The position numbers and the translations under genes are program-made. The notes under the pieces were generated by a model that searched no databases, had not been told where the DNA came from, and saw nothing but the letters and a program-made list of their open reading frames with translations. Of a DNA stretch of 64,000 bases, positions 1 to 64,000 are shown piece by piece (the first letter of the stretch is position 1; each line of letters starts with the position of its first letter). Location of the stretch: assembly GCF_024919275.1 (NCBI RefSeq), contig NZ_JANWGH010000002.1, positions 1-64,000 on the forward strand, read 5' to 3'. This DNA is from Algoriphagus limi. Lineage in GTDB: Bacteria; Bacteroidota; Bacteroidia; Cytophagales; Cyclobacteriaceae.

Positions 1-120
<120 letters not shown>

Positions 121-309
121 ATAGTAACCTTATTTAACGTCCGGTATCAATACCGGCCGCCCTGTCTCTTTTTTGGCTTTCTGCTGTACAACATTTCAAA
201 GAACTTTTCCAGTGAATTCCACCGGATCAGCAAAACTAACCCTACCCGGGATCCGTCCTGTGTCTTTGGTCACTCCGACCCTGTTTTTTTATCCGCTCCT
301 TCCGAACGG
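121..309 (-). other. rRNA operon leader with boxA-like element
   Basis: This is the transcribed leader between the rRNA promoter and mature 16S. It holds a boxA-like sequence GTTCTTTGAAA (minus strand, 204-194), the expected NusB/S10 antitermination site of bacterial rRNA leaders. Close to the 16S 5' end is a compact hairpin at 141-156 (CCGGTA, loop TCAA, TACCGG), possibly part of 16S 5' processing. No protein gene is supported here despite long open frames on the plus strand. The transcribed extent is inferred from the promoter at 315-344. Confidence 0.6.
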
Positions 310-314
310 GACTG

Positions 315-344
315 CAAAGGTAAAGTATTTTTTTCTTCCCGCAA
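315..344 (-). promoter_or_regulatory. rRNA operon promoter (Bacteroidota type)
   Basis: Read on the minus strand, TTG (344-342), 19 bp, then TACCTTTG (322-315). This exactly fits the Bacteroidota sigma-A consensus TTG-N19/20-TAnnTTTG. An A/T-rich spacer and a G/C-rich start region around 309 follow, as expected for rRNA promoters. Predicted leader length to mature 16S is about 190 nt. The interval 345-537 upstream holds nothing else I can support. Confidence 0.75.
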
Positions 345-537
345 CAAACCGGTTCAAAAAAAATTTAAACCGCTTTTTTCAACACCCTTTCAACACCCTG
401 CTCTCAACTCCATCCGGCACCTTCCGCGCCTTTGGGACCACAAATATCGGAGGTTTTTTCCACCTCGCAAGCATTCCTCCCAACCTTTTTTTAACCCCCA
501 GCACTAAAACCCTGATACAGAATGAGAAAATTCATAG

Positions 538-583
538 AAAAAATTTTCCCCTCCCAAAAACTAGTTTCAAGAGGGGAAATTTT
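538..583 (-). terminator. Rho-independent terminator after the DUF1080 pair
   Basis: Inverted repeat with arms at 540-553 and 571-583 (GAGGGGAAA core) and a 17-nt loop. On the minus strand the arm ends in AAAATTTT and runs into TTCTA. It lies 16 bp past the stop of the DUF1080 gene and separates that unit from the rRNA promoter downstream. Confidence 0.65.
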
Positions 584-598
584 GATAAATTTTGATTT

Positions 599-1198
599 TT
601 AAAGCTCTTTCAGAACAATATTTCGCCAATAAACTTTTATCCCTCCACCATCGTGAATCTGGAGTAAAACACCTCCTTTTCCTTCTCCAATCTTCTCATC
701 TGAGAAATTCACCATCTCCACACCATTCAAATAGGAAGTTACATTATCACCCTTCACCACGATTCGCATTTTATTCCAATCGCCAAATTTCAGCGCTGAA
801 TCTTTTTCTGGATCTGGCTTGATCAACCAGCCCCTTCCATAGGATTCATAAATACCTCCAGTATCACTTCCTGGAGGTGCCACTTCCACTTGCCATCCGG
901 AAACTTTTGTACCATCCACGGTAGAACGAATAAATACGCCGCTATTTCCATTAGCTTCTTGCTTGAATTCCAAGGTTATTTCGAAATCATCAAAATTTTT
1001 CTCAGTACCCAAGTAGCCATAGCCTTTATCAGGTCCACTTTCAGAAACTAGCAATCCATCTTCTACATACCATTTCTCAGTACCATAAATAACCCATCCA
1101 TCGAGGTTTTTACCATTGAAAAGTTTTTGTTCTTTTTGAGCAAAAGAAACTATTTGGACAGCCGCAAATAGTAGGACTGTAATCAATATCTTTTTCAT
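599..1198 (-). CDS. Secreted DUF1080 (3-keto-disaccharide hydrolase domain) protein
   Basis: A 199-residue exported protein. Residues 1-20 form a type I signal peptide (KK, hydrophobic stretch, SFA|Q). The rest is one DUF1080 / LamG-like jelly-roll domain (PF06439), recognised by the opening LFNGKNLDGW, the central NSGVFIRS, the GGIYES segment and the closing LQIHDGGG...YWRNIVLKEL. Some family members hydrolyse 3-keto-glycosides made by periplasmic Gfo/Idh/MocA dehydrogenases; whether this one does is inference. The start overlaps the stop of the upstream DUF1080 lipoprotein by 4 nt (ATGA), so the two are translationally coupled. A terminator follows at 540-583. Confidence 0.85.
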   Translation of the reverse strand: MKKILITVLLFAAVQIVSFAQKEQKLFNGKNLDGWVIYGTEKWYVEDGLLVSESGPDKGYGYLGTEKNFDDFEITLEFKQEANGNSGVFIRSTVDGTKVSGWQVEVAPPGSDTGGIYESYGRGWLIKPDPEKDSALKFGDWNKMRIVVKGDNVTSYLNGVEMVNFSDEKIGEGKGGVLLQIHDGGGIKVYWRNIVLKEL

Positions 1199-1965
1199 CG
1201 TGTTCTTACTTTAATATTTTTAAACCAAACAGGATCTCCATGATCCTGCAATGCGATTAAACCTTTTCTAGCGATTTTATAATCTGGAAAATCATTCCAC
1301 TTTCCTGAGTTTCTTCTAGCAGTCCAGTCCTCAGAATAAGGCACAAACTCTACCGTCTTCTTACCATTCAACCAATAGCTAGCCCCTTCTTCGGTAAAAA
1401 TAATCTTGGAAACATTCCACTCTCCAGCTGGCTTAACTACTCCTTCACCTTCCAAATCCGGCTCATACATCGCATAATCCGCCGCCAAAGATTGCCATGG
1501 CTCCAAGGGATCTGCGAAACCTAGCTGATCAATCACCTGATATTCAGGTCCTGTGTAATAAGGTGCTTTGTAATCAGGACCTTCTACCACATGATAGAAG
1601 ACACCGCTGTTTCCTCCAGGAGAAATTTTCCAGGTGAATTCCAATTCAAATTCCTCGAACTCCATTGGCCCAAATACAATATCACCACCAATGTCACTTC
1701 CACCTGTCGCTCCAAGGCCTTTCATGGCACCATCTTCGATAATCCAGTTGGAAGGAGTGCTATCTCCATTGAATGCTCGCCATCCATCCATAGATTGACC
1801 ATCAAATAATAACATCCATCCTTCGGCTTTTTCTTCCTCGGTCAGTGAATTGTCGGGAAGAACAACTTCCTCCACGACCTCAACTTCTTCTACATTTTCT
1901 GTTTTTGGCCCACAAGACCATACGGCAGCAAACAAAGCCACCCAGAGTAAATTTCTTTTCTTCAT
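1195..1965 (-). CDS. DUF1080 lipoprotein
   Basis: A 256-residue predicted lipoprotein: hydrophobic residues 6-17 are followed by Cys18 in a VWSC lipobox. A strongly acidic Glu/Val linker (about 22-37) precedes a DUF1080 jelly-roll domain. The domain shows LLFDGQSMDGWRAF, GGNSGVFYHV, EYQVID and LIALQDHGDPVWFKNIKVR. The acidic linker after the Cys suggests a surface or outer-membrane lipoprotein, as Bacteroidota export signals are acidic at this point. It is the first gene of a coupled pair with the soluble DUF1080 protein downstream. The 183 bp upstream (1966-2148) is A/T rich with no promoter I would assert. Confidence 0.85.
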   Translation of the reverse strand: MKKRNLLWVALFAAVWSCGPKTENVEEVEVVEEVVLPDNSLTEEEKAEGWMLLFDGQSMDGWRAFNGDSTPSNWIIEDGAMKGLGATGGSDIGGDIVFGPMEFEEFELEFTWKISPGGNSGVFYHVVEGPDYKAPYYTGPEYQVIDQLGFADPLEPWQSLAADYAMYEPDLEGEGVVKPAGEWNVSKIIFTEEGASYWLNGKKTVEFVPYSEDWTARRNSGKWNDFPDYKIARKGLIALQDHGDPVWFKNIKVRTR

Positions 1966-2148
1966 ACTATAAAATGATTTCTGTTTAAAGGCTTTTGGAT
2001 AAATCGACTCTAATTTACGGATTCATCCAGCAAATTTCCTTTTTGATTAAGCAATAGATTGGGTAATGAAGCAGAAAAGTTAATTGAAAATTTTAAAAAA
2101 GACCTGGTGTTATTTTAAAAATTTTACAAGTGGTCGGAAGCCATTGAA

Positions 2149-2910
2149 TCAAATAAGCGTTCGGAAATAGGGCATGCTTTTCAATAATCGGGTCCCATAC
2201 CAAGAAAATAACTCCCCATCAACAATTTCTATCCTCGTATTGGGCAAAGCTTGTTGAAATCCCTTTGCATGTTTAGCTTTAAAAGGAAAGGGTTCAGAAC
2301 TCAAAAGCAGGTATTCCGGTGCTAATTCAATTAATCTTTCGAGTGAATTTTCTGGGTAACGATTTTCTTGAATCAAGTTTTCGAAACCAGCCCAATCAAG
2401 CATTTCATTAATAAAAGTATCGGACCCTGCTGTCATGATAGGATCATTCCATATCAAATAAACCGCAGTTCCTCTTTTGGGAATAGGTTTCTTGAATGCT
2501 TGTCTGAGCTGGACTAATAATTCTTCGGCTTTTTCGCGAGTTTCTGTCAATTTCCCCAAATCCTCTATTAAAGAAAAAGTATCTGAAAGGTTCTTTACGT
2601 CACTCAACCATACCTGGTATTTTTTTGCCAACTTTTCAATTCCATCTCGATCATTTTCTTCCTTATTCCCGATAATCAGGTCAGGCTTTATGGAATCAAT
2701 CCGATCAAAGTGATAAGTTTTGGTTCCTCCAATTACTGATTTGGTCTTTCTGATATGATCAGGATGTACACAGAATTTGGTCACACCGACCAATCGATCC
2801 TCCAATCCCAAATCCACCAATAATTCGGTCTGAGAAGGAACCAAGGAAATGATTCGGCTTGGTGGGTTAGGTAAAAAAATCCTCCTATTGAGATGATCTG
2901 TGAAATTCAT
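2149..2910 (-). CDS. Helical-backbone metal receptor (BtuF/periplasmic-binding-like) without signal peptide
   Basis: A 253-residue protein of the class III periplasmic binding fold (PF01497). The signature N-terminal stretch is RIISLVPSQTELLVDLGLEDRLVGVTKF in residues 19-46; the following IKPDLIIGNKEEN and a long connecting helix (about 105-140) are typical. BtuF relatives bind cobalamin or iron-siderophores for ABC import. This protein begins directly at the domain with no signal peptide or lipobox, so it may be cytoplasmic. No ABC permease or ATPase genes are adjacent. The ligand is unknown. It follows the M42 peptidase gene in the same direction after a hairpin-bearing 79-bp gap. Confidence 0.75.
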   Translation of the reverse strand: MNFTDHLNRRIFLPNPPSRIISLVPSQTELLVDLGLEDRLVGVTKFCVHPDHIRKTKSVIGGTKTYHFDRIDSIKPDLIIGNKEENDRDGIEKLAKKYQVWLSDVKNLSDTFSLIEDLGKLTETREKAEELLVQLRQAFKKPIPKRGTAVYLIWNDPIMTAGSDTFINEMLDWAGFENLIQENRYPENSLERLIELAPEYLLLSSEPFPFKAKHAKGFQQALPNTRIEIVDGELFSWYGTRLLKSMPYFRTLI

Positions 2911-2925
2911 AGTGATAAAAGAAAA

Positions 2926-2981
2926 TGGTTATCGATTATTTATAGATAGCGAAAAACCCCTCACCTGATAACCGATAACCA
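2926..2981. repeat. Intergenic inverted repeat (GGTTATCG type)
   Basis: Arms at 2926-2939 and 2968-2981 are complementary at 13 of 14 positions, the exception being a G.T pair, around a 28-nt loop. It sits between the M42 peptidase gene and the binding-protein gene, both on the minus strand. A short tandem of the motif ATAACC occurs in the right arm. There is no U tract, so it is not an obvious terminator. Confidence 0.5.
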
Positions 2982-2989
2982 AAACACTA

Positions 2990-4057
2990 TTAACTGATAT
3001 ATCTGAAGTCAAATTCAGGATCAAATTCCATCAAAAACTCATACATCAACTGAATGACTTGTTCTATATCTTCCTTGCTCGCCGTTTCAACCGTGGTATG
3101 CATATATTTAAGTGGAAGAGAAATCAAGGCAGATGGAACACCTTCATTAGAGTATGCAAAGGCATCAGTATCCGTTCCCGTTACTCTTGATGCTGCAGAA
3201 CGCTGGAAAGGAATATCCTTTTTCTTGGCAGTTTCAATTATTTGATCCAAAAGCTTCTTATGGACAGAAGCTCCATAAGTCAATACAGGACCTTTTCCAG
3301 CCACTTGATCTCCACTGCTAATTTTATTATACATGGGGGAAGTCGTATCATGGCAAACATCCGTGATGATCGCAGCATGTGGCTTGATTCGGTGAGCGAT
3401 CATTTGAGCTCCTCTTAGTCCAATTTCCTCCTGAACCGCATTGACTATGTATAAACCAAATGGAAGCTCTTTACCTGATTCTTTGATTTTCCGAGCCACC
3501 TGAGCAATCATGTATCCCCCAATCCTGTTATCCAAAGCTCTCCCTGAATAGAATTTATCATTTAGCTCAATCAACTCATCTCGGAATGTGATCACACAGC
3601 CCACGTGAATTCCCATATCCTCCACCTCTTTCTTAGACCGGGCTCCAACATCAATGAAGATATTGTCCAAAGTTGGAGAATCCTCTTTCCCCTCTTTTCT
3701 GACGTGGATCGCAGGCCATCCAAACACACCCGGAACGATCCCCTTATCGGTATGAATATTCACCCGCATAGATGGTGCAATCATATGATCAGAACCACCA
3801 TTTCTTCTTACATAGATATAGCCGTCGTCTTTGATATAGTTGACAAACCAGCTAATCTCATCTGCATGTGCTTCAATAACAAATTTGTACTTGGAGTCTG
3901 GATTAATCACACCGACTGCCGTTCCATAATTGTCGGTAAAATAAGTATCAACATACGGTTTGATATAATCCAACCATATTTGCTGACCTGAAGCCTCAAA
4001 ACCTGTAGGCGAAGCATTATTGAGGTATTTGTATAGAAATTGTTTTTGTGGATCCAT
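2990..4057 (-). CDS. M42 family metallopeptidase (glutamyl/deblocking aminopeptidase type)
   Basis: A 355-residue cytosolic, di-metal aminopeptidase of family M42 (FrvX/PepA-like, forming tetrahedral 12-mers in characterised members). The complete active site is visible. Metal ligands are His64 (EAHADE), Asp176 (RALDNRIGG), Glu211 (VQEEIGLRG), Asp233 (ITDVCHD) and His320 (KYMHTTVE). The catalytic pair is Asp66 and Glu210. Length matches the family (about 340-360). It probably trims short peptides after proteasome-like or Lon/Clp degradation. The left inverted repeat framing the neighbouring S23 gene begins 11 bp upstream of this start codon, so that insertion may have altered its promoter. 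Confidence 0.92.
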   Translation of the reverse strand: MDPQKQFLYKYLNNASPTGFEASGQQIWLDYIKPYVDTYFTDNYGTAVGVINPDSKYKFVIEAHADEISWFVNYIKDDGYIYVRRNGGSDHMIAPSMRVNIHTDKGIVPGVFGWPAIHVRKEGKEDSPTLDNIFIDVGARSKKEVEDMGIHVGCVITFRDELIELNDKFYSGRALDNRIGGYMIAQVARKIKESGKELPFGLYIVNAVQEEIGLRGAQMIAHRIKPHAAIITDVCHDTTSPMYNKISSGDQVAGKGPVLTYGASVHKKLLDQIIETAKKKDIPFQRSAASRVTGTDTDAFAYSNEGVPSALISLPLKYMHTTVETASKEDIEQVIQLMYEFLMEFDPEFDFRYIS

Positions 4058-4068
4058 AGTTTTGTTTT

Positions 4069-4098
4069 AGTCAATGGTCAATAGACCATAGTCCATAG
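4069..4098. repeat. Left 30-bp terminal inverted repeat of the S23-gene cassette
   Basis: This 30-bp stretch is the reverse complement of 4481-4510 at 25 of 30 positions; the inner 19 bases match at 18. It contains internal palindromic pieces (TGGTC...GACCA). It sits between the M42 peptidase start and the four-helix-bundle gene stop. Confidence 0.65.
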
Positions 4099-4103
4099 AG
4101 TTT

Positions 4104-4457
4104 TTATTTTAAACGTTGTTTTAATGTCTGTATCATTTTAACTAATTCCTCACTTTTTGAATATGCTTCTTGAAATTGATCATCAGATAAATAGTTTCTT
4201 CTTTTTGCAATAAATAAAGCACACACCACTTCTACGACTGACCGAATTGCATAACCCAAGAACCTTGCGAATTCAGGGTTAGATTGACTTGTACTTCCTT
4301 CTGCAATATTTAATGCTATTGAATCTGCGGCTCTTTTGATTTGAGAGGAAAGATTGAATTTTTCCTCCTGAGGAAATGCTGAGGAAATTTGGAAAACTAG
4401 GTCATTCAAGTCCATTGCTTTCTGCCAAACTTGAAGATTTTCGAATTTAAAAGCCAT
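4104..4457 (-). CDS. Four helix bundle protein (S23 / 23S rRNA intervening-sequence family)
   Basis: A 117-residue, mostly helical protein of TIGR02436. Landmarks are the opening FENLQVWQKAMDL, the QIKRAADSIALNIAEGS motif near residues 38-55 and FARFLGYAIRSVVEV. Homologues were first seen inside intervening sequences of 23S rRNA genes and are common free-standing genes in Bacteroidota; they form pentamers and their role is unknown. Here the gene is bracketed by 30-bp imperfect inverted repeats (4069-4098 and 4481-4510), one of which runs into the stop codon of the carboxylase gene upstream. That suggests a small mobile cassette, though it encodes no transposase. Confidence 0.88.
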   Translation of the reverse strand: MAFKFENLQVWQKAMDLNDLVFQISSAFPQEEKFNLSSQIKRAADSIALNIAEGSTSQSNPEFARFLGYAIRSVVEVVCALFIAKRRNYLSDDQFQEAYSKSEELVKMIQTLKQRLK

Positions 4458-4480
4458 CTATAAATTTAGGCAATATCCAG

Positions 4481-4510
4481 CTATGGACCATGGTCTATTC
4501 GCCATGGTCT
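4481..4510. repeat. Right 30-bp terminal inverted repeat of the S23-gene cassette
   Basis: Partner of 4069-4098. It also carries an 11-bp direct repeat, CCATGGTCTAT, at 4488-4498 and 4502-4512. It overlaps the TAG stop (4511-4509) of the carboxylase beta-subunit gene, so the repeat supplies part of that gene's 3' end. Confidence 0.65.
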
Positions 4511-6092
4511 ATAAAGGAATATTCCCATGCTTTTTCCTAGGTAGCTTATCCACCTTGTTCTCCAGCATTTTAAAGGCTTTGATCAATTTAATTCGGGTTT
4601 CGGAAGGCTCTATTACCTCATCGATAAAACCTCTGTGTGCTGCTCGATATGGATTGGCGAATTTAGCGGTGTACTCATCAACCTTTTCCTGAAGTTTTGC
4701 TTCTGGGTCGGCGGCGGCGGAAATCTCTTTTCGGAAGATGATTTCAGAAGCTCCTTTTGCCCCCATCACCGCAATCTCTGCGGTTGGCCAAGCGAAGTTC
4801 ATATCAGCGCCGATATGCTTTGAGTTCATCACGTCATAAGCTCCTCCGTAGGCTTTTCGGGTAATTACCGTGATTCTAGGAACGGTCGCTTCGGAAAATG
4901 CATATAACAATTTCGCTCCATTGGTGATAATCCCATTCCATTCTTGATCTGTACCAGGCAAAAATCCAGGAACATCTACTAATACCAATAAAGGCACATT
5001 GAAACTATCGCAAAAACGAACGAATCGTGCGGCTTTGATGGAAGCATGATTATCCAATACACCCGCCATAGATTGAGGCTGATTTCCAACTATTCCAATA
5101 CTTCTCCCTGCAATTCGAGCAAAACCAACCACGATATTATCCGCATAGTTTTCATGAACTTCCATGAACGAATCAGCATCCACTATTCCACGAACTACGT
5201 CCCGAATATCATAGGGGTGATTTGGATTTTCTGGAACTATGGAATCCAACTCATTTCGGCTTTCATCAGCCTTCAATTCATAAGGATAAACTGGAGCAAT
5301 TTCTTCGCAATTCTGAGGGATATAACTCAACAAATCTTTTATATGACGAATACACTCTACTTCATTTCTACAAGCAAAATGCGTCACTCCGGATTTGGTA
5401 CTATGCGCAGAAGCCCCTCCCAACTCTTCGGCAGTAACAGTTTCCTGAGTAACTGTTTTCACCACATTAGGCCCTGTCACAAACATATAGGAGGTGTTTT
5501 CTACCATTAAGATAAAGTCTGTAATGGCAGGAGAATAAACTGCCCCTCCGGCACAAGGTCCCATAATAGCAGAAATCTGAGGAACGACTCCCGATGCAAG
5601 GGTATTTCGGTAAAAAATATCCGCATAACCACCCAATGAGTTAACTCCCTCTTGAATTCGGGCACCACCTGAATCATTCAATCCAATCACTGGAGCGCCG
5701 TTTTTCATGGCCATATCCATGATTTTGCAGATTTTCTCTGCATGGGTTTCAGAAAGCGACCCTCCAAAAACCGTGAAATCCTGAGAATAAACATAAACCA
5801 ACCTTCCGTTGATCTCACCATAGCCGGTAACTACACCATCACCCAAATAATGCTCCTTATCCAAACCAAAATCTTTGGCGCGGTGCATCACAAAGCGGTC
5901 TATTTCCTGAAAACTTCCCTCATCCAGCAACAGCTCGATTCGCTCCCGAGCCGTCAATTTTCCTTTTTTATGCTGAGAAGCTATCCTTCCTTCTCCTCCA
6001 CCGAGCATTGCCTCTGCATTTTTTCTTCGCAGTAGCTCGATTTTCTCTTCGTTCGTAGATCCGGTATAAATGGGTTTATTCTGGTTTTCCAT
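4509..6092 (-). CDS. Acyl-CoA carboxylase carboxyltransferase (beta) subunit, propionyl-CoA carboxylase-like
   Basis: A 527-residue biotin-dependent carboxyltransferase with the N- and C-terminal crotonase-like lobes. Visible motifs are [40 protein letters not shown] and [12 protein letters not shown] (N lobe oxyanion hole), and [20 protein letters not shown]-like [11 protein letters not shown] and [12 protein letters not shown] (C lobe). It transfers CO2 from carboxybiotin to an acyl-CoA, most likely propionyl-CoA. The biotin carboxylase and biotin carrier subunits are not in the window. I chose the ATG at 6092 (MENQNK); an in-frame TTG eight codons upstream lies within a likely -7 element, TATATTTG (6121-6114). 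The stop codon overlaps an inverted repeat. Confidence 0.9.
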
Positions 6093-6275
6093 AAAATTTG
6101 GTTTTGCGAAAGCCAAATATAACAGGCTTTGGGAGGAGGAAAAAAATTCAAAGGGATGGCTGGCTGCAATTGGTGCTGGAAAAGACTTTGAAAAATTAAA
6201 GGGGAATATTTAAGAGGCAAGAACTCTGGATTTTACAAGAACTTTCTATATTCGCCCATCCAAAATTTTGGCAGT

Positions 6276-7220
6276 ATGAGTACCCCGAAGGCAGCGGTGA
6301 TAGACATGGGAACCAATACATTTCATTTAGTATTGGTCGAGTTAGTTAAAGACGGATTTAAAGTTTTATACAAGGAAAAAATTCCTGTGAAGCTTGGGCA
6401 AGGTGGCATCAACCAGGACCACATCGCGCCTGATGCATTGAAACGCGCCTATCATACCCTCACTCATTTTAAAAATCTCATCGACGGCGAGCAAATTGAC
6501 CGGGTTTTTGCCTTTGCAACCAGTGCTGTACGAAATGCCAAAAACGGTGAAGAATTTGTCCAAGAAGTCAAAGAAAAAATCGGAATAGACATCAAAGTCA
6601 TCAGTGGAGAAGAAGAAGCGCTTCTGATTTATGAAGGAATTAAACTTTCCGGTTCGCTCAATGGGCAAACTGAACTAATGATGGATATTGGCGGAGGTTC
6701 AGTTGAATTTATCATCGGTACCTCCGAAGAAGTTTTCTGGAAAGGAAGCTTTGAGATAGGTGGACAACGACTTTTGGAACTTTTCCATCACCATGATCCA
6801 ATTTTGACTTCCGAACTTCAGCGCCTTCATGATTATCTGGAGGAAAAGCTCCAACCGCTTTTAAAGGCTATCGCTAAATATAAACCGTGCAACTTGGTAG
6901 GTGCTTCAGGGACATTCGATACGCTTACTGATATTTACTTTGAGTCCATGCTGCAATGCAAGCTTACCGGTCAGCATGTGTTCGAATTACCGACTAGTGA
7001 ATTTCATAGAATCCATCAATTATTGCTTTCCAAAAATCGAGAGGAACGCCTTCAAATTCCGGGCATGATTCCGATGCGAGTAGATATGATCGTAGTCGCT
7101 TCTTCCCTTATTGATTTTATTTTGAAGTACGTTCCTGTCCAGAATATCACCTGTTCGCATTACGCATTGAAGGAAGGAGCAATCGCTGAAGTTCTTCGTC
7201 AGCAGGTAGAAACCACCTGA
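6276..7220 (+). CDS. Ppx/GppA phosphatase family protein
   Basis: A 314-residue exopolyphosphatase/guanosine pentaphosphatase-like protein of the ASKHA fold. It shows the phosphate-1 loop AVIDMGTNTFHLVL (Asp10), the phosphate-2 loop MMDIGGGSVEFIIG near 135-148 and ATSAVRNAKNG, EEEALLIYEG and LVGASGTFDTL. It has only the two actin-like domains and lacks the C-terminal HD-like domain of long Ppx (about 500 residues), the usual short Bacteroidota form. The substrate could be polyphosphate or pppGpp. It stands alone, with a candidate -7 box TATATTCG at 6247-6254 and no convincing -33 element. Confidence 0.88.
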   Translation: MSTPKAAVIDMGTNTFHLVLVELVKDGFKVLYKEKIPVKLGQGGINQDHIAPDALKRAYHTLTHFKNLIDGEQIDRVFAFATSAVRNAKNGEEFVQEVKEKIGIDIKVISGEEEALLIYEGIKLSGSLNGQTELMMDIGGGSVEFIIGTSEEVFWKGSFEIGGQRLLELFHHHDPILTSELQRLHDYLEEKLQPLLKAIAKYKPCNLVGASGTFDTLTDIYFESMLQCKLTGQHVFELPTSEFHRIHQLLLSKNREERLQIPGMIPMRVDMIVVASSLIDFILKYVPVQNITCSHYALKEGAIAEVLRQQVETT

Positions 7221-7277
7221 TCTACCCAAAGTCAAAGCGAAAGACTTTTATCTTTGTCCTAATTCTCTGTTAGAAAC

Positions 7278-8357
7278 ATGGCTATGCAAAATTTTTCCTA
7301 CGACCGCTTGTACAAATTCACCCATGACACCCTTCTCAAAATGGGCTGTTCCGAACTTCATGCTCAGATCGGTGCAGAAGTTTTGCTTTCAGCTGATCTT
7401 CGAGGCGTGGATAGCCATGGTGTAGCACGCCTTTCTGGCTATGTGCGCTTGTGGGAAAAAGGAAGAATCAACACCTCTCCAAGCATCAAAATTGTCCATG
7501 AAACCCCATCAACTGCTGTGGTAGATGGAGACGGGGGGCTGGGTTTAGTAGTAGCTCCTTATGCCATGAATGTGGCGATTGAAAAAGCAAGCAAAGCCGG
7601 GACAGGCTGGGTTTCTGTAAAAAATTCCAATCATTATGGGATTGCAGGGTATCATGCTATGATGGCTTTAGACCATGATATGATTGGGATTTCTTTAACA
7701 AATGCCAGTCCTTTAGTAAGCCCAACTTTTTCCAAAGAGCGGCTTTTGGGAACCAATCCAATTTCTGTAGCCATTCCAGCCAAGGAAGAACCTGCATTTG
7801 TAGCGGATATGGCTACAACCACAGCTGCCAATGGAAAACTGGAAATTCTACAGCGTAAAAATCAGGATGCTCCATGGGGCTGGATTCAGGATAAAGAGGG
7901 AAAACCAACCACTTCTGCCAACGGTGTAAAAGAAGGTGGCGCTTTACTTCCTTTGGGTGGAGATCGGGAACATGGCTCACACAAAGGCTATGCTTTGGGA
8001 GCAGTAGTAGATATTTTTTCAGCCGTTCTTTCCGGTGCTAATTATGGACCTTGGGTTCCTCCTTTCGTCGCATTCTTGGAACCGGATCCCAATCCAGTAG
8101 GAGAAGGAATCGGCCATTTCTTTGGCGCGATGCGCGTGGATGCTTTCCGTCCAGCAGAGGAATTTAAATCTCATATGGATAATTGGATTAAACGATTCCG
8201 CTCTGCAAAACCTACCGAAGGAAATGAAAAGGTCTTGATCCCAGGAGATCCTGAACGAGAATTGGAAGCCATCCGACGAGTAGAAGGGATTTCATTGCTA
8301 GAGCCTGTGGTAAAAGACCTAATGGCTTTGGGCGAAAAATTTGGAGTAAGCCTCTAA
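7278..8357 (+). CDS. Ldh family NAD(P)-dependent oxidoreductase (malate/L-lactate dehydrogenase type)
   Basis: A 359-residue member of PF02615 (malate/sulfolactate/ureidoglycolate dehydrogenase family, unrelated to classical LDH). The catalytic histidine is in VDSHGVARLSGY. Nucleotide-binding segments include KNSNHYGIAGYHAM, LGTNPISVAIPA and GSHKGYALGAVVDIFSAVLSG. The family reduces 2-keto acids such as pyruvate, oxaloacetate, sulfopyruvate or 2,3-diketogulonate; the substrate cannot be read from sequence. A -7 element TATCTTTG at 7249-7256 puts transcription start around 7262, about 16 nt before the ATG. A second in-frame ATG two codons on is possible. A terminator hairpin follows at 8360-8388. 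Confidence 0.88.
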   Translation: MAMQNFSYDRLYKFTHDTLLKMGCSELHAQIGAEVLLSADLRGVDSHGVARLSGYVRLWEKGRINTSPSIKIVHETPSTAVVDGDGGLGLVVAPYAMNVAIEKASKAGTGWVSVKNSNHYGIAGYHAMMALDHDMIGISLTNASPLVSPTFSKERLLGTNPISVAIPAKEEPAFVADMATTTAANGKLEILQRKNQDAPWGWIQDKEGKPTTSANGVKEGGALLPLGGDREHGSHKGYALGAVVDIFSAVLSGANYGPWVPPFVAFLEPDPNPVGEGIGHFFGAMRVDAFRPAEEFKSHMDNWIKRFRSAKPTEGNEKVLIPGDPERELEAIRRVEGISLLEPVVKDLMALGEKFGVSL

Positions 8358-8359
8358 AT

Positions 8360-8388
8360 AAAATCGAAAACCTCCGATTTTTCTTTTT
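8360..8388 (+). terminator. Rho-independent terminator after the Ldh-family gene
   Basis: Stem AAAATCG (8360-8366) / CGATTTT (8375-8381) with an 8-nt loop, followed by TTCTTTTT. It starts two bases after the stop codon of the Ldh-family gene. The stem is short and A/T rich. Confidence 0.55.
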
Positions 8389-8563
8389 CAAAATACTGAC
8401 TAATTAGGAAGGCTCTGACTTTTTCCTGCTAACTCGGCCAGGTGTCCTAGGTTATTTTTTAGTGGCAAAGGATTTTCTCCTTTCTCCTTCCATCACAGGT
8501 TGATTTGCAACTTTTGGCTCTTTTCGTAAATTGAAAGATGCTTCAACCTTAACCCAATAACCT

Positions 8564-9931
8564 ATGAATCAATTCAATCGCCGCGATTTTTTAAAAGGCT
8601 CCTCTGCTTTAATGACCCTTGCTAGTTTTGGACTGCTTGGAATGGAATTTAAAAACCCTGATGGTCCCATCCGAACTGCCCTAATTGGTGCGGGATGGTA
8701 TGGGAAATCTGACTTATTCCGACTGATTCAAGTCGCCGATATTGACGTAGTGGGATTAGCCGATCCGGATAAAAATATGCTGGAAGCTGCAGGGAAGTTA
8801 GTTTCTGAAAGACAAAAATCCGGAAAAGTCCCTCCACTCTATGAAAACTACCAAGATCTTTTAGCCAAGGAAAAACCAGAATTGGTTCTCATTGGGTCTC
8901 CAGACCATTGGCATGCCCTGCAAGCGATTGATTCCATTAAGTCAGGGGCGCATGTTTATTTACAAAAGCCTATTTCCGTAGATGTGATCGAAGGAGAGGC
9001 GATTTTGGCTGCTGCCAGAAAATACAATCGAGTAGTTCAAATCGGTACTCAACGGAAATCTACTCCTCACTTAATTCAGGCAAAGAAAGAGATTATTGAT
9101 ACTGGCAAATTGGGAAAGATTTCCCATGCTGAGGTTTGCTGCTATTATCATATGCGAGCTAATGGGAATCCACCAGTGCAGGATGTCCCTGACTTTTTCA
9201 ATTATGAATTATGGACCGGACCTGCACCATTGAGACCATACGATGGACTTCCACATACCCGTTGGTGGAGAACCTTTATGGAGTATGGAAATGGAATCAC
9301 TGGAGACATGTGCGTTCACATGCTTGACACAGTTCGCTGGATGCTCAAATTAGGTTGGCCAAGCCAAGTGACTGGCACAGGAGGCATCTTTGTCCAGAAA
9401 GAAGGTAAATCCAATATCGCGGATACCCAGACAGCCATTTTCGAATTTCCGGAACTAAATGTCGTTTGGCAGCATCGTACTTGGGGTAATCCGGTCGATC
9501 CGGAATATCCTTGGGCCTTTAAAATCTATGGGGAAAATGGAATGCTCGCTGGTAGCACCATGCAGGCAGATTTCATCCCGTATGGGGAAGGTGAAGAAGC
9601 CAAGCACTATGATGTGGTCTATGAAAAAGAAGAGTATCCGGAAGATGTAACTGAAGATAGGATAGAACTCAATGCTGCTCCAGCAACACGACTTCATATG
9701 AAAGACTGGCTCAAAGCCATTGACAATAAAACCCTGCCGATTGCTGATGTGGAGCAAGGACATATTTCTACAGCTTCTTGCATTTTGGCGAATATCTCCA
9801 TGGAATTGGGAGGCCGTCCTTTAAAATATGATCCAAAAACCAGAACCGTGATCGGTGACCCTGAGGCTACTGCGAAATTAAGGAGACCTTACCGAGCTCC
9901 TTATGTACATCCAGAACCTGATCAGGTTTAA
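8564..9931 (+). CDS. Gfo/Idh/MocA family oxidoreductase, Tat-exported
   Basis: A 455-residue NAD(P)-dependent sugar dehydrogenase-like protein. The N terminus has a Tat signal (NRRDFLKGSSALM, then hydrophobic residues to about 26), so it is exported folded with its cofactor. The Rossmann motif is ALIGAGWYGKSD (about 39-50). The usual EKP catalytic triad motif reads QKPIS (about residue 135), a variant common in exported members. The C-terminal alpha/beta domain carries GDMCVHMLDTVRWML. Exported members of this family in Bacteroidota oxidise sugars at C3 or make 3-keto-glycosides, chemistry that would connect with the DUF1080 proteins elsewhere in the window; that link is inference. Confidence 0.9.
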   Translation: MNQFNRRDFLKGSSALMTLASFGLLGMEFKNPDGPIRTALIGAGWYGKSDLFRLIQVADIDVVGLADPDKNMLEAAGKLVSERQKSGKVPPLYENYQDLLAKEKPELVLIGSPDHWHALQAIDSIKSGAHVYLQKPISVDVIEGEAILAAARKYNRVVQIGTQRKSTPHLIQAKKEIIDTGKLGKISHAEVCCYYHMRANGNPPVQDVPDFFNYELWTGPAPLRPYDGLPHTRWWRTFMEYGNGITGDMCVHMLDTVRWMLKLGWPSQVTGTGGIFVQKEGKSNIADTQTAIFEFPELNVVWQHRTWGNPVDPEYPWAFKIYGENGMLAGSTMQADFIPYGEGEEAKHYDVVYEKEEYPEDVTEDRIELNAAPATRLHMKDWLKAIDNKTLPIADVEQGHISTASCILANISMELGGRPLKYDPKTRTVIGDPEATAKLRRPYRAPYVHPEPDQV

Positions 9932-9972
9932 AATCTGAGATCGCCGGATTAATAGATTGAAATCATGTACTT

Positions 9973-10064
9973 GTCAGACTGAGCGAAGTCGAAGTCTTGC
10001 CATAATAATTATCAATACATTTTGACTTCCTGTCTTTGCCGGTCAAGCAAACGCTCAATCTGAC
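9973..10064. repeat. Hairpin-forming intergenic repeat (CTGAGCG/AGTCGAAG family), copy 1
   Basis: The 22-bp core at 9973-9994, containing CTGAGCGAAGTCGAAG, matches 30283-30304 at 19 of 22 positions. Within this copy, 9973-9985 pairs with 10052-10064 at 12 of 13 positions, making a long imperfect hairpin. It lies between the oxidoreductase gene and the acetyltransferase gene. A dispersed repeat of this type is familiar from Bacteroidota intergenic DNA. Confidence 0.6.
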
Positions 10065-10113
10065 CATAAACGAATATGGAGTCGGTTTTTTACTTTTGAA
10101 AAAGGTAAACCTG

Positions 10114-10608
10114 ATGATCGAAATTGTCCCCGCTCAAAAAAAAGACCTGAAAACCATTCAGGAAATCGCCTATCAAACTTGGCCAAGCACTTTTGGAGAA
10201 ATTCTTACTACAGGACAAATATCCTACATGCTGGGATGGATGTATAGTTTGGATACCTTGGAAAAGCAACTGGAAGAAGAACAATATTTTTTTCTGGCAA
10301 AAGAAGATGGAAAAGCGCTGGGATTCACTGCATTCGAGCTCAATTATGAACCTCAAAAAACCAAAATCCATAAAATTTACATCCTTCCTTCTGCACAGGG
10401 AAAAGGAATAGGCAAAAAGCTGTTTTCTAAGATTGAAGAAATAGCAACCGGCAAGAATCAAAGCGCTCTTTTGCTTAATGTAAACAAAGGAAATAAACAG
10501 GCTATTGATTTTTACAAGCGATATGGATTTGAAGAACTCCGCCGGGAGGTAATTGATATCGGGGAAGGCTTTGTGATGGATGACATCGTTTTTGAGTTTA
10601 AGCTTTAA
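10114..10608 (+). CDS. GNAT family N-acetyltransferase
   Basis: A 164-residue single-domain acetyltransferase. The acetyl-CoA pyrophosphate loop is visible as IHKIYILPSAQGKGIGKKLF (Q-x-x-G-x-G), followed by the NVNKGNKQAIDFYKRYGFE motif typical of GNAT fold strand 6/7. The acceptor, small molecule or protein N terminus, is unknown. The open frame extends 26 codons further upstream. I chose ATG 10114 because a perfect -7 box TACTTTTG at 10091-10098 lies inside that extension and would place the RNA start just before this ATG, and because the domain begins at MIEIVPAQ. Confidence 0.87.
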   Translation: MIEIVPAQKKDLKTIQEIAYQTWPSTFGEILTTGQISYMLGWMYSLDTLEKQLEEEQYFFLAKEDGKALGFTAFELNYEPQKTKIHKIYILPSAQGKGIGKKLFSKIEEIATGKNQSALLLNVNKGNKQAIDFYKRYGFEELRREVIDIGEGFVMDDIVFEFKL

Positions 10609-10777
10609 GCCAAAATCACCCCAATCTTAAGCTGCTTTTTCCTGAATATTATCTAATCATCAAGAGTCCATGTTTTTATTAAAACAAGCTTAACGCATCT
10701 TCTAGTGCGATCGGAGAGCTTTTGGCTAATTTTGAAACGTACAGCAAAACTTTTTAACTCCTTGCAATTAATTTTTA

Positions 10778-10797
10778 GCCCCGACTCCGGTCGGGGC
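10778..10797. repeat. Perfect 8-bp hairpin with UNCG-type tetraloop
   Basis: GCCCCGAC (10778-10785), loop TCCG, GTCGGGGC (10790-10797). On the plus strand this is a C(UCCG)G tetraloop, an unusually stable fold. It has no U tract on the plus strand and only a weak TAAAAATTAA on the minus, so it is not a clear terminator. It lies in the 249-bp gap between the acetyltransferase and E1 genes. Confidence 0.6.
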
Positions 10798-10827
10798 CAA
10801 TTTGCAAAAAGCTTCCAATCATTTTTC

Positions 10828-10857
10828 TTGAGATTCTGTGCGCATCTTGTACCTTAG
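10828..10857 (+). promoter_or_regulatory. Promoter of the ketoacid dehydrogenase E1 gene
   Basis: TTG (10828-10830), 19 bp, TACCTTAG (10850-10857), one base off the TAnnTTTG consensus with ideal spacing. Transcription would begin around 10863, that is after the upstream in-frame ATG at 10858. This favours translation from the ATG at 10876 with a leader of about a dozen bases. Confidence 0.6.
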
Positions 10858-10875
10858 ATGGGTAATTTTATTTCT

Positions 10876-12882
10876 ATGGAACTAGCCACTACTCCGGGTA
10901 AATTCTTGAATTTTGATCGTAAGAATCTCAGTGATTCTAAACTGCTGGAATTGTATGAGGGACTGTTAATTCCTCGGCGAATCGAGGAAAAAATGCTTAT
11001 CCTTCTTCGACAGGGAAGAATCTCCAAATGGTTTAGTGGCTGGGGACAGGAAGCCATCTCTGTCGGTGCGGTACAAGCACTTCAAGCAGATGAATTTATT
11101 CTTCCCATGCACCGAAACTTGGGAATATTCACAGGTCGAAAAGTCCCTCTGGCAAAACTTTTCGCACAGTTTCAGGGAAAAAAATCCGGATTCACAAAAG
11201 GCCGTGATCGGTCTTTTCATTTTGGGTCAAAAGAGCATCATATCGTGGGAATGATTTCTCACTTAGGTCCTCAGTTGGCGATAGCGGATGGAATCGCTTT
11301 AGCGCATAAACTTTCGAAGGAAAAGAAAGTCGCACTGGTTTTTTCGGGCGATGGCGCGAGTTCGGAAGGGGACTTCCATGAAGGACTAAATGTGGCAGCA
11401 GTTTGGAAGTTGCCTGTGATTTTTGTGATTGAGCATAACGGTTACGGACTTTCGACGCCTAACCGGGAGCAATTTGCTTTCAAAAACTTCACCGATAAGG
11501 GCCCAGGATATGGAATCGAAACAGTCCGAATCGAAGGAAACAATATTCTCGATGTTTACCAGACCATATCCAAATTAGCTGTGGACATTCGAAAAAAACC
11601 TCGCCCTATCTTGGTAGAAGCCATCACATTCCGAATGCGGGGACATGAGGAGGCTTCAGGAACCAAATACGTCCCCAAACAGCTGATGGAAGAATGGTCA
11701 AAATTAGATCCAGTGGAAACCTATGAAAACTACCTGGAATCCATCGGTGTTCTGGATGAAAAGAAAAAAGAACAAGTCAATAAAAAAGTCCGAAAAGCGA
11801 TCACTGAAGCATGGGAAAAAGCCTTCGCCGAAGAAGCTATATCTCCAGTAATTGAGGAAGAGCTACAGGATGTCTATGCTCCTTTCGAGCAAAAGTTGAT
11901 CAAACCTGTTTCCGAAAAAACAAGCGAAAGACGGTTTGTAGATGCCATCAGCGACAGCCTTCGCCAATCCATGGAAAAATTCCCAAATCTTGTCCTCATG
12001 GGTCAGGATATAGGAGAATACGGTGGAGTTTTCAAAATCACCGATGGATTTGTCAAGGATTTCGGAGCAGATCGGGTACGAAATACCCCACTTTGCGAAA
12101 GTGCCATCATAGGAGCTGGCTTAGGTCTATCAGTTAAGGGTTTTAAGGCTATGGTCGAAATGCAGTTTGCAGATTTTGTCTCTGTCGGCTTCAATCAGAT
12201 TGTGAATAATCTTGCGAAAATCCATTACCGCTGGGGACAGAATGCTGATGTGGTCGTTCGGATGCCGACGGGCGCTGGTGTGGCAGCTGGACCTTTTCAT
12301 TCCCAATCCAATGAGGCTTGGTTTTTTCATACTCCGGGATTGAAAATAGTCTACCCTTCTAATCCTTTTGAGGCCAAAGGATTGCTCAATGCTGCAATTG
12401 AAGATCCAAACCCTTATTTGTACTTTGAACACAAAGCGCTATATCGCTCTATGAGTGCGGAAATCCCGGATGATTACTATACGGTTGAAATTGGTAAAGC
12501 TCATCTGGTAGAAGAAGGAAATGATGTATCGATCATTACCTATGGAATGGGTGTTCATTGGGCAAAGCGAGCAGTTGAAGAAATGAAGCTTTCGGCTGAT
12601 ATTTTAGATCTTCGGACCTTGCTTCCTTGGGATCAGGAAGCCGTTAAGGAAACTGTGAAAAAGACCGGAAAGGTGGTTTTCCTTCAGGAAGATTGTTTGA
12701 CAGGAGGAATCGGAGCTGAAATCTGTGCCTGGATTTCTGAGCATTGCTTTGAATTCTTGGATGCACCTGTGATGCGGGAAGGAAGTTTGGACACTCCAGT
12801 ACCCTTTTCCCCAAATTTGGAAAAAGCATTTTTGCCAGAGGCTAGGTTTAGAAAAAAGTTGAAAGAGCTGATTGAATATTAA
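10876..12882 (+). CDS. 2-oxoacid (branched-chain) dehydrogenase E1, fused alpha and beta subunits
   Basis: A 668-residue thiamine-diphosphate enzyme in which the E1 alpha and E1 beta chains are one polypeptide. The alpha part (about 1-330) has HRNLG, GRDRSFHFGS, the TPP motif GDGASSEGDFHEGLN...EHNGYGLS and RMRGHEEAS. The beta part (about 345-668) has GQDIGEYGGVFKIT, LCESAIIGAGLGLSVKGFKAMVEMQFADF, RMPTGAGVAAGPFHSQS and the transketolase C-terminal domain. It decarboxylates 2-oxoacids, probably the branched-chain ones made by transaminating Val/Leu/Ile, onto the lipoyl E2, which is not in the window. An upstream ATG at 10858 (6 more residues) is possible but the promoter at 10828-10857 argues for 10876. 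Confidence 0.92.
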   Translation: MELATTPGKFLNFDRKNLSDSKLLELYEGLLIPRRIEEKMLILLRQGRISKWFSGWGQEAISVGAVQALQADEFILPMHRNLGIFTGRKVPLAKLFAQFQGKKSGFTKGRDRSFHFGSKEHHIVGMISHLGPQLAIADGIALAHKLSKEKKVALVFSGDGASSEGDFHEGLNVAAVWKLPVIFVIEHNGYGLSTPNREQFAFKNFTDKGPGYGIETVRIEGNNILDVYQTISKLAVDIRKKPRPILVEAITFRMRGHEEASGTKYVPKQLMEEWSKLDPVETYENYLESIGVLDEKKKEQVNKKVRKAITEAWEKAFAEEAISPVIEEELQDVYAPFEQKLIKPVSEKTSERRFVDAISDSLRQSMEKFPNLVLMGQDIGEYGGVFKITDGFVKDFGADRVRNTPLCESAIIGAGLGLSVKGFKAMVEMQFADFVSVGFNQIVNNLAKIHYRWGQNADVVVRMPTGAGVAAGPFHSQSNEAWFFHTPGLKIVYPSNPFEAKGLLNAAIEDPNPYLYFEHKALYRSMSAEIPDDYYTVEIGKAHLVEEGNDVSIITYGMGVHWAKRAVEEMKLSADILDLRTLLPWDQEAVKETVKKTGKVVFLQEDCLTGGIGAEICAWISEHCFEFLDAPVMREGSLDTPVPFSPNLEKAFLPEARFRKKLKELIEY

Positions 12883-12949
12883 CATAATTAGGAACCTCTT
12901 CTTGGGATTTCTGTATTCAAAAACAGATATTGAATAAAAATCCCTAGCC

Positions 12950-14293
12950 ATGAAATATCGATTCCTCTTTTTAATTTTTCTTCTTTCAGGATTCCTAATA
13001 AATAGATCGGGCTTTTCCCAGACACTTATCGGTGCGCAGATTGATAATCGAGCAGGGATCAAAGGACTCACCCTGAATCCAGCCAATGTAATCAACCCGA
13101 GACTGAAAGCTGAAATCCATCTTTTCTCCGCAAGTGCTTATGTTGGAAATGATTACATAGGATTAAACCTAGGCGACCTAAATCAAGTGAATGATTTTCG
13201 GTCATTTCAGGAAAACAGCAACATTAATTCCAAGCCAGACAATAATTTTGTTGGAAATTTAGATATTTTCAGACCTGGTTTTCAGTTTAACATAGACCCC
13301 AAAAATAGCTTAGCTCTCACGACGAGATTTAGGACATTTTTCAATTTAAACAATGTAGGAGGTGAATTTTTTGAATCAATTGTGGCCGAGGACGAATCAT
13401 CCAGCTATGAGGTTTTGATGCGTGATCTTTCGGGAATTCTTCACGTTTGGGGAGAATTAGGCTTAACCTACGGAAGAGTTTTGCTAGAAAACAGCAACTA
13501 CTCTTTAAAAGGTGCTGCTACATTTAAATACTTAGCTGGTGCTGGTGGAGTCATTGGATCCAGCAACCTATTAGGAGCTATCTATCTAGAAACCCCTAAT
13601 TCACTAACTACAAGAGGAAACTTGGATTATGGTTATTCAAATGGATTTGAATCTGGAGAGGTTGATTTAGGGGATTTTCAATCTGGCTTTGGAATGGACA
13701 TTGGATTTATCTTTGAACTTCAGGATCAAACCAAAAACGCCTATTCTGATGGGTATAAATTCAAAGCCGGTGTATCGATCATGGATATAGGAGGAATAAA
13801 ATATCCACAATTCGGAAGATGGAATTATGATTTGGATAAAACGGTTGATCTGGATGGAATTGAAGAAACTACAATTCGTGAATTTCTTGAACAAAACTAT
13901 GTAAGCGCTGTAAATGAACGAGATACCAGATTGGCAATACCTACCTCCTTACAGATTTTTGCCGACTACGCTTTATCCAATCGTTTTTACATTTCTGCCC
14001 ATGGATCCTATTCTCTTCGAAAGCATCAAGAAGTTCCTGTTAGCCAAATAGTCAATAGTATAGTCATTACTCCAAGAATGGAAACAGGCTGGTTTAGCCT
14101 CTACTCTCCCATAAGTTACCGGCAATTTGAAGGAGGAATTTCCTGGGGAGTTGGTCTCCGTCTCGGTCCTGTAACAATCGGGTCAGCTTCAATCTTAACC
14201 AATCTACTTTCCAAAAACTCAAGAAGCACAGATGCATATTTCGGTGTTCAAATCCCGATCTACAAAAAAGGATCTCGAATAAATCAACCCTAA
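12950..14293 (+). CDS. DUF5723 family outer-membrane protein
   Basis: A 447-residue exported protein, signal peptide about 1-23 ending GFSQ. The mature start, TLIGAQIDNRAGIKGLTLNPANV, is the hallmark of DUF5723 proteins of Bacteroidota, which resemble FadL/PorV-type beta barrels. Alternating amphipathic strands and the C-terminal DAYFGVQIPIYKK fit an outer-membrane barrel. No enzymatic motif is seen. It starts 67 bp after the E1 gene and is followed 52 bp later by another barrel-like protein, so the two may be cotranscribed. Function unknown. Confidence 0.8.
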   Translation: MKYRFLFLIFLLSGFLINRSGFSQTLIGAQIDNRAGIKGLTLNPANVINPRLKAEIHLFSASAYVGNDYIGLNLGDLNQVNDFRSFQENSNINSKPDNNFVGNLDIFRPGFQFNIDPKNSLALTTRFRTFFNLNNVGGEFFESIVAEDESSSYEVLMRDLSGILHVWGELGLTYGRVLLENSNYSLKGAATFKYLAGAGGVIGSSNLLGAIYLETPNSLTTRGNLDYGYSNGFESGEVDLGDFQSGFGMDIGFIFELQDQTKNAYSDGYKFKAGVSIMDIGGIKYPQFGRWNYDLDKTVDLDGIEETTIREFLEQNYVSAVNERDTRLAIPTSLQIFADYALSNRFYISAHGSYSLRKHQEVPVSQIVNSIVITPRMETGWFSLYSPISYRQFEGGISWGVGLRLGPVTIGSASILTNLLSKNSRSTDAYFGVQIPIYKKGSRINQP

Positions 14294-14345
14294 AAGCGAA
14301 ACATCAAGATCCCTTCAATACGTAATAGTCAGAAAAGCACTTTGT

Positions 14346-15032
14346 ATGGCAAGGGTTTTTCTTTTAAGTTTCTTCATTTTCATTTCACATTCTTCATTCA
14401 GCCAATTCTTTCTTGCAGGAGGCCATTTCAATGGTTCTATACCTGTTGGAAAACTTAAGGAAGAAACCGGCTCTCTCTTTTTCCCGACCATTTCAGGGAT
14501 TTTCCTTCATGAATTCCAAAGTGCACCTATTCAAATTGGATTGGAACTAGGCTATGGAATTTATGGAAGTAAGGTGGAAAGAAGGACGGATTTGTATCCG
14601 GGATTTTCGGATGAACTCCGCCTACGAAGAAACAACAACCTAGCGACTGGAATGGCTGTCATTCGCTTCCTTCCAGCTGTCAACACGAAAATCACACCCT
14701 TTTTCGAAGCCCAAATGGGTGTAAATTACCTCTACACCCGCTACAAAATCAGAGAAACTATTTTGGCTGAAGAATCTATTGAAAGTGATAAGGATTTTGA
14801 GGATTGGGCTTTGGCCTATCGCATAGGAGGAGGACTTCAATTCCCCATTGATGAATTTCTGAAATTGGAATTCCGAGCCACCTTTCAAGACGGCAATAGT
14901 GTGCGCTTCCTTCAAAAAGGGGATGTTACCTACCTGCCAGACGAAGGAATTTTTGAATACAATATCAGGCGTAGCCCATTACAGTATATGACATTTTCGG
15001 TCGGGTTGATTTATTATGATTTGTTTCATTGA
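14346..15032 (+). CDS. Outer membrane beta-barrel protein, uncharacterised
   Basis: A 228-residue exported protein with a signal peptide (about 1-20, ending SQF). The body alternates amphipathic strands and glycine-rich turns (GLELGYGIYG, RIGGGLQFPIDEF, YMTFSVGLIYYDLFH), and the C terminus ends in a strand with an aromatic residue, as in small 8-stranded OmpW/OmpA-type barrels. I cannot name a family. It ends 34 bp from the convergent efflux permease gene on the other strand, with no strong terminator seen between them. Confidence 0.7.
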   Translation: MARVFLLSFFIFISHSSFSQFFLAGGHFNGSIPVGKLKEETGSLFFPTISGIFLHEFQSAPIQIGLELGYGIYGSKVERRTDLYPGFSDELRLRRNNNLATGMAVIRFLPAVNTKITPFFEAQMGVNYLYTRYKIRETILAEESIESDKDFEDWALAYRIGGGLQFPIDEFLKLEFRATFQDGNSVRFLQKGDVTYLPDEGIFEYNIRRSPLQYMTFSVGLIYYDLFH

Positions 15033-15066
15033 GGTGTTATTCTCACTCATGTTTTAAGTAAGAAAA

Positions 15067-18000
15067 TCACCCCTTCTTTTTCCAGAATTTCCATCTAGAC
15101 TTCAGTTGGATTGGTTTAAGCTCAGATTCGTTTCTTTTAGTAACAGAAGTAGCCTCCTTTTTCCAAAGGAAAACCGGCAAAGCCCAAAACACTCCCAGCA
15201 TACTGAAAACCAGTCCCCCAATTGTACCGATCGCCAATGAGAACCAAAAAATCTCATTTTGACCTTCCATGATAAAAGGGATCAAGCCAAAGCAGGTAGA
15301 CAAAATCGTGAGCAAAATCGGAATGGCTTTTCCTGCTACGGATTTCAGCACGTTTCGATTATAGGCTCCTGTAGTTCGGTTGTTCAGGTCATTGACAATA
15401 AAGATTCCGGCATTCACAGCCAATCCTCCCAGCATGACAAAGGCCGCATAGCCTCCCTGATCGAAGTAGAAATCAAAAAGCGAAAAGATCAGAAAGAGGC
15501 CGATAAAGCTGATCGGAATGATGGCGATGATGTAGACAGGCTGCTTGAGATTTTCAAAAAGCACTGCACAAATCATAAAAATACCCAGAATCAAAAAGGC
15601 TAATAGGGAATACTGCCGCTTGGCTTTTTCATAGCTAAAGGACCAGGTTTGCTTATCCGCCGTATAGCCAATCGGCATAATCTGCTTCATTTCCTCCAAC
15701 ACCTCATCCAAGTATTCATTACCAAACTTCGCTGAACCCATGTACTCAAAGGCCACTGCACGGATATATTGTCGATCTTCTTTATTGAGCGCATTGGTGG
15801 TGGTTTCCTTTGTCAAGGTACCGTAATCCGAGATTTTGAAAATGCGATTTTCTCCACTGATCAATCCCTTTTGCTCTAAATCAAACTTGCTGAAATCATT
15901 GGATTTAGCTTCCCGAATCACCATGCCGTAGTTCTTTTCTTCCAGCGTCAATGAACCCATAGCACCTTGCGGTTTGCTTAAGTCCAGCATGGTATTGATC
16001 AGCTCGAATTGGTTGGTCTGACCTAGGGCTATTTGATTCTGATCCAGGCGAAGTACGTATTCCTCGGTTTTCTGCTCACCCCAATTTAAGCGCTCATTGG
16101 TATTGACTTCCTGAATCCGCTTATGCTGAAGTAGTTTCTCCGCCAATATCTCCGCCTGTCGTTCCAATTCATCAAAATTATAGCCTTTCATCGTCACCCG
16201 GAAAGAAGGAATACCCTCTCCTCCTGCTCCGGTATAGAATCCCTGTCCTACTCCATAGATATTCCATTGAGCCCCGCTCCAATCCGTGGATTTGACGGAT
16301 AGTTTTCCTTTGAGTTGATAGGGCAAAGCGGAATTTTCATAAGCCCCTTTAAAGGTAATCTCTATTTGCGCTCGCTGACCAGACATCACGTAAGTGACAA
16401 ATTTGTCTATCCCTTCCACATCCTTCAGGTAGGCTTCAAACTCACGCATGATAAAGTCCATCTGATCTAGGGTATTCCCAAAAGGCAAACGGGCAGAGAC
16501 ATACAATCGGGTTTTTGCCGCTTCTCGGTAGGAGCTTTTTTCAAAAACTCCCCTCACAAACATCCGCAGCGATCCACCCAAAGCTTGATCCACATAGGGG
16601 CGGATTTCCTCTTGGTAAAAAGTGTTTCCAACCGTTTTATTGTACCACTCCTGCCCTTCCCACTTGGCTGGTAAGTAAAATATCGGAATCCCAAAAAGCA
16701 GAATCAGGAGGGTAATAAAAGCTTTGCGATAGCGAGCTGTCCAAGAAACAGTTCGCTCAAAGCGATGAAGAGACTTGACCCGCTTACGCAACTGTGAAAT
16801 GCTGAGTTTTCGGCCTTTTCTGGAAGATTCTTTGAATAGTATTTCGTAAAAAGCCGGAGTAAAAAACAAGGCAATAATCAAGGAAATAGCCAGCATGACG
16901 GACACCACAATGGAAAATTCCGTCAGGTTTTTTTGATCTTCTTCAGGAAGGAAAAAGACAATCATCAAGGCAGCGATCGTCGTAAAAGAGGCGGCTAACA
17001 ATGCCAAAAACACTTTTCGATTCCGGTGCTTATGCAAATGATCAATCATGATAATCGCATTGTCCACGATCAATCCAAAACTAATCGTCAAGCCTGCCAA
17101 GGAATACAGATGAATATCCACCTTCAAAAAATAGAGCACCATGGCGCAAAGGCTCAGATTGATTAAAATCCCTAGAAAGAGCACCGCTAGGTATCTCCAG
17201 TTGCGATTGATCAAAAAGATAAAGACGATCAAAATCAGGATGGAAAGTCCGGATCGTTTGTAAATTTTATCCAGTTCCTTGTCCAAAAACTCCGTATCAT
17301 CCCGCTCTAGTCTGACTTCAAATCCGGCAGGAAGCAGGGGTTGAGCTCGCTCGATAGCCGCTTTGAGATTTTGAGCAAGCAGTACCTTATTGACCCCGTC
17401 CCGATTGAAGACTGTCAGCGTTACCGAGTTATTTCCATTGATACGATAATAGCTCGATGGCTCGGCTTCCTCCAAAGTCAGTTTGGCCACATCCCGCAGC
17501 AGGACATCCTGTCCATTCAGTTGCGCTACTCGAAGGTTCTCCAATTGCTCCAAATCCCGAAGCGAGCGATCTACCTGCACGAAGAGGGTTTTCCCCTCTT
17601 TATTCAGTATTGACCCCGGGAAACTCCTACCAAAAGCCTGATTGATTCGGCTACTCAACTGACTTCGGGTAAGCCCATAAGCTTGAAGCTTTTGGATATC
17701 AAAGGTGATATACAACTGTAAATCTGTCGCTCCTCTTACGGACACTTCTTCCACCTCTTCAAATTGAGTGAGGGCAGGTTTGAGTATGTCTTCCGTGATT
17801 TTTTTGATTTCAAAGGCAGCAAAAGGACCATTCACCGAATAGGTCAAAATAGGAGTCTTAATATCGGAGCGCGCCTCCGCTGACTGGGTCACCACCGGAT
17901 ACGAAAGTCTGGAATCAAGCTGAGGATAAATCTGACGAATCAGCGACAAAACCTCGAATCGCTTCAATTCCATGTCTGCTTCCTTGTCAAATCGAAGCGT

Positions 18001-18249
18001 AATTTCACCACGGTCATAATTGGATATCGAGGTGATTTTATTGAGTTCGGAGAGTTGAGAAAAAGCCCCTTCCAAAGGAGAAGTGGCTAGCTTTTCGATT
18101 ATTTCCGGAGAAGTTCGGGGTATTCCATACGAAATGGACAGCACAGGTTCCTTGTCCCGGGGGTTTAAATCCACCGATAACAAGGGAATGACAGCTACTC
18201 CCAAAATAGCTAAAACCACAAACGCTACTAAAACCCGAAATGGTGTCAT
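15067..18249 (-). CDS. RND efflux transporter permease (second permease of the operon)
   Basis: A 1060-residue inner-membrane RND permease with the duplicated 12-TM plan and two large periplasmic loops (about 30-330 and 540-860). The TM4 proton-relay region reads GLTISFGLIVDNAIIMIDHL; VFGLIVDN carries one Asp rather than the Asp pair of AcrB. The TM10-11 region PISFIGLFLIFSLFDFYFDQGGYAAFVMLGGLAVNAGIFIVND is diagnostic. The N terminus starts at the first TM and is a little shorter than usual. It begins 1 nt after the stop of the first permease gene, so the pair is coupled, similar in layout to MdtBC. Substrate unknown. Confidence 0.9.
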   Translation of the reverse strand: MTPFRVLVAFVVLAILGVAVIPLLSVDLNPRDKEPVLSISYGIPRTSPEIIEKLATSPLEGAFSQLSELNKITSISNYDRGEITLRFDKEADMELKRFEVLSLIRQIYPQLDSRLSYPVVTQSAEARSDIKTPILTYSVNGPFAAFEIKKITEDILKPALTQFEEVEEVSVRGATDLQLYITFDIQKLQAYGLTRSQLSSRINQAFGRSFPGSILNKEGKTLFVQVDRSLRDLEQLENLRVAQLNGQDVLLRDVAKLTLEEAEPSSYYRINGNNSVTLTVFNRDGVNKVLLAQNLKAAIERAQPLLPAGFEVRLERDDTEFLDKELDKIYKRSGLSILILIVFIFLINRNWRYLAVLFLGILINLSLCAMVLYFLKVDIHLYSLAGLTISFGLIVDNAIIMIDHLHKHRNRKVFLALLAASFTTIAALMIVFFLPEEDQKNLTEFSIVVSVMLAISLIIALFFTPAFYEILFKESSRKGRKLSISQLRKRVKSLHRFERTVSWTARYRKAFITLLILLFGIPIFYLPAKWEGQEWYNKTVGNTFYQEEIRPYVDQALGGSLRMFVRGVFEKSSYREAAKTRLYVSARLPFGNTLDQMDFIMREFEAYLKDVEGIDKFVTYVMSGQRAQIEITFKGAYENSALPYQLKGKLSVKSTDWSGAQWNIYGVGQGFYTGAGGEGIPSFRVTMKGYNFDELERQAEILAEKLLQHKRIQEVNTNERLNWGEQKTEEYVLRLDQNQIALGQTNQFELINTMLDLSKPQGAMGSLTLEEKNYGMVIREAKSNDFSKFDLEQKGLISGENRIFKISDYGTLTKETTTNALNKEDRQYIRAVAFEYMGSAKFGNEYLDEVLEEMKQIMPIGYTADKQTWSFSYEKAKRQYSLLAFLILGIFMICAVLFENLKQPVYIIAIIPISFIGLFLIFSLFDFYFDQGGYAAFVMLGGLAVNAGIFIVNDLNNRTTGAYNRNVLKSVAGKAIPILLTILSTCFGLIPFIMEGQNEIFWFSLAIGTIGGLVFSMLGVFWALPVFLWKKEATSVTKRNESELKPIQLKSRWKFWKKKG

Positions 18250-18250
18250 T

Positions 18251-21200
18251 TTATGCTTCGGTTAATTTCTTTTTGGACACAAAAAACCAATAAGCCAAAG
18301 GCACAAAATACAAGGCTGTCAAGGTCCCAATAGTGAGCCCACCAATCACTGAATACACCAAAGGTCGCTGCAAATCAGCACCCAAACCCGAGCTGAAAAT
18401 AATCGGAATCAATGCTAAAATCGTCGTAATGGAAGTCATCAAAATAGGCTTCAATCGAATCTGACCCGCCCGATGAATGGCCATTTCCAAAGCTTCTTTT
18501 GCAGAAACTTCAGGACTCTCCACATATTCTTTTCTCAGTCTGTTAATGGTGTCAATCTTCAGAATGGCATCATTTACCATGATTCCTAGCATCACAACCA
18601 AACCGATGGCAGACATGACATTCAGCGAGGCTCCTGCTAATAAAATCACCAATAATGCGCCGGAAATGCCCAATGGCAAGGTCAAGACCACAATCAAAGG
18701 CTGTATAAAGCTCTCAAACTGAGCTGCCAAAATGAAGTAAAGCAGGAGCACCGAAACCAGTAGAATACCGATCAATTGCTGAATATTTTCCTTATCCTTG
18801 AAATATTGCCCGACCATGCTTACGCCCAAATTCCGCTCCGCTCCCCAACGGATATAATCGGAATTGTGAGCATCCGGCTCTGACGCGGTCACCAAAACAG
18901 ATTGATAGATTCCACCCTTATCAGCGGTGACGTATTTGTAATGATCTTCATATCGATAATCGACAAATTCCCCAAGCGTGTAAAAAGCAGAGTCCGAAGC
19001 TGCCAATTGGGTCGTTCGAAGCAAGTCCTCAAAGCGGGCTTCTGATTCCTTCAATCGAATCGGCGTAATCTCTCCAAATCGTCGAATATCCGTAATCGTG
19101 TAAGTGCCAAACAAACGGGAAAGTTGCTCTTGAACTTGATCCACGGAAATCCCATAAGTGGCCAATCGATCTGCCCGAAGGGTAAAGACTACAGAAGCTT
19201 CTTTTTGCAAACCAGGTCCTCTCTCCCAATCGGAAACGGGGAATTGACTGAGCCAAGGATCCATTTTCTCTTCAGGCACAGGTTCTTTGGAAGTCAGGTC
19301 TTTCCAGCGAACCTCATAATAAGGCAAGGTGGAACTGAACAATTGATCAAATGCATTGGGTGCATCCCCTATTTTATAATTGGCTTCAGGATAATTTTTA
19401 GACAAAAAGTCAATCAAATCCTGAGTCATCATCTCCTTATCTTCCAAGGAATTAAAGAGGAAATAAAGCAGGGATTGTTGAATGGAATTTTCCCCATCAA
19501 AGAGCAAAAACTGCCTTACACCCACATCAGCCTCAGCCTTTTCGTAGCGACCATTCATCGCATTCATGAGAGCTATGACCCGGTCTCGATTTTCAACTGC
19601 CGAGATCGGCTCATTCCAATCAATTTCTAATGTCGCATCGAGCTTATCAATCTGAGGCAATCCTTCTGAATCCAGAAAATAACTTAATCCCAAACCAAGC
19701 GGAATAAGCAGAGAAAAGAAGATCATGGCAAGCTTTCTGCGTCCAAAAACAATGCTGTATCCTTTTTCATACAAACCTAAAATCCAGCTAAAGAAAGCTC
19801 CCTCTGATCCATCCTCCTTCTTTTTACTTTTGCTGAAAAAGAGAAAATACAACATGGGCAAAAGAATAAAAGCCACTGCCAAGGAAACCGAAAGGATGGC
19901 TCCTACTGCCACTGCCTGATCAAAAAATAAGGCCCCCGAAATTCCGCTCAAAAACACTAAAGGCACAAATACCGACAGGGTGGTCAGGACGGAACTAACC
20001 AAGGCACTCATCACTTCATTCACTCCAGCCACACAGGCTTCAAAGAGCGAAAGACCGGATTCCCGCTTGCGTGTGATATTATCCAAAACAATGATGGAAT
20101 TGTCAATAAGCATCCCGATCCCCAAAGCCAGCCCTGAAAGAGAAATGATATTGATGGAAATATCGAAGAAGTAAAAGACCAAAAAGGAAATCAGTAAGGA
20201 GGAAGGCAAACTCACCCCGATGATGATAGGAAGTCGATAGTCCTTCATGAACAGAAATAAAACCCCAAATGCAAATAGCCCCCCGAAAAGTAAGGAAGTC
20301 TGCAAGTTGGAAATGGCAGCATTCAAGAGATTGGACTGATCTTGGGTCAGTTCAAAATCTACCTGAGGATAATCCGTTTTGAAAAGCTCCAGCGCCTTTT
20401 TCAGCTCCGGCATGAGCTCATTCATTTTGGCAGCGGCTTGCTTATGCACCGTGATCACCAAAGCCTCTCGTTCCCCAAAAAGATGGTAGCCGAGCATTTC
20501 CTGCGCCTGATAGCTCACTTTAGCCAATCTTCCCAAAGGCACAATCGCCCCTGATGGAGCTAATACCGGAAGACTCTCAATATCTGAAGGGGTATCTACT
20601 CGGGTAGCTAGGCGGAGGTAATAGCGAAATTGACCGTCTTTTACTGACACTCCCGGCAACTCCGAATTGCCAGCTTGAATTGCGCTGATTACCTGTTGCT
20701 GCGTCATACCCAGCGCACGAATGGCGGCTTCATTGGGTTCAACGGTGATGATGCGTTCTTTTTTACCATTGATATCCACCAAGGAAACTCCAGGCAGTTG
20801 CTCGATTCGCTTTTTAAGGACATTCTCAGCGAGTTGGCTGACTTCAATTTCATCAATTCCTTCTTTTGGAATGACTTGTACCCGAGCTACAGGAATATCA
20901 GATGTATTGATTCGAATGACTTCGGGACGAGCCAATCCTTCCGGTAAAGAATTGGTAATTCGGTCAATTTTTTCATTGACATCGATGTAGGCCAATTCCA
21001 TCTGCGTGGAATAATCAAAAGTCAAACGGATAGTTCCCACTTCCGATCCTGCTTTGGAATCCATCTCCTCCAGCCCATTCAGCGTAATCAAGCCCTCTCG
21101 AATAGTCCGAAGTACATTTTGCTCTATGGCCTCGGGAGAAGCATTGGGATAGTTGACCTTGACGACGATCTGAGGCACATCGATGGGCGGAAGCAGCGAA

Positions 21201-21295
21201 ATCGGCAATGTCCGCAAGACAATGAAGGAGAAAACCATCAATGCCAAAAAAGTCATGAATACGGCAATGGGCCGTGCCAGTAAAAATCGAACCAT
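18251..21295 (-). CDS. RND efflux transporter permease (first permease of the operon)
   Basis: A 1014-residue RND permease of the hydrophobe/amphiphile efflux group. It starts with the standard FLLARPIAVFMTFLALMVFSF first helix, has the TM4 motif SGLALGIGMLIDNSIIVLDNI, FDQAVAVGAILSVSLAVAFILLP (TM6) and GLVVMLGIMVNDAILKIDTINRLR in the second half. It exports toxic or envelope compounds by proton antiport together with the periplasmic adaptor encoded 3 bp upstream. No TolC-type outer-membrane factor lies in the cluster, so one from elsewhere must serve. It may form a heteromeric pump with the second permease. Confidence 0.92.
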   Translation of the reverse strand: MVRFLLARPIAVFMTFLALMVFSFIVLRTLPISLLPPIDVPQIVVKVNYPNASPEAIEQNVLRTIREGLITLNGLEEMDSKAGSEVGTIRLTFDYSTQMELAYIDVNEKIDRITNSLPEGLARPEVIRINTSDIPVARVQVIPKEGIDEIEVSQLAENVLKKRIEQLPGVSLVDINGKKERIITVEPNEAAIRALGMTQQQVISAIQAGNSELPGVSVKDGQFRYYLRLATRVDTPSDIESLPVLAPSGAIVPLGRLAKVSYQAQEMLGYHLFGEREALVITVHKQAAAKMNELMPELKKALELFKTDYPQVDFELTQDQSNLLNAAISNLQTSLLFGGLFAFGVLFLFMKDYRLPIIIGVSLPSSLLISFLVFYFFDISINIISLSGLALGIGMLIDNSIIVLDNITRKRESGLSLFEACVAGVNEVMSALVSSVLTTLSVFVPLVFLSGISGALFFDQAVAVGAILSVSLAVAFILLPMLYFLFFSKSKKKEDGSEGAFFSWILGLYEKGYSIVFGRRKLAMIFFSLLIPLGLGLSYFLDSEGLPQIDKLDATLEIDWNEPISAVENRDRVIALMNAMNGRYEKAEADVGVRQFLLFDGENSIQQSLLYFLFNSLEDKEMMTQDLIDFLSKNYPEANYKIGDAPNAFDQLFSSTLPYYEVRWKDLTSKEPVPEEKMDPWLSQFPVSDWERGPGLQKEASVVFTLRADRLATYGISVDQVQEQLSRLFGTYTITDIRRFGEITPIRLKESEARFEDLLRTTQLAASDSAFYTLGEFVDYRYEDHYKYVTADKGGIYQSVLVTASEPDAHNSDYIRWGAERNLGVSMVGQYFKDKENIQQLIGILLVSVLLLYFILAAQFESFIQPLIVVLTLPLGISGALLVILLAGASLNVMSAIGLVVMLGIMVNDAILKIDTINRLRKEYVESPEVSAKEALEMAIHRAGQIRLKPILMTSITTILALIPIIFSSGLGADLQRPLVYSVIGGLTIGTLTALYFVPLAYWFFVSKKKLTEA

Positions 21296-21298
21296 GGC

Positions 21299-22369
21299 TT
21301 ATTCAGTTACGATTTGAACAGGAGCTTGGTGCGCCAACTGCAAGTTATTCGTAGTGATCACCGTACTACCAGCCTCGATTCCATCCAAAATTTCAATTTC
21401 TTGCCCATTGTCTCTTCCTACTTCCACATAGTTCCACTGGGACTCATCGTTATCAATTGTGAATACTACAGCCCGTCCGGATCGATACACTACGGCATCT
21501 TTGGGAACGACAAGGGAATTAGCTTGAGGAGCTCGGATAATGGCTCTTGCATTCATACCGGGTAGGAGATTTTGGGAAGTGCTGAGCCGAATAGCCACTT
21601 CTACCAAACCACTTTCATCTACTTTGGGATTGATGGCAATGACCCTACCTTCCAAAGCCTCCTGCGTATTGGAAACAGGATAGACCTCTGCTTTTTGATT
21701 GATTGAAATCAAGCTGATATCTGATTCGAGCACTTTCACGCGAAGCTCAAGATTGGAAGTACTGAGAATCTCGCATAACTCCGAATTTGTGGCGATCAGA
21801 CTTCCCATCTTGAATTTCAGGTCTGCCACTCGCCCGCTAATCGGAGCTTTGACTTCACATCTTTCCAAATTCAATTGGGCCTCTCTCAGCTCGATCTCAG
21901 CTAAAAAGACTCCGTTTTTGGCTTTTAGTTGCTGCTCCAGAAAGGCTTTTCGTTCTTCATCACCGGAGGCAAAATCACGGGAAAAGCCAAGCTTATCATT
22001 TTCATAAGCTGCCAAGGCATTTTGAAGTGAAATTTTGGCCTTTTCAAGCCTGATTTCAGCTTCGGTCGGATCGAGCTTGGCAATGACTTGCCCTTTGGAG
22101 ACAGCTTGTCCTTCCCGTATTGGCAATTCGATCAGGTATCCCGGCTGCTCGATAACAGCTTTGACCTGAGCTGCTGCTTCCAACTTTCCGGTAGCATTTA
22201 TCAGGTAGTCAAAGCTTTTTGTTTCAGCCAGAGCCACCCGAACTTCCGTAGCAGCTACTTCATTTCTAAAAGATTCAGCAGGAATTTCCTCCTGTTTTTC
22301 TGCGTCTTCCTTACAGGAAAAGTTAAGGCCCAGCAAACAAATCAGGGCTAAATAGTGGTAGTTTTTCAT
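21299..22369 (-). CDS. RND efflux periplasmic adaptor subunit (lipoprotein)
   Basis: A 356-residue HlyD/AcrA-type membrane fusion protein. It is a lipoprotein, with hydrophobic residues 6-18 and Cys19 in LNFSC. In order come the lipoyl-like domain half GYLIELPIREGQAVSKGQVIAKLDP, a short alpha-helical hairpin (about 105-165), the second lipoyl half CEVKAPISGRVADLKFKMGSLI, a beta-barrel and a membrane-proximal domain ending LQLAHQAPVQIV. It is the first gene of the adaptor-permease-permease operon. A palindrome 19-40 bp upstream of the start (22388-22409) is a candidate operator. Confidence 0.92.
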   Translation of the reverse strand: MKNYHYLALICLLGLNFSCKEDAEKQEEIPAESFRNEVAATEVRVALAETKSFDYLINATGKLEAAAQVKAVIEQPGYLIELPIREGQAVSKGQVIAKLDPTEAEIRLEKAKISLQNALAAYENDKLGFSRDFASGDEERKAFLEQQLKAKNGVFLAEIELREAQLNLERCEVKAPISGRVADLKFKMGSLIATNSELCEILSTSNLELRVKVLESDISLISINQKAEVYPVSNTQEALEGRVIAINPKVDESGLVEVAIRLSTSQNLLPGMNARAIIRAPQANSLVVPKDAVVYRSGRAVVFTIDNDESQWNYVEVGRDNGQEIEILDGIEAGSTVITTNNLQLAHQAPVQIVTE

Positions 22370-22387
22370 CTAAACAATCGTTAGACC

Positions 22388-22409
22388 ACTAATAAAATAA
22401 TTTATTAGT
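22388..22409. promoter_or_regulatory. Candidate operator palindrome upstream of the efflux operon
   Basis: ACTAATAAA (22388-22396), ATAA, TTTATTAGT (22401-22409): a perfect 9-bp inverted repeat 19 bp before the adaptor start. A second palindrome GGTTTCAAACC (22411-22421) abuts it and contains a TTG on the minus strand at promoter-like distance. Position and shape fit a repressor site, for example for a TetR-family regulator, but no regulator gene lies nearby. Confidence 0.4.
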
Positions 22410-22504
22410 AGGTTTCAAACCTGCTCACAGAAAAAAGCTGTTAAAAAAGGTGAAAGTAATTTTCCTTTTTCCCAAGCCAAACCAAAACTCAAGTGATAAT
22501 TAGC

Positions 22505-23626
22505 TCAGTTAAAATCAAAGGGTAGATCATGAACTTTAAATTGATCAGTTTGGCTATCGAAGGTATAGACTTTTTGACGAACTAGATCAAAGTCGAAAGA
22601 AGTGAAGAAATCCTCAAAGACTAATTTCGAAATAGGGTTTCCCTCCCAATCAAAAATCAGGATTTCGGGAAAAGACTTTCGATCAGTAGCAAAATCCTGC
22701 TCCAATTCATTTAGATGTAAAAGCGCAAAGAAATCGTCATAAGCCCGAACATCAGAAAATCGATAATTTCGCTCAGGTTGAGGGACTTTTTCAAGGAGAC
22801 TCAGATCATCGAGCGTCGGTTCGATAGCAATCGTTTTCTTCAAAGAACCATCCAAGGCGTATAGATTAAAGTAATTAAGTCGAAAATACATCTCCAAGAT
22901 TTTATCACGCTCTGGACTAAGCCTTGTCATCGATGCCATCAAAGATAGATTTAACATTCCATTGGAAACTTCAGCCCGATTGAGCTGATCGAGAAGTTTA
23001 TTGCTGGACAATTGACCTTGAGACAGCAAATACCTGTTTTGTTTTGTCTCCTGATTTTCAGGTTGTCTTATGTAATAATGATCAGACTCCAGAATCAATA
23101 AATCAAAAAGGAATAGTGGCAAATCATTGTCAGCTAGCTCAAGGCTATCCTGCCCTAGTTTTATAGATTGATTTAGGTTGAATTTTAGTAAGTTTCCTTT
23201 TGAGAATTGATAAATCAAAGCTGTAATATCATCCCCTTCCGATCGAAAAAGGACCTTATCTGAAGCAATTGACGGGTAGGAAAATTCCTTTGGTCCTTCT
23301 CCTAAGGATAGAAAACTACCCAAGGAGTCCAAGCTAGGAAGTTGGTAAATACTCCAGAACTTTTGAAAAGATGTAGAAACGACCATGAGGCTATCTATGA
23401 TCTCAAAATCTTTCATTCCAATAAATTCCTTCCTTAAGCCTACTCCCTTCTCGATAGCGTGAATTTTTGGAAACTCATTGACCACATGAACAGAATCAAA
23501 GGTCAAAAAATTGGAGTTTTGGGGTACAGCCTGCACAAAATCCTTTTCATCGGAATTTTGAACACAAGCCGTAAAAACCAATATTTTCAAAATACCTAAT
23601 AGTTTAAAAGCAGATTTAATTTTCAT
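22505..23626 (-). CDS. 6-bladed beta-propeller lipoprotein
   Basis: A 373-residue protein with a hydrophobic start and Cys21 (LVFTACVQ), a probable lipoprotein. The body fits Bacteroidota 6-bladed beta-propeller proteins (BF3164/DUF4934-like): repeating strand patterns with FLSLGEGPKEFSYPSI, YALDGSLKKTIAIEP and EILIFDWEGNPISKLVF near the end of blades. Such proteins are frequent in Bacteroidota and their ligands are unknown. It stands alone, 135 bp upstream of the efflux operon in the same direction. Separate transcription is likely. Confidence 0.72.
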   Translation of the reverse strand: MKIKSAFKLLGILKILVFTACVQNSDEKDFVQAVPQNSNFLTFDSVHVVNEFPKIHAIEKGVGLRKEFIGMKDFEIIDSLMVVSTSFQKFWSIYQLPSLDSLGSFLSLGEGPKEFSYPSIASDKVLFRSEGDDITALIYQFSKGNLLKFNLNQSIKLGQDSLELADNDLPLFLFDLLILESDHYYIRQPENQETKQNRYLLSQGQLSSNKLLDQLNRAEVSNGMLNLSLMASMTRLSPERDKILEMYFRLNYFNLYALDGSLKKTIAIEPTLDDLSLLEKVPQPERNYRFSDVRAYDDFFALLHLNELEQDFATDRKSFPEILIFDWEGNPISKLVFEDFFTSFDFDLVRQKVYTFDSQTDQFKVHDLPFDFN

Positions 23627-24008
23627 TCTCTTAGTAATTTTTTTTAAGGCACCTTCCTAAGAAGATGTGCCAAATTTAAAATTTCAACTCATTCCCGAAC
23701 ATTTATAACAAAGAGCAGTATCTTTTCCTACTCCCTACTATTTTTCGAAATAGGTGCAGACGCCACAGGATAAAGCTGGCAAGCATTTAGATTTTTCGTT
23801 CGCTAAAATCCCCCCCCCAACTAATAAGCAAACATAGTTACATATTTTTATAGTTTTTAGCTGGATGATGTAGCTTTGCAACTACTCAAAATACTTTTCT
23901 AGAATAAGTTCGTCTTGAATGATTATGACAGCTTTTGTCAGTTTGAAAATGTAAATTGACTTCCTGAGCTTTTAGGACTACTTTCGATAAAGAAAATTTC
24001 ATCTTTTT
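23627..24008. other. Divergent intergenic region, no gene
   Basis: 382 bp between the beta-propeller lipoprotein (minus) and sbcD (plus). It contains a run of nine C at 23810-23818, an isolated -7 box TAGCTTTG at 23871-23878 without a proper -33 partner, and the sbcD promoter near its right end. I find no RNA gene or open frame worth calling. Confidence 0.6.
23956..23986 (+). promoter_or_regulatory. sbcDC promoter
   Basis: TTG (23956-23958), 20 bp, TACTTTCG (23979-23986), one base off TAnnTTTG. The predicted start near 23992 leaves a leader of about 17 nt before the sbcD ATG at 24009. Confidence 0.5.
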
Positions 24009-25238
24009 ATGCTAAAAATCCTTCATACAGCTGACTGGCATCTAGGTAAGCGCTTACAGGAATATCCCCGCTTGGAAGAGCAAAAGCTGGTTCTTGATGA
24101 AATCTGTCAGATTGCCGATCGGGAGCAGGTGGATCTAGTTCTGCTAGCCGGTGATATTTTTGATTCATTTAATCCTTCCCATGAAGCAGTAGAACTTCTT
24201 TATAAAACCCTTCATCGACTTTCCAAAAACGGAACCCGTCCAATCATCGCTATCTCTGGCAATCATGATAGTAGTCAATTTGTGGAAGCACCGGATCCTT
24301 TGGCCCGAGAAATGGGGATCTTTTTCTACAGTCGCTATGATACCGTTATTCCCACAGGAAAAATGGAGTCAGGTGTTGAAGTCCTGCACTCAGAAAGTGG
24401 ATTTGTAGAATTAAAACTCCCCACTTTCGAAGACCCCATCCGAATAATTTTAGCGCCCTATGCGCATGAAGTGAGTCTGAAAACCTATCTCGGGGAAGAA
24501 AATCGGGAAGCGGAACTGCGGAAAATTCTTTCTGAAAAATGGCAAGATTTAGCAGAGCGGTATTGTGATCAACACGGAGTAAATCTCTTTTTGGGACATT
24601 TCTTTTTTGTCAAAGAAGGGGAAGCCCCAAAGCCCGAACCTGAATCCGAGCGCCCCATCCTACATGTGGGCGGTACACAGGCACTTTTTACAGAGAATCT
24701 CCCTCCACAGATTCAATATGCAGCGCTAGGGCACCTGCATCGCTACCATGCAGTGGATAAAAATCCTTGTCCTGTCGTCTATTCCAGCAGTCCCCTTGCC
24801 TATTCCTTTTCGGAGGCTGACCAGCAAAAACAGGTTGTGATGATTGAATTGGAGGCTGGAAAATCCGCTAGCTACACGCCTATTGGATTGAAAAAAGGTA
24901 GACCACTGTATCGCAAGACTTTTGACAAGCTACCAGAAACGCTCCAATGGCTTGAGGAAAACCCCTATTGCTTTGTAGAATTGACCTATCAGACAAAAGA
25001 CTCCATCGATGCGGCCACTCGTAAGGCCATTCTCAAAGCCCATGATGGGATTGTCAATTTGATTCCTCAAATACAAAATACCCGCGATCGGGATGAATTA
25101 ACCCTCAAGCCAGAGGATCTGGAAAAAGACATGCTTAGCCTATTCAATCTCTATTTCGAAAGTGTGCGCGGACAAGAGCCTAATGAAGAATTAATGGAAG
25201 TTTTTAAGGAAGTCATCAGTCAAGAAGAAAGCAAATGA
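24009..25238 (+). CDS. sbcD: Exonuclease SbcCD, nuclease subunit SbcD
   Basis: A 409-residue Mre11-type manganese nuclease. The calcineurin-like metal ligands are visible: Asp9/His11 (HTADWHLGK), GDIFD, GNHDSS, LGHFFF and ALGHLHRYH. It cuts hairpins and protein-blocked double-strand ends together with the SbcC ATPase. The C-terminal part (about 290-409) contains the capping/SbcC-binding region. It is the first gene of a two-gene operon, its stop overlapping the sbcC start by 4 nt (ATGA). Confidence 0.95.
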   Translation: MLKILHTADWHLGKRLQEYPRLEEQKLVLDEICQIADREQVDLVLLAGDIFDSFNPSHEAVELLYKTLHRLSKNGTRPIIAISGNHDSSQFVEAPDPLAREMGIFFYSRYDTVIPTGKMESGVEVLHSESGFVELKLPTFEDPIRIILAPYAHEVSLKTYLGEENREAELRKILSEKWQDLAERYCDQHGVNLFLGHFFFVKEGEAPKPEPESERPILHVGGTQALFTENLPPQIQYAALGHLHRYHAVDKNPCPVVYSSSPLAYSFSEADQQKQVVMIELEAGKSASYTPIGLKKGRPLYRKTFDKLPETLQWLEENPYCFVELTYQTKDSIDAATRKAILKAHDGIVNLIPQIQNTRDRDELTLKPEDLEKDMLSLFNLYFESVRGQEPNEELMEVFKEVISQEESK

Positions 25239-28200
25239 TTCCTGTTCAGTTAGAAATTCAAGGTTTGTATTCCTACCGGGAGCGTCAGGTTATTGACTTC
25301 AGTCAATTGACTGCTGCTGGTCTTTTTGGGATTTTTGGAGCAGTAGGAAGTGGAAAATCCTCCATCTTAGAAGCGATTTTATTGGCCCTTTATGGAAGTA
25401 CCGAACGACTTTCTGATCGGGGTGAAAAAAACTCCATGCTCAACCTGCAGAGCGATGAGGTATTGATACGGTTTATTTTTAACTCCGGAAAAAACAACAG
25501 CGAAACCTTACTTGCCCGATACGAAGCCAAACGAAATAAAAAAGATCCCGAAAAAGTAGATCCTGCTACCCACACCTTTTACAAAAAGTCCGGAAATGAT
25601 TGGGAACCTCTCGAAGCTAGGGCAGAGGAAATTGTGGGAATGAAAAAGGAGCATTTCAAGCAAACGGTCATCATCCCTCAGGGAAAATTTCGTGAATTCA
25701 TCGACTTGACTCCGGGCCCAAGAGCGGAGATGATGAAGGAACTTTTTGGTTTGGAACGCTTCGATCTTGCCGCAAAAACAGGATTCTTGCTTCGAACGGT
25801 AAAAGATGAAAAAATCCGCTTGGAAACTCAATTCCAAGCCTTGGAAGCCTATTCAGAAGAAACCTTAAAAACTGAAAAGGAAAAGCTAAATCACCTTCAA
25901 GCGGAACAGGATCAAGAACTGAAGAAAGCTAACAAACTGGACCAAGATGTAAAAAGTCTCGAAAAACTGCGGGATAAACACAGGACTTGGAAAGAGTTGA
26001 GTATAGCGAAGCGGGAACTTCTAGAACGCAAACCGGAAATCGAGGAAAAACGTCGGATTTACAAGGATTTCATTCAGGCAAAAACCTATTTGCGTCCGGT
26101 TTGGAATCAACTTTCTGAACTTCAAGTCGATGCCGAAAAATACCGCGTAAGCATCACCGATTCAGAGCGCTTTGCCTTAACTTTCGCACAAGAAATCTCC
26201 CAACTCAAAGAAGAAGAACAAAAACTCCGAGAAAAGAACCAACAACGTCCTGACCGGGAAAGTAAAATTCGCGATCTCAAAAAGGTCTTGGAAATCAAGG
26301 AGCTTCGAGAAAAAATGATCGAAGCAACTAATGCCATCACTCAAATTACTCCTTCTCAAGAAAAACTACTTAACAAGCAAAAGCAGGTTCAACAGGAAAT
26401 AGAAGAGTTTAGCAAAACTCTTGAAACCTCGCCTTCCAATGACTCGAATTTGTTAGCAAGCCTAAAAAGCCACCTTCAATCCTGGTCAGATTGGGAATCA
26501 CAGATTCAGGAACATGACAGGCTCATTGGGCAATTCGAAAAGGAAGAGAAAAATGTAAGTGCTTTTTTAGAGAAACTCCGCTATTCGATTCCTGAGGAGT
26601 TTGAAAATACAGAAGACTGGCAAAAAGCCCAAAAGCAGGTGATTCTAAATTGGGAAGAAAAACGGGAAAATCTATTGAGGAATTCCGGGTTGAAAGTTCA
26701 CGCGCATCTCTTGGAAGATGGAAAGCCATGCCCGCTTTGTGGTTCTTTGGAGCACCCCAATCCACTCGATCAATCTACTCAGAATCAAGCGATCAAGGAA
26801 ATCGAGTTGCAGATTTCTCAAGAAAAGGACCTGCTGGAAAAAATTCTTCTGGTCAGGCAGCAATTAAGGGAACAGGAAATTTACCTGCAAAGTCATCGAG
26901 ACAATCTCGACCGAAGAAGGAAAGAAAAGGGTCAATTGTCGGAGAAATTGAGCAAACTTCTCGAAGGCTTGAAGGAGTTTGGTTTGAAGGACAAAGAAGG
27001 GCTTTCTATGCGAATTGCAGAATTGGAAAATTCCAATCAAAAACGAGAAGATTTACTTCAAAAAATTCAACGAAAGCGACAGGAATCTGATCAAGTCAGA
27101 GCTGAACTAGATTCCATACAGCAAAAACTTCAGCAAGCTCAACTGAAAAAGGAAAGCCTTGCCACCGCAATCAAAACCAAAGAAGAGGAAATCAAGGATC
27201 CGACATTTTGCAAAGGCTTTTTCGATAAAAATCCCAGCGAAATCCAAGCTATGATTTTGCGGGTAGCACAAGATATCGAACAGGCAGCTGCAGCCTTGGA
27301 GAGCAAGCAAAAATACCTGCAAGAGGTTCAGAGCAAGGCAACGACTAATCTAGCCGATTTAAAGAATTTCAATAGCTCGTTGGAAAAAGCTCAGACTAAA
27401 ATCAAAGAGTTGCAAAGTGAATTCGACTCTTTAAAAAAGCAATATGGTTTTGAAGATGAGGAAGCTTTGATTCAACTTTTTGAGCATTCGCTAGATGCCG
27501 AAAAGACTGCAAAGGAAATTGAGCAATTCGATCGTCAGCTGGACTTGACTGAAAATAGACTTCAGGAATTGGAATCTGAGAAAGGTGTGAAGGATTTTGA
27601 AGAGGAGGCCTTTCAGGAGCTTTCTCAGCAACTTGAAAACCTTCAGCAATCGAATAATGCTCGGCAAGAGGAGGTGATCCTTTTGCAGAAAGAAGTGAAA
27701 GTTTCCGAACAAAAACTTCAGGAAAAGGCGATGCTGAAAAAGGAGTTGGAGCGGGTGGAAAAGCGCGAAACTTACTTGAAGGAACTGGAAAAGCTATTCA
27801 AGGGAAGTGGCTTTGTTAAATACGTGAGTTCGATTTATCTAAAAGAACTATGCCACACCGCCAATCAGCGCTTTATGAAACTCAGCAAAAATAGCCTGAG
27901 TTTGGAGATAGACGAGGACAATACCTTTTGGGTGATTGATTATTTGAATGGAGGCAAAAGACGTCTCTTAAAGACACTTTCCGGAGGTCAGACTTTCCAG
28001 GCTTCCCTATGTTTGGCTTTGGCCTTGGCCGAAAAAGTCAAAGCGCTAAATCAGGCAGATCAGAGTTTCTTCTTTTTGGATGAAGGTTTTGGGGCTTTGG
28101 ATAGAAATTCCCTTCGGGTTGTTTTCGAGACACTCAAATCACTCCGTCACGAAAACCGGATCGTCGGCATCATCAGCCATGTTGAGGAACTACAACAGGA

Positions 28201-28267
28201 GATCGGTGTCTTTGCTCAGGTAGAACTTGATCCTGAGAAAGGTTCACAGGTAGGGTATTCTTATTGA
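25235..28267 (+). CDS. sbcC: Exonuclease SbcCD, ATPase subunit SbcC
   Basis: A 1010-residue Rad50/SMC-like ATPase. The N-terminal Walker A is GAVGSGKS (residues 35-42). Two long coiled coils (about 190-480 and 520-840) flank the zinc hook CPLCG near residue 498, which dimerises two molecules. The C-terminal lobe has the signature LSGGQTFQASL and Walker B FFFLDEGFGALD. It drives DNA end tethering and unwinding for SbcD. Translation is coupled to sbcD. Length is typical of the short SbcC form. Confidence 0.95.
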   Translation: MIPVQLEIQGLYSYRERQVIDFSQLTAAGLFGIFGAVGSGKSSILEAILLALYGSTERLSDRGEKNSMLNLQSDEVLIRFIFNSGKNNSETLLARYEAKRNKKDPEKVDPATHTFYKKSGNDWEPLEARAEEIVGMKKEHFKQTVIIPQGKFREFIDLTPGPRAEMMKELFGLERFDLAAKTGFLLRTVKDEKIRLETQFQALEAYSEETLKTEKEKLNHLQAEQDQELKKANKLDQDVKSLEKLRDKHRTWKELSIAKRELLERKPEIEEKRRIYKDFIQAKTYLRPVWNQLSELQVDAEKYRVSITDSERFALTFAQEISQLKEEEQKLREKNQQRPDRESKIRDLKKVLEIKELREKMIEATNAITQITPSQEKLLNKQKQVQQEIEEFSKTLETSPSNDSNLLASLKSHLQSWSDWESQIQEHDRLIGQFEKEEKNVSAFLEKLRYSIPEEFENTEDWQKAQKQVILNWEEKRENLLRNSGLKVHAHLLEDGKPCPLCGSLEHPNPLDQSTQNQAIKEIELQISQEKDLLEKILLVRQQLREQEIYLQSHRDNLDRRRKEKGQLSEKLSKLLEGLKEFGLKDKEGLSMRIAELENSNQKREDLLQKIQRKRQESDQVRAELDSIQQKLQQAQLKKESLATAIKTKEEEIKDPTFCKGFFDKNPSEIQAMILRVAQDIEQAAAALESKQKYLQEVQSKATTNLADLKNFNSSLEKAQTKIKELQSEFDSLKKQYGFEDEEALIQLFEHSLDAEKTAKEIEQFDRQLDLTENRLQELESEKGVKDFEEEAFQELSQQLENLQQSNNARQEEVILLQKEVKVSEQKLQEKAMLKKELERVEKRETYLKELEKLFKGSGFVKYVSSIYLKELCHTANQRFMKLSKNSLSLEIDEDNTFWVIDYLNGGKRRLLKTLSGGQTFQASLCLALALAEKVKALNQADQSFFFLDEGFGALDRNSLRVVFETLKSLRHENRIVGIISHVEELQQEIGVFAQVELDPEKGSQVGYSY

Positions 28268-28720
28268 GGGAAGGCAGGTTCGGACGTCAAAGAAATCCTT
28301 GAGATTGTTTACTTTTTGGACTGCTTCTTCGTTCCTCCCTGCCTTATCGGCAGACAGGCTCGCAGTGACGAGCCTCCAAAAGCCTCTGTGCGTGTCTCCA
28401 CCCACAGATTTTTATTTAATACCTTCGGAACTGAGTCTTATTAAACCACTAATAATTTACAGTTTCACTTGCGCGGAGGGCTGACGCAACAGCGGGGTGT
28501 GCGAAAGCCTCGTGGGGGGAAGCTTTGCTGCGTCTTGGCTTTTTGGTTCTTTTTTGCCAAGAAAAAAGAACAGAGGATCATCTCAATATACTTCATCCCT
28601 ACGTATCTCCACGTTAGACTTTTTATTCACCAAAAGCACCCTCAAAAATCGACCACCACGCCAAACCCTATATTTTTCAGAATTTTCTTAAATTAAATTC
28701 CATCTAAAACCCACTAACCC
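28268..28720. repeat. Hairpin-rich intergenic region, no gene
   Basis: 453 bp containing several perfect inverted repeats. These are CTGCC/GGCAG at 28339-28353, AGGCTCG/CGAGCCT at 28356-28375 (loop CAGTGA), and GTTCTTTTTT/AAAAAAGAAC at 28546-28571 (loop GCCAAG). The piece around 28326-28370 (TTCGTTCCTCC ... GCAGTGACG) resembles a dispersed intergenic repeat known from many bacterial genomes. The last hairpin may act as an sbcC terminator. Short open frames here lack start context and family resemblance, so I do not call them. Confidence 0.55.
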
Positions 28721-29302
28721 ATGAAACCCTTTCTAACCCTAATTCTTATAAGCCTTAGCTTTTCAGCCTTTTGCCAACAAGCACCAAGCAAGGAAATCCA
28801 AATCAAATTGGCTCTTTTAGCCGCTCCGGAAGATCAGCGAGCTGAAGCTACCGTGTATGGCTATCAAAACGGAGAAATTGTTTTGCTTCGAAAAGGCAGT
28901 AATCAAACCATCTGCTTGGGTGATGACCCCAGTCGGGAAGGGCTAAGTGTATCCTGCTACCATAGCAGTGCTCAACCTTTTATGGAACGAGGTTGGGCCT
29001 TAAGAAAAGACGGGAAAAACGCCCAGGAAATTTTTAACACCCGGGAAGCGGAAGCCAAAGCAGGAAAACTCCAATTGCCTGACCAAGGAAGTGTATTGCA
29101 TGCCTTGGTGGCGGATGAAAATGATGTCAATTGGGCTACTGGGGAAGCACAGAATACCTATACACGCTCTGTAGTGTACATTCCTTGGGCCACTGCTGAA
29201 AGTACCGGATTGCCACTGAAACCAGCTGGACCTGGATTGCCTTGGATTATGGATCCAGGCACGCATCGGGCGCATATCATGATAAATCCTGCTAGAAATT
29301 AA
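28721..29302 (+). CDS. Secreted protein of unknown function
   Basis: A 193-residue protein with a clean signal peptide (MKPFLTLILISLSFSAFC, cleavage about residue 18). The mature chain begins with a helix IQIKLALLAAPEDQRAEATVYGY, then short strands (GEIVLLRKGSNQTICLGDD). It contains a conserved-looking pair of cysteines (TICLG, VSCYH) that could form a disulphide. The C-terminal part is rich in Pro, Gly and His (PAGPGLPWIMDPGTHRAHIMI). I do not recognise the family. It is followed 22 bp later by a lipoprotein gene, so the two probably form an operon. Confidence 0.7.
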   Translation: MKPFLTLILISLSFSAFCQQAPSKEIQIKLALLAAPEDQRAEATVYGYQNGEIVLLRKGSNQTICLGDDPSREGLSVSCYHSSAQPFMERGWALRKDGKNAQEIFNTREAEAKAGKLQLPDQGSVLHALVADENDVNWATGEAQNTYTRSVVYIPWATAESTGLPLKPAGPGLPWIMDPGTHRAHIMINPARN

Positions 29303-29324
29303 TCAACACAAACTTTTTATAATT

Positions 29325-30248
29325 ATGAATAAATTCCAGTATTTATCTATCCTTGGATCAGCCCTTCTTTTTTCCTGCTCCAATGAGAAAAAGGAAGAAA
29401 AAGAAGTCGAAAAAATTGATCCTGTAATCGAAGTAATAACGAATGCAATGGATTTCCAGATGGTGGATTCCATTTCTTCGGGTTGGAATACTTTCCGATA
29501 TGTAAATAAGTCGAATGAAGTTCACTTTTTTGTTTTAGAGAAACTCCCCGAAGGCATCAGACTTTCCAATTATGAAAATGAGTTAATCCCAGTATTTAAA
29601 GAAGGGTTTGACTTTATGAAATTGGGGAACATGGAAGAAGGGATGAAAGTCTTTGAAAAAATCCCTCAATGGTTTGGAGGAGTGGTTAATCACGGTGGAG
29701 TAGGTATACTTTCCGGCAACTCCACTGCCGAAACAACCCTCTTTTTGGAGCCTGGAGTTTATGCGATGGAATGTTATATCCGTATGCCCGATGGAACACC
29801 ACACGTTTTTATGGGTATGCTCAAAGAAGTAATTGTCAAAGATGAAGTTTCCGAATTAGCTGAACCAAAAGAAGATTATAGCGTCACAATTTCCAGCACA
29901 GAGGGAATTCAATTTTTAGACTCTATACCAGCTGGAATTGTTGAATTTGGTGTGGAATTTTTGGATCAGCAGCTATATGAACATTTTGCTGGACATGATG
30001 TCAATCTGGTAAAACTTCAAGAAGGAGCTGAATTGGATAGTTTGGTTGCTTGGATCAACCCATCGGATATGTTTGCATTATCCACTCCTGAACCAAAGGA
30101 ATTTATTTTCATGGGAGGAGCAGAAGATATGCCTGAAGGAAAAAAAGCGTATTTCAAAGCTGAACTAAGTGCAGGTAATTATGTCCTGATTTCGGAGGTT
30201 CCAGATGCCATGAATCGAAAAATGGTCCATCCGTTTACGGTTTATTAA
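29325..30248 (+). CDS. Lipoprotein with two cupredoxin-like repeats, function unknown
   Basis: A 307-residue lipoprotein: hydrophobic segment then Cys19 (LLFSCSNEKKEEKEVEK), with a charged linker. The chain appears duplicated. Repeat 1 (about 40-185) opens FQMVDSISSGWNTFRYVN and closes LEPGVYAMECYIRMPDGTPHVFMGM. Repeat 2 (about 195-307) opens IQFLDSIPAGIVEFGVEF and closes LSAGNYVLISEVPDAMNRKMVHPF. The Gly-x-Tyr strand near the end of each half recalls cupredoxin folds, but the canonical Cys-His-Met copper set is not evident. Probably cotranscribed with the secreted protein upstream. Confidence 0.7.
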   Translation: MNKFQYLSILGSALLFSCSNEKKEEKEVEKIDPVIEVITNAMDFQMVDSISSGWNTFRYVNKSNEVHFFVLEKLPEGIRLSNYENELIPVFKEGFDFMKLGNMEEGMKVFEKIPQWFGGVVNHGGVGILSGNSTAETTLFLEPGVYAMECYIRMPDGTPHVFMGMLKEVIVKDEVSELAEPKEDYSVTISSTEGIQFLDSIPAGIVEFGVEFLDQQLYEHFAGHDVNLVKLQEGAELDSLVAWINPSDMFALSTPEPKEFIFMGGAEDMPEGKKAYFKAELSAGNYVLISEVPDAMNRKMVHPFTVY

Positions 30249-30252
30249 AACC

Positions 30253-30377
30253 AAGAAGAGGCTTTCCTAGAATTAGTCTTTTGCCAGGCTGAGCGGAGTC
30301 GAAGCCTATACATGATTAATAAACTCAATTTCGACTTCACTCAATGTGACAAAGGCTAAATTGGACAGCCTCTTCTT
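30253..30377. terminator. Large inverted repeat between convergent genes; CTGAGCG-family repeat copy 2
   Basis: Outer arms AAGAAGAGGCT (30253-30263) and AGCCTCTTCTT (30367-30377) are perfectly complementary over 11 bp. Inside, about 30273-30304 pairs imperfectly with 30329-30360, and the left inner arm is the second copy of the repeat also at 9973-9994. On the minus strand the outer arm is not followed by a long U run. A bidirectional terminator for the lipoprotein gene and the ilv/leu operon is plausible but not certain. Confidence 0.5.
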
Positions 30378-30392
30378 CTATTCTAATTTTTC

Positions 30393-31460
30393 TTATCCCA
30401 AAATCTTGGCTGCTAGCCAATCACCCACTTCGGAGGTTTTGTAGGCTTTTCCGCCTTCAGCGATATCTTCGGTGACTACTCCTTCTGCTAAGGAAAGGTT
30501 CACTACATCACTTATTGCTTGAGCTTCTTCTTTCATATCGAATGCATACTCAAACATCATCGCAGCAGAAAGCACAGTAGCCAGCGGATTGGCGATGTCT
30601 TTCCCTGCTGCTTGCGGATAGGAACCGTGAATCGGTTCAAAAAGCTTGACTTTGGAACCCAAGGAAGCCGATGGCATCAAGCCCATAGAGCCAGAAATAA
30701 CGGAGGCTTCATCCGTCAAAATATCTCCAAATAGATTTTCGGTAATCAACACGTCATAAGCTTTCGGCCATTGAATCAGGCGCATAGCCACCGCATCTAC
30801 AAATTCGTATTCGACTTTCACATCCGGATACTCAGCTGCCAATTCCTGAACAGTTTCCCTCCACAAACGAGACGTTGCCATCACGTTGGCTTTGTCCACA
30901 CAGGTTAGCAATTTTCTTCGTTTTTGCGCCGCTTCGAAACCCATCCGAGCTAATCGAACGATCTCTTCTTTGCTATATACATTGGTATCAAAAGCTTTTG
31001 TTCCTTGCTCGTTTCGACCTCTAGGCTCACCGAAATACACGCCGCCTGTCAATTCACGGAAGAAAACAAAATCAACTCCATCCACACGCTCCAATTTCAA
31101 TGGAGACTTATGCACCAAGGAAGGAAAGGTAAATGTTGGTCGCACATTGGCAAAAAGGCCAAGCTTTTGACGCATTCTCAATAAGCCTTGTTCAGGTCGA
31201 ACTTTGGCTTTGGGATCGTTGTCATATTTTGGGTCACCAATCGCTCCGAAAAGTACCGCATCGGAGGCAGCGCAAATTTCATGGGTCGCGTCTGGATATG
31301 GGTCTCCTGTAGCATCGATAGCACAAGCACCTACAAGACCTTCCTTGAAAGTGATTTGATGACCAAATTTTTGTCCGACTGCTTTGACAACTTTTACTGC
31401 CTGAGCGATTACCTCAGGGCCGATGCCGTCACCCGGCAACAGCGCGATATTCATTTCCAT
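30393..31460 (-). CDS. leuB: 3-isopropylmalate dehydrogenase
   Basis: A 355-residue NAD-dependent beta-decarboxylating dehydrogenase, with [15 protein letters not shown] at the N terminus, the substrate arginines region [17 protein letters not shown], and [20 protein letters not shown]. It converts 3-isopropylmalate to 2-ketoisocaproate, and in a citramalate route could also act on 3-methylmalate to give 2-ketobutyrate. Last gene of the nine-gene ilv/leu operon. It overlaps the 3' end of the citramalate synthase-like gene by 32 nt (26 nt if the second Met is used), implying translational coupling. Confidence 0.96.
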
Positions 31461-33015
31461 AATAGGTAGATTCTTCTTTTTCTGGTTGGTAAGTCATGTT
31501 TTCGATGATGTTGAGCATTTTTTCAGTAGCCATCATCGCTGCTACTGTCTGATCTGGATCAAGACCTTTGGTTTTGAATATTTTTCCATAATCCCAAGTA
31601 ATAACCGTTTCCACAAAAGCATCAGTTTTTCCACCTGGAGGAATGGAAACATGATAATCTGTCAATTTAGGAAGCTCTTTCCCTAAAGACTTATAGATCT
31701 TTTTCAAAGCCCGCATAAAGGAGTCATATTGACCGTCTCCAGTGGCACTTTCATCATACGATTTTCCATGGATTTTCATCCGAAGTTGAACCGTGGGTTT
31801 GAGTCCCTTGGAATGGGTCATATGATAGCCTTCAATGCTGATATGCTTGGAGATCACATTATTCTGGAGGACATCGGAAATAATGTATGGAAGATCCTCG
31901 GTCGTCACCCGTTCCTTTTTATCTCCCAGTTCAATGATTCGTTGGGTAACCTTTGCGAGTTCTTCTTTCTCCAAAGAAATCCCCAACTCTTCCAAATTCT
32001 TAAGGATATTGGCTTTTCCGGAAGTTTTCCCCAAGGCATATTTTCGCTGTCTACCGAATCGCTCCGGCATCAAATCATTGAAATAGAGATTCTTTTTATT
32101 ATCCCCATCCGCATGGATTCCAGCCGTTTGAGTGAAGACATTTTCTCCCACGACAGGCTTATTAGCAGGGATGTGCTGTCCGGAGAACTGCTCCACTAAT
32201 TTGGAAACCCGGAAAATTTTCTGCTCCTGTATTCCGATTTCAAAATCTGTGAAATCTTCAATTACAGCAACCACGGATTCTAAGGGCGCATTTCCAGCCC
32301 GTTCACCCAAGCCATTAATGGTCGTGTGAATACCAGCTGCTCCATAAAGGATCGCCTCCATGACATTGGCCACGGAAAGATCATAATCATTGTGCGCATG
32401 GAAATCAAAATGAAGTTCGGGAAACAGCTTGGTGATCTCCTGGAAATAGCTTTTTACCTCTTCAGGCGCAAGCAATCCCAAAGTATCCGGCAACATCACT
32501 CGCTTGACAGCTTGACCTTGAAGAAACTCGATCAAGGAAAGAGTGTATTCCTTAGAATTCCGCATTCCGTTGGACCAGTCTTCTAAATAGACATTTACAG
32601 CAATCCCTTTTTCCTGAGCGTATGCAATGCTTTCCCGAATATCTTCGAAGTGCTGTTCAGGTGTTTTTTTGAGTTGGTGAATCAAATGATTCAAAGAACC
32701 TTTCGTCAGCAGGTTCATCACCTTAGCGCCAGATTCTACGATCCAATTAACTGAAGCCGGAGTATCTACAAACCCCAAAACTTCTACTCGATCCAAGTAT
32801 CCTTTTTGGGAAGCCCATTGAGTAATTTTCTGCACACCCTCCAGTTCCCCTTCGGAAACACGTGCCGAAGCGACCTCGATCCGATCTACTTTGAGCTCCT
32901 CCAAGAGCAACTTGGCAATCTGAAGTTTCTCAGAAGGCAAAAAGGAAACACCTGAGGTCTGTTCACCATCCCTCAGTGTAGTATCCATTATTTCAATTCT
33001 CTTCTTTGCCTCCAT
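31429..33015 (-). CDS. cimA: Alpha-isopropylmalate synthase-like enzyme, probable (R)-citramalate synthase
   Basis: A 528-residue enzyme of the LeuA/CimA family with the DRE-TIM core [29 protein letters not shown] (metal-binding HxH) and [13 protein letters not shown], plus a C-terminal regulatory domain (about 395-505, ending [16 protein letters not shown]). It is clearly distinct from the LeuA three genes upstream. Segments such as [21 protein letters not shown] and [10 protein letters not shown] match, from memory, the Leptospira-type citramalate synthase, which condenses pyruvate with acetyl-CoA to start threonine-independent isoleucine synthesis. Placement beside leuCD and leuB fits that. 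The assignment over a second isopropylmalate synthase is inference. Confidence 0.8.
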
Positions 33016-33025
33016 GGTATTTGGA

Positions 33026-33616
33026 TTATCTAGATGCAGCGAAAGCTTCGATTTCGTCAGACATATTCAACAAATAGTCGATGTCGTCGAAGCCATTCTG
33101 CATATTACTCTTCTTGTACTCGTTGATGTCGAAAGTTTCAAACTCGCCGGTGGATAGCAAAGTGATTTTTTGTTCCGGGAGATTTACCTCGATCTCGGTT
33201 TTTGGATCTGCTTCAATCGCAGCAAAGAGTTTATCAGCAAATTCAGGAGAAACCGTCACCGGCAGCACACCAATATTCAGGCAATTATTTTTGAAAATAT
33301 CTGCGAAGAAACTCGATACCACACAACGGAAGCCATAGTCATACAATGCCCAAACTGCATGTTCACGGCTAGATCCTGAACCGAAGTTTTTACCGGCAAC
33401 CAGGATTTTCCCGCTATAAGTTGGGTCATTGAGAACAAAATCCTTCTTGGGATTGCCCTCCACATCGTATCTCCAGTCTCGGAAAAGGTTATCTCCGAAT
33501 CCTGTACGTTCCGTTGCTTTTAAGAAACGCGCCGGAATAATTTGATCAGTATCTACGTTTTCGGTCGGTAATGGAACCGCCGTATCTCGAAGAACAGTGA
33601 ATTTATCGTAAGCCAT
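33026..33616 (-). CDS. leuD: 3-isopropylmalate dehydratase small subunit
   Basis: A 196-residue aconitase-swivel subunit with PTENVDTDQIIPARFLK, GKNFGSGSSREHAVWAL and FADIFKNNCLNIGVLPV, all family signatures. With LeuC it isomerises 2- to 3-isopropylmalate through dimethylcitraconate, and would serve citramalate as well. It follows leuC after a 115-bp gap, the only large gap inside the operon, which contains a hairpin at 33642-33723. The next gene starts 10 bp later. Confidence 0.96.
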   Translation of the reverse strand: MAYDKFTVLRDTAVPLPTENVDTDQIIPARFLKATERTGFGDNLFRDWRYDVEGNPKKDFVLNDPTYSGKILVAGKNFGSGSSREHAVWALYDYGFRCVVSSFFADIFKNNCLNIGVLPVTVSPEFADKLFAAIEADPKTEIEVNLPEQKITLLSTGEFETFDINEYKKSNMQNGFDDIDYLLNMSDEIEAFAASR

Positions 33617-33641
33617 TTTATTATCTGTTGATTAGTTATTT

Positions 33642-33723
33642 GTTATTAGTTATTGGTGGGTAAGCAGTTCTTTTGAAATAATGAATCCAAACACTAGAAA
33701 CGATTAACCAATAACTTAATAAC
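33642..33723. repeat. Intra-operon inverted repeat between leuC and leuD
   Basis: GTTATTAGTTATTGGT (33642-33657) pairs with 33707-33723, complementary over 16 bp except for one extra base. The enclosed loop is about 49 nt. It occupies most of the 115-bp leuC-leuD gap. As mRNA it could stabilise or process the transcript. It has no U tract. Its TTATTGG/CCAATAA motif recalls the other A/T-rich intergenic hairpin at 2926-2981. Confidence 0.5.
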
Positions 33724-33731
33724 TAGAAAAC

Positions 33732-35138
33732 TCAATTTTCAAAAACCTCCCTCGGGTCTGTGATTCGACCAGTGACGGCGACAGCTGCTACCGTCAAAGG
33801 AGAAGCTAACATAGTGCGTGCACCAGGACCTTGTCGCCCTTCGAAGTTTCGATTGGAAGTTGAAACCGCATATTTCCCCGCAGGAATCTTATCATCGTTC
33901 ATGGCCAAACAAGCTGAACAACCCGGCTGACGCAATTCAAATCCGGCTTCTTCTAGGATTTTAACTAGTCCTTCTTCATGAGCCATTTTTTCAACTTCCC
34001 GTGAACCCGGTACAATCCAAGCAGTGATGTTTTCAGCTTTTTTCTTTCCTTTCACAAATTCTGCAACAGCCCGAATATCTTCAATACGGCCATTCGTACA
34101 AGAACCCACAAATACATAATCCACCTGCTTCCCTTTTACTGGCTCACCTGGTTCAAATCCCATATAATCCAATGATTTCAAGAAAGAAGCTTTGTTACTT
34201 CCTTCCAGTCCTTCTGCAGTAGGAATCCGATCTTTGACCTTTATTCCCATCCCAGGGTTGGTGCCATAAGTAATCATAGGCTCAATATCAGCAGCGTCGA
34301 AATGATACTCCTTATCGAAAACCGCTCCCTCATCAGTTTTGAGTGATTTCCAGAAGGCAACTGCTTTTTCCCAGTCCTCACCCTTTGGAGCATATTGACG
34401 CCACTTCAGATAATTGAAAGTTGTTTCATCAGGAGCAATCAATCCACCCCGTGCACCCATCTCAATGGACATATTACAGATAGTCATTCTGGCTTCCATA
34501 GATAGGCTTTGGATAGCCGAACCTGCATATTCCACAAAATATCCTGTAGCACCTGCTGCAGATATTTTTGAGATGATATACAAGATGATGTCTTTAGAAG
34601 TCACACCTTTTCCAAGCTCTCCCTCTACGGAAATCCGCATTTTCTTAGGCTTGGATTGCATAATACACTGAGTGGCCAAAACCATCTCTACTTCAGAAGT
34701 ACCGATCCCAAAGGCAATTGCACCGAAAGCACCGTGTGTAGAAGTATGGGAATCGCCACAAACGATGGTCATTCCCGGTTGAGTCACACCTAATTCAGGA
34801 CCGATTACATGGACGATTCCATGATGAGCTGTACCCAAATCGTGAAGTTCAATACCATATTTCTTGCAGTTTTCCCGAAGCTTTTCAACCTGCATCCGGG
34901 AAAGTTTATCCTTAATGGTTTGGTCCTGATCGACGGTAGGAACGTTATGATCCGGTGTTGCAATGGTGCGGTGCGGATATTTTACCCCAATGCCTCTTTT
35001 CTCCAAGTTGAGGAAAGCTACAGGGGAAGTTACTTCATGGATAAAATGCTTATCGATGAAAAACACATCTGGCCCTGCAGGTACGTGACGCACCACATGG
35101 GAATCCCAGATTTTATCAAATAGTGTTGTTTTTTCCAT
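33732..35138 (-). CDS. leuC: 3-isopropylmalate dehydratase large subunit
   Basis: A 468-residue aconitase-family enzyme. The 4Fe-4S cysteines lie in [13 protein letters not shown] and [11 protein letters not shown]; substrate motifs include [25 protein letters not shown] and [21 protein letters not shown]. It pairs with LeuD. Length is the normal 465-470 of the bacterial LeuC type I. It begins 2 bp after the leuA stop, so it is tightly coupled to leuA. Confidence 0.97.
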
Positions 35139-35140
35139 AA

Positions 35141-36649
35141 TTAGGCAGTCGCGTATTCTTTGACTGGTATTTTGTTCAATGCATCCACAAAAGCTTGTGC
35201 AGATGCCAATACGATATCTTCATTGGAGGCAAAGCCGTGATAAGGTTTATCAGATTTGATGACCCGCATGTGGACTTTTGCCACGTCGTTAGAGCCATGG
35301 GACATAGCCTGAATCAGGAATTCTTCCAAATCCACTTGTGGTTGTACCATCTTTTCAATAGCAGTTAAAACCGCATCTACAGGCCCTACTCCAGAAGCGG
35401 AAGCCTCATGGCTTGTATCACCAATTTTCAACTTGACATGGGCCTTCACTTCTCCGTTTGAGGAGTAATTCACTTCCTTCAATTCGATGAAGTTGGACTC
35501 ATCCAAGTATTTCCCAACAAGTGAAAGCAGGTCTTTTCGACCTATATCCCGCTTGGAATCAGCAAGCTCCAAGAAGGCCTCGTAAACTTTTCGAAGTTCC
35601 TCTCCTTCTAACTCTACACCCAAGGCATCCAAATGATGCTTCAAGGCCGCTCTTCCTGAACGAGCTGTCAAAACAATGGAAGACTCTTCTACCCCAACCT
35701 CCTTCGGGTCGATGATTTCATAATTTTCCCGATGCTTTAACACGCCGTCCTGATGAATACCGGAGGAATGTGCAAATGCATTTCTACCTACGATCGCCTT
35801 GTTAGGCTGAACCGGCATATTCATCAATTTGGAAACTAAGCGGCTGGTTTGATAGATTTTCTGAGTGACTATATCCGTGTGAACCGGAATAGCTTGATGA
35901 CATTTAATCGCCATCACTACTTCTTCCATGGACGTATTTCCAGCTCGTTCTCCAATTCCGTTAATGGTTACCTCCACTTGTCGGGCTCCATTTTGAACCC
36001 CTGCAACAGTATTGGCAGTTGCCATGCCGAGGTCATTGTGACAATGAGTGGAAATGATAGCCTTATCGATATTTGGCACACGGTTTTTGAGATCGGCAAT
36101 GATTCCCCCATACTGCTCCGGAAGACAATAACCGGTTGTATCAGGAATATTTACTACCGTCGCTCCGGCTTTGATAACCTCCTCAATGATTTTACATAGA
36201 AAATCCGGCTCAGAACGACCCGCATCTTCAGCGTAAAACTCCACATCCTCCACAAACTGCTTCGCAAATTTGACCGCAGCTACCCCTCTTCGGATAATTT
36301 CATCAGGAGTAGACCGAAGTTTGTATTGGATATGATAAGGAGAAACACCGATTCCGGTATGAATCCGGCCTTTCTTGGCGTATTTCAAGGCCTGAGCCGC
36401 TACCTCGATATCCTTTTCCACCGCGCGGGAAAGCGCACAAATGATCGGGTTGGAAACTGCCTTTGAAATCTCTACTACTGAATTGAAATCACCCGGGCTG
36501 GAAATCGGAAATCCAGCTTCAATGATATCAACACCCAAATCTTCCAGGGCTCTCGCCACCACAATTTTTTCCTGGGTATTCAACTGGCATCCAGGAACTT
36601 GTTCTCCATCTCTGAGGGTGGTATCAAATATCCACAGCTTGTCACTCAT
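35141..36649 (-). CDS. leuA: 2-isopropylmalate synthase
   Basis: A 502-residue LeuA with the TIM barrel ([58 protein letters not shown]) and the C-terminal leucine-sensing regulatory domain (about 370-502). It condenses 2-ketoisovalerate with acetyl-CoA, the committed step of leucine synthesis, and is expected to be feedback inhibited by leucine. It lies 12 bp after ilvC and 2 bp before leuC. The presence of both this gene and the citramalate synthase-like gene argues that the two have different substrates. Confidence 0.96.
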
Positions 36650-36661
36650 AATAAATTGGGT

Positions 36662-37705
36662 TTAATTGTTTTCTGGCCGCAACTGTCTGACGACAGCTCC
36701 TGCTTGCCACATTTCTGATTCTCTTAATTCTTTCAATTCCTCCTCCAACTTCTCTCTGTAGTCAGGCTTGGAGTTAGAGTCAATTGATTTTTGCGCTTCT
36801 TTTCCTGTTTTAACGGATTCATACAATGCTTCGAAAACCGGCTTGGTTGCATCCCGGAATGGCTTCCACCAATCCAAGGCTCCACGCTGAGCAGTAGTAG
36901 AACAGTTGGCATACATCCAATCCATTCCATTTTCTGCCACCAAAGGCATCAAAGACTGAGTCAATTCTTCAACAGTTTCATTGAAAGCTTCGGAAGGAGT
37001 ATGGCCATTTTCACGCAATACTTCATACTGAGCAGCGAAAATTCCCTGAATTGCACCCATCAAGGTTCCACGCTCTCCAGTCAAATCGGAGGTTACTTCC
37101 CGGTAAAAATCTGTTTCAAAAAGGTATCCAGAACCGACACCTATACCCAAAGCAATCACCCGGTCTTTAGCTTTACCTGTAGCATCCTGATAGATCGCAT
37201 AGGATGAATTCAAGCCTCTTCCTTCAACAAACATTCTTCTTAAAGAAGTACCAGAACCTTTTGGCGCTACCAAAATCACGTCTACATCTGCAGGCGGGAT
37301 GATTCCGGTTTTATCCTTATAGGTTACTCCAAAACCATGGGAGAAATACAATGCTTTTCCAGGAGTCAGATGCTTTTTCACAGTTGGCCACAAAGCAATC
37401 TGACCTGCATCTGATAATAAAAATTGAATGATAGTTCCTCGCTCACAAGCCTCTTCAATATCGAAAAGCGTCTCACCTGGTACCCATCCGTCAGCAACAG
37501 CTTTGTCCCAAGTTTTGGAATTCTTTCGCTGACCTACAATTACATGGAAGCCATTGTCTTTCAGGTTTAAAGCCTGACCGGGTCCTTGAACCCCATAGCC
37601 AATTACTGCAATCACTTCATCCTTGAGAACCTCTCTGGCTTTTTCCAAAGGAAACTCTTCCCGAGTGACTACATTTTCTTCCACATTGCCAAATTTTAAC
37701 TTCAT
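36662..37705 (-). CDS. ilvC: Ketol-acid reductoisomerase
   Basis: A 347-residue class I KARI. The Rossmann motif is VIGYGVQGPGQALNL, followed by the NADPH-type loop GQRKNSKTW, whose Arg, Lys and Ser favour NADPH over NADH. The Mg2+ ligands lie in SDLTGERGTLMGAI and the knotted C-terminal domain follows. It converts acetolactate or acetohydroxybutyrate to the dihydroxy acids used by IlvD. The length is typical of the short form. The gap to ilvN is 35 bp. Confidence 0.96.
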   Translation of the reverse strand: MKLKFGNVEENVVTREEFPLEKAREVLKDEVIAVIGYGVQGPGQALNLKDNGFHVIVGQRKNSKTWDKAVADGWVPGETLFDIEEACERGTIIQFLLSDAGQIALWPTVKKHLTPGKALYFSHGFGVTYKDKTGIIPPADVDVILVAPKGSGTSLRRMFVEGRGLNSSYAIYQDATGKAKDRVIALGIGVGSGYLFETDFYREVTSDLTGERGTLMGAIQGIFAAQYEVLRENGHTPSEAFNETVEELTQSLMPLVAENGMDWMYANCSTTAQRGALDWWKPFRDATKPVFEALYESVKTGKEAQKSIDSNSKPDYREKLEEELKELRESEMWQAGAVVRQLRPENN

Positions 37706-37740
37706 AGCTTTATTGGTTTAATAGATTGATTTTCAATAGT

Positions 37741-38241
37741 TTATTTAATATAATCATCAATAGTCACCATTCGCTTGGCGACAGCGACTCTTCCTGATCT
37801 AGCAAATTCCAAAAGCCCATAGCCTTTCAAAATTTCCAATAACTCCTGTGTCTGCTCCTTGTGTCCTGAAAGTTCAAGCACCACAAACTGAGGTTCCGCA
37901 GCAATGATTTTTGCATTATGCTGTCGAATGATTTTCTCCAATCCCCCATCCAATCGGGTTACCGGAATTTTATATAAAGCGATCTCCTGATATACCACGC
38001 CTTCATCTTCATGATAGAAAGCCTTGATCACGTCGATGACCTTTTCGATCTGATTGACCAATTGAATGACCATGTCCTCGGAAGTCGTCACTTCAATGGT
38101 AATCCGATGAATGCCATCCACTCGACTCTCGGAGGCGGTCAAAGCATCGATATTGATTCCTCTTCGAGTGAAGATGATCGTGATTCTGTTGAGAATTCCG
38201 ATAAAATTCTCGGTAATGACAAAAATCGTATAGCGCTTCAT
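37741..38241 (-). CDS. ilvN: Acetolactate synthase small (regulatory) subunit
   Basis: A 166-residue regulatory subunit. The N-terminal ACT domain reads YTIFVITENFIGILNRITIIFTRRGINIDALTASES, the valine-binding motif region of IlvN/IlvH, followed by the ALS_ss_C domain. It confers valine feedback inhibition on IlvB and stimulates its activity. It begins 8 bp after the ilvB stop. Confidence 0.95.
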   Translation of the reverse strand: MKRYTIFVITENFIGILNRITIIFTRRGINIDALTASESRVDGIHRITIEVTTSEDMVIQLVNQIEKVIDVIKAFYHEDEGVVYQEIALYKIPVTRLDGGLEKIIRQHNAKIIAAEPQFVVLELSGHKEQTQELLEILKGYGLLEFARSGRVAVAKRMVTIDDYIK

Positions 38242-38249
38242 AGTCTGGA

Positions 38250-39944
38250 TTAACTTAATCTCACCTCTTCAACCGAACATCCCGTGGCAATCATCGGGAA
38301 CACATTGTCTTCTTTTTCAACGACAACCTCCAAGAAATACGGGCCATCATAGATCAACATATCTTCAATCGCTTCGGTCAATTCTTCTCTAGCCTTCACT
38401 TTTTGGGCTCTGATTCCATAGGCTTCAGCAATTTTGATAAAATCAGGATTATTTAACTCGGTGAAGGAATAGCGCCTATCGAAAAACATCTGCTGCCATT
38501 GTCTCACCATTCCCAGGTAATTGTTATTCAAAAGGACAATTTTTACAGGAGCTTTGGTTTGCATAATAGTCCCAAGCTCCTGAATCGTCATCTGAATGCC
38601 TCCATCTCCAACAACACAAATCACTTGTCGTGAATAATCATGAAGTTGGGCTCCAAGAGCCGCTGGAAGTGCAAAGCCCATAGTTCCCAAGCCACCTGAA
38701 GTCACCTGAGTTCGAGGTTTCTTATAATTGAAATATCTCCAGGCTATCATCTGATGCTGTCCCACATCAGTCACCAAAACCGCATCATCTGCCTTATATT
38801 GGTTGATTTGATTGATTACTTCTCCCATCGTCAAACCGATTTTGGTTGGAGAAATATCATGCTGCACGACAGCTTCTTTTTCCAACTCTTCTAATTCCCG
38901 GAACTTAGCCAACCATTCAGGATGACTCTTTTTGTCAACTGCCTCAGTTAGCATGGAAAGACTTTCCTTGCAGTCACCAATTACCGGCACATGAACTTTT
39001 ACATTTTTATTGATTTCGGCTGGATCAAGCTCTAGGTGGATAATTTTAGCTTGCTTGGCATATCGCTTCAAATCCCCTGTAACCCGGTCATCGAAACGCA
39101 TTCCTACGGCAATCAAAACATCGCACTGATTCGTCAACAAATTGGAAGCATAATTTCCATGCATTCCTAATTTACCAACATAAGAAGGATGATCTTGGGA
39201 AAGTGCGCCCGAACCGAGCAAAGTCGAAGCAGCCGGAATACCGGTTTTATCCAAGAAAAACTTCAGTTCAGTTTCTGCTTTTCCGAGAACTACGCCCTGG
39301 CCAAAAAGCACATAGGGTCTTTCCGATTTATTTATCAATTCAGCTGCTTCCTGAATCGAAGATTGCTCTACCGGCTTATGAACTTTGTAGGATCTAAACC
39401 CAAGACAAGGGGCATAATTCATTTCCCCAAAATCGACTTGAGCATTTTTGGTGATATCGATCAAAACCGGTCCCGGTCTACCGGAACGGGCGATATAAAA
39501 ACCTTTTGCAATGGCTGGAGCAATATCCTCAACCCGACGAACCTGAATATTCCATTTGGTTCCTGGCATAGAAATACCCACAACATCCGTTTCTTGGAAC
39601 GCATCCGTTCCCAACAAATGAGCTGCTACCTGACCCGTAATACATACCAAAGGCGTGCTGTCAATTTGTGCATCAGCCAAACCGGTAATCAAATTCGTCG
39701 CGCCTGGTCCTGAGGTAGCTAGGCAGACTCCCACTTTTCCTGATACCCGAGCATAACCTTGGGCAGCATGAATAGCTCCTTGCTCATGACGGGTCAAAAC
39801 ATGCTTGATCTGCTCATGATAATCATACAATGCATCATAGACCGGCATAATTGCACCGCCGGGATACCCGAAGATAATCTCTGCTTGTTCTGCAATTAGG
39901 GACTGAACTACAATGTCCGCTCCCCGGATCATGGATTCCTTCAT
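38250..39944 (-). CDS. ilvB: Acetolactate synthase large subunit
   Basis: A 564-residue thiamine-diphosphate/FAD enzyme. It shows IIFGYPGGAIMPVYDAL and the catalytic Glu54 in TRHEQGAIHAAQGYAR, the central FAD-binding domain (GMRFDDRVTG), and the TPP motif GDGGIQMTIQELGTI...NNNYLGMVRQWQ. It makes acetolactate (Val/Leu) and acetohydroxybutyrate (Ile). It starts 4 bp after ilvD. Confidence 0.97.
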   Translation of the reverse strand: MKESMIRGADIVVQSLIAEQAEIIFGYPGGAIMPVYDALYDYHEQIKHVLTRHEQGAIHAAQGYARVSGKVGVCLATSGPGATNLITGLADAQIDSTPLVCITGQVAAHLLGTDAFQETDVVGISMPGTKWNIQVRRVEDIAPAIAKGFYIARSGRPGPVLIDITKNAQVDFGEMNYAPCLGFRSYKVHKPVEQSSIQEAAELINKSERPYVLFGQGVVLGKAETELKFFLDKTGIPAASTLLGSGALSQDHPSYVGKLGMHGNYASNLLTNQCDVLIAVGMRFDDRVTGDLKRYAKQAKIIHLELDPAEINKNVKVHVPVIGDCKESLSMLTEAVDKKSHPEWLAKFRELEELEKEAVVQHDISPTKIGLTMGEVINQINQYKADDAVLVTDVGQHQMIAWRYFNYKKPRTQVTSGGLGTMGFALPAALGAQLHDYSRQVICVVGDGGIQMTIQELGTIMQTKAPVKIVLLNNNYLGMVRQWQQMFFDRRYSFTELNNPDFIKIAEAYGIRAQKVKAREELTEAIEDMLIYDGPYFLEVVVEKEDNVFPMIATGCSVEEVRLS

Positions 39945-39948
39945 AGGT

Positions 39949-41628
39949 TTAGAATTTATCAGTCACACAACCCTCAGAAGCTGTGGCAACGAGTTTATTG
40001 TATTTTTTCAAAGTGCCTTGAAGTCCTTCAATGACTTTTGGGGACCAGGACTTTTTCCTTTCTGCAAATTCAGCTTCGCTGACATCTACCGAAAGCTCTA
40101 AATTATCAGCGTCAATGGTAATCATATCCCCATCTCGTAAAAGTCCTATCGGACCTCCGCACCAAGCTTCAGGGGTTACGTGTCCCACGACAAAACCATG
40201 TGTCCCACCTGAAAATCTTCCATCAGTAATCAAGGCAACATCAGACCCAAATCCTGCTCCAATAATCATGGAAGTTGGCTTTAGCATTTCAGGCATTCCA
40301 GGCGCTCCTTTTGGCCCTACATTTCGAATGACGACGATATCCCCTGCTTGAACTTTATGATCCCGAATCGCATTGTTGGCTTCCAATTCAGAATCGAAAA
40401 CTTTGGCTGGTCCAGTGAAGGAAATTCCTTCTTTACCCGTAATCTTCGACACCGCTCCTTCTGGTGCTAAGTTTCCTTTAAGAATACACAAGTGACCAGT
40501 CTTCTTGATTGGTTGATCGAGAGGCCGTATGCAATTGACCATGGAAGGAACAATGGGCTCAATCTTTTCAAGATTTTCAGCCAAGGTTTTTCCAGTTACC
40601 GTCATGCAATCTCCATGGAGTAATCCTTCATTCAGCATGAATTTCATGAAGGCAGGCAAACCTCCCTGCTCATGCAAATCCTCCATTAAAAATTTACCGG
40701 AAGGCTTGAAATCCCCCAGCATTGGAGTTAAATCATTTAGTGCTTTGAAATCCTGAAGAGTGAAGTCCACTCCAGCTGTCTTGGAGATTGCCAAAATATG
40801 AAGTACTGCATTCGTACTACCGCCAAGTGCAATCACTACGCGAACAGCATTTTCTATACTTTTTCGAGTGACAATGTCTTTTGGCTTGATGTCTTTTTCC
40901 AAAAGAACTTTCACATACTGATTGACTTCCCGGCATTCCCGAAGTTTTTCCGGAGAATTGGCAGGGTAAGATGCAGAATAAGGCAAGGACATTCCCATAG
41001 CTTCAATGGCTGAGGACATAGTATTTGCCGTGTACATCCCACCGCAAGCACCCGCTCCCGGACAGGCATTTCGGATGACTCCATCGTAATCCTCTTCTGA
41101 GATGGTTCCTTGGATTTTCTTTCCAAAAGCCTCAAAAGCAGAAACAATATTCAATTTTTCTCCTTTGTAATTACCGGATGCAATTGTGCCTCCATATACC
41201 ATGATAGAAGGCCGATTAATACGAAGCATTCCCATCACAGCTCCTGGCATATTCTTATCACAACCAGCGACAGCTACGCAGGCATCAAAAGAATGCCCCA
41301 AAATGAAGGACTCAATGGAGTCAGCAATAATCTCTCTGGACACTAGCGAATAACGCATCCCCATGGTTCCCATGGAAGTTCCGTCAGAAATCCCGATGGT
41401 ATTAAAAACCAAACCGGTCAAATCATACTCCTGAGAGGAGGCTTTGATCAGACCGGCAAAATCATTGAGATGCATGTTGCAGGGATTACTTTCATATCCG
41501 CAACTCGCGATCCCAACGAAAGGCTGTTTCATTTTTTTGTCAGACAAGCCTGTCGCATAGAGCATAGCTTTCCCGGCGGGATGCTCCGGGTTATCTGAAA
41601 TTTCCCAGCTGTATTTCTTTAGGTTCAT
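39949..41628 (-). CDS. ilvD: Dihydroxy-acid dehydratase
   Basis: A 559-residue IlvD/Edd enzyme. Iron-sulfur cluster cysteines are Cys50 (SNPCNMH), Cys123 (AGCDKNMPG) and Cys195 ([13 protein letters not shown]); [19 protein letters not shown] near the C terminus is the substrate region. It dehydrates dihydroxyisovalerate and dihydroxymethylvalerate to the 2-keto acids. It is the first structural gene of the operon. The attenuator terminator ends 12 bp upstream of its ATG, so expression of all nine genes should depend on antitermination. Confidence 0.97.
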
Positions 41629-41639
41629 AGTTTGGGTAT

Positions 41640-41669
41640 AAAAAAAAGTGCCTCTTCAAATGAGGCACT
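41640..41669 (-). terminator. Attenuator terminator of the ilv/leu operon
   Basis: Read on the minus strand: AGTGCCTC (41669-41662), 7-nt loop, GAGGCACT (41654-41647), then seven T (41646-41640). The first arm, extended to AGTGCCTCA (41669-41661), can instead pair perfectly over 9 bp with TGAGGCACT at 41706-41698, which would prevent this hairpin from forming. The terminator lies between the leader peptide and ilvD, at the position expected for transcription attenuation. Confidence 0.88.
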
Positions 41670-41697
41670 TATTTGTTTAATATGTTGATACAAGTCT

Positions 41698-41706
41698 AGT
41701 GCCTCA
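41698..41706 (-). promoter_or_regulatory. Antiterminator segment of the ilv/leu attenuator
   Basis: TGAGGCACT on the minus strand, starting 2 nt after the leader-peptide stop codon. It is perfectly complementary to the first arm of the terminator (41669-41661). A ribosome that finishes the leader peptide and sits on the stop codon would cover this segment and allow termination. One stalled at the Ile/Leu codons would leave it free to pair and permit read-through. Confidence 0.8.
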
Positions 41707-41708
41707 CC

Positions 41709-41759
41709 TTAAAATCCAAGGAGAATAATAATGCTTAGCAAAAAGACTGATCTGTTCAT
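41709..41759 (-). CDS. ilv/leu operon leader peptide
   Basis: A 16-codon reading frame encoding MNRSVFLLSIIILLGF and ending TAA. Eight of the 16 residues are branched-chain amino acids, including the run I-I-I-L-L at residues 10-14, and the codons are varied (ATT x3, CTC, CTT, CTA, TTG, GTC). It starts about 32 nt after the predicted transcription start and its stop lies directly before the antiterminator segment. This is the classical arrangement of an attenuation leader such as ilvL/ilvB leaders of enterobacteria, found here in a Bacteroidota background. Too short for ordinary gene callers. No Shine-Dalgarno is evident, as usual for this phylum. Confidence 0.85.
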   Translation of the reverse strand: MNRSVFLLSIIILLGF

Positions 41760-41796
41760 AGTATTAGGTTGAGCTGCTTTTCAATCAATGACAAGT

Positions 41797-41827
41797 CAAA
41801 ATTAACCCTCTTAAACCATACATACAA
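41797..41827 (-). promoter_or_regulatory. Promoter of the ilv/leu operon
   Basis: On the minus strand TTG (41827-41825), 20 bp, TAATTTTG (41804-41797): a full match to TTG-N19/20-TAnnTTTG. Transcription would begin near 41791, giving a leader of about 163 nt before ilvD that contains the leader peptide and attenuator. Confidence 0.78.
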
Positions 41828-42142
41828 TATTTAATTTGTCATATTTTAATTTTTGCAGAAAATATATTCTTGTTATTTGAATATTTTTAAAATATAATTT
41901 TTTACACATTCGATTTAAACCTATTTTTTCAATCGGAATTCTATTTTTTTTAAAATTTCAAAATTTTATATCGAATTGATTCTTTTTCAATAAAACTCAA
42001 TCTTTTTTTCTATTTCCTTAAGAAAAAGGAAGTTTTAATCTTTTTTCAATAACTTCTTTCAATAAGTATTAAAAATTTTTCAAGCTTAATAGTCAAACAC
42101 TTCCTCTCAAAAATCCCTTATTTTGCTTGAAATCTAGATTCT
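41828..42142. other. Very A/T-rich intergenic region, no gene
   Basis: 315 bp between the ilv/leu promoter and ispE, dominated by T and A runs (for example 41881-41960 and 41990-42050). It holds a small TTTCCTT/AAGGAA inverted repeat near 42013-42031. A near-consensus -7 box TTATTTTG at 42118-42125 may serve ispE, with no clear -33 element. No DnaA-box cluster, RNA gene or open frame is apparent. It may act as an UP-like element for the ilv promoter. Confidence 0.5.
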
Positions 42143-42949
42143 ATGATCACCTTTCCAAACGCCAAAATCAATTTGGGGCTACATATCACCGGAAAACGAA
42201 AAGATGGCTATCATGAAATTGAAACCTGCATGGTTCCAATTCCACTTTTTGATGCATTGGAAATGATCGTAGATAAAAAAGGAGGATGGGAAAGTACCGG
42301 ACTTTCTATTCCTGGAGACCCGAAAGACAATCTCATTTTAAAAGCAGAAAAACTCTTCAGAAAGGATTTTCAAGGTTTACCCAATTTAAAAATTCATCTA
42401 CACAAAAACATCCCCATGGGAGCTGGCTTAGGAGGAGGATCAGCAGATGCGGCGTTTGCATTGAAACTGATGAATAACCTGTTTGACCTTCATCTAGATG
42501 ATTATTTCCTTGTGGAATATGCGGCTCAGCTGGGAAGTGATTGTCCTTTTTTCGTAGAAAATACTCCTAAAATAGCCCGGGGAAGAGGTGAAATTTTAGA
42601 ACCTGTAGACTTATCACTTCAAGGATCCTATTTGGTTTTAATTCATCCCGGAATCCACGTAGGGACCAAGGAAGCTTATGCAGGAGTCACTCCTAAAACC
42701 CCTTCTATCAACTTGGAAGAGGTTTTAGCAGACAAATCCAGATGGAAAGAGGAGTTGGTCAATGACTTTGAAGCCAGCATTTTTCAATCCTATCCCGAAA
42801 TCGCAGAGATCAAATTGAAACTCTATGAATCCGGCGCCTATTATGCAGCTATGTCAGGCTCGGGTTCTACTGTCTTCGGGCTTTTCCATGAAAAGCCAAG
42901 TAACCTTAGCTGGAAAGAGGAGTATTTTGTATTTGAGAAACAGCTTTAA
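42143..42949 (+). CDS. ispE: 4-(cytidine 5'-diphospho)-2-C-methyl-D-erythritol kinase
   Basis: A 268-residue GHMP kinase of the MEP isoprenoid pathway. It starts FPNAKINLGLHITGKRKDGYHEIETCMVPI, the IspE signature with the catalytic Lys region, has the ATP loop PMGAGLGGGSADAAFAL, LGSDCPFFV with the catalytic Asp, and AMSGSGSTVFGLF. It phosphorylates CDP-methylerythritol. Together with ispH at 62.8-63.7 kb it shows that the organism uses the MEP route. Slightly short (usual 270-310). Confidence 0.95.
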   Translation: MITFPNAKINLGLHITGKRKDGYHEIETCMVPIPLFDALEMIVDKKGGWESTGLSIPGDPKDNLILKAEKLFRKDFQGLPNLKIHLHKNIPMGAGLGGGSADAAFALKLMNNLFDLHLDDYFLVEYAAQLGSDCPFFVENTPKIARGRGEILEPVDLSLQGSYLVLIHPGIHVGTKEAYAGVTPKTPSINLEEVLADKSRWKEELVNDFEASIFQSYPEIAEIKLKLYESGAYYAAMSGSGSTVFGLFHEKPSNLSWKEEYFVFEKQL

Positions 42950-42962
42950 ATAAAAGGCAAGA

Positions 42963-43874
42963 TTAACCCAAAGTACGAACAGCTTTTCTCCTTTTATTCC
43001 AGTAATTCAATACAGGGTAAATCAAAACTGAAATCAAAATAATCAAGGTGCCTAGATAAAATTCTGGGGTCATTTTTTCCTTCTCACCAAATATCAAAAC
43101 TGCCAAAACAATCCCATAAACCGGTTCCAGATTGATAGTGAGGTTAATCGAAAATACAGTCAGTCTTTTCATCAATTCCACAGAAACTGAAAAGGCATAA
43201 ACCGTACAAATTCCTCCTAAAATCAAAAGCCAAAACCAATCATAGCCTTGCCAAGCCCATTGAATCCCCGTCCCGTCCGACAACCAAAATGCATAAATTG
43301 GCATAAAGAGAAGAACCGATAATGAGGCCCCTGACATTTCATAGAAAGTAATTTGATAGGGATCATGGCGCTTGGTCAGTCGACCATTGATCACAGAGAA
43401 ACAGGCCGCCAAAAAAGCTGAAGCCAAAGCCATGGAGAGCCCCAACCAATATCCAGTCTCAAATTTAAAAATCACCAAGAGTCCAGAAATCACCATCAAT
43501 CCCAACGCGACTTCATACCATTTTACCTTTGTTCGATTAAAGAAAGGTTCAACAAAAGCTGTCCACAGGGAGGTGGTTGCCATACCTGCGAGGCAAACAG
43601 AAGCAGTAGAAACCCTAGCAGACCAAAAGAATAAAATCCAATGCAAGGCTATGATTACCCCAGTGCCCAATACTTTGATCATTTGACTTGGTGGAATCAA
43701 GATGGGCTTTCGCTTCCAAGCAAAAAGTAAAGCCACACCCACCGATGCAATCAATGTCCGATAGAAAACCAACTCCAATGCAGGAAGGCTAATTAACAAA
43801 CCAAGAATGGCTGTAAATCCCCAGATCAGGACAATCAGGTGGAGTAAGAGATAGTCTTTAATAGAGGCTTGCAT
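42963..43874 (-). CDS. DMT superfamily (EamA) transporter
   Basis: A 303-residue inner-membrane protein with ten predicted helices in two EamA repeats (about 10-145 and 155-290). Typical segments are LLHLIVLIWGFTAILGLLIS, PALELVFYRTLIASVGVALLF and INLTINLEPVYGIVLAVLIFGEKEKMTPEFYLGTLIILISVLIY. It is a metabolite or drug exporter of unknown substrate. It is the last gene of a tgt-lptF/G-eamA unit; its start abuts the permease stop (43875). Confidence 0.9.
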   Translation of the reverse strand: MQASIKDYLLLHLIVLIWGFTAILGLLISLPALELVFYRTLIASVGVALLFAWKRKPILIPPSQMIKVLGTGVIIALHWILFFWSARVSTASVCLAGMATTSLWTAFVEPFFNRTKVKWYEVALGLMVISGLLVIFKFETGYWLGLSMALASAFLAACFSVINGRLTKRHDPYQITFYEMSGASLSVLLFMPIYAFWLSDGTGIQWAWQGYDWFWLLILGGICTVYAFSVSVELMKRLTVFSINLTINLEPVYGIVLAVLIFGEKEKMTPEFYLGTLIILISVLIYPVLNYWNKRRKAVRTLG

Positions 43875-44948
43875 CTATCGAGGGACAGTTTTGTAAAGCA
43901 CCAAACCAGTTAATCCAAAAATGATGTTAGGTAGCCATACAGCCAAAATGGGATATTCCGAACCATTTTCTGCAAAAGTCCTCGATAGGATAAATAAGAG
44001 GATATAAATAAATGCCAACAAGAATCCCATGGCTATTTGAAAACCGGAACCTCCTCTTGTTTTTCGGGCCGACATTATCACTCCAATAAATGTCAGAATC
44101 AAAGCTGCAAATGGTGACATAAATCGGACATAACGTTCGATTTTATAATAATTCACATTATCGGCTCCTCGATCTTCTAATATTCGAATCTGCCTGCTCA
44201 ATTGAGGTAGTTTTAACGTCTCATGATGATTTTCAGGAACTCCAAAGTCGTCAGGAACGATTGAAAGAACCGTATCCAACTCTGTCCCTACAGACCACTT
44301 CTCCCCTTCTTCTTCTAGTTCGCGCAGTCTCCAATTCCTCAAAGTCCAAACACTTTTTGCGGTATCCCATTCGATCCGGTCAGAGGAAAGTTTAGCAAGT
44401 AATTGCCCATCCCGAATGGTCTCCAAAGTAAAATTATATCCGGTATTACTGGTCTTGAAAAATCGACTTAAATAGGCATAACTCTCTTCCCCTACCTTAA
44501 TGTGGATATTTTGCTCGTTTTGAGGAGCTCCTTTTTCCAAGTATACTAATCGAAAAACAGTGAGATTTTCAGTTGCAGCGGGAAGCACCCAACCGTTCAG
44601 AAAAAAACTGACTCCTCCGATCAAAGCAGCAGAAAAAAGAAATGGAAAAAGCAATCGAACAAAACTCACTCCACTTCCCAAAATAGCAATGATTTCTGTT
44701 CGACCAGCCATTTTGGAAGTAATGAAAATTACCGAAATAAAGACCGTAATTGGGGTTAGAAGGTTATTCAGGTACAAACCATAATTCCCCATGTACTTGA
44801 GAATCTCGATTGTTGGAACCTGATTTTGGATGTATTTATCGTTTTTCTCAGTAAAATCCAGCACCAAAACCACCAAAATCAGCATCAAGACCACGAAGAA
44901 ATAGGTCTTCAAGAAATCCTTGATAATGAGTCGGTCGATTAATTTCAT
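43875..44948 (-). CDS. LptF/LptG family permease
   Basis: A 357-residue permease with the YjgP/YjgQ layout: three N-terminal helices (starting LIIKDFLKTYFFVVLMLILVVLVLDF), a periplasmic beta-jellyroll (about 120-270) and three C-terminal helices (FAALILTFIGVIMSARK, FQIAMGFLLAFIYILLFILS, LAVWLPNIIFGLTGLVLY). It is the membrane part of the Lpt ABC machine that extracts lipopolysaccharide from the inner membrane. Resembles LptG in its opening; LptF versus LptG is not decided here. It overlaps the tgt stop by 1 nt. Confidence 0.88.
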   Translation of the reverse strand: MKLIDRLIIKDFLKTYFFVVLMLILVVLVLDFTEKNDKYIQNQVPTIEILKYMGNYGLYLNNLLTPITVFISVIFITSKMAGRTEIIAILGSGVSFVRLLFPFLFSAALIGGVSFFLNGWVLPAATENLTVFRLVYLEKGAPQNEQNIHIKVGEESYAYLSRFFKTSNTGYNFTLETIRDGQLLAKLSSDRIEWDTAKSVWTLRNWRLRELEEEGEKWSVGTELDTVLSIVPDDFGVPENHHETLKLPQLSRQIRILEDRGADNVNYYKIERYVRFMSPFAALILTFIGVIMSARKTRGGSGFQIAMGFLLAFIYILLFILSRTFAENGSEYPILAVWLPNIIFGLTGLVLYKTVPR

Positions 44949-46078
44949 TAGAGTCGAGTACTTACTTTCTTAACCATTTCGGTCTTCCAGCTTGCAAAAT
45001 CACCAGCTAAAATATGCTCTCTAGCCTCTCCTACCAACCATAGGTAAAAGGACAAATTATGAATGCTGGCAATCTGAGCGGCTAAGATTTCCTTTGAAAT
45101 GGTCAAATGACGAAGATAAGCTTTTGAATAAAAGGAACTAACAGAACTTCCAATTGCAGGATCGATCGGACTGAAATCATCTTTCCATTTTTCATTTCGA
45201 ATATTAATAATCCCTTCTGAAGTAAAGAGCATGCCATTACGGGCATTTCGTGTAGGCATCACACAATCAAACATATCAACTCCCAAAGCAATACATTCTA
45301 AAATATTTGCAGGAGTACCTACACCCATTAAGTAACGGGGCTTGTCCTTTGGCAGGATATCCGTCACTACTTCCGTCATTTCGTACATCATTTCCGCAGG
45401 CTCTCCCACCGATAATCCTCCAATTGCATTCCCCTCTCTTCCCTGATCGGCAATAAATTGGGCACTTTGTACTCGTAGATCTTTATAAACAGAACCTTGA
45501 ACGATCGGGAATAGGGTTTGAGAATAGCCATATTTTCCTTCCGTCTCGTCAAATCGATTCATGCACCGCTTCAACCATCGATGGGTCATTTCCATGGATT
45601 TTCTAGCATAGCCGTATTCGCATGGGTAAGGAGTACATTCATCAAAAGCCATAATAATATCAGCACCGATAGTTCGCTGAATATCCATGACATTTTCAGG
45701 AGTAAAGTGATGTTTTGAGCCATCAATATGTGACTTAAACATTACCCCTTCTTCTTTTATCTTACGAGTTCCAGATAAGGAAAACACCTGATAACCTCCC
45801 GAATCTGTCAGAATGGGACGATCCCATCCCATAAAACGATGAAGTCCTCCAGCTTTTTCTAGTATATCCAATCCCGGACGGAGATATAAATGATAAGTAT
45901 TCCCTAGAATAATCTGAGCATGTATCGGATCTAACAGCTCGTGCTGATGAACCGCCTTGACCGAGCCGGCTGTACCAACAGGCATAAAAATCGGTGTAAG
46001 TATAGTTCCGTGATCAGTTTCTAACTTCCCCGCACGGGCTTTGGTCTGGGGATCAGCATGCTGTAAAGTGAATTTCAT
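44948..46078 (-). CDS. tgt: tRNA-guanine(34) transglycosylase, zinc-cysteine-less variant
   Basis: A 376-residue TGT that exchanges guanine-34 for preQ1 in queuosine tRNAs. The catalytic Asp92 (TDSGGYQVFSL) and the nucleophile region DMFDCVMPTRNARNG (Asp271) are intact, as is VQGSVYKDLR. The zinc site is not: where most bacterial enzymes have C-x-C-x-x-C before YSRAYLRH, this sequence has IGSSVSSFYSKAYLRH, with Ile309, Ser311 and Ser314 at the three Cys positions. The fourth ligand, His340 (SIHNLSFYL), remains. I believe relatives in this phylum share this, but cannot verify. A -7 box TATTTTTG lies at 46127-46120. Confidence 0.94.
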   Translation of the reverse strand: MKFTLQHADPQTKARAGKLETDHGTILTPIFMPVGTAGSVKAVHQHELLDPIHAQIILGNTYHLYLRPGLDILEKAGGLHRFMGWDRPILTDSGGYQVFSLSGTRKIKEEGVMFKSHIDGSKHHFTPENVMDIQRTIGADIIMAFDECTPYPCEYGYARKSMEMTHRWLKRCMNRFDETEGKYGYSQTLFPIVQGSVYKDLRVQSAQFIADQGREGNAIGGLSVGEPAEMMYEMTEVVTDILPKDKPRYLMGVGTPANILECIALGVDMFDCVMPTRNARNGMLFTSEGIINIRNEKWKDDFSPIDPAIGSSVSSFYSKAYLRHLTISKEILAAQIASIHNLSFYLWLVGEAREHILAGDFASWKTEMVKKVSTRL

Positions 46079-46187
46079 CGAAAAGAAATTAGACGTTTTT
46101 CCGGGAAATGATCTGCCCGCAAAAATATCCCTTTATTCTTAAACGAATGCTGAAATTGATTTTATATTTGCCCAGCACAATCGACCT

Positions 46188-47324
46188 ATGGCCCTATTTT
46201 TATTGTGGATAATATTTGGTTTAGGAGTCCTCATCCAACTCATTTACCTCTTGCCTATTTTTGGCAGAACGGCATTCTTTAACTCAAAAAAGCAAAAAGA
46301 GCAATCGGAAAACGAGGAAGGGGTTACAGTTGTCATCTCCGCTCACAATGAATTCAAAAACCTCAAGGTTTTAATTCCTAAACTTTTTGAGCAGGATTAT
46401 AGCAATTTTGATGTATTGGTGATCGATGATCGAAGTCGTGACAGAACTCCCCGCTTGTTAGCAGAGATGATGGATCGCTATCCTAAGCTTCGTACTGTTA
46501 CTGTCAAATACACGCCAGACCACGTCACTTCAAAAAAATATGCACTAACTTTAGGTATCAAAGTCGCAAAACATGACGTTATACTCTTAACTGACGCGGA
46601 TTGTATTCCAGCTTCCGATCAATGGATCCGAAAGATGACCGCGCCAGTTCGAAACGAAGGAATGACATTTTCTCTGGGATTTGGAGGTTATGAAGCTATT
46701 AAAGGCTTTTTGAATACTTGGATTCAATTCGAAACCATCCAGACGGCATTATTTTATCTATCCTTTGCAAGATGGAAAGCGCCATTTATGGGAATAGGCA
46801 GGAATCTATGCTACCGAAAAAGCTTCTTTATGGATGTGAAAGCATTCAAAGACTTGTGGCATTTTGAAGGGGGAGATGATGATCTTTTCATCAATAAATA
46901 CGCGACAGGAAAAAATACCCAAGTGGTTATTGACTCTGATGCCCGTACCATTTCTTACCCTAAGGACAACTGGAAGGATTATTTCCGACAGAAAAAAAGG
47001 CATTTACACGTTGGGAAGCAGTATAAAAGCCAAGACAAGATGAAAATTGGTTGGTTTGCATTTTCCCACCTTTTATTTTGGGCCGGAGGTATTGGATTAC
47101 TGATTTATTTGGGATTAGAGCAAAATTGGGAACAATTTCTCATCGTTTTCGGTATATTCCTCGTAAGGGTTCTGTTGGTACTTTGGATTTATTCATCAGC
47201 CAATAGAAAACTTAACGGGACCAAAACCCGATCCAATATCCTGATCAACGATTTCTTGTATATCTGGTATTTTTGGGGATTAGGGACATTCTCCCATCAG
47301 TCAAAAGACATCAAATGGAAATAA
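46188..47324 (+). CDS. Family 2 glycosyltransferase, membrane-bound
   Basis: A 378-residue GT2 enzyme. An N-terminal TM helix (about 3-27) precedes the GT-A domain: VTVVISAHNEFKNLKVLIPKLFEQ, DVLVIDDRSRDRTP, the metal-binding LLTDADC and the acceptor-site FEGGDDDLFIN with a QKKRHLH motif comparable to QxxRW. Two to three C-terminal helices (about 285-345) follow. This resembles processive polysaccharide or poly-GlcNAc synthases, but the product is unknown. A -7 box TATATTTG at 46163-46170 is 18 bp before the ATG. It overlaps the sigma factor gene by 10 nt. Confidence 0.88.
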   Translation: MALFLLWIIFGLGVLIQLIYLLPIFGRTAFFNSKKQKEQSENEEGVTVVISAHNEFKNLKVLIPKLFEQDYSNFDVLVIDDRSRDRTPRLLAEMMDRYPKLRTVTVKYTPDHVTSKKYALTLGIKVAKHDVILLTDADCIPASDQWIRKMTAPVRNEGMTFSLGFGGYEAIKGFLNTWIQFETIQTALFYLSFARWKAPFMGIGRNLCYRKSFFMDVKAFKDLWHFEGGDDDLFINKYATGKNTQVVIDSDARTISYPKDNWKDYFRQKKRHLHVGKQYKSQDKMKIGWFAFSHLLFWAGGIGLLIYLGLEQNWEQFLIVFGIFLVRVLLVLWIYSSANRKLNGTKTRSNILINDFLYIWYFWGLGTFSHQSKDIKWK

Positions 47325-47926
47325 ACGAACGCGGTTTTTCAAATAAGGCTTTAGAGGACTTCGATCTGATCGATCGGGCAGTCATCGAAAAAGATCAGTC
47401 TGCCTATGCGGCCCTTATGAAGCGGTACAAGAAAGCCGTTTATTTCATGATCCTCAAAATGATTCGAGATGCGGATGATGCCGAGGATTTGACCATGGAA
47501 GCTTTTGCAAAGGCTTTCAAAAACCTGCATCGTTTCAAAAAAGACTATACCTTTTCCACTTGGCTTTTCCGAATTGCTACAAACAATGCAATTGATTTTA
47601 TCCGAAAGAAAAAACTCAAAACCATGAGTTTAAATACTACCATGTCTGATGATAGCGGCAACGCAGTCAATATTGATGTGGAAGATGATGAAAATAACCC
47701 ACAAGATGAATTCATCAAATCTCAACGGATTGAAATGGTGCGGATTTTTGTAGATAAACTTCCTGCTAAGTACCGGAAATTAGTCCAGTTGCGCTATTTT
47801 GATGAGCTCTCTTACGAAGAAATTGCCCAAGAACTGGACAAGCCTCTTGGTACGGTAAAAGCGCAATTGCACCGTTCGAGAGAGTTGCTGTACGAAATCG
47901 CTTCCGGCAAAGAAAAGCACATCTGA
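47315..47926 (+). CDS. RNA polymerase sigma-70 factor, ECF-like
   Basis: A 203-residue sigma factor with only regions 2 and 4. Region 2: YFMILKMIRDADDAEDLTMEAFAKAFKNLHRF and FSTWLFRIATNNAIDFIRKKK. An acidic linker (DDSGNAVNIDVEDDENNPQDEF) precedes region 4, LPAKYRKLVQLRYFDELSYEEIAQELDKPLGTVKAQLHRSREL. No anti-sigma gene flanks it. I start at ATG 47315 (MEINERG); an ATG 14 codons upstream lies deep in the glycosyltransferase gene. Its stop shares a base with the rsmG start (TGATG), so glycosyltransferase, sigma factor and rsmG are coupled. It differs from the SusC/FecI-type sigma factors of Bacteroidota that pair with FecR. Confidence 0.9.
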   Translation: MEINERGFSNKALEDFDLIDRAVIEKDQSAYAALMKRYKKAVYFMILKMIRDADDAEDLTMEAFAKAFKNLHRFKKDYTFSTWLFRIATNNAIDFIRKKKLKTMSLNTTMSDDSGNAVNIDVEDDENNPQDEFIKSQRIEMVRIFVDKLPAKYRKLVQLRYFDELSYEEIAQELDKPLGTVKAQLHRSRELLYEIASGKEKHI

Positions 47927-48570
47927 TGAACTCCGGTACTGAATTGATTCTATCCTATTTCCCGAATCTTAGCGCGCGGCAAATCGAACAGTTTGACCAG
48001 TTGAAAGCATTGTATGAAGACTGGAACGCCAAGATTAATGTAATCAGCCGCAAAGACATGGATCAATTTTATGTGCATCATGTCATTCACTCCCTGGGTA
48101 TCGCTAAAGTCATGCGATTCCAACCCGGAACCAAGGTCCTGGATATTGGGACTGGAGGAGGATTTCCAGGGATCCCTTTAGCTATCCTATTTCCAGATAC
48201 GCACTTTCATTTGGTAGACTCTATTGGAAAAAAAATCACTGTGGTGAAGGAAGTAGCTCGTGCTCTGAAACTGAGCAATGTAGAAGCTCAGCAAGCGCGA
48301 GCAGAAACACTGGTTAGAAAATATGATTTTGTGATCAGCCGGGCAGTGACCAGAATGATCAATTTTTACCCTTGGGTAAAAGGAAAAATCCGAAAAGAAG
48401 ATTTCAATGAGTTTCCAAACGGCATCCTTTACCTGAAAGGTGGAGATGTGGACGAGGAGATGGAGGAAACCGGGAAATCCTATGTCACTTACCACTTGAG
48501 CGACTATTTCAAGGAGGACTTTTTTGAAACCAAGAAAGTGGTTTACATGCCTTGGGAAGACAAGCGCTAA
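47926..48570 (+). CDS. rsmG: 16S rRNA (guanine(527)-N7)-methyltransferase
   Basis: A 214-residue Rossmann methyltransferase of the GidB/RsmG family. The SAM site is VLDIGTGGGFPGIPLAILFPDTHFHLVDSIGKK and the family signature VVKEVARALKLSNVEAQQARAETL follows. It methylates G527 of 16S rRNA. Loss in other bacteria gives low-level streptomycin resistance. It overlaps the sigma gene by 1 nt. Length normal (205-240). Confidence 0.95.
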   Translation: MNSGTELILSYFPNLSARQIEQFDQLKALYEDWNAKINVISRKDMDQFYVHHVIHSLGIAKVMRFQPGTKVLDIGTGGGFPGIPLAILFPDTHFHLVDSIGKKITVVKEVARALKLSNVEAQQARAETLVRKYDFVISRAVTRMINFYPWVKGKIRKEDFNEFPNGILYLKGGDVDEEMEETGKSYVTYHLSDYFKEDFFETKKVVYMPWEDKR

Positions 48571-48783
48571 TCAGGAAAATCCCAAATAAATTCATCCAAT
48601 TTCTCAAAAAGGAATGATAGAGTTTTAGGGCAAACCTTCTACCTAAAATTTTCAAAAAACCAACGAATTTTCTCCCTAAAAACCTCTTCTGTTATTTGGG
48701 CAAATTATCTCCGACAATTCTTGCCATTCCATTTTTTGCTTGGTTCAAATACCCTAATTTAAAGCCTCAATTTCCGAAAGACT

Positions 48784-51700
48784 ATGTATATCATTTTTGA
48801 TACTGAAACTACTGGATTACCCCGCGATTACAATGCTCCCATGTCCGACCTGGACAACTGGCCTAGGCTGGTTCAATTGGCATGGCAGCTTCATGATGCA
48901 ACCGGAAAGCTTCTCTCAAATCACAATTATATTATCAAACCTGAAGGTTTTACCATCCCCTACAATGCTGAAAAGGTCCATGGTATTTCCACCAAAAGAG
49001 CATTAGCGGAAGGTCATGTTTTGCAGGAGGTTTTGGAGATTTTCGAAAAAGATGTTAAAGAAGCTAAGTACCTAGTTGGACATAATATCGAATTCGACAT
49101 CAACGTGGTTGGTTCGGAATTCCTTCGGTCTGAATTGGGTATGCCTTTGGCTGCAAACCCATTGGACACCAAGGACATTTCAACTGATTTTTGTGCGATT
49201 CCAGGAGGAAAAGGCGGAAAATACAAATGGCCTACACTTACTGAACTTCATCAAAAACTTTTTGGAAAGGGGTTTGGCGATGCACACGATGCAGCCTATG
49301 ACGTGGATGCAACTGCTCGATGTTTCTTTGGTTTGATCACCCATCGAGTTCATCCACCGGAAGAAGGTATTCTTTTGGAGCAAGTGATTTACGAGGCTCC
49401 GGATTTGGGTGAGGCAAATTTTGCCCAGGCAAAGGATGAACAAAAAGTAGCTGCCAAGGAAATTTTAAAGCAGGCTGGTAAAGCAGATATTTCCGAACTG
49501 GTCGATGTTCCTTTCACCCATTTGCATGTCCACACCCAGTATTCGGTTTTGCAGGCCACGACAGAGATTCCGGCTATGGTTGCCAAGGCAAAATCCTTAA
49601 ATATGCCAGCGATCGCCATGACTGATCATGGAAATATGATGGGGGCTTTTCATTTTGTAAAAGCTGCCATGGCTGCAGAAATCAAACCCATTGTGGGGTG
49701 TGAGTTTAATCTATGTCGAGATCGGAAAAATAAGAGTAATAAGGACGACGGATTCCAAACCGTTCTTCTTGCAAAGAATAAAGCGGGCTATCACAATTTG
49801 GCCAAACTAGCCTCCTACGCAAATATTGAAGGCTTTTATTATGTACCCCGAATTGATAAAGAACTTCTTGTTCAATATAAAGGCGACTTAATTGCTACAA
49901 CCGGTGGACTTTGGGGAGAGATTCCATTTTTGATCCTGAATGTGGGTGAAACGCAAGCCGAGGAAGCCTTTATTTGGTGGAAGGAGCAGTTTGGGGAGGA
50001 TTTTTATGTGGAATTAAACCGGCATGGAATTCCGGAAGAAGAGAAGGTCAATGAGGTTCTGCTCGAATTTGCCAAGAAATACAATGTCAAGTATTTCGCC
50101 GCCAACAACACCTATTACAATGATAAAGGGGACGCCAAAGCTCATGATATTTTGCTTTGCGTAAAAGATGGGGAGTTGGTAGAAAAACCAAAAAAATATG
50201 TAGGAAAGCGAGGTAGAGAATTCCGATATGGCTTCCCAAATGATGAATTCTACCTGAAATCTCCTGAAGAAATGAAAAAGCTCTTCGCAGACTTGCCGGA
50301 AGCTATCGAGTGTACTCAGGAAATTGTAGATAAGTGTGAAGCTTACAAGCTTGCGCGGGAAGTATTGCTTCCAAAATTTGACATCCCTGAGGAATTCAAA
50401 GACCCACAGGATGAAATGGATGGAGGTAAACGTGGTGAAAATGCTTACCTGAGACACCTCACCTACGAAGGTGCTAAAAAGCGATATAGTGAAATCACAC
50501 CGGAGATTCAGGAACGATTGGATTTTGAATTGGAAACAATCGAACGAACTGGATATCCCGGTTACTTTTTGATCGTACAGGATTTCACCCGAGCAGCTCG
50601 GGATATGGGCGTTTCGGTGGGGCCGGGGCGGGGTTCCGCGGCGGGTTCAGCAGTAGCTTATTGTATTGGAATTACGAATGTGGATCCAATCGAGTATGAT
50701 CTCCTTTTTGAGAGATTTTTGAATCCGGACCGGGTTTCACTACCAGATATTGATATTGACTTTGATGATGAAGGTCGCGGAAAAGTCATCGACTATGTAA
50801 TCAAAAAATATGGTTCGAATCAGGTCGCCCAAATCATTACCTATGGTACCATGGCAGCCAAATCTGCGATTCGGGATACTGCTCGGGTACTTAATTTGCC
50901 TTTGCAAGAAGCGAGCAGATTAGCCAATATGGTTCCCGATTTGAAGCTAAAAGTCCTTTTTGACCTTGCAAAAAACAAATCAGCCTTAGCGGATAAATTA
51001 AAAGGACAGGCTGAATTGATTCAAAAAGCTGAGGAATTACTACGAGTAGCTCAAGGCCAAGACGAATCCGCCAAGACCGTTAATCAGGCGACCGTTTTAG
51101 AGGGATCCGTGCGAAATACGGGAATCCACGCCTGTGGCGTAATCATCACACCGGATGACATCACCAACTTTGTCCCTGTTGCGCTTGCGAAGGATTCCGA
51201 TATGGTTTGTACCCAATTCGACAACTCCGTAGTAGAATCTGCTGGGCTTCTAAAGATGGACTTTTTGGGTTTGAAAACCCTCACACTCATTAAAGATGCC
51301 TGCAAAATCGTCAAGGAAAGGCATGGTATCGAATTGGACCCGGATAATTTCCCAATCGATGATGAAAAGACTTACGAGCTTTTCCAACGCGGTGAGACGG
51401 TCGGCATTTTTCAATATGAAAGTCCCGGAATGCAGAAATACATGCGGGATTTGAAACCTACGGCTTTTGCCGATTTGATTGCGATGAACGCTCTTTATCG
51501 TCCGGGACCTTTGGCCTATATCCCTGAGTTTATCGATCGGAAGCACGGTAAAAAGGAAATCACTTATGACCTCGATGATATGAAAGAATACCTCGAGGAG
51601 ACTTATGGGATTACCGTATATCAAGAGCAAGTAATGCTGCTATCCCAGAAGCTTGCCGGCTTCACCAAAGGTGAAGCAGACGTTCTTCGTAAAGCCATGG

Positions 51701-53076
51701 GTAAAAAGCAAAAGGACGTGCTGGATAAGATGAAGCCTAAATTCATCGATCAGGCAGCTGCAAAAGGCCATGATCCTAAAAAGCTGGAAAAAATCTGGAC
51801 GGACTGGGAAGCCTTTGCTTCATATGCATTTAACAAATCCCACTCCACCTGCTATGCTTGGGTAGCCTATCAGACAGCTTACCTCAAGGCGCATTATCCT
51901 GCTGAATACATGGCCTCTGTACTCAGCAACAACATGAATGATATCACACAGGTGACCTTCTTCATGGAGGAATGTAAGCGAATGGGAATCCCTGTTTTGG
52001 GACCTGATGTCAATGAATCCAAAGGAGGCTTTACCGTAAACCAAGTGGGAGAAATCCGATTTGGAATGGCCGCGATCAAGGGTGCAGGATCGGCAGCGGT
52101 AGATGATATCATCGCGGAGCGGGAAAAGAGTGGACCATTCAAAAACATCTTCGATTTTGCCAAGCGGGTGAATTCTCGTGCTCTGAACAAGAAAACCATG
52201 GAGGCACTTGCCATGGCGGGAAGTTTTGATTGCTTCCCAGAGCATCATCGAAGGCAATATTTAGAGGCTCCGGAAGGTGATGTAACGCTGATCGAAAAGG
52301 CAGTTAAATATGCACAACGGATACAACAGGAGGAAGAAAGTGCTCAGGTGAGTCTATTTGGAGGAGCAGGCGGCGGAATGGATATTCCTTTACCTACCGT
52401 GAACCCAATGGAGCCTTTTTCTCAACTTCAACAGCTAAATATTGAAAAAGAGGTGGTTGGGCTTTATATCTCCGGACATCCTTTGGATCAATACAAATTG
52501 GAAATCGAGAGCTTTACCAATTCCACTTTGCCTGATTTAAATGATTTGAACTCTCTTCGTTCCAAAAATGAAGTTCAGCTGGCAGGAATTGTTACGGACT
52601 TTGCTCATCGAACTACCAAGAATGGAAAGCCTTTTGGCACGTTGACTTTGGAAGACTATCAGGGAGGCTTCACGTTCTTCCTTTTCGGAGATGATTATGT
52701 GAAGTATAAGGAATATTTCATGAAAGGTTGGTTCCTCTTCGTTAAAGGAAAAGTCGGTCAGAAGAAATGGGCCGAAAACGAATTGGAATTCAAGGTGAGC
52801 TCTATCATGCTCCTTTCTGAGGTGAGAGGTAAAATGGTTAAAGGTCTTCGGGTAAACATAGATTTGGACGACCTCAATTATGACTTGATGGAAAAATTGG
52901 AGGGCATTACCGAGAAGTATAAAGGCGATGCCAAATTATATTTCACAGTTAAAGACCGGAAAGAAAACATCACCTTGGAGCTATTTTCGAAGCGCTTTTC
53001 CATTAACCCTTGCGAAGAGTTAATTAGCGAGTTAAAGCTCATTCCAGAGATTGCCTACAAGGTGATCAGCAGCTAG
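48784..53076 (+). CDS. dnaE: DNA polymerase III alpha subunit with N-terminal DnaQ-like exonuclease
   Basis: A 1430-residue replicative polymerase, about 270 residues longer than E. coli DnaE owing to an N-terminal DEDDh exonuclease. Residues 1-190 hold ExoI FDTETTG (Asp6, Glu8), ExoII VGHNIEFD and ExoIII HDAAYDVDAT, an apparently intact proofreading site. The PHP domain starts near residue 243 (FTHLHVHTQYS, TDHGN). The polymerase core has GPGRGSAAGSAVAY and PDIDIDFDDEGR with the catalytic aspartates. A tandem HhH, an OB fold (VQLAGIVTDFAHRTTKNGKPFGTLTLED) and a short tail complete it. It likely carries its own proofreading in cis. It stands just upstream of trxA. Confidence 0.95.
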   Translation: MYIIFDTETTGLPRDYNAPMSDLDNWPRLVQLAWQLHDATGKLLSNHNYIIKPEGFTIPYNAEKVHGISTKRALAEGHVLQEVLEIFEKDVKEAKYLVGHNIEFDINVVGSEFLRSELGMPLAANPLDTKDISTDFCAIPGGKGGKYKWPTLTELHQKLFGKGFGDAHDAAYDVDATARCFFGLITHRVHPPEEGILLEQVIYEAPDLGEANFAQAKDEQKVAAKEILKQAGKADISELVDVPFTHLHVHTQYSVLQATTEIPAMVAKAKSLNMPAIAMTDHGNMMGAFHFVKAAMAAEIKPIVGCEFNLCRDRKNKSNKDDGFQTVLLAKNKAGYHNLAKLASYANIEGFYYVPRIDKELLVQYKGDLIATTGGLWGEIPFLILNVGETQAEEAFIWWKEQFGEDFYVELNRHGIPEEEKVNEVLLEFAKKYNVKYFAANNTYYNDKGDAKAHDILLCVKDGELVEKPKKYVGKRGREFRYGFPNDEFYLKSPEEMKKLFADLPEAIECTQEIVDKCEAYKLAREVLLPKFDIPEEFKDPQDEMDGGKRGENAYLRHLTYEGAKKRYSEITPEIQERLDFELETIERTGYPGYFLIVQDFTRAARDMGVSVGPGRGSAAGSAVAYCIGITNVDPIEYDLLFERFLNPDRVSLPDIDIDFDDEGRGKVIDYVIKKYGSNQVAQIITYGTMAAKSAIRDTARVLNLPLQEASRLANMVPDLKLKVLFDLAKNKSALADKLKGQAELIQKAEELLRVAQGQDESAKTVNQATVLEGSVRNTGIHACGVIITPDDITNFVPVALAKDSDMVCTQFDNSVVESAGLLKMDFLGLKTLTLIKDACKIVKERHGIELDPDNFPIDDEKTYELFQRGETVGIFQYESPGMQKYMRDLKPTAFADLIAMNALYRPGPLAYIPEFIDRKHGKKEITYDLDDMKEYLEETYGITVYQEQVMLLSQKLAGFTKGEADVLRKAMGKKQKDVLDKMKPKFIDQAAAKGHDPKKLEKIWTDWEAFASYAFNKSHSTCYAWVAYQTAYLKAHYPAEYMASVLSNNMNDITQVTFFMEECKRMGIPVLGPDVNESKGGFTVNQVGEIRFGMAAIKGAGSAAVDDIIAEREKSGPFKNIFDFAKRVNSRALNKKTMEALAMAGSFDCFPEHHRRQYLEAPEGDVTLIEKAVKYAQRIQQEEESAQVSLFGGAGGGMDIPLPTVNPMEPFSQLQQLNIEKEVVGLYISGHPLDQYKLEIESFTNSTLPDLNDLNSLRSKNEVQLAGIVTDFAHRTTKNGKPFGTLTLEDYQGGFTFFLFGDDYVKYKEYFMKGWFLFVKGKVGQKKWAENELEFKVSSIMLLSEVRGKMVKGLRVNIDLDDLNYDLMEKLEGITEKYKGDAKLYFTVKDRKENITLELFSKRFSINPCEELISELKLIPEIAYKVISS

Positions 53077-53131
53077 TTATAAAGGAAAAACTATCGCTCA
53101 TAGAAATTATTTGCCAAGCAATTTGAACTTA

Positions 53132-53164
53132 TTGCCCTCTAATCTACTTTCTCTCATATATTTG
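53132..53164 (+). promoter_or_regulatory. trxA promoter (candidate)
   Basis: A perfect -7 element TATATTTG at 53157-53164, with a TTG at 53132-53134 22 bp upstream, slightly longer than ideal. Transcription would start near 53170, about 27 nt before the trxA ATG. Confidence 0.45.
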
Positions 53165-53196
53165 AGGAATTGAACCGAAACTAAACGTATTATAAA

Positions 53197-53517
53197 ATGG
53201 GAAAAGCAGTAGAAATAACTGACGCCAACTTTGAGGAAGTTATCAAAACAGATAAGCCCGTATTGATTGATTTTTGGGCAGAGTGGTGTGGGCCTTGTAA
53301 AATGATTGGGCCAATCGTAGAAGAAATGGCTGGAGATTATGAAGGAAAGGCCATCATCGGGAAAGTTGATGTTGACACCAACCCAAGTGTAGCACAAGCC
53401 TTTGGAATTAGATCTATCCCTACGCTATTGTTCTTTAAAGACGGCCAAATTGTAGACAAACAAATCGGTGCTGTTCCAAAAACGATCTTGACACAAAAGT
53501 TGGAAGCACAGCTTTAA
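53197..53517 (+). CDS. trxA: Thioredoxin
   Basis: A 106-residue cytosolic thioredoxin with the redox motif W-C31-G-P-C34-K, cis-Pro in RSIPTLLFF and the C-terminal GAVPKTILTQKLE. It reduces disulphides for ribonucleotide reductase and peroxiredoxins. It lies 120 bp after dnaE with its own likely promoter and a strong terminator immediately after. Confidence 0.97.
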   Translation: MGKAVEITDANFEEVIKTDKPVLIDFWAEWCGPCKMIGPIVEEMAGDYEGKAIIGKVDVDTNPSVAQAFGIRSIPTLLFFKDGQIVDKQIGAVPKTILTQKLEAQL

Positions 53518-53537
53518 TAAAAACTTATTCAAAACGA

Positions 53538-53568
53538 AATGCCACCGGAATTCCAGTGGCATTTTTTT
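53538..53568 (+). terminator. Rho-independent terminator after trxA
   Basis: AATGCCAC (53538-53545) / GTGGCATT (53556-53563) with an inner GGAATTCC palindrome, followed by a T run to 53568. It sits 21 bp after the trxA stop and 14 bp before the mnmH start. Confidence 0.85.
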
Positions 53569-53581
53569 ATATTCGGATTGT

Positions 53582-54637
53582 ATGAAAGAGACCCTGATTT
53601 CACTTTCTGAATATTTAGAACTTCGGCAAAAGCTCCCCATCCTAGATGCACGAAGTGAGGGAGAATTTTCCCAAAGCCATATTCCTGAAGCAATCAATAT
53701 CCCGATTTTGAATGATCAAGAGCGGAAAACAGTCGGTACACTTTACAAAGAAGAAGGAAGTGAAAAGGCTACTTTAAAAGGCTTTGAATTAGTAGGACCA
53801 CGATTTCATCAAATTCAAAAAGAAGTCATTAAGCGTTTTCCAAATCGGAAAATCATTCTCTATTGCTGGAGAGGAGGTATGCGAAGTCAAATTCTCTCCT
53901 GGCTTTTGAGCATGGTTGGTTTTGAAGTATTTAGGCTAAAAGGGGGCTATAAAACCTACCGAAACTTCACCTTTGAGGAAGTTCGAAAAAAGCGAAATTT
54001 TATTGTCCTTGGCGGAAAAACAGGTACTGCAAAGACAGTTTTACTTCAGCATTTGAAAGAAGCTGGGGAACAAGTCTTGGACTTGGAAGATCTAGCTCAT
54101 CACAAAGGTTCGGCCTTTGGTGGAATTGGACAAGACCCTCAACCTTCGGTAGAACAGTTTGAAAATAAACTGGCAGAGGCACTGCTTCAACTGAATTCAG
54201 ATTCTCCTATATGGGTGGAAAATGAAAGCAGAAAAATCGGCCGCGTAATCCTCCCGGATGTATTTTTCTCCCAAATGCAGGCAAGCCCACATTTGGATAT
54301 CAGCAAATCAGAACATGAAAGGATAGCCCATATTGAGTCAGAATATGCTGGACTTCCAAAAGAAGAATTGAAACAGGCTGTCAAAAAACTAAGGAAGAAA
54401 TTGGGAGGACTACGAACCAAAGAAGCTTTGGAAGCCATAGAAGAAAGAGATCATCCACGCTGGATTCAAAACCTATTGACATACTACGACAAAGCCTACG
54501 AGTTTGAACTGGAAAAACATCCGAAAGAACATACTTTAAACCTGGATTTGACAGGCTTGTCTTTAGCAAAACAAATTGATTTGCTAATCCACTCGAAAGA
54601 CCAACTATATGAACGAGCAAAAAATACGATTGACTGA
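53582..54637 (+). CDS. mnmH: tRNA 2-selenouridine(34) synthase
   Basis: A 351-residue SelU/MnmH protein. An N-terminal rhodanese domain carries the active Cys95 (IILYCWRGGMRSQ). A P-loop domain follows with GGKTGTAKT (residues 144-152) that handles geranylation and selenation of 2-thiouridine in the wobble position. It uses selenophosphate from SelD, whose gene overlaps the end of this one by 29 nt. No selA/selB/selC gene is present in the window, so selenium is probably used for tRNA modification; this cannot be concluded for the whole genome. Confidence 0.95.
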   Translation: MKETLISLSEYLELRQKLPILDARSEGEFSQSHIPEAINIPILNDQERKTVGTLYKEEGSEKATLKGFELVGPRFHQIQKEVIKRFPNRKIILYCWRGGMRSQILSWLLSMVGFEVFRLKGGYKTYRNFTFEEVRKKRNFIVLGGKTGTAKTVLLQHLKEAGEQVLDLEDLAHHKGSAFGGIGQDPQPSVEQFENKLAEALLQLNSDSPIWVENESRKIGRVILPDVFFSQMQASPHLDISKSEHERIAHIESEYAGLPKEELKQAVKKLRKKLGGLRTKEALEAIEERDHPRWIQNLLTYYDKAYEFELEKHPKEHTLNLDLTGLSLAKQIDLLIHSKDQLYERAKNTID

Positions 54638-55649
54638 ATGGAGTGAAGGATCTGGATGTGGATGTAAAATCGCACCCGCTGTTCTAGATCAAATTCTTTC
54701 TTCCAGCGAATCCTGGACTCAGACAGATCCCAATTTGCTGGTTGGTAATTCCGCCAAAGATGATGCTGCCGTGTATCAGGTGAGTGAAGATTTGGCCATT
54801 GTCAACACGGTAGATTTTTTCACACCAATTGTAGATGACCCTTTTGATTTTGGAAGAATTTCTGCTGCCAATGCCATTTCGGATGTCTATGCCATGGGAG
54901 GAAAGCCACTTTTCGCCAATGCAATTTTAAGTTGGCCGGTAGAAAAAATCGCTCCCGAACTAGCTGCAAAAGTCCTTGAAGGTGCAAAAAGCATCTGTAA
55001 AACTGCTGGGATTGAATTGGCAGGAGGACATAGTATTGCTGCAAAAGACCCGATTTTTGGACTTTCGGTAAATGGGATTGTTCATCCACGAAAAATCAAA
55101 ACTAACCAAGGCGCTAAAGCGAATGATCTCATTTATCTAACAAAACCTTTAGGGATTGGTGTATTAGCAACAGCTTTGAAAAGGCAAAAAATCAAAGATG
55201 AAGATTACCTGACTTTAGTGGATACGGCCTGTCGTTTAAATCGTATCGGGCAGGTTTTGGGAAATCATGAGGAAGTCCATGCCATGACGGATGTGACTGG
55301 GTTTGGACTTTTGGGGCATCTGATCGAACTGGCTGAAGCATCTGGAATTTCTGCACAAGTTGATTTTTCGAAGCTTCCCATTCTTGAAGGGGTTCAAGAT
55401 TACATCAAGCAATTTATTTTTCCAGACAACACCTACCGAAACTGGAATGCTTTTCAATCAAAAGCAAAAGGGGTAAATGGAATGGATTTGGTGCCACTTT
55501 GTGATCCTCAAACTAGTGGCGGACTATTAATAGCCGTGGGAGAAGAAAATCAAAAATGGTTTGAAGACACCATGAAGTCTGAAAACCAAATCGTCTGGGA
55601 GATTGGACGATTTATTGAAAAACAGGACTTTAAAGTCGAAGTGCTGTAA
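54609..55649 (+). CDS. selD: Selenide, water dikinase
   Basis: A 346-residue selenophosphate synthetase. The catalytic Cys17 and Lys20 occur in GSGCGCKIAP, at the same positions as in E. coli SelD; the residue is Cys and not selenocysteine. Further signatures are DDAAVYQVSEDLAIVNTVDFF, ISAANAISDVYAMGG, AGGHSIAAKDPIFGLSVNGI and MTDVTGFGLLGHLIE. It makes selenophosphate from selenide and ATP. Overlaps mnmH by 29 nt, so they are coupled. Confidence 0.96.
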   Translation: MNEQKIRLTEWSEGSGCGCKIAPAVLDQILSSSESWTQTDPNLLVGNSAKDDAAVYQVSEDLAIVNTVDFFTPIVDDPFDFGRISAANAISDVYAMGGKPLFANAILSWPVEKIAPELAAKVLEGAKSICKTAGIELAGGHSIAAKDPIFGLSVNGIVHPRKIKTNQGAKANDLIYLTKPLGIGVLATALKRQKIKDEDYLTLVDTACRLNRIGQVLGNHEEVHAMTDVTGFGLLGHLIELAEASGISAQVDFSKLPILEGVQDYIKQFIFPDNTYRNWNAFQSKAKGVNGMDLVPLCDPQTSGGLLIAVGEENQKWFEDTMKSENQIVWEIGRFIEKQDFKVEVL

Positions 55650-55697
55650 ATTGTGGGAGAAGATTGGTAACTTATTAAGCCATCAACCCCAGCTAAA

Positions 55698-56600
55698 ATG
55701 ATTTCCCGATTTCTCCTTTCCCTTTTGATTGTGCTAGTTCCTCTCCTCACATTTTCCCAGGTGCCTGAAAACATAAAGAGTGAACTCGTCATTCTGAATA
55801 TTCATTCGGGAGAGGAAAAAACTGTTCTGCTAGAAAACAGACACTTTGAAGCCCCCAATTGGTCAAGAGACGGAAACTATCTCTTGATAAATGCCGCAGG
55901 AAAATTAGAGAAAATTGGTCTAGACGGTCAAAAGTTGGGACTTCTTTTTCCTGATCAAATTGACCGGGTAAACAATGATCATGGGCTCAGTTTTGATGGA
56001 AAAACGCTGGTCTTTAGCCGAAATGATGAAGGGCTAAGTTCACGGATTTATACGATCCCCATTGAGGGAGGAACACCCAAACTAATCACTGAAAATTATC
56101 CAAGCTACTGGCACGGAATCAGTCCTGATGGGAAGACTTTGGTCTATTGTGCAGAAAGAAACGGCGCTTGGGATATCTGGGGAATTCCTACTGAAGGAGG
56201 GAAAGAAGTTCGCTTAACTTCTGCCGAAGGCTTAGACGATGGGCCGGAATATTCCTATGATGGACAGTGGATTTACTTCAACAGTCACCGAACTGGAAGA
56301 ATGCATGCTTACCGAATGAAGCCAGACGGAAGTGGACAAGAACAGTTAACTTTTGATGACTACGACAATTGGTTTCCTCATCCATCACCAGATGGAAAAA
56401 CTGCAGTGATTATTTCCTACTTAGAAGACCAAAAAGGAGCACATCCTTTTGGAAAGGATGTCAAGTTGAGGCTTTTAGATGTAGAAAGTAAAGAAATCCG
56501 GGACTTGACTCCAGTATTCTATGGTGGCCAAGGTACCATCAATGTGCATTCCTGGTCACCTGATGGAGAGTGGATTGCTTTTGTGAGGTATCATCGTTGA
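55698..56600 (+). CDS. TolB-like beta-propeller (PD40) protein, secreted
   Basis: A 300-residue exported protein, signal peptide about 1-20 (ending TFSQ). It contains a six-bladed WD40-like propeller built of PD40 repeats: NWSRDGNYLLINA, GLSFDGKTLVFSR, GISPDGKTLVYCA, EYSYDGQWIYFNSHRTG, PHPSPDGKTAVIIS and WSPDGEWIAFV. These resemble the TolB propeller but without its N-terminal domain, and no tol-pal genes are near. Role unknown, perhaps a binding or scaffold protein. It follows selD by 48 bp. Confidence 0.82.
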   Translation: MISRFLLSLLIVLVPLLTFSQVPENIKSELVILNIHSGEEKTVLLENRHFEAPNWSRDGNYLLINAAGKLEKIGLDGQKLGLLFPDQIDRVNNDHGLSFDGKTLVFSRNDEGLSSRIYTIPIEGGTPKLITENYPSYWHGISPDGKTLVYCAERNGAWDIWGIPTEGGKEVRLTSAEGLDDGPEYSYDGQWIYFNSHRTGRMHAYRMKPDGSGQEQLTFDDYDNWFPHPSPDGKTAVIISYLEDQKGAHPFGKDVKLRLLDVESKEIRDLTPVFYGGQGTINVHSWSPDGEWIAFVRYHR

Positions 56601-56604
56601 ATTG

Positions 56605-57159
56605 TTACTTCAAGCTCGACACTCCACCCGAAACCATAAACTTCATCACGTCGGCACTTTTCACACCCTTCAAGGGTTTGATTTTCTCTTTGGGAACGAG
56701 GAATACGTTTCCAGATACATTGTAGCTGTGTGGAAAATAAACAGCTACCAATTCCGGCTCTCCGATGATAGACATATCTTCTTGAGTGATAAAACCCAAT
56801 CGTGAAAGTGATTCAGAAACCTGCACGATTACAGGGGAGCTGAATTTTTTCTTTTCCCCCACAAAAGCTGCCATCAAATCCTTGATCGAAGTATAGAGCA
56901 GATTAACCAAGGGAATTTTAAATACTGCTCGCTCAAAAAGGTCAAAAAAAGGCTTGGTGAAAAATAGGCTGGCCAGATAGCCAATAAATGTAATCAAAGC
57001 CAATACCATGGCGATACCTATTCCCGGAAAAGGGACAGGAATCAATCCATCCAAAAAAACGAAAATCGCATAGATCACATATCCTGTGACCGCAAGGGGA
57101 GTAAGAAACAATAACCCTCTAAAGAAATAGGATAGAATTCGCCTATAAGTAAATGCCAT
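56605..57159 (-). CDS. DUF502 family membrane protein
   Basis: A 184-residue inner-membrane protein. Two TM helices (about 8-35 and 45-68) include FFRGLLFLTPLAVTGYVIYAIFVFLDGLIPVPFPGIGIAMVL, the DUF502 signature. The soluble part carries FERAVFKIPLVNLLYTSIKDLMAAFVG and GFITQEDMSI, and then VFLVPKEKIKPLKGVKSADVMKFMVSGGV. It is widespread in bacteria and of unknown function. It ends 5 bp from the convergent TolB-like gene. Confidence 0.87.
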   Translation of the reverse strand: MAFTYRRILSYFFRGLLFLTPLAVTGYVIYAIFVFLDGLIPVPFPGIGIAMVLALITFIGYLASLFFTKPFFDLFERAVFKIPLVNLLYTSIKDLMAAFVGEKKKFSSPVIVQVSESLSRLGFITQEDMSIIGEPELVAVYFPHSYNVSGNVFLVPKEKIKPLKGVKSADVMKFMVSGGVSSLK

Positions 57160-57218
57160 AGCATTTTATAGGCAAAAGAAATGCCGTATCGAATTGCCTC
57201 AAAAAATTTATTAAGATC

Positions 57219-57845
57219 TTAATCCAGAAGCTTGATTTTTACACTTCGGTAATAAATCACAGACTCAGGGTCATGAGCCTGCAAGGCGATTGTACCACGA
57301 TCAAACTCCTTCATTCCGGCATTTTCAGGACGATTAGAATCCTCAGACTCATCATACTCCATCACAATCCGATCATTGATTTTAACCATAGCCTGATCTC
57401 CTTTTACAATGATGTGATAGGTGTACCACTCCCCATCTTCTACATAAACATCTCTTACATCATTGAAAGAATAAAGACTTCCGGATTTTCTCCAATCGCT
57501 ATGGCTTTGATTGACCTGGATCTCATACCCTTTATTGGGCCAGCCGCTTTCTTGATATTGGGTATGAATGAAAATTCCAGAATTTGCCTTGGGCATGGTC
57601 TTCACCTCCACTAGCAATTCGAAATCCTTAAAATCATGATTTCCAACCGGCCCTTGATAAAAAGCATGGGCTCGAGGTCCATCAACTTTGATCATCCCAT
57701 CTACGACAGAAAAGGAACTGGGATTCTCTGAAATCTCCCATCCTTCTAGATCTTTCCCATTAAAGAGTTCTATCCATTGACCAGTTTGGGATTGTGCGGA
57801 AAAGAAAATGAGGAAAAATGAAAAGAGCGACAATAGGTTTTTCAT
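57219..57845 (-). CDS. Secreted DUF1080 (3-keto-disaccharide hydrolase domain) protein
   Basis: A 208-residue exported protein, signal peptide about 1-19 (FFSAQSQ). It has a single DUF1080 domain with ELFNGKDLEGWEI, ANSGIFIHTQY, GYEIQVNQSH, YHIIVKGDQAMVKINDRI and GTIALQAHDPESVIYYRSVKIK. It is the third family member in the window and closer in size to the soluble copy at 599-1198 than to the lipoprotein. It stands after the nqr terminator and may have its own promoter in the 147-bp gap (57846-57992), where I see no confident one. Confidence 0.86.
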   Translation of the reverse strand: MKNLLSLFSFFLIFFSAQSQTGQWIELFNGKDLEGWEISENPSSFSVVDGMIKVDGPRAHAFYQGPVGNHDFKDFELLVEVKTMPKANSGIFIHTQYQESGWPNKGYEIQVNQSHSDWRKSGSLYSFNDVRDVYVEDGEWYTYHIIVKGDQAMVKINDRIVMEYDESEDSNRPENAGMKEFDRGTIALQAHDPESVIYYRSVKIKLLD

Positions 57846-57940
57846 GGCTAGGAATTTTGATTGAATATGGGAAGATAATTAGAAAAGAGGTCAATTCCTT
57901 TCTGAATAAAAAATCCAGAACTTTCACCATTGCCTAAAAC

Positions 57941-57969
57941 AAAAAAAGACCCTGAAATTTTCAGGGTCT
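57941..57969 (-). terminator. Rho-independent terminator after nqrE
   Basis: A near-perfect inverted repeat, GACCCTGAAA / TTTCAGGGTC (57948-57968), followed on the minus strand by seven T (57947-57941). It lies 24 bp after the nqrE stop and closes the nqr operon before any nqrF. Confidence 0.85.
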
Positions 57970-57992
57970 CGCAATATTGATGAAATCTAATT

Positions 57993-58604
57993 TTATAGAT
58001 CAATACCCATGAATGACATGAAGGCAATTCCCATCAATCCAGTCAAAAGCATGGTAATACCCAATCCTTTCAAACCATTAGGAACTGCAGAATACTTCAA
58101 TTTTTCACGAATTGCTGCTAAGGCTACGATGGCCAAGAAGAATCCTGTACCGGAACCGAAACCATAAACAGCAGACTCAGCCAAAGTATAATCACGCTGA
58201 GCCATGAAAAGGGATCCACCCAAGATCGCACAGTTTACAGCGATTAGAGGCAAGAAGATACCCAAAGCACCATAAAGAGCAGGAGCAAATTTTTCAACAA
58301 CCATCTCAACCAATTGTACCATGGCAGCGATGATAGCGATGAACATAATGAATCGCAAGAAAGTCAAATCAACGGTTGCCAATTCGGCATTAACCCAAGT
58401 CAACGCACCTTCTTTCAATACATATTCATTCAAAAGCCAGTTGACTGGAACAGTTACGGTCAATACGAAAATAACCGCAGCACCCAAACCAAGGGCTGTA
58501 CTTACTTTTTTGGAAACGGCTAGGAATGAACACATGCCGAGGAAGTAAGCGAAAACCATGTTGTCGATAAAGATCGACCGAATACCTAAATTGATTAAAT
58601 CCAT
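57993..58604 (-). CDS. nqrE: Na+-translocating NADH:quinone reductase subunit E
   Basis: A 203-residue, six-helix membrane subunit. Cys25 ([13 protein letters not shown]) and Cys125 (AVNCAILGG) are at the positions that with NqrD bind the intramembrane iron centre. NqrE and NqrD are inverted-topology paralogues that pass electrons from NqrF to NqrC. It is the last gene of the operon here and is followed by a terminator. Confidence 0.96.
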
Positions 58605-58619
58605 TTTCTTCTACCGGTT

Positions 58620-59303
58620 TTAGTGTTCTACATAGCCAGTCTTGGTACGCTGTACCCAGATAATCAAACCTAAAATGATGAAAGCTCCTACAGGAGAAAC
58701 CATCAAGCCATTAGTAGCCAGTTTGAAATCAGGACCGAAAATACCAGAGATATATTCAAATACTGGAATTCCAAATACAGAACCAGATCCCCAAAGCTCT
58801 CGGAAGAAAGCCACGGTCAAAATGATCCAAGAATATCCAAGTGCTGAACCGAATCCATCCAATACTGAATCGTAAGGCTTGTTACCCAAAGCAAATGCTT
58901 CCAAACGACCCATTACAATACAGTTGGTAATGATCAATCCTACGAATACAGACAATTCCTTATACATGTCGTAAGCGAAGGCTCTCAATACTTCGGATAC
59001 CAGGGTTACCAAAGTCGCAACTACCGCCAATTGAACGATGATACGAACTCGAGTTGGGATGGTGTTCCGCATGATTGAAATCACCAAGTTAGACATCACG
59101 ATTACGAAAATAACCGAGATAGCCATAACCAAAGTAGGCTTCATTTGGGTAGTCACAGCCAGGGCAGAACAGATTCCCAATACCTGAATGGTGATCGGGT
59201 TGTCATCCACCAAAGGATCCGTGATGAGTTTTTTTCTACGCTTAGAGAATAAAGCTTCTGCGGGCTTTTTCTCGATCGCTTTTTCTACTGTTTCAGTACT
59301 CAT
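58620..59303 (-). CDS. nqrD: Na+-translocating NADH:quinone reductase subunit D
   Basis: A 227-residue membrane subunit with six helices. Iron-ligand cysteines are Cys45 (GICSALAVTTQMKPT) and Cys128 (ITNCIVMGRLEAFA). The N-terminal tail of about 35 residues is a little longer than usual. It is separated from nqrC by 30 bp and nqrE by 15 bp. Confidence 0.96.
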   Translation of the reverse strand: MSTETVEKAIEKKPAEALFSKRRKKLITDPLVDDNPITIQVLGICSALAVTTQMKPTLVMAISVIFVIVMSNLVISIMRNTIPTRVRIIVQLAVVATLVTLVSEVLRAFAYDMYKELSVFVGLIITNCIVMGRLEAFALGNKPYDSVLDGFGSALGYSWIILTVAFFRELWGSGSVFGIPVFEYISGIFGPDFKLATNGLMVSPVGAFIILGLIIWVQRTKTGYVEH

Positions 59304-59333
59304 ACGTATGATTGTCAGAGAGTGATTGATTGA

Positions 59334-60101
59334 TTAAAAAGCTGCTGCAACAGCCTGTGATGATTTCTTGGATTCGATAAATGCACTGTAATGACCCAAA
59401 TAAGCCTTCAACATTGCATTCACACCATTACCTGTAATAGTAGCCCCGGACATACCGTCAACCTTATGCGGATCGGAAGAGTAGTCTTTTCCTTCTCCTT
59501 TTTGCATTTCAACAGCCACCAAAGCACCAGATTCATCGAAGATTTCTTTTCCTACATATCGTTGCTGTACTCCGGCTTCGGTAATTCTCGCACCCAATCC
59601 TGGAGTTTCACCAGCGTGAGCTAAGGTTATACCACCTACAGTATTCATATCAGTATCTAAAGCAATATATCCCCAGATAGCATCCCAAAGTCCTGCTCCG
59701 TAAAGAGGCAAAATGTAGGATTCAACTGCATCTGGATTTCCTTCAGCATGATAAATGAACACAGGATACAATCTGTCTTCAGCAGGCATTTTGTAGTTCT
59801 TAGCGATATCTACATTTTCTGCGGTAACTGCAGCACCGTCTCTTTCTGTAACTTGTTGACCATTGATATCTACTACAGTAGCAGCAATGTGAGAAGTATA
59901 GAAAGCATTTACCTCTTCAGGAGACATGGCGCTGATTTCATCTCCAGAAATCACAGCTCCCAAAATCTGCTTCTTCTTATCCAAAGCTTCAGCTTCTCGC
60001 TGCAAAGGTCCCAATACCTGAGAAGTGCCTGAAAGAAGCAAGCCAAGAATAACGGTCAAAATGACCGAAAATGTGATAATATATGCGTTAGACTGTTGCA
60101 C
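59334..60101 (-). CDS. nqrC: Na+-translocating NADH:quinone reductase subunit C
   Basis: A 255-residue subunit with one N-terminal TM helix (about 7-25) and a periplasmic FMN-binding domain. Covalent FMN is attached by ApbE at Thr221 in the SGATIT motif (residues 218-223). ETPGLGARI marks the family. It overlaps the nqrB stop by 14 nt. Confidence 0.96.
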   Translation of the reverse strand: MQQSNAYIITFSVILTVILGLLLSGTSQVLGPLQREAEALDKKKQILGAVISGDEISAMSPEEVNAFYTSHIAATVVDINGQQVTERDGAAVTAENVDIAKNYKMPAEDRLYPVFIYHAEGNPDAVESYILPLYGAGLWDAIWGYIALDTDMNTVGGITLAHAGETPGLGARITEAGVQQRYVGKEIFDESGALVAVEMQKGEGKDYSSDPHKVDGMSGATITGNGVNAMLKAYLGHYSAFIESKKSSQAVAAAF

Positions 60102-61287
60102 GTTGTAACCTCCTTGTTTTGTTAGCCTTCACTACGTAATAGTCAATTAATGGGGCAAAGACGTTCATCAAAAGAACGGCTAGCATAATTCCCTCTGGAT
60201 ATGCTGGGTTAGTTACCCGAATGATAACGGTCAAAGCACCGATCAAAAATCCATAAATCCATTTACCTGTTTCGGTTTGAGCTGCAGATACCGGGTCAGT
60301 CGCCATAAAGACCACACCAAATGCCAAACCACCCATCACCCAATGGAAATGAGGAGCCATAGCCATGAATTCATTGGATGCAAATAGATTCATCACCAAG
60401 CCCATCAAATAGGCTCCACCGAATCCGGATACGATAATTTTCCAGCTTGCTACTCCTGTATAAATCAGAATTACTGCTCCAATTAAAGCCATCAAAGTAG
60501 ATGTCTCACCAATTGAACCAGGAATCCATCCCATAAACATATTCCAGAAACTGAAATCAGCTCCCAAGGAAGCATTATGAGATGCTAAGGCATCACTGAC
60601 AGGTACACCGTCGATTCCTGCATTATATGCCACTGCCAAAGCAGTAGCTCCAGAGAAACCATCAACAGGAGTTTGATCTCCCATATAGGTCCATACCTGA
60701 TCACCAGAGATTTGAGCTGGATAAGCAAAGTACAAGAATGCACGAGCTGTCATAGCCACATTCAAAATATTCATTCCTGTACCACCAAACACCTCTTTTC
60801 CTACCACTACGGCAAAAACAGTAGCCAAAGCCACTTGCCAAAGCGGGATATGCGGAGGCATCACCAGCGCAATCAACATCCCTGTAACCAAGAATCCCTC
60901 AGAAACAGGGTGATTTCTGATCACACAGAAGGTGAATTCAGTACCCAAGCCTATCGCATACGATACAATTAGAATAGGTAATACAGACCAAAGACCAAAC
61001 AAGGCCTTGTCTATCCAAGTAACTTCTTCACCGATCGCCAAGAAATGTTGATGACCAATATTGAGGATACCAAAGATCAACGCAGGAATCATGGCGATTA
61101 CCACCGTGATCATCACTCGCTTAAGGTCAGTAGCATCTTTAATTTGCGCACCTTTTGATTTGGTAGTCAAATCAGGAGCAAATGCAATGGTTCTATGTCC
61201 CTCATAAAGAGTATAAAACTTTTCCCATTTGCCACCTTTCTCAAAGTTCGGCTTTATGCTATCGAAAAGATTTTGTAATGCCTTCAT
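60088..61287 (-). CDS. nqrB: Na+-translocating NADH:quinone reductase subunit B
   Basis: A 399-residue multi-helix subunit. FMN is attached through Thr215 in GFSGATALAV (SGAT, 212-215). Riboflavin and Na+ channel regions include GTGMNILNVAMTARAFLYFAYP and FMATDPVSAAQTETGKWIYGFLIGALTVIIRVTNPAYPEG, with the conserved acidic residues of the transport path. It starts 3 bp after nqrA. Confidence 0.97.
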   Translation of the reverse strand: MKALQNLFDSIKPNFEKGGKWEKFYTLYEGHRTIAFAPDLTTKSKGAQIKDATDLKRVMITVVIAMIPALIFGILNIGHQHFLAIGEEVTWIDKALFGLWSVLPILIVSYAIGLGTEFTFCVIRNHPVSEGFLVTGMLIALVMPPHIPLWQVALATVFAVVVGKEVFGGTGMNILNVAMTARAFLYFAYPAQISGDQVWTYMGDQTPVDGFSGATALAVAYNAGIDGVPVSDALASHNASLGADFSFWNMFMGWIPGSIGETSTLMALIGAVILIYTGVASWKIIVSGFGGAYLMGLVMNLFASNEFMAMAPHFHWVMGGLAFGVVFMATDPVSAAQTETGKWIYGFLIGALTVIIRVTNPAYPEGIMLAVLLMNVFAPLIDYYVVKANKTRRLQRATV

Positions 61288-61289
61288 AT

Positions 61290-62642
61290 TTAGCTATACA
61301 TTAATAATTCAATCCCACTTCTTACCAACTGCTGCAAATCATTCTTAGAAGGATCCACAAATTCACAGAGGGCTACATCTTCTTCAATGATTTCATAAAG
61401 TCCTAGCTCTTCCATTTCGTCAAAGTCCTCTGCAATGATTGCTTTGAACAAGTAGGTAGGAAGAATATCCATTGGAAGGACTTTTTCGAACACACCGGAT
61501 ACCACGAAAGGACGCTCCTCCCCGTGTGTATTGGTGTCAACTTTGAATTCTCCCTTATTCAAGAAAGAAAGCATTCCGATTGCTTTATGGAAGCTAAGTT
61601 TTTTGGTACTTGGCATCAACCAACCCAAAAACTCTTCATAGTCTCCTTCAGGAATTACAGTGATTTGATTGTGATAGAAACCAAGGTAACCTTCCATGGA
61701 GATTTTTTCTCCTGTCAACACGTTACCAGAAATCACCCGGATATTTCCACTTTGAAGATTCCCTTTCACAAATGTAGAAACAGAAGCTCCGGAGATGGTT
61801 TTTACGTATCCTCGATTTGTCAATTCAGATCCGGTCACTGCAATGGTTTTGGAAGCATCATACTTGCCTTCCAAAATCAATTTACCCATTTGTACTACAC
61901 CAACAGGGCTTACTGTCCAAGCGATATCGCCTTTGTTGATTGGGTCCAAATGGTGGATTTGCACACCTACATTTCCAGCAGGGTGAGCTCCGGAGAATTT
62001 ATTGATTTGCACACCTTTAGCATTTGCAAATAATGAAGGAACTTGCTCAGCTCCGTTTACATTCAGGTGTACTTTTCCGCTAGTTAATTTGGTCAAGGCG
62101 TCCAAACCAGCTTGGAAATATTGCTCTTCTCCCTGAAGAACAAATCCCATATCTGGAGCGAGCGGATTGGAATCAAAGGCAGAAATGAAAATTGCCTTCG
62201 GCTCGTCCGCAGGATTCGCCACTACCCCATAGGGCCGTTGGATGATATGAGGCCAAACTCCCCCTGCAGCCAACTTTTCAACCAAAGTAGATCGGTCAGT
62301 TGATTTCAGGTCGATTTTACCAAGATTCTCATAACTGATTTCTTTGTCAGCTAGAATCTTGATCTCAAGAAGTTTGCGCTTTTCTCCACGTTTGATTTCG
62401 ATGATTTCGCCGGATACTGGAGACAGGTATTGCACCTGGTCCATGGCTTTATCGAATAGGATGGGTGTACCTGCTTTGACAGTGTCCCCTTCATTGACAA
62501 GAACTTTGGGTCGTTGCATACCCACAAAGTCTGTCGGCTTAATGGCAAAGGTTTGAGCCGGCTCAAAGTCAACCATTTCTTTGGCTGCTTTTCCTGCCAG
62601 GTTGATGTCAAAGCCTTTCCTAAGCTTCACGTTTTTTGACAT
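61290..62642 (-). CDS. nqrA: Na+-translocating NADH:quinone reductase subunit A
   Basis: A 450-residue cytoplasmic subunit with KLRKGFDINLAGKA at the N terminus, the barrel-sandwich segment VLVNEGDTVKAGTPILFDK, and the C-terminal VALCEFVDPSKNDLQQLVRSGIELLM. It contributes to quinone binding. I chose ATG 62642 (MSKNVKLRKG); the reading frame extends 13 codons further, across a -7 box TAGATTTG (62686-62679), which argues that the extension is untranslated. First gene of the operon. Confidence 0.96.
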   Translation of the reverse strand: MSKNVKLRKGFDINLAGKAAKEMVDFEPAQTFAIKPTDFVGMQRPKVLVNEGDTVKAGTPILFDKAMDQVQYLSPVSGEIIEIKRGEKRKLLEIKILADKEISYENLGKIDLKSTDRSTLVEKLAAGGVWPHIIQRPYGVVANPADEPKAIFISAFDSNPLAPDMGFVLQGEEQYFQAGLDALTKLTSGKVHLNVNGAEQVPSLFANAKGVQINKFSGAHPAGNVGVQIHHLDPINKGDIAWTVSPVGVVQMGKLILEGKYDASKTIAVTGSELTNRGYVKTISGASVSTFVKGNLQSGNIRVISGNVLTGEKISMEGYLGFYHNQITVIPEGDYEEFLGWLMPSTKKLSFHKAIGMLSFLNKGEFKVDTNTHGEERPFVVSGVFEKVLPMDILPTYLFKAIIAEDFDEMEELGLYEIIEEDVALCEFVDPSKNDLQQLVRSGIELLMYS

Positions 62643-62776
62643 ATCTATTTCGTAACTATGGGCTTTTGAAAAACGCCCCAAATCTAATAAATAACCTTTT
62701 TATTTTGAGGCGATTTGAATTTTAATCTTTCAACTTTCTCGTAAGCGGTAGGATTTTAACCTGAACCCCCTCAATT

Positions 62777-63673
62777 TCAGGCAGGAAGCGTATTTGCTTC
62801 CATGGACTCTAGGTGATTTTTGACATCCTCCATCAACCACATTGGCGTGGAAGTCGCTCCGCAAATCCCCACTTTGTCTGATGGATAGAACCACTCAGGT
62901 TGTATCTCTGTTTGATTTTCAACAAAAAAACTTCTGGGATTCTCTTCCAAACACACTTGATAAAGGGCTTTTCCATTGGAACTTTTCTTTCCGGAAACGA
63001 AAATGATTACGTCATTTTCTTTGGCAAATTGCCGAAGTTGAGGCTCTCGATTAGAAACCTGACGACAAATGGAATCATTTGCATTGAAATCCACTTCAGT
63101 CAATTCCCCCTTGGATGCTTTGATGCGATCCTGGATTTTTTGGGATAATTCATAGAAGCCTTTAGTGCTCTTGGTTGTTTGGCTGAAGAGGGTTACTGGA
63201 CGATTGAAATCAATTTTTTCCAAATCAGAATCCTCCATCACCACAATAGCTTTCTCCATGGTCTGACCAGTCAATCCTATGACTTCTGCATGGCCTTTTT
63301 TGCCATAAATAACCACCTGACCATTTTCCCGCTCCATTTTATCAAAAGCAGTTTTTACACGATGCTGTAGTTTCAGCACTACAGGACAGGAAGCATCAAT
63401 CAGCTCGATATTATTTTCGATGGCAGTTCTGTAGGTTTCAGGCGGTTCGCCGTGAGCCCTGATCAAAACCTTGCAATCACTCAATTCAGAAAGTTTATCC
63501 CGGTCAATGACCACAAGACCTTTGTCAGCCAGCCGCTTGACCTCCATATCATTGTGCACGATATCGCCCAGGCAATAGAGTTTGTCTGATTGCTCCATTT
63601 CATCCTCTGCCATTTTGATGGCAAATTCAACTCCGAAGCAATAGCCTGAATTTTTATCGATGGTTACTTGCAT
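62777..63673 (-). CDS. ispH: 4-hydroxy-3-methylbut-2-enyl diphosphate reductase
   Basis: A 298-residue IspH/LytB. The three 4Fe-4S cysteines are Cys12 (NSGYCFGVEFA), Cys96 (DASCPVVLKLQ) and Cys203 (NDSICRQVSNRE). The conserved histidines are in IVHNDMEVKRL (His40), RAHGEPPE (His74) and GKKGHAEVIG (His128). It makes IPP and DMAPP in the last MEP step. The start overlaps the end of cmk by 20 nt, a neighbour pair seen in many bacteria. Confidence 0.96.
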   Translation of the reverse strand: MQVTIDKNSGYCFGVEFAIKMAEDEMEQSDKLYCLGDIVHNDMEVKRLADKGLVVIDRDKLSELSDCKVLIRAHGEPPETYRTAIENNIELIDASCPVVLKLQHRVKTAFDKMERENGQVVIYGKKGHAEVIGLTGQTMEKAIVVMEDSDLEKIDFNRPVTLFSQTTKSTKGFYELSQKIQDRIKASKGELTEVDFNANDSICRQVSNREPQLRQFAKENDVIIFVSGKKSSNGKALYQVCLEENPRSFFVENQTEIQPEWFYPSDKVGICGATSTPMWLMEDVKNHLESMEANTLPA

Positions 63674-64000
63674 AATTCTCTATTTGATTAATTCGCTGCT
63701 TTGCAAGGTCCACGATTTGTGCAACTTGCTCCGCAAAATTCAAATTACTGGTGTCTACTTCGACAGCATCCTCCACTTTCAAAAGAGGGCTTTCTTTTCG
63801 ACTACTGTCTATCCGGTCTCTTTCACCCAAATTGGCCTTAATATCTTCGAGGTCTACAATTTCGCCACGCTCGATGAGTTCCTTTTGCCTTCTGAAAGCC
63901 CGGGTATCAAGATCAGCAGTCATGAAAACCTTCAGCTCAGCATCCGGGAATACGACAGAACCGATATCTCGACCGTCCATGACGACACCTTTTTCTTTCC
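63654..64000 (-). CDS. cmk: Cytidylate kinase, C-terminal part (cut by the window edge)
   Basis: About 114 C-terminal residues of CMP kinase are present. The reading frame continues off the right edge (KEKGVV before the first Met seen). The motif DGRDIGSVVFPDAELKVFMTAD is the cmk signature, followed by RAFRRQKEL and GERDRIDSSRKESPLLK with the catalytic arginines and Ser/Asp. It phosphorylates CMP/dCMP with ATP. The N-terminal P-loop lies beyond the window. It overlaps ispH by 20 nt. Confidence 0.94.
   Translation of the reverse strand, partial: KEKGVVMDGRDIGSVVFPDAELKVFMTADLDTRAFRRQKELIERGEIVDLEDIKANLGERDRIDSSRKESPLLKVEDAVEVDTSNLNFAEQVAQIVDLAKQRINQIENYASNHR

Follow-up and report, generated by a model that had tools for sequence, protein, structure and literature searches.

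An S23 gene between inverted heptad arrays in an Algoriphagus limi spacer as one copy of a widespread Bacteroidota element

The S23 gene near the start of the Algoriphagus limi DNA analysed here (a stretch of 64,000 nucleotides, referred to as the window) lies between two inverted arrays of degenerate 7-base units. Comparison of sequences across genomes establishes this feature as one copy of an element that appears to be widespread in Bacteroidota, namely an S23 gene placed between co-directional genes and bounded by inverted heptad arrays. The same comparison shows the unit to be present, absent or replaced as a whole at sites with otherwise unchanged flanking genes, and both arms to carry a single spelling, specific to the locus or clade, of a common unit, approximately AG[AT][AC]N[TC][AT]. 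Our main reading, to which we assign a probability of about one half, is that the unit is a non-ribosomal, heptad-ended variant of the S23-coding intervening sequence (IVS) element, with the S23 protein as the probable reader of its own heptads. The S23 gene would be transcribed and translated together with the neighbouring genes, and its product, a relative of pentameric four-helix bundles, would read the heptads of its own unit and hold the two ends together, either on RNA or on DNA. Holding the ends would maintain the unit and, on rare occasions, might let it move or be removed as a whole. In its working the unit would resemble the IVS elements of 23S rRNA genes that encode S23, but it lies in spacers between protein genes and has different ends. 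The features of the window that enter the argument are given one per line.

4104..4457, minus strand: S23 (four-helix-bundle, PF05635) gene of 117 aa, from the ORF and the Pfam match
4481..4514, minus strand: 5' arm in the sense of the gene, AG[AT]-type 7-base units, overlapping the carboxylase stop, from the inverted repeat
4065..4098, minus strand: 3' arm in the sense of the gene, complementary CT-type units, ending 7 nt before the M42 start
4509..6116, minus strand: upstream host gene, carboxyl transferase, from the ORF (PF01039 in 4512-6086; the listed TTG start is uncertain)
2990..4057, minus strand: downstream host gene, M42 peptidase, from the ORF and PF05343
33617..33731, minus strand: S23-less heptad inverted-repeat cassette in the leuC-leuD spacer, between two aconitase-family genes
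2911..2989, minus strand: hairpin lacking S23, its arms heptad-like, in the spacer that separates the M42 gene from a periplasmic-binding-protein gene (btuF)

The names leuC, leuD and btuF are labels taken from the translations, for which the family search confirms the aconitase and periplasmic-binding families only; sucB, lpd, fadBA-like, metH, metF, gmk and nadD are labels from reading the translations without a family search.

A preliminary description of the window had reported inverted repeats enclosing exactly one S23 gene, and this is what we find. Of the 30 positions of 4069-4098, 25 are complementary to 4481-4510, with 18 complementary positions out of 19 in the inner part; when 1500 pairs of equal geometry were drawn at random from the window, the best 30-mer match was 20 and none reached 25. 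A repeat search lengthens the arms to 4065-4098 and 4481-4514 (34 nt, 82%). The single ORF between them matches PF05635 (23S_rRNA_IVP) with an E value of 3.6e-36 and 124 bits, against a curated cut-off of 33.8, and its match to the bAvd profile lies below the bAvd cut-off. Among solved structures, the S23 sequence matches 2gsc (E 1e-16) and 2rld (3e-6), with five chains each. The right repeat had also been said to reach into the carboxylase stop codon and the left to end close to the M42 start, and both statements are accurate: the stop TAG occupies 4509-4511, within the right arm, and the M42 start at 4057 is 11 nt from the left repeat as cut at 4069 and 7 nt from the extended arm. Each arm is built as an array of degenerate 7-base units. 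Two stretches of the window are more strongly 7-periodic than any in 20 simulated windows, namely the left arm and a stretch in the leuC-leuD spacer, and in the window's other 27 spacers the matches at lag 7 (0.29) are at the same level as those at neighbouring lags. The unit is outside any 23S rRNA gene, its neighbours being the carboxyl transferase and M42 genes. At Rfam gathering scores, no rRNA was found at the six S23 loci of the host genome (L001-L006), and no known RNA family was found at 15 loci except a tRNA in L006.

The six S23 matches of the host genome are distributed over three contigs. By eye, the flanks of all six are repeat-rich, each with a sequence of its own, and two are alike in style; five exceed the inverted-repeat threshold explained below (scores 22, 18, 19, 15 and 21), and the sixth, L004, falls below it with a score of 12. 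Spellings related to the window arm are found at four further places in this genome that have no listed S23 gene. At L005 (G000:C1:1394075-1394392) the S23 gene is surrounded, as judged by eye, by longer repeats of another style and not by plain heptads. At L003 (G000:C1:458763-459077) the S23 gene is upstream of a gene that reads as nadD. A Flavobacterium columnare table, in an excerpt of PMC5524665, places a four helix bundle protein between guanylate kinase and nicotinic acid mononucleotide adenylyltransferase, and this gmk/four-helix-bundle/nadD arrangement and L003 may be a single site seen in two distant genera.

S23 genes occur in 56 of the 59 Algoriphagus genomes, with up to 13 matches each; in one genome of this set, G058, a protein at L057 is 100% identical to a protein of A. 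aquaeductus. The genus set, drawn from the 30 best-scoring loci (many of them sucB-lpd) and 40 stretches hand-picked from the same match list, comprised 89 S23 genes, of which 5 without full clean flanks were dropped, leaving 84. The upstream flank of each gene was scored locally against the reverse complement of its downstream flank, with the 99th percentile of dinucleotide shuffles as the threshold. The average arm score was 16.7, compared with 8.3 at control positions 500 nt further out, 8.6 in shuffles and 9.7 with the flanks of other loci. The threshold was exceeded at 63 of 84 loci, at none of the 84 control positions and in 96 of 997 comparisons with flanks swapped between loci; direct, non-inverted similarity of the flanks exceeded it at 21 of 84. 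These inverted repeats are locus-specific, in that the spelling varies by locus and is common to both arms of one locus. Of the 148 Bacteroidota genomes sampled, 116 have S23-type genes, with as many as 16 matches in one genome, and among the 28 best-scoring loci of that listing, 27 of them usable, 17 of 27 loci outside the genus were above the threshold (control 0/27; swapped 4/206). In a third set of 80 named loci, found with fadBA-like and sucB-lpd proteins and overlapping the genus set by a few Algoriphagus loci, 63 of 104 S23 genes passed (control 0/75; swapped 103/818). About a third of loci are below the arm threshold. The proposal that the feature is a discrete unit with matching ends is supported, and most other S23 genes examined have flanks of this type; as to the idea that flanks are conserved around other S23 genes, the architecture is conserved but the letters are not.

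Some loci depart from the common pattern. The period of the arms at L140, L144, L155, L157 and L159 appears by eye to be 8 and not 7. The few deltaproteobacterial loci have no heptads by eye, and some (L206, L230, L231 and L239) have inverted similarity. Two differing S23 genes are present in each 4-4.5 kb stretch at L073, L082, L083, L091 and L101, most with arms of their own; the two at L082 are oppositely oriented and neither has strong arms.

Self-matches of the genus flanks at lags 7, 14 and 21 were 0.38, 0.37 and 0.35 upstream and 0.48, 0.43 and 0.39 downstream, and 0.24-0.28 at control positions (0.24-0.25 at lag 7). Strong heptads were present at 72 of 84 S23 loci versus 9 of 83 other co-directional spacers (Fisher p 4e-24), in a comparison that is uneven, with two 120-nt flanks for each S23 locus and a median of 108 nt for the control spacers; p-values here overstate the evidence because the loci are related, many being one site in related species. 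Several of the nine heptad-bearing control spacers are heptad hairpins themselves. This difference argues against the view that heptad hairpins are an S23-independent trait of Bacteroidota spacers, either slippage products or terminators, in which S23 merely settles. Such a view is consistent with the S23-less heptad cassettes at leuC-leuD, sucB-lpd and M42-btuF and with the heptamer repeats known in Bacteroidetes and Cyanobacteria from a report that, in its available part, does not mention S23 (PMC4679880). We consider it unlikely, and three results presented below also count against it: the polarity of the arms relative to the S23 gene, the weak tendency of arm spelling to follow S23 similarity across sites, and the occurrence of gene plus arms at two Mucilaginibacter sites.

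The S23-less cassettes are themselves variable. No S23 was detected in the 30 leuC-leuD loci read. Three or more alternative repeat cassettes occur among these loci, seven loci have other spacers and three have spacers of just 12 nt; at least 14 changes are needed for this spacer. The host genome and the closely related G046 have identical LeuD and different leuC-leuD cassettes. At M42-btuF, 28 spacers were read of the 30 relatives' loci, and most have a hairpin, often unrelated in sequence; several of these hairpins carry heptad arms and a T-run. Variable as they are, and with these arms and T-runs, they therefore look like terminators replaced wholesale.

The AG core of the heptad unit was found in 138 of 169 arms with strong heptads, and constancy within an array is lowest at position 5 (67%); the units were rotated to put AG first, so that the constancy of the first two positions is partly by construction. 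Of 121 strong upstream arms, 88 were AG-only, 5 CT-only, 22 both and 6 neither, whereas 130 strong downstream arms comprised 86 CT-only, 6 AG-only, 25 both and 13 neither. The ends are therefore polarised relative to the S23 gene. The gene itself is oriented with its surroundings: both neighbours are on the S23 strand at 78 of 84 genus loci, and at the 80 loci where the neighbours agree, S23 has the same direction in 78.

The matching of the two arms was examined by swapping arms between loci of the same site. In the genus, the comparison of own with swapped arms gave p values of 0.065 (18 loci, sucB-lpd), 0.0013 (15 loci), 0.07 (9) and 0.72 (5), and 0.0005 in a group of 9 that mixes two S23 clades. 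Across all sets (215 loci minus 47 without two detectable co-directional neighbours, that is, 168), the values were 0.0002 (33 loci), 0.0002 (35) and 0.27 (19, sucB-lpd), and in smaller groups 0.011 (9), 0.06 (9) and 0.036 (5). In the groups of 33 and 35 loci, own arms pair better than swapped ones, and at several sites a change of spelling in one arm goes with a matching change in the other. At sucB-lpd, which has one spelling throughout, own and swapped arms pair about equally well and the variable positions show no clear co-variation.

One explanation of paired arms is a messenger version of the rRNA IVS, in which the arms pair into a stem within the operon transcript and cleavage of that stem by RNase III frees the S23 message from between the host cistrons. 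The anatomy is that of the Coxiella IVS as given in the excerpted part of PMC4990558, the co-direction with both neighbours at 78 of 84 loci agrees with a shared transcript, and the predicted fold of the window unit as RNA pairs the arms (z -2.58, with 1 of 100 shuffles equally stable). However, the mismatches between arms lean slightly away from G-U (141 G-U-compatible versus 179 of A-C type; binomial p 0.038), and no G-U excess was found relative to swapped arms (p 0.13; 139 of 209 loci passing). Many arms also have, by eye, a mismatch in nearly every heptad, and the variable positions at sucB-lpd are as described above. Because there is neither a G-U excess nor, at sucB-lpd, clear co-variation, motif recognition or copying between the arms is favoured over selection for an RNA helix, and we regard the messenger version as doubtful. 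The suggestion of a structured RNA whose terminal stems join the ends has accordingly fared in two ways: the predicted fold does join them, but the mismatches in the arms show no excess of G-U.

Recognition of the heptads by S23, as in our main reading, is consistent with a relationship between arms and protein. Between sites, arm similarity rises weakly with S23 similarity (Spearman 0.08-0.23, mean 0.18; Mantel p 0.0025-0.12, median 0.016, in 12 draws, each taking a single locus from each of 32 sites, with 149 of the 168 loci used). In Mucilaginibacter, one S23 lineage is found at two sites whose neighbouring genes differ. Four comparisons were made between them. Three show S23 genes that are 74-78% identical over the matched part and best arm matches of 91-97%, with no further similarity at E 1e-5 beyond gene and arms; in the remaining one (L233), gene identity is 71% and about 130 nt separate the left arm from the gene. 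The arm spelling in Mucilaginibacter is a common one, and the likeness therefore need not mean joint movement. Copying of the arms from the target site was also considered, and rejected. The sucB-lpd heptads are similar to the beginning of lpd, and those of the fadBA-like site to the last part of the gene upstream, but the similarity measured in 27-28 site groups (6.18) was not clearly beyond the permutation value of 5.84 (sd 0.24), and three further comparisons were likewise not clearly beyond permutation.

To follow the unit at fixed sites, we read the spacers of related genomes. The M42 gene is present in 58 of 59 Algoriphagus genomes, and the closest 30 loci were read at the carboxylase-M42 site, with spacer lengths counted from the stop codon. 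The S23 lineage of the window occurs at 5 of these 30 (64-100% identity, one truncated), and at 3 a different S23 lineage (35-46% identity) is present, with arms that are different too. The remaining 22 have no S23, so that relatives do have empty carboxylase-M42 sites, as the preliminary description had proposed to look for; the spacer is 19-45 nt long in 12 of them and 80-240 nt long in 10. By direct reading, one of the longer S23-less spacers (L119) keeps the S23 tail and one arm, and in G029, which is close to the host genome, a 37-nt spacer reads like the outer parts of both arms. The gene lpd is present in 55 of 59 genomes, and of 30 sucB-lpd loci read, 9 have S23, 20 do not and 1 is at a contig end. 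The S23-less spacers here are 35-150 nt long, many with heptads or a terminator-like hairpin. A minimum of 8 changes in S23 presence is required on the lpd tree, which has 29 tips, 9 of them with S23; for four spacer classes defined by simple motif rules, 13 changes are required. In the pairs compared at this site, the flanking coding DNA follows the species and not the spacer class; in G047 (S23) and G035 (no S23), for example, the 30-nt bins adjoining the spacer are 87-100% identical.

Horizontal exchange of S23 at sucB-lpd was hinted at by pair identities, and we rejected it on the AU test, in which the S23 tree and host descent were not significantly in conflict (p 0.14). As the S23 tree does not significantly contradict that of the host at this site, an old resident that was repeatedly lost or replaced is the likeliest history, and for the same reason movement between sites looks rare. 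These results also bear on the possibility of a transposable element of the classical type, non-autonomous and ending in terminal inverted repeats, which a transposase or reverse transcriptase (RT) would move in trans and in which S23 would be cargo or a helper like Avd. Inverted ends, spacers without S23 and two distant S23 clades in one spacer would fit such an element, as would the resemblance of PF05635 to Avd (PMC10053308, as excerpted), with a bAvd match below the cut-off. The ends differ between copies, however, S23 at sucB-lpd is not significantly off the host tree, and of the two partners searched for, RT and Y1 transposase, neither proved obligatory. Matches to RT were found in 20 of 59 Algoriphagus genomes and in none of the S23-rich G024, G044, G046 and G052; Y1 transposase was found in 52 of 59 and in neither of the S23-bearing G014 and G055. 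The single RT match of the host genome is at C1:112479, whereas the window is on C2, and none lies beside the S23 gene of the window. RT and Y1 transposase were thus both rejected as obligatory partners on the 59 genomes, in which S23-rich genomes lack one or the other; the mobilisation in trans that had been proposed is not supported, and we consider the classical element very unlikely.

In addition, the coding sequence shows constraint. The dN/dS of S23 was 0.055-0.26 in five site groups (NG86, 3-31 pairs per group, with synonymous changes near saturation), which indicates that the S23 protein is under purifying selection. To our knowledge, S23-type genes have no established function. Several observations go against our main reading: the net charge of S23 proteins is near zero (median +1 in 80 proteins), heptad hairpins also occur without S23, and about a third of the loci, L004 of the host genome among them, are below the arm threshold. 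The near-equal pairing of own and swapped arms at sucB-lpd, the slight lean of arm mismatches away from G-U and the AU test at sucB-lpd also count against it. We tentatively put forward a wider proposal, which we regard as possible but not probable, that S23 genes are the coding core of undescribed operon-spacer elements whose polarised heptad ends co-evolve with the protein. S23 would read the heptads in a clade-specific spelling, S23-less hairpins would be miniature or abandoned forms, and spacers such as sucB-lpd would switch between alleles with and without S23, their flanks unchanged.

The polarised repeat grammar would give S23 genes a concrete candidate ligand and a boundary, and spacers between core metabolic genes switch among alternative cassettes in close relatives. 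In the open-access literature (with few preprints), titles and abstract openings among the matches listed did not link S23 to heptad or inverted repeats in operon spacers. The recurrence of the arrangement, in other repeat spellings, around most of the S23 relatives examined in Bacteroidota suggests that S23 units with heptad ends are a common type of operon-spacer element that has yet to be given a name. MITEs and REP elements are short inverted repeats in spacers, with small forms that have no gene, and in both respects they resemble the units described here. Unlike a MITE or TIR family, the six S23 loci of the host genome differ in arm sequence, and unlike MITEs and REP elements, S23 units are in sense with their neighbours and no partner transposase was identified (Y1 was searched). 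TAACTGA is an intergenic heptamer direct repeat that also occurs in some Bacteroidetes, and the terms S23 and four helix are absent from the available part of the report (PMC4679880). These repeats share with S23 arms the 7-base unit, the location in spacers and the inclusion of some Bacteroidetes, but they are exact direct heptamers, whereas the units of S23 arms are degenerate and flank a gene as two inverted arrays. The Avd protein of diversity-generating retroelements is a four-helix-bundle protein related to PF05635, according to the excerpted text of PMC10053308; in contrast to those elements, there is no reverse transcriptase beside the window S23, the only match in the genome being on another contig.

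The closest comparison is with the 23S rRNA IVS. In Coxiella burnetii, as described in the part of PMC4990558 drawn on here, the IVS is 428 nt long, carries an S23 ORF, has a 28-bp terminal stem and is associated with RNase III, and its ORF is reported to be in reductive evolution. Both kinds of unit hold one S23 ORF within terminal inverted repeats, with a total length of about 430-450 nt, and the repeats of the window would be able to form a closing stem. The Bacteroidota units differ in being located in spacers between protein genes, several per genome, with polarised, degenerate heptad ends, and in an S23 gene under purifying selection, unlike the Coxiella ORF. Heptad-ended units may link the S23 genes of Bacteroidota to the old puzzle of S23 in rRNA intervening sequences.
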